The notes below the pieces were generated by a model. That model searched no databases. It was not told where the DNA came from and saw only the letters and a program-made list of their open reading frames with translations. A program made the translations under genes and the position numbers. Shown here piece by piece: positions 1 through 12,008 of a stretch of 12,008 bases of DNA (its first letter is position 1; the number at the start of each line of letters is the position of its first letter). This DNA is from Burkholderiaceae bacterium (lineage in GTDB: Bacteria > Pseudomonadota > Gammaproteobacteria > Burkholderiales > Burkholderiaceae): assembly GCA_030151165.1 (NCBI GenBank), contig JASLEM010000381.1:1-12008 (forward strand), written 5' to 3'.

Positions 1-534
1 GATGCCGTCGACATATCCCCGCAGCGCATGATCCGCCTCCCAGGCGGCCAGCAGTTGCGGCGCACTCGACCCGGGCAGGTCGTCGCTCGAGATCAGGCCG
101 ACGTCGCGCGAGAACGGCCGGTAGACGCCGGTGAAGCCGAACACGCGAGGGCCGTTGAGATACGTTCGGCGACTCAGCCGCTGGTTGGCAGCATGCGCTC
201 GCGCCGTCTTCTGGTTGCCGGGCAATCCTTCGCGGCGTCCGTCCTTGGGCGACCGCACCAGCGACTCGACGACCAGCCACTCGAAGGCGAGATCGGCCGT
301 CGTGCTGCCATCGCTGCAGACGACATCGCGCAGGCCCTGGCACGCCACGGCGCCGACGGCGGACAAGGTCGCGAACCGCGGTTGGCTCATGCGGGCGCGC
401 AGGCCCGGCACGAGCCGGTCCGCGATGCGCTCCGACACGGCTGCGGACCCCGTCGGGTCCAGGCCGCCTTCGCCGACGGCGCCGGGGTCGTACGCCGACA
501 GGCGAGGCATCTGATCGAGACGAGACACCGCCAT
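1..534 (-). CDS. Partial protein of unknown function, coupled to WYL regulator
   Basis: The minus strand is open for 178 codons from an ATG at 534-532 to the left edge, with no stop, so only the N-terminal part is present. The start codon follows the TAA stop of the upstream WYL gene with no gap (TAAATG), which points to translational coupling and a shared operon. The visible protein is soluble-looking, with no signal peptide or membrane segment. It contains a GGLDPTGS stretch near residue 24, a MSQPRFATLSAVGA stretch near residue 49, and a region around residues 120-158 (LSRRTYLNGPRVFGFTGVY and following) whose alternating basic and hydrophobic pattern could be a winged helix. I do not recognise the family. 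Placement directly behind a WYL regulator fits a gene of a phage-defence operon continuing to the left, but this is inference from context only. Confidence 0.8.
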   Translation of the reverse strand, partial: MAVSRLDQMPRLSAYDPGAVGEGGLDPTGSAAVSERIADRLVPGLRARMSQPRFATLSAVGAVACQGLRDVVCSDGSTTADLAFEWLVVESLVRSPKDGRREGLPGNQKTARAHAANQRLSRRTYLNGPRVFGFTGVYRPFSRDVGLISSDDLPGSSAPQLLAAWEADHALRGYVDGI

Positions 535-1527
535 TTACGCCACGCCACCCGTTCGCCTGACGGGCGTCTTCTTGAAGCTCACGTCCGTGCCCAGGGTGGC
601 GACCCACCAGTCGAGCCGGGCGCTGTCGGCCACGGTGGCCGTGAATTCGACGCGGCCGTTCGAGCGCTGGACGGCCTGCTGATCCTGGGACAACGGTGTT
701 TCCTTCAGGATGAAGGCACGTTCGGCCGGCAAGGTCAGCCGGACGCGCACCTGCCGGCCACAGCCGAATCCGAAGCCGCCTTGCTCGTCGTCATACCTCG
801 CGAGGTCGAAGTCGTCGGGCCGAACGAACGGCATGCCGGTGTCGGCGGCGCGTTGAAGGCGGTGCAAGGCCAGGTTGCGATCATCGCCATGGCCCTCGAA
901 GCGCACCACCAGGAACAGCCGGACGCCTTGCTGCCCCAGGCCCAACGGCATGACCCGCGCCTCGGTCGCCTTGCCGGCCTGGTTGACATAGCCGATGTCC
1001 AGCCAATGATCGGCATAGAGCGCCTGGGTGACGGCGTCGAACACGCCCGCGGCCAGGCGCGGCGGCAGCAGCGGCTGGAGCGGACTCACCACGCGCACCT
1101 TTCGGGGCCAGGCCTTGGCCTGAGAGGTCGTCACCCGGGCGCGCGAGTCGAGCTGCGTGCTGGCCGCCTCGAAAGTGGGCTTGAGCGCGCGCATCACGTT
1201 GGCCGGCAGCAGGCTTGCAAGCTGCTCGCGCGCGAGCAGCAGCAGCATCGACTCCTGCTCGCTCAGGCGCGGCGAGAACGCGTCGCCCGACCCCGGCATG
1301 CACCGATAGCCGAAGGGTTTCGTGCGATCGTCTCGCTCGATCTCGGGGAAGTGTTCGGCCAGTTGCTCCAGGATGCGCTGCACGCTGCGGATATCCCTGG
1401 GGTATCCGGCGACCGCGAGATCGTCGCGGAGTTCGGTCGCGGTGACCTTGCGGTGGCGCGGAATGCGGCGGAGCAGTTCGAGCGCCAGCAGCGTGGTATC
1501 GAGGGTCCGGGGTTTGGCGCGTGGCAC
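535..1527 (-). CDS. WYL-domain transcriptional regulator
   Basis: This 330-residue protein has the layout of WYL-family regulators: an N-terminal winged helix-turn-helix (about residues 8-75, with TATELRDDLAVAG and DIRSVQRILEQLAE as the helical parts), a middle linker, and a WYL-type sensor domain (about 170-240, with ADHWLDIGYVNQAGK followed by ARVMPLGLGQQGVRLFLVV) and a C-terminal extension. WYL proteins bind nucleic acids or nucleotides and commonly repress defence operons such as BREX and CBASS; the length fits that group. The predicted start is GTG at 1527-1525 with no clear Shine-Dalgarno sequence. It probably controls itself and the coupled downstream gene, perhaps through palindromes in the divergent gap at 1528-1697. 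The family call is solid; the defence role is inferred. Confidence 0.85.
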   Translation of the reverse strand: MPRAKPRTLDTTLLALELLRRIPRHRKVTATELRDDLAVAGYPRDIRSVQRILEQLAEHFPEIERDDRTKPFGYRCMPGSGDAFSPRLSEQESMLLLLAREQLASLLPANVMRALKPTFEAASTQLDSRARVTTSQAKAWPRKVRVVSPLQPLLPPRLAAGVFDAVTQALYADHWLDIGYVNQAGKATEARVMPLGLGQQGVRLFLVVRFEGHGDDRNLALHRLQRAADTGMPFVRPDDFDLARYDDEQGGFGFGCGRQVRVRLTLPAERAFILKETPLSQDQQAVQRSNGRVEFTATVADSARLDWWVATLGTDVSFKKTPVRRTGGVA

Positions 1528-1610
1528 GTTCGATCAGTGGTGGCTCCGACGACCGAGTATCGCGCGCACCTCCGGCAGTTCGTGTCGCTGCAATCACAAG
1601 TTCGAGAAAT

Positions 1611-1650
1611 TGTCGACATCGGGGGCAACCGTTGCGACGCGACATGTCGC
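1611..1650. promoter_or_regulatory. Palindromes in divergent gap, possible operator
   Basis: The 170-base gap between the WYL gene (minus) and the small repeat-protein gene (plus) is less GC-rich than its flanks. It carries a TGTCGACA palindrome near 1611-1618 and a perfect 12-base palindrome GCGACATGTCGC at 1639-1650, the latter preceded by a direct repeat of GCGAC. Both share a TGTCG/CGACA core. The position between divergent genes is where a WYL regulator would bind, but no binding site is known for this protein and I cannot point to convincing -35/-10 boxes. Confidence 0.35.
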
Positions 1651-1697
1651 ATCTCGTCGGATCATGTCATCCTTCGAACACGACCAAAACGCAAGCC

Positions 1698-1889
1698 ATG
1701 GCAGATCAGGAACTCAGGGACAAGAACAACCGCCTCCTGGCGCGCATCAAGACGCTCTCGAACGGCAAGCAGGAGATTCGCGATCCCAACAACAGGCTCA
1801 AGGGCGTCTACGATCCGAAGACCAACGAGACTCGCGACCCCAACAACAAGCTCGTGGCCAAGGGCAACGTGCTGAGTTCGCTCCTATGA
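1698..1889 (+). CDS. Small repeat protein, beta-flower-like
   Basis: A 63-residue protein starting at ATG 1698. It is built from three degenerate repeats, each opening with RDxNN(R/K)L: at residues 7-13 (RDKNNRL), 28-34 (RDPNNRL) and 46-52 (RDPNNKL). Between them lie strand-like stretches with turn residues (SNGKQE, YDPKTNE). It resembles a widespread group of small bacterial proteins annotated as 4-fold beta flower proteins, which I recall from memory and cannot verify here. There is no signal peptide, membrane segment or catalytic motif. The repeat periodicity (21 then 18 residues) argues it is a real gene and not chance. It lies 55 bases ahead of the nuclease-like gene on the same strand and may share its transcript. 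Function unknown. No strong Shine-Dalgarno sequence is visible. Confidence 0.72.
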   Translation: MADQELRDKNNRLLARIKTLSNGKQEIRDPNNRLKGVYDPKTNETRDPNNKLVAKGNVLSSLL

Positions 1890-1944
1890 GAACAGGAGCG
1901 AGCCTGACGCGACGAAGCCCCGTGAACCGGCGCCGTTGCACGTG

Positions 1945-3243
1945 ATGAGGCCGGAGAGCGTCGCGGCAAGCCCTCGACACCTCGAGCAGTTGCTCCAGGA
2001 CGTCGCAGTGAAGGTGGGCTCCTTGCGTGAAGCGCGCCTGCGCTTCTCCGACCAGCTCGCCCCCGACTTCAGCCTGTTCGACTACCTGCGTTCGGACGAG
2101 GTCGGACTGTCGCGCTGCCTCGCGGGCCTGCTGGATCCGGGCGGCAGCCACGGACAGGGGACGCTGTTCCTGCGGCGCTTCCTCGAAACGATCGATCGGC
2201 CGGACTGGCGGGTGGACGGCGAGCGATGGAAGGTCGCGCTCGAGCAGCAGGCCGCGGGACAGCGCCGCATCGACATCCATCTCTCGGCGCGCGCCGGCCT
2301 GATCGGCATCGAGAACAAGCCGTGGGCCGCCGACCAGGACGGGCAACTGCGCGACTACGCGAGCCACCTGGCGAAGGATGCCGGAGGCCGGCCGTGGGTG
2401 CTCGTCTACCTGTGCGACCACGAACCTTCGCAAGCCAGCCTGAGCAAGGAGGAGTCCGCGCGCCTGGGCGATGAAGGCCACTTCATCCACGTCGATTTCG
2501 AGCGTGTGGCGCATTGGCTGGAGCGCTCGCTGGCGTCGGTGCGTGCGCTCCAGGTGAGAGTGTTCGTCGATGAGCTTGCCAGGTTCATTCGACGGGAAAT
2601 TCGAGGGGAGCTGGACATGACCGAGAAACTGTTGACCGCCGACGTGGTGACGGCCAACGCGCACCAACTCGCCGCGGCTTTCGAGATCGCCAATGCGCTG
2701 CCAGAGGTCAAGGCGCGCCTGTTGCGTTCGTTCGAGCAGCGGCTGCGATCCGTTCTGGCGCAGGAAGGCATCGGGTTGCAGGCCCAGCCTGGCCTCGAGC
2801 GCGGCGAGAAATGGACGACTCTGTCCATGGAGTTCTTCGCCGGGCAGGATGTCCTGCTCAAGTTCGGCTTCGAGGCGCCGCAACACAACGGCTTCATCTG
2901 GGGCATGGCCCGACGCGACGACGGCATCGCCAAGTCGCCGGAGCGATGGCAGGTCGTGCGGGACGTGATGACCGAAGCGTATGGCGTGGGCCAGTCCAGC
3001 GACCACTGGATGTGGCATCGACGCAGTTCGAGCGAACTGTTCTGCGGAGATTTCGCGAACTGGAACCTCAACCCCGATCCCTGGCTATTGCTGCGCGAGG
3101 GCGCGGTGGATTCCGATGGCCTTTCGCTCGAGCGGCGCGTTGCTGGCGTCGCGTGCGCCGTGCGCGAGGCGTTCACGCGTGCAAACCGGCTCGAGGCGCT
3201 GTCCAGCCTGCGCCGCTCGCAGGTCGAAGAGTCCTCGCCGTAA
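1945..3243 (+). CDS. PD-(D/E)XK nuclease family protein
   Basis: This 432-residue protein (from ATG 1945) matches the PDDEXK_4 type of the PD-(D/E)XK nuclease superfamily. The core is visible: RRIDIHL with the metal-binding Asp at about residue 110, then GIENK with Glu123 and Lys125, then QDGQLRDY, the usual Q..QL..Y helix. The N-terminal part (DEVGLSRCLAGLLDP, then HGQG.LFLRRFL) is also typical. Proteins of this family are often linked to phage defence or mobile DNA, and many have no assigned substrate. The active-site triad appears intact, so nuclease activity is plausible. The C-terminal half (about 210-432) has no motif I recognise. Alternative starts at TTG 1936 and GTG 1942 are in frame; none has a clear ribosome site. 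It follows the small repeat protein and may be co-transcribed with it. Confidence 0.8.
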   Translation: MRPESVAASPRHLEQLLQDVAVKVGSLREARLRFSDQLAPDFSLFDYLRSDEVGLSRCLAGLLDPGGSHGQGTLFLRRFLETIDRPDWRVDGERWKVALEQQAAGQRRIDIHLSARAGLIGIENKPWAADQDGQLRDYASHLAKDAGGRPWVLVYLCDHEPSQASLSKEESARLGDEGHFIHVDFERVAHWLERSLASVRALQVRVFVDELARFIRREIRGELDMTEKLLTADVVTANAHQLAAAFEIANALPEVKARLLRSFEQRLRSVLAQEGIGLQAQPGLERGEKWTTLSMEFFAGQDVLLKFGFEAPQHNGFIWGMARRDDGIAKSPERWQVVRDVMTEAYGVGQSSDHWMWHRRSSSELFCGDFANWNLNPDPWLLLREGAVDSDGLSLERRVAGVACAVREAFTRANRLEALSSLRRSQVEESSP

Positions 3244-3517
3244 GACATCGGCAGAACCAAGCCGTCATCGGCGCCTTGTCGGCGGCGACCTGCGACCCCG
3301 CGGAACGACGAGGGTCGGGACGGCAAGTGCCTTCGCGTCGCCGAGGGGCCGCTCTCCTTGGTTCGCGGCAATCCGCGAGGTCTCTGGGCATGATGGTCGA
3401 GACGTTCGTCGGCTGCACCGAGGGGCCGGGGGAGGCCTCGCGCCCGGCTGTGATAGCGTCTCGCTCCGCGCCCGTTGGCGGCGCGTTCCACAACATCGTG
3501 AGCCAGGGAGGCCACCC

Positions 3518-4537
3518 ATGAAATCCACCACCCCATCGATCCTCTTCGGCGCCGTCACGCTGGCGCTCCTGTCCGCGTGCGGCGGCGACGGCGACGGCGG
3601 CGGCAGCGACGCGCCCGGCACGAGCGCACCGGCGGCCGTCGCGATCACGACGACCAACCAGACGCCGGTCGCCCGCGCGACCATCGCGAGCGGCTTCGCC
3701 GTCGCGCAGACGCAGACCTCCGGCTCGAGCGGCGCCTCGGCGGCCGGCGCGTCGCGCAACGCGCATTCGCTCGCCGCGGCGGTCCGGCATGCGCTCGGTG
3801 CCGTCGGTGCGCGTCGCAGCGCCGTCGCCAGCGCCGGCGCGCATCCGGCCGCCACCACGTCCGACACCGAGCAGTGCGGCGTCAGCGGCAACTTCACCTC
3901 GTCGTTCGACGACAAGGACGGCAACAACCAGCTCTCGGCCGGCGACGTCGTGAACGTCGTGTTCTCGCAGTGCCGCGATTCGAGCGAGGAACTGGTCGAC
4001 GGCACGCTCGTGATCACGGTCACCAGCGTCACGAGCCAGGAGCAGTTCGTCGCGTCGGCCGTGCTGCAGAACTTCAAGGTGGTCGAGGCCGACCTGTCGT
4101 CGACGATCAACGGCAACGTGACGATCACCGAGAACGACAACGGCGTCGAGGACGACACGACGCTGGTCGTCGGCTCGGGCGGCCTCGCGGTGGCGACGAG
4201 CTCGACGAGCTACAACGACACGATCACGTTCGAGAACGGCATGCGCATCGTGACGCACGAGAGCGACACGAGCAGCAGCGACTCGATCACGCTCGACGGC
4301 GGGTTCTCGGCGACGTCGATCAGCGGCAGCGTCACGGTGGCGACGCTGCAGCCCATCGTCCAGACCGAGGGCAACCCGTATCCCACGTCGGGCCAGGTGC
4401 GCGTGACCGGCGCGGGCAACAGCGCACTGCAGCTGACCGCGCTGAACGCGACGCAGGTCGAGCTCAAGCTCGACGCGAACGGCGACGGCACGTACGAAGG
4501 CACGACCGACGTGGACTGGTCGACGCTGATCCCCTGA
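3518..4537 (+). CDS. Secreted lipoprotein with EF-hand-like loops
   Basis: A 339-residue protein preceded by a strong AGGGAGG ribosome site, which fixes the ATG at 3518. The N-terminus is a lipoprotein signal (MKSTTPSILFGAVTLALLSAC) with Cys21 as the lipidated residue in a LSAC lipobox, followed by a Gly/Asp/Ser linker. Residues 40-115 are Ala/Ser-rich and low in complexity. From about 120 onward the chain is Thr/Ser/Val-rich and strand-like. Two short calcium-loop-like motifs stand out: D132-K-D134-G-N136 through D143, and D319-A-N321-G-D323-G near the C-terminus. Cys120 and Cys152 could form a disulfide. I recognise no enzyme domain. It is likely anchored in the outer membrane facing the periplasm or surface. 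The gene stands alone and meets the next gene tail to tail. Confidence 0.85.
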   Translation: MKSTTPSILFGAVTLALLSACGGDGDGGGSDAPGTSAPAAVAITTTNQTPVARATIASGFAVAQTQTSGSSGASAAGASRNAHSLAAAVRHALGAVGARRSAVASAGAHPAATTSDTEQCGVSGNFTSSFDDKDGNNQLSAGDVVNVVFSQCRDSSEELVDGTLVITVTSVTSQEQFVASAVLQNFKVVEADLSSTINGNVTITENDNGVEDDTTLVVGSGGLAVATSSTSYNDTITFENGMRIVTHESDTSSSDSITLDGGFSATSISGSVTVATLQPIVQTEGNPYPTSGQVRVTGAGNSALQLTALNATQVELKLDANGDGTYEGTTDVDWSTLIP

Positions 4538-4544
4538 CCGCCAA

Positions 4545-4575
4545 GGCGGGCGCACGCGTGACGCGCGCGCCCGCC
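4545..4575. terminator. GC hairpin between convergent genes
   Basis: A perfect 9-base stem (GGCGGGCGC at 4545-4553 with GCGCCCGCC at 4567-4575) and a 13-base loop sit between the ends of the lipoprotein gene (4537) and the convergent beta-helix gene (4589). It is placed to end transcription from both sides. There is no T-tract on either strand, so it is not a classical intrinsic terminator. Confidence 0.45.
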
Positions 4576-4588
4576 GATCAGCTGCGCA

Positions 4589-6436
4589 TCACTGCGGGTA
4601 GCTCGTCACGGTGACGGGCGTGCTCGGGTTCGCGATCGTCGCGGAGCCGCCGGTATTGTTGACGACGTTCAGCACGCCGCCCTTGCCGTTGGTCGGATCC
4701 AGGAAGATCGTGAGCAGGTCCTGCAGGCTGCCGCGCGGCAGGGTCGCCGGCACCTCGAAGGCGTGCGAGGCGAAGATGTCGAGCCCGTGGTTGAAGAAGT
4801 TGTAGCTGCCCAGGCCCCAGGCGTTGAACGCGTGCACGTTGTCGGCGACCTTCAGCGCGGCGTAGCCGAGCGTCGTGGGCGAGGACTGCCAGGCGGCCTG
4901 CGACGGCGGGTCGTACGGCATCTCGTTCTGGAAGAACACCACCTGGCCGCGCTCGCCGTTCCAGATCGTCTGGTACTTCTGGTAGTGCTCGACGAACAGG
5001 CCGTAGGCGACCACGTCGTCCCCGTTGACGACGACGCCGGTGTCCGCCTTGTTGGCCGTCCAGCCGACGCCGTTGCCGTGGTCGGCGCGCCAGGCCCAGA
5101 CGTCGTCGAGGATCGCGCCGCGCGCGCTCACGGCGAGGCTCGTGGTGGCCGAGCCGGCGGTCGCGCCGCCGATGCGGAAGAAGACGTCGTGCAGCGCGAT
5201 CGGGTCGTTGACGTCGCCGTCGTGGGGCAGCAGCAGCCCGGCCTGCAGCAGCACGGGCGAGTTGACCGGCCCGGCGTCGAACAGCACGCCGGTGACGTCG
5301 ATGCCCGAGACGTTGGCGAGCTGCATCGCGACGCGCCCGCCCTGCGGCACGAGCGTCGGGAAGCCCAGGCCCAGCACCACGGTGTGCGGGTTGCGCACCT
5401 GCAGCGTCGCGTCGAGCTTGTAGACGCCCGGCGTGAGGATCAGGTTCTGGCCGGCTTGCAACGCCTGGTTGATGGTCGACGCGGAGTCCGTCGGCTTCGC
5501 GATGAAGAAGTTCGCGATCGGGATCGACGTGCCGGGCGTCGGGCCCGCGGACCACGTCGTGCCGCTCGAGTTGCGACGCAGCGCGGGCACGAAGACGGCG
5601 TAGTTGCCCTGGGCGTCGACGTACAGGTACGGTGCCTCGCGCGTGACCGGGCTGGTGGCGAGCGTCGTGTACGGGCCGCCGCAGCCGCCGGCCGGGAAGC
5701 ACGTGCCGGGCGCGCCCACCACGCCCGAGAAGACCTGGTTCCAGACGCCGTTCGACCAGCCGCCGAGCACGCTGTCGCGCACGAGCCATTGCTGTTGCGA
5801 GCCGTTGATCACGGTGCCGGTGAACGCGGAGTCGGCGATGAAGCCGCCGCTGGCGTACGACGGGCCGCTGCAGTAGTCCATCAGCGTGGTCGCGCCGTTG
5901 ACCCGCACGCGCCGCATCGGCGCGGCCTGCGAGACGGCCCAGAACTCGCCGGCGTGGCAGCCGAAGGAGGCGTTGTTCACTTCGATGTCGAGGTTGGACA
6001 TCGAGCGCCAGAAGTTGTTCAGCGCGATGCAGCCGCTGCTGTCGCACTGGTTGTAGGCGTTGATCGAGCCGTTGAGCACGACGTCGGTCGGCGAGCGGCC
6101 GAGGCCCGCGACGGCCGTGTAGTAGCCGACCTGGAAGTTCAGCGGCGCGGCGTTCGAGCCGTACGTGCCGGGCATGAACAGCAGCGCGACGCGTTCGGGG
6201 CCGAACTGGTCGGGGATCTGCTGGGCCGCGACGGCGTCGACGACGGCCTGGATGTCGCTGGTCGCCATCGCCGGCGTGAAGATGTGGACGTTCGGGCCGA
6301 AGTCGGGCGGCGCGGCGAGGGCAGCGCCCGCCGCGAGGCTGGTGCCTAACGTCGATATCCATCGGACGAATCGGCGCGATCCGCGTTGGCGGGGCGCGGC
6401 GGCGCGAGGCGCGCGGGGAGTCGCAAGTGAACGCAT
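4589..6436 (-). CDS. Secreted right-handed beta-helix protein
   Basis: A 615-residue exported protein. The ATG at 6436-6434 is supported by AGGAG eight bases upstream. The N-terminus is long and basic, then hydrophobic, with a likely cleavage after ALA at residue 41; the arginine pair in GSRRFVRW (20-27) is close to, but not a full match for, a Tat motif. The mature part is rich in Gly, Asn, Val and short strands typical of a parallel beta-helix. Residues 447-513 carry the most distinctive blocks (WAWRADHG, GVGWTANKADTGVVVNGDD, YGLFVEHYQKYQTIWNGE, FFQNEMPYDPP), which I associate with large secreted proteins of actinobacteria and Burkholderia, often mislabelled adenylyl cyclase and probably related to pectate-lyase or GH55-type folds. 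A polysaccharide substrate is plausible and is supported by the LacI-type palindrome upstream. No catalytic residue can be named. Confidence 0.82.
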   Translation of the reverse strand: MRSLATPRAPRAAAPRQRGSRRFVRWISTLGTSLAAGAALAAPPDFGPNVHIFTPAMATSDIQAVVDAVAAQQIPDQFGPERVALLFMPGTYGSNAAPLNFQVGYYTAVAGLGRSPTDVVLNGSINAYNQCDSSGCIALNNFWRSMSNLDIEVNNASFGCHAGEFWAVSQAAPMRRVRVNGATTLMDYCSGPSYASGGFIADSAFTGTVINGSQQQWLVRDSVLGGWSNGVWNQVFSGVVGAPGTCFPAGGCGGPYTTLATSPVTREAPYLYVDAQGNYAVFVPALRRNSSGTTWSAGPTPGTSIPIANFFIAKPTDSASTINQALQAGQNLILTPGVYKLDATLQVRNPHTVVLGLGFPTLVPQGGRVAMQLANVSGIDVTGVLFDAGPVNSPVLLQAGLLLPHDGDVNDPIALHDVFFRIGGATAGSATTSLAVSARGAILDDVWAWRADHGNGVGWTANKADTGVVVNGDDVVAYGLFVEHYQKYQTIWNGERGQVVFFQNEMPYDPPSQAAWQSSPTTLGYAALKVADNVHAFNAWGLGSYNFFNHGLDIFASHAFEVPATLPRGSLQDLLTIFLDPTNGKGGVLNVVNNTGGSATIANPSTPVTVTSYPQ

Positions 6437-6482
6437 CTCTCAGTCTCCTGGTGTTGTGGCGTCGACCGAGGCCGCGCCTGTT

Positions 6483-6498
6483 TTGGAACCGGTTTCAA
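6483..6498. promoter_or_regulatory. LacI-family operator-like palindrome
   Basis: The 16-base sequence TTGGAACCGGTTTCAA is an inverted repeat centred on CCGG between 6490 and 6491, with one mismatched pair. It matches the general form of LacI-family operators (TTGnAACCGGTTnCAA with a central CG). It lies 47 bases upstream of the beta-helix gene start and 114 bases upstream of the divergent oxygenase-like gene. A sugar-responsive LacI repressor would fit a secreted carbohydrate-active protein. No LacI gene is in the window, so the regulator is inferred. Confidence 0.55.
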
Positions 6499-6510
6499 CG
6501 ACAACTCGGC

Positions 6511-6526
6511 GCGGAGCTTACTCCGC
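6511..6526. repeat. Short perfect inverted repeat
   Basis: GCGGAG, then CTTA, then CTCCGC: a perfect 6-base inverted repeat with a 4-base centre, 12 bases from the LacI-type palindrome in the same divergent gap. It could be a second operator or a small hairpin in a leader transcript. Its sequence does not match a site I know. Confidence 0.3.
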
Positions 6527-6611
6527 ACGGGTTACGGCGTGGGTACTTCCACCGCGACTTCCTCTTCCACGACCTGGGGATGGCGGTGCGGGCGGACGCG
6601 ACAATGCCGCC

Positions 6612-7481
6612 ATGCCCGCCCGCCACAGCCACCGCATCGTCCCGGCCGACGCGCATTCGGTGCCCCCGCCGTTCCGCAGCTTCGCCGTGCGCAGCGAGGA
6701 GGGGCTGCACGAGCGCGACGCGCGCGCGCCGTACGGCCGCGTGCACGTGGTGGGCACGTGCTTCCTCGACGCCGAGGCGCGCGCGCGCCTCGCGGCGGCC
6801 GGCTACGCGAGGGTGGACATCGACGCGTTCTCCGACGTCGACTACGCCCCCACGACCTTCGCCGAACTCGCCGCGCTCGCGCCGGGCGCCGCCGACCTGC
6901 CCGGCGAGATCGCCCGCGCGCTGCACGAGACCGGCGTGCTCGGCGCGGCGGACGACGGCCTGGCCGCCTGCCGCCGCAGTGTCGAGACGCGCGTCGACTT
7001 CCTCGCCTCGCGCGGCGCCGGCTTCCACAACGACGTCCGCGGGCACTGGACGCGCTGCCTGTTCTGGAACCTCGCGCTCGACGTCGCCGACGTCGAGTTC
7101 GTCATGCCCCACGCGGCGGTGCGCGTGCCGCTCGCGGCGGGCGACCTGATCGTGTTCGACCCGACGATGGCGCACGGCCTGTGCCGGCCGTGCGACGCGG
7201 GGCAGGCGGTCGCGGCGTCGTTCGAGTCGGGCGACGACGGGCGGCAGCTGTTCCTGACCGGCGAGATCCTGCTGCCCGAGGCGCGCTGGGCCGCGCTCGG
7301 CGCGCCGTGGCTGCCGGTCGAGCAGCACGAGCAACGCGGTGCGCTCGACCTGATGGCCGCGGAGTTCGACGAGCGCACCGGCGCCGTCAAGCGCCCGCGC
7401 ACGCTGGCAGGTTGCATGCGGCGTGACGTGAGCTATGTCGACCACGCCGCCGGGCCCGCCGAGGGGGCGCCGGGCGGCTGA
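6612..7481 (+). CDS. Putative 2OG-Fe(II)-type oxygenase-like protein
   Basis: A 289-residue cytoplasmic protein with no signal peptide. The C-terminal half has the outline of a double-stranded beta-helix iron oxygenase: FHND with His139 and Asp141 as an HxD pair, then CLFWNLAL, a strand pair ending in GDLIVFDPTMAHGLCRP with His188 as the likely third metal ligand, and basic residues after it. In 2-oxoglutarate oxygenases the GDLhhFdp..pH block is typical of the distal strand. The N-terminal 130 residues are not recognisable. The substrate is unknown. The ATG at 6612 has only a weak ribosome site, and the true start is uncertain. The gene is divergent from the beta-helix gene and may share its regulatory gap. 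The family call rests on motif placement alone. Confidence 0.6.
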   Translation: MPARHSHRIVPADAHSVPPPFRSFAVRSEEGLHERDARAPYGRVHVVGTCFLDAEARARLAAAGYARVDIDAFSDVDYAPTTFAELAALAPGAADLPGEIARALHETGVLGAADDGLAACRRSVETRVDFLASRGAGFHNDVRGHWTRCLFWNLALDVADVEFVMPHAAVRVPLAAGDLIVFDPTMAHGLCRPCDAGQAVAASFESGDDGRQLFLTGEILLPEARWAALGAPWLPVEQHEQRGALDLMAAEFDERTGAVKRPRTLAGCMRRDVSYVDHAAGPAEGAPGG

Positions 7482-7516
7482 AATCCCCCCGGGGTGCGCT
7501 TGCTGGTCAGGGGGGG

Positions 7517-7601
7517 CATTGGCCGACCCGCGTTTCGCAGCGTGTCAATGGCCCGACCGCGGGTTCGTCCGCTGGCGGGCGGTATCGAAATGTGTCCATT
7601 G
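7517..7601. repeat. Degenerate repeats in noncoding stretch
   Basis: The 448-base gap from 7482 to 7929 has no convincing gene. Its first part holds two similar stretches in direct orientation, starting CATTGGCCGACC at 7517 and CAATGGCCCGACC at 7546, and CCATTG at 7596-7601 is the inverse of CAATGG at 7546-7551. Both latter copies are preceded by GTGT. This could be a regulatory cluster or an eroded end of a mobile element; I cannot assign it. The second part of the gap holds the small-RNA candidate and terminator. Confidence 0.3.
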
Positions 7602-7624
7602 CGATGCAAACGGGCCAAACGGCG

Positions 7625-7745
7625 GACACGACAGGAGCGTCTACTTCGTGTCGTACCTTTCTCGATGGGGTGCAACCCGGCGGCGCTACTTCCCTTCCTC
7701 CCTGGCTGCCGGACTCCCAGCCCGGCCTTGTGCCGGGCTTTTTTT
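7625..7745 (+). ncRNA. Candidate small RNA with CUUCCUCCC loop
   Basis: Three hairpins follow one another. The first pairs GACACG (7625-7630) with CGTGTC (7647-7652). The second pairs CCGGCGGC (7677-7684) with GCTGCCGG (7705-7712), eight pairs with one G-U, and exposes a 20-base pyrimidine-rich loop containing CTTCCTCCC at 7694-7702. The third is the intrinsic terminator. The loop is complementary to purine-rich ribosome sites, and similar C-rich hairpin loops define the cuckoo and CcsR small RNAs of alphaproteobacteria. From about 7592 all three forward frames stay open past the terminator, so no short protein ends inside the transcript. The 5' end is a guess because no convincing promoter is seen. 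It could instead be the 3' untranslated region of the oxygenase-like gene, processed or not. Confidence 0.5.
7719..7745 (+). terminator. Strong Rho-independent terminator
   Basis: A perfect 8-base stem AGCCCGGC (7719-7726) and GCCGGGCT (7732-7739) with a 5-base loop CTTGT, running straight into seven T residues (7739-7745). This is the only textbook intrinsic terminator in the window. It acts on plus-strand transcripts, either from the small-RNA candidate or read-through from the gene ending at 7481. Confidence 0.92.
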
Positions 7746-7929
7746 CGCCCGCGGCGCGGCCTCGCCCTGCAGGTGCCCGTGACTTCCTCGGGTTCGGCCC
7801 CGCGTCCTGCGAATTCCTGCGCAACTCGGGCGCGCCGTGCCGCGCGACGCACGCCCGGGCGCGCGGACGGCGGCGTATGCTGGCCCGCACCCGGTTCGCG
7901 GCGTTCGCCGTGCCAGGAAAGGAGCCCCG

Positions 7930-8526
7930 ATGCCGATTCGCTTCTCCCGCCAGGAGCATGCCGTCCACCCTCGCGTCCGCCGCGTCGCCTCGGCCGCGTT
8001 GCTCGCGGCGGTGCTCAGCCCCGGCGCGTTCGCCGCGCAGGGCGACGACGACGCCACCGCGGTCGCGCGCGCGAAGCCGCAGGAACTGATCGTCGCCGGC
8101 GACATCACGCCCACGCAGCGCGCCGCGATCCTCGAGCCGATCCAGGCGCTCTACGGGTTCTGGAACAACGGCAGCCCGGCGCTGCTGCAGAAGGCGCTGT
8201 CGCCGCAGTTCTTCGACCACGCCTTGCCGCCGGGGCGTCCGCAGGGGCCCGCGGGCCCGGCCGCGGCGTCCAAGGGCTTCCTCGCCGCGGTGCCCGACCT
8301 CGTCGTGGCGGTCGTGCAGCAGGAGGTCGTCGGCGACCGCGTCATCTCGCAGGTGCGCCTGACCGGCCACTTCACCGGCACGCTGGGCGGCGTCAAGGGC
8401 ACGGGGCAGGCGATCGACTTCCTCGCCATCGACATCCTGCGCGTGCGCGACGGCAAGGTGACGGACAACTGGCACGTCGAGGACAACCTCGGCTTCGAGC
8501 AGCAGGCCGGGCTGTTGCCGAAGTGA
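7930..8526 (+). CDS. Secreted SnoaL-like (NTF2-fold) protein
   Basis: A 198-residue protein with a purine-rich AGGAAAGGAG ribosome site just upstream of ATG 7930, which settles the start over an in-frame upstream ATG at 7837. The N-terminus is a Sec signal peptide with likely cleavage after AFA near residue 36. The mature part resembles the SnoaL-like ester-cyclase group of the NTF2 fold: an N-terminal helix with LYGFWNNGSPALLQKALSPQFFDH, then strands VVGDRVISQVRLTGHFTG, FLAIDILRVRDGKVTDNWHVEDN, and a final LGFEQQAG. Such proteins bind or cyclise small hydrophobic compounds, but many exported ones have no known substrate. It stands alone between the terminator and a convergent small gene. Confidence 0.8.
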   Translation: MPIRFSRQEHAVHPRVRRVASAALLAAVLSPGAFAAQGDDDATAVARAKPQELIVAGDITPTQRAAILEPIQALYGFWNNGSPALLQKALSPQFFDHALPPGRPQGPAGPAAASKGFLAAVPDLVVAVVQQEVVGDRVISQVRLTGHFTGTLGGVKGTGQAIDFLAIDILRVRDGKVTDNWHVEDNLGFEQQAGLLPK

Positions 8527-8549
8527 CGCGCAGCGCGTGACTCGAAGCG

Positions 8550-8574
8550 GCGGCGCGCCGGGAGGGCGCGTCGC
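8550..8574. terminator. GC hairpin between convergent genes
   Basis: A 10-base stem with one G-U pair (8550-8559 with 8565-8574) and a 5-base loop lies between the stop of the SnoaL-like gene (8526) and that of the convergent small gene (8590). It contains GGCGCGCC. It is positioned to end both transcripts, but there is no T-tract, so the call is tentative. Confidence 0.4.
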
Positions 8575-8589
8575 GTCAGGCCGGGCAGC

Positions 8590-8847
8590 TCAGTGCCAGG
8601 GGCCCGTGTAGGTCGCCAGCTCGTCCTCGAGGTGCAGGTCCTGGATCGCGCTCTCGGCGCAGCGGCGGCCGATCTCGATGCAGTGCGCGAGGTCGCTCAT
8701 CACGAGCGAATCCGGCGTCGGGATGAACTGCCAGTGGTCGTCCGGGGCGATGAGGCAGATCTCCGGGCGCCAGCCGGTCTGGCCGGCGGCGGCCGGCTGG
8801 GCGGTCACCAGGATCTCGTAGTCGCGGTAGGCGTATCTGCGGTTCAT
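8590..8847 (-). CDS. Small hypothetical protein, 85 residues
   Basis: An 85-residue acidic protein starting at ATG 8847-8845 (MNRRYAYRDYEILVTAQ). An upstream in-frame GTG at 8886 would add 13 residues (MIARSPRDPRNPP) of unlikely composition. The sequence opens with strand-like stretches (YRDYEILVTAQ, WRPEICLIAPDD) and ends in a long helix (VMSDLAHCIEIGRRCAESAIQDLHLEDE), a small alpha/beta layout seen in several short Burkholderiales proteins. Two cysteines lie in or near the helix. I do not recognise a functional motif. No good ribosome site is visible, but composition is unlike that of the antisense frames and the gene meets its neighbour tail to tail. Confidence 0.65.
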   Translation of the reverse strand: MNRRYAYRDYEILVTAQPAAAGQTGWRPEICLIAPDDHWQFIPTPDSLVMSDLAHCIEIGRRCAESAIQDLHLEDELATYTGPWH

Positions 8848-9022
8848 CGGCGGGTTGCGTGGGTCACGCGGCGATCGGGCGATCACGCAGTGTGGACGGC
8901 GCGGCGGCGTTCCGGTCGATCGAGCAAGGCGCGGATTGTCCGCCAGTTCCTGGTTTCGTGCACGCGGCGCAGTTCACGGTCGGGCAGGGCACGTGCGTAC
9001 GGTCGCGTTCTGGCATGCGCCT

Positions 9023-9048
9023 TGCGTAGCTTGCATACAAGCAACGCA
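9023..9048. promoter_or_regulatory. GntR/FCD-type operator candidate
   Basis: A near-perfect inverted repeat: left arm TGCGTAGCTTG (9023-9033), centre CATA, right arm CAAGCAACGCA (9038-9048), with 10 of 11 pairs matching. The core CTTGCATACAAG fits the TTG-nnnn-CAA form typical of FadR/FCD-type GntR operators. It lies 64 bases upstream of the GntR start codon, in the only noncoding gap ahead of the operon, so autoregulation is likely. A flanking CATGCG (9014-9019) and CGCATG (9045-9050) form an overlapping second inverted repeat. Confidence 0.65.
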
Positions 9049-9111
9049 TGTAAGCCCGTCGCGCCGATCTTGTGCACGACAACAGGGCTTGCGGCTCCAG
9101 ACCAGCGCACC

Positions 9112-9939
9112 GTGAGCACCACTTCCGTTCCTCGTTCGACCCCCGCGCAGATCGCCGACAGCGTCGTCGACGCGATCCTCGCCGGCCGCGTGACGCCGGG
9201 CCAGCGCCTGGGCGAGCAGGAGCTGGCGGACGTGTTCGGCGTGAGCCGCACGTTGGTGCGCGAGGCGATGGCGCGGCTGTCGGCGCGCGGCATGGTGGAG
9301 GTGTCGAGCCGCCGCGGCTGGTTCGTGGTCGAGCCCTCGCGCGAGGACGCGACCGAGGCCTTCGACGCGCGCGTCGCGATCGAGACGGGCATGCTGCAGT
9401 CGCTCGCCGCGCCGCTGCCCAAGGCCCGCCTCGCGCGCCTGAAGGCGCACTACAAGGCCGAGCAGGCGGCGATCCGCCAGGGCGAGCCGGGCCAGCGCAG
9501 CTACCTGCTCGGCGACTTCCACGTCTGCCTGGCCGAGTGCGTCAGCGGCCCGCTGCTGGCCGACATCCTGCGCGACCTGACCGCGCGCACCACGCTCGTG
9601 GCGACGCTGTTCCAGTCGACGCACGACGCCGCCTTGTCGTGCGCGGATCACGTCGCGATCGTCGACGCGCTCGAGGCCGGCGACGCGCCCGCCGCGGCCG
9701 CGTTGATGCGCGAACACATCGGCGCCGTCGCCGCCGCGCTCGGCAAGCCCGTGCCGCAGGCCGATCCGCTCGATCCGCTGCGCCAGGCGCTGCAGCGGCC
9801 AGCGAGCGCCGCGTCGACGCGCGCGCCGGCGCCGAAGCCGGCCCGCAAGCCGCGCCGCCTGTTCACCGACCTGATTCCAGCCACCGCCACCCCCGCCATC
9901 GCCACACGCGCGCCGCAACGGCGCCACAAGGAGAATTGA
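9112..9939 (+). CDS. GntR family regulator, FCD domain
   Basis: A 275-residue regulator starting at GTG 9112. Residues 10-74 form the GntR winged helix-turn-helix (PGQRLGEQELADVFGVSRTL, VREAMARLSARGMVEV, RRGWFVV). Residues 78-210 form the FCD ligand domain, with His137 (in GDFH), His180 and His202 as probable metal ligands; the usual Asp four residues before the first His is absent, with Asp135 at minus two instead. Beyond the FCD domain is an unusual basic, Pro/Ala/Arg-rich tail of about 60 residues (215-275). FCD regulators sense organic acids or amino acids. Its stop abuts the start of the binding-protein gene, so it heads the transporter operon and probably controls it through the upstream inverted repeat. 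No clear ribosome site precedes the GTG. Confidence 0.88.
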   Translation: MSTTSVPRSTPAQIADSVVDAILAGRVTPGQRLGEQELADVFGVSRTLVREAMARLSARGMVEVSSRRGWFVVEPSREDATEAFDARVAIETGMLQSLAAPLPKARLARLKAHYKAEQAAIRQGEPGQRSYLLGDFHVCLAECVSGPLLADILRDLTARTTLVATLFQSTHDAALSCADHVAIVDALEAGDAPAAAALMREHIGAVAAALGKPVPQADPLDPLRQALQRPASAASTRAPAPKPARKPRRLFTDLIPATATPAIATRAPQRRHKEN

Positions 9940-9942
9940 GTG
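9929..9942 (+). promoter_or_regulatory. Ribosome site inside gntR end, stop-start junction
   Basis: AAGGAGAA lies in the last codons of the regulator gene, and its TGA stop (9937-9939) is followed with no gap by the GTG start of the binding-protein gene (TGAGTG). This supports the GTG start and translational coupling of regulator and transporter. Confidence 0.75.
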
Positions 9943-10734
9943 AGCCTGCAACGACGTCCCTTCATCGCACTGGCCTTCGCAGCGGCCGCGCTGCTGTCCA
10001 CCGCCGTCGCGCACGCGCAGGGCGCGCTCGACGGCGTGATGGCGAAGAAGTCGATCACCATCGCGATCCCGACCGACTTCCCGCCCTACGGCTTCGTCGG
10101 CACCGATATGGCGCCGCAGGGCCTGGACATCGACATGGCCAGGCTGATCGCCGCGAAGCTGGGCGTGGCTGTCGAGCTGGTGCCGGTGTCGAGCGCCAAC
10201 CGCATCCCGTACCTCGTCACGAGGAAGGCCGACCTCGTGATCTCCACGCTCGGCAAGACGCCCGAGCGTGCGCAGGTGATCGACTTCACGAGCGCCTACT
10301 CGCCGTACTACCAGGCGGTGTTCGCGCCCAAGACGACGGTCATCAAGTCCGCGGCCGACCTCGCCGGCAAGACGATCTCGGTCACGCGCGGCGCGCTCGA
10401 GGACACCGAGCTGACGAAGATCGCGCCGCCCGCGGCCGACATCAAGCGCTTCGAGGACAACAACGCGACGGTGTCGGCGTTCGTCTCCGGCCAGGTGCAG
10501 GTGATCGCGACCGGCGCGTCGGTGGCCGGCAACATGATGGCGCGCAACCCGCAGCTGAGCGTCGAGTACAAGCTGCTGCTCAAGGAGTCGCCCAACTTCA
10601 TCGGCGTGGCCAAGGGCGAGGACAAGCTGCGGCTCAAGGTCGACGAGATCATCGCCGCGGCGAAGGCCAGCGGCGACCTCGACAAGCTCGCGATGAAGTG
10701 GCTCGGCCGGCCCGCGGGCGACCTGCCTAACTGA
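9940..10734 (+). CDS. Amino-acid ABC transporter periplasmic binding protein
   Basis: A 264-residue family 3 solute-binding protein. Residues 1-26 are a Sec signal peptide (MSLQRRPFIALAF..., cleavage after AHA). The mature part shows the family's order of blocks: ITIAIPTDFPPYGF at 39-52, GLDIDMARLIAAKLGV at 61-76, RKADLVISTLGKTPERAQVIDF at 95-116, with Arg110 as the residue expected to hold the ligand carboxylate, then the DLAGKTISVTRG hinge region. It captures an amino acid, or a related organic compound, in the periplasm and delivers it to the two permeases that follow. The ligand cannot be named from sequence. It sits between the GntR regulator and the permeases, 31 bases before the first. 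Confidence 0.93.
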   Translation: MSLQRRPFIALAFAAAALLSTAVAHAQGALDGVMAKKSITIAIPTDFPPYGFVGTDMAPQGLDIDMARLIAAKLGVAVELVPVSSANRIPYLVTRKADLVISTLGKTPERAQVIDFTSAYSPYYQAVFAPKTTVIKSAADLAGKTISVTRGALEDTELTKIAPPAADIKRFEDNNATVSAFVSGQVQVIATGASVAGNMMARNPQLSVEYKLLLKESPNFIGVAKGEDKLRLKVDEIIAAAKASGDLDKLAMKWLGRPAGDLPN

Positions 10735-10765
10735 CAATCGAAGCGGACATTCGCCAGGGCCGCCG

Positions 10766-11443
10766 ATGATCCATCTCGACTTCGCCGCCGTCCTCAAGGA
10801 CTGGCCGTTGCTGCTCCAGGGCGCGCTCTTCACGCTGGGCCTGACGGCGATCGCGTCGCTGCTGGGCCTCGCGCTCGGCATCGCCTGCGCCCGCGCGCGC
10901 ACGCACGGCGCCGCGCCGCTGCGCGCGGCCGCGGCGGCGTACGTCGAGCTGATCCGCAACACGCCGTTCATCGTGCAGCTGTTCTTCATCTTCTTCGGCC
11001 TGCCCAGCCTCGGGCTGCACCTGGGCTCGGAGACGGCGTCGATCATCGCGATGACGCTCAACCTCGGCGCCTACGCGGCCGAGATCGTGCGCGCGGGCAT
11101 CGACGGCACGCCGCGCGGCCAGATCGAGGCCGCGCGCAGCCTCGCGATGACCGAGGCGCAGGTGTTCCTCAAGGTGGTGCTGCCGCCGGCGCTCGGGCGC
11201 GTCTGGCCGTCGATGGTGAGCCAGATCGTGATCGTGATGCTGGGGTCGGCGGTCTGCGGGCAGATCGCGGCGCAGGAGCTGAGCTACGACGCCAACCTCA
11301 TCATGAGCCGCAACTTCCGCTACTTCGAGGCGAACTTCGTCGCGGGCGCGGTGTACCTCGCGCTCGCGGTCGGCGTGCGGCATGCGCTGAACTGGGCCGG
11401 GCCGCGCTGGATCTTCGGCCGGCCGCTGCAGGCAGGGCACTGA
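10766..11443 (+). CDS. Amino-acid ABC transporter permease (HisM/HisQ type)
   Basis: A 225-residue inner-membrane permease of the polar amino-acid class. Hydrophobic segments begin near residues 15, 65, 85 and 185, and YVELIRNTPFIVQLFFIFFGLP is the family's hallmark block. The cytoplasmic coupling loop is intact (GQIEAARSLAMTEAQVFLKV, then VLPPAL); the usual Gly of EAA...G is Ala here. Length is normal for the family. It would pair with the next permease to form the channel. The ATG at 10766 has a weak ribosome site. Its TGA stop is followed after one base by the ATG of the next gene (TGAGATG). Confidence 0.92.
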   Translation: MIHLDFAAVLKDWPLLLQGALFTLGLTAIASLLGLALGIACARARTHGAAPLRAAAAAYVELIRNTPFIVQLFFIFFGLPSLGLHLGSETASIIAMTLNLGAYAAEIVRAGIDGTPRGQIEAARSLAMTEAQVFLKVVLPPALGRVWPSMVSQIVIVMLGSAVCGQIAAQELSYDANLIMSRNFRYFEANFVAGAVYLALAVGVRHALNWAGPRWIFGRPLQAGH

Positions 11444-11444
11444 G

Positions 11445-11930
11445 ATGGTCGACTTCTCGGTCTGGCAAATCCTCTGGAATCTGCTGCTGGCGGCGCGCTG
11501 GACGGTGGTGCTGTCGCTGATCGCGTTCGTCGGCGGCGGCGTCGTCGGCCTCGCGCTGCTGGTCGCGCGGCTGCGGCGCTGGCGCGGCGTCGGAGCGGCG
11601 GTGTCGGCGTACGTGCAGGTGTTCCAGGGCACGCCGCTGCTGATCCAGTTGTTCGTCGCGTACTTCGGGCTGGCGCTGTTCGGCTTCAACGTGTCGCCGT
11701 GGATCGCGGCCTCGGCGGCGCTGACCTTCTATGCGAGCGCCTATCTGACCGAGATCTGGCGCGGCTGCGTCAACGCGATCCCGAAAGGGCAGTGGGAGGC
11801 CGCCGACAGCCTCGCGCTGAGCTTCGGCGAGAAGCTGCGCCACGTCGTCGGCCCGCAGGCGCTGCGCATCGCGGTGCCGCCGACGGTGGGCTTCGTCGTC
11901 CAGCTGGTCAAGGGGACGGCGCTCGCGTAG
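11445..11930 (+). pseudogene. Second amino-acid permease, truncated at inverted junction
   Basis: The reading frame encodes 161 residues of a HisM/HisQ-type permease: an N-terminal membrane segment (LLLAARWTVVLSLIAFVGGG), the block YVQVFQGTPLLIQLFVAYFG, and the EAA coupling loop (KGQWEAADSLALSFGEKL), again with Ala in place of the conserved Gly. It ends in QLVKGTALA followed by TAG at 11928-11930. Family members run to about 215-225 residues, so the last two membrane segments are missing. The stop is created where the sequence changes into an inverted copy of this gene's own middle part. Up to the junction the gene is undamaged, so either the truncation is recent or the join is an artefact. 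If real, the product would probably not function. Confidence 0.85.
11651..11741 (+). repeat. Inverted repeat, left copy inside permease gene
   Basis: This 91-base part of the second permease gene (GTTCGTCGCG... to ...GCGAGCGCC) recurs in inverted orientation at 11918-12008. The alignment is ungapped with six differences, at 11672, 11676, 11703, 11705, 11726 and 11732. The two arms are separated by 176 bases. Confidence 0.93.
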
Positions 11931-12008
11931 AACGTCAGCGCCGCCGAGGCCGCCACCCACGGCGACACGTTGAAGCCGAACAACGCGAGCCCGAAGTACG
12001 CGACGAAC
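11918..12008 (-). repeat. Inverted, diverged copy of permease fragment
   Basis: Read on the minus strand, this segment encodes FVAYFGLALFGFNVSPW, then VAASAALTFYASA, the same peptide as the permease gene with one Ile-to-Val change. Four of the six nucleotide differences are at third codon positions and two at first positions. The copy runs to the window edge and may continue beyond. It joins the intact permease sequence at GGCGCTCGC (11919-11927), a short stretch that fits both partners. Confidence 0.92.

Follow-up and report, generated by a model that had tools for sequence, protein, structure and literature searches.

An inverted, diverged stub at a contig end, probably a chimeric join with a sister-strain allele, that mimics a broken permease gene

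The window, that is, the whole 12,008-nt stretch of DNA that was analysed, carries the genes of a polar amino-acid ABC transporter near its right end. A family 3 solute-binding protein is encoded on the plus strand at 9940..10734 (PF00497, E 3.8e-33), followed by a first permease subunit of 225 aa (10766..11443, plus strand; PF00528, E 1.4e-17; TIGR01726 above the cut-off) and by a second permease subunit of 161 aa (11445..11930, plus strand; PF00528). This second permease scores 94.6 bits against TIGR01726, well over the curated cut-off of 42.2, which places it among the polar amino-acid ABC transporter permeases. Two related loci (L008 and L012) show the order solute-binding protein, permease, permease and then ABC ATPase. 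The window shares domain content and gene order with these systems, but in the window a junction truncates the second permease at 161 aa. Elsewhere in the window, a 615-aa open reading frame on the minus strand (4589-6436) has no Pfam match at E 0.001, a PD-(D/E)XK nuclease superfamily protein (PF14281) is encoded at 1936-3243 on the plus strand, and a WYL/WCX-domain protein is encoded near the latter gene on the minus strand (535-1527). The tRNA search and the Rfam search (gathering score) returned no element.

The window permease ends at codon 161, and the 119 other relatives listed are 215-218 aa long. The codon following GTALA is TAG in the window and a Ser codon in all 82 distinct ungapped relatives (92 loci, of which 90 passed the filter and 82 were distinct), so that the Ser codon expected in the preliminary description of this DNA is indeed the rule. 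The last bases of the window, 11918..12008 (minus strand), are the reverse complement of 11651..11741 (plus strand), with 6 mismatches in 91, no gaps and 176 nt between the two arms. The inverted copy is thus confirmed as it was first reported. The body copy covers permease codons 70-99 in full. The inverted arm, which appears to be a variant allele of this permease whose source is probably a close relative, reaches the contig end. No other of the 270 inverted pairs reported for the window is as long; the runner-up (within the 25 longest of the 270, which were listed) measures 37 nt at 73%.

We then considered the differences between the arms, which are 93% identical. The six differences sit in five codons. 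The synonymous changes are Leu CTG/CTC, Leu CTG/TTG, Thr ACC/ACG and Tyr TAT/TAC; the sole residue-changing codon is Ile ATC/Val GTG, which holds two of the six differences. The preliminary description had recognized this kind of change correctly but had counted five of the six mismatches as synonymous or in the Ile/Val codon, whereas all six are. When six substitutions were drawn at random (100,000 trials), at most one changed residue was obtained in 0.5%, 0.8% and 1.1% of the trials at transition weights of 1, 2 and 4, respectively. Because all the differences are either synonymous or in one Ile-to-Val codon, sequencing error is disfavoured as their source, and the arm has the look of an allele that evolved as coding sequence in its own right rather than of an error-laden copy. 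The same observations bear on the idea that this very gene underwent a recent inverted duplication, or that this allele folded back on itself, the six differences being later mutations or read-end errors. The 93% identity is what one would expect in that case, but six differences that are all synonymous or Ile/Val, with so few random trials behaving likewise, make the idea hardly credible.

Comparison with related genomes places the arm and the body in one gene. In the 8 genomes reached through the loci, forward homology to the window gene halts at window 11926-11928. In seven of them, G002 to G008, the arm aligns with the antisense strand of the gene that the body matches, and nowhere else in those genomes. 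The eighth (G001) gave no match to the arm; direct comparison with its locus (L001, L087) likewise yielded nothing meaningful for either the arm or the corresponding body stretch, and this genome is thus uninformative. Further matches to the permease gene in these relatives are 67-72% alike or short, except for a 117-base partial copy in G004. This copy, on contig C39 of a MAG (31316-31432), is a direct match of 85% to the permease start, located just upstream of the full match at 31535-32016; it represents a partial duplication or another assembly oddity.

The junction itself was sought more widely. The last 150 bases of the window found matches in 90 of 399 genomes of the family of G003 (121 matches by row count, two candidates being scored per genome), and none of the 121 truly crosses the junction. 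With three exceptions, the matches are confined to the part left of the junction (their ends at query position 70 or lower) or to the arm (their starts at query position 56 or higher). These three, which reach query position 90 or 91, were fetched and aligned, and turned out to be forward paralogues that do not carry the junction. A search of plasmids gave 410 records with 60-80% identity to the gene, and none of the best 20 reached the end of the arm. Five of these 20 (H1-H4 and H8) extend 22-28 bases beyond the 9 bases shared at the join, and two of the five, H4 and H8, were identified as forward genes that align onward by chance. The phage search gave no match and the viral contig search gave no relative.

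The position of the arm is also informative. A protein identical to the window permease, P0001, is listed on one contig of 12008 nt, the same length as the window. The window is therefore almost certainly the whole contig, and the arm is its tip rather than an internal part of a longer sequence. Inverted matches near an end were found in 3 of 95 loci (L047, L054 and L089), a set that includes 19 contig ends by hand count and from which no rate is claimed. At the contig end of another MAG, bases 1-33 of L047 repeat bases 185-215 of that contig in inverted orientation, with a gap of 2 bases in the 33 nt; this stub may be an end chimera of the same kind or else a natural repeat. In L054, the last 200 bases, which are contig-interior, match nearby sequence in inverted orientation twice, over 121 nt (79%) and 113 nt (75%), and L089 is a locus with full flanks.

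A real tail-to-tail inverted duplication must be weighed against these results. In such a structure, two diverged copies of the operon would face each other with the centre deleted, both being cut at the junction. The coding history of the arm would suit it, a lineage-specific rearrangement need not show in relatives, and the 9-base microhomology described below also suits template switching in vivo. However, in seven of the eight relatives the arm matches the body's own gene and no other place, no match in the 399 genomes truly crosses the junction, the site is at a contig end, and the structure would require three things at once: another copy of the operon, an inversion and the truncation of two genes. 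We consider this alternative improbable. Its more detailed version, a strain-specific inverted duplication of the transporter operon in which microhomology-driven strand switching deleted the centre and truncated both permeases, is if anything less probable still; if true, it would be a transporter-operon rearrangement of limited interest. The initial description, in which an inverted copy of the permease gene breaks that same gene, is not upheld as biology: the break falls at a contig tip, no match in the searched genomes has the structure, and the arm matches the same orthologue, not a second operon. The permease gene is probably unbroken in the living bacterium.

Which sequence, then, did the arm come from? 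Both the arm and its body counterpart are matched by 41 of the 92 loci, 29 of them over at least 85 nt. At the DNA level, the arm is nearer in 14 loci and the body in 2, with 8 ties, when same-genome repeats are left out (24 loci); with the repeats, the counts are 16, 2 and 11 (29 loci). At the peptide level the outcome is even, the arm being nearer to 56 of the 120 listed proteins and the body to 45, with 19 ties. The arm's 30 residues are identical to the corresponding part of P0002, an intact protein of 216 aa that is listed on a 3,997-base contig and is 94% identical to the window protein, and no other exact match exists among the 120 listed proteins. A paralogue in a second operon was set aside as first-choice donor, given that arm and body match one and the same orthologous gene in seven of eight relatives and that the arm's peptide equals that of P0002. 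From this comparison of sequences, we infer that the six differences reflect a donor that was a close sister strain in the sample.

Just before the junction (window 11892-11912), the permease reads FVVQLVK in place of the usual FLVQVIK, a motif absent from the 119 other listed relatives. Each of the three variant residues is found singly in relatives, and the trio occurs only in the window's protein among the 120 listed. The window also differs from P0002 at this place, and P0002 itself therefore need not be the donor. Bases unique to the window number 2 in 11895-11924 and 4 in the 15 other full bins. A mosaic with a third source just left of the join is suggested by these observations, which are too weak for such a claim. 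As to whether both segments stem from one molecule, which is usual but not required in inverted chimeras, the arm differs from 11651-11741 at 6 of 91 positions, yet the bases leading up to the junction may be those of the strain that supplied the arm.

The join is made at a short shared sequence. As the preliminary description had noted, GGCGCTCGC is present there, at 11918..11926 on the plus strand (9 bases), complementary to 11733-11741, and the homology reaches 11 bases if the true gene continues with GT, as it does in L090. When inverted joins were placed at random within the operon (400,000 trials), 0.027% of them shared at least 9 bases. This low chance favours a join directed by base pairing. 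Moreover, the second segment is inverted, the intervening stretch is lost and short complementary bases lie at the join, as in inverted chimeras; the two segments are also near each other, 176 nt apart and both within one gene in seven of eight relatives. By analogy, an inverted join with 9 shared bases and loss of the intervening stretch may be taken as the signature of strand-switch chimeras. The length of the shared sequence is also relevant to a join made by the assembler alone, in which the contig would have been wrongly linked to a reverse-strand stretch of a sister strain. Both the contig-end position and the sister-like allele content of the arm would fit such an error. Nevertheless, short-read assemblers normally need overlaps or k-mers longer than 9-11 bases, so that the join was probably already present in a physical molecule or a read. 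A purely computational origin thus seems very unlikely to us.

Taken together, the evidence points most strongly to a chimeric fragment. On sequence grounds, the last 91 bases very probably derive from such a fragment, carrying a sister-strain allele and incorporated at the contig end. The following scenario can be proposed. While the DNA was being amplified or made into a library, a 3' end lying at GGCGCTCGC on the sense strand of the permease would pair with GCGAGCGCC, its complement, some 185 bases further upstream on a nearby sense strand, belonging to the same molecule or to a neighbouring one. Extension of the paired 3' end would then produce the inverted copy and drop the stretch in between. 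If a close sister strain supplied the strand that was copied, the six coding-compatible differences would follow. The assembler may have taken up the chimeric fragment where coverage or the graph ended, which would put it at the contig tip. Two variants of this scenario would yield the observed sequence: either one sister-strain molecule folded back and the assembler tied it to the contig by way of the 176 bases that separate the arms, or the join was made between molecules of two strains. The first variant qualifies the earlier assertion that the copy is not a fold-back of the same molecule. Indeed, the arm and 11651-11741 are different alleles, as that assertion implied, but the chimeric read may itself be a fold-back of the sister strain. 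Among the explanations first put forward, the evidence best supports the one in which related strains or paralogues were joined into a chimera at the library or the assembly stage; of these two sources, a related strain is favoured over a paralogue.

These findings call for caution in the interpretation of contig ends. Slightly diverged inverted stubs at such positions can mimic broken genes or inverted paralogues and can leave false truncated proteins in databases, P0001 probably being one of them.

Similar molecules have been described in other settings. According to the figures given for MDA in PMC1855051, of 475 chimeras, 85% had an inverted segment and had lost the stretch in between, 2-21 complementary bases were present at more than 70% of the junctions, and nearby sites were favoured. 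The window resembles the inverted chimeras of that account in its inverted second segment, its missing stretch, the short complementary bases at the switch and the closeness of the two sites. It differs from them in one respect: the MDA chimeras, as described there, are mostly intramolecular, both sides matching one genome, whereas the window arm differs from the body at 6 of 91 positions. A second class of comparable molecules is formed by end repair of FFPE material; in the description given in PMC8458033, single strands pair at short reverse-complementary sites that are often 50-200 bp apart. On the default curves of that source, the spacing of 176 and the length of 9 found in the window correspond to upper tails of 9% and 24%, respectively. 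The PDSM model, as outlined in PMC10908179, allows strands of a 'similar molecule' to pair. The end-repair chimeras of these two sources were described in human DNA, unlike the bacterial window; as they are presented there, they share with it a short reverse-complementary seed, sites about 50-200 bp apart and an inverted copy.
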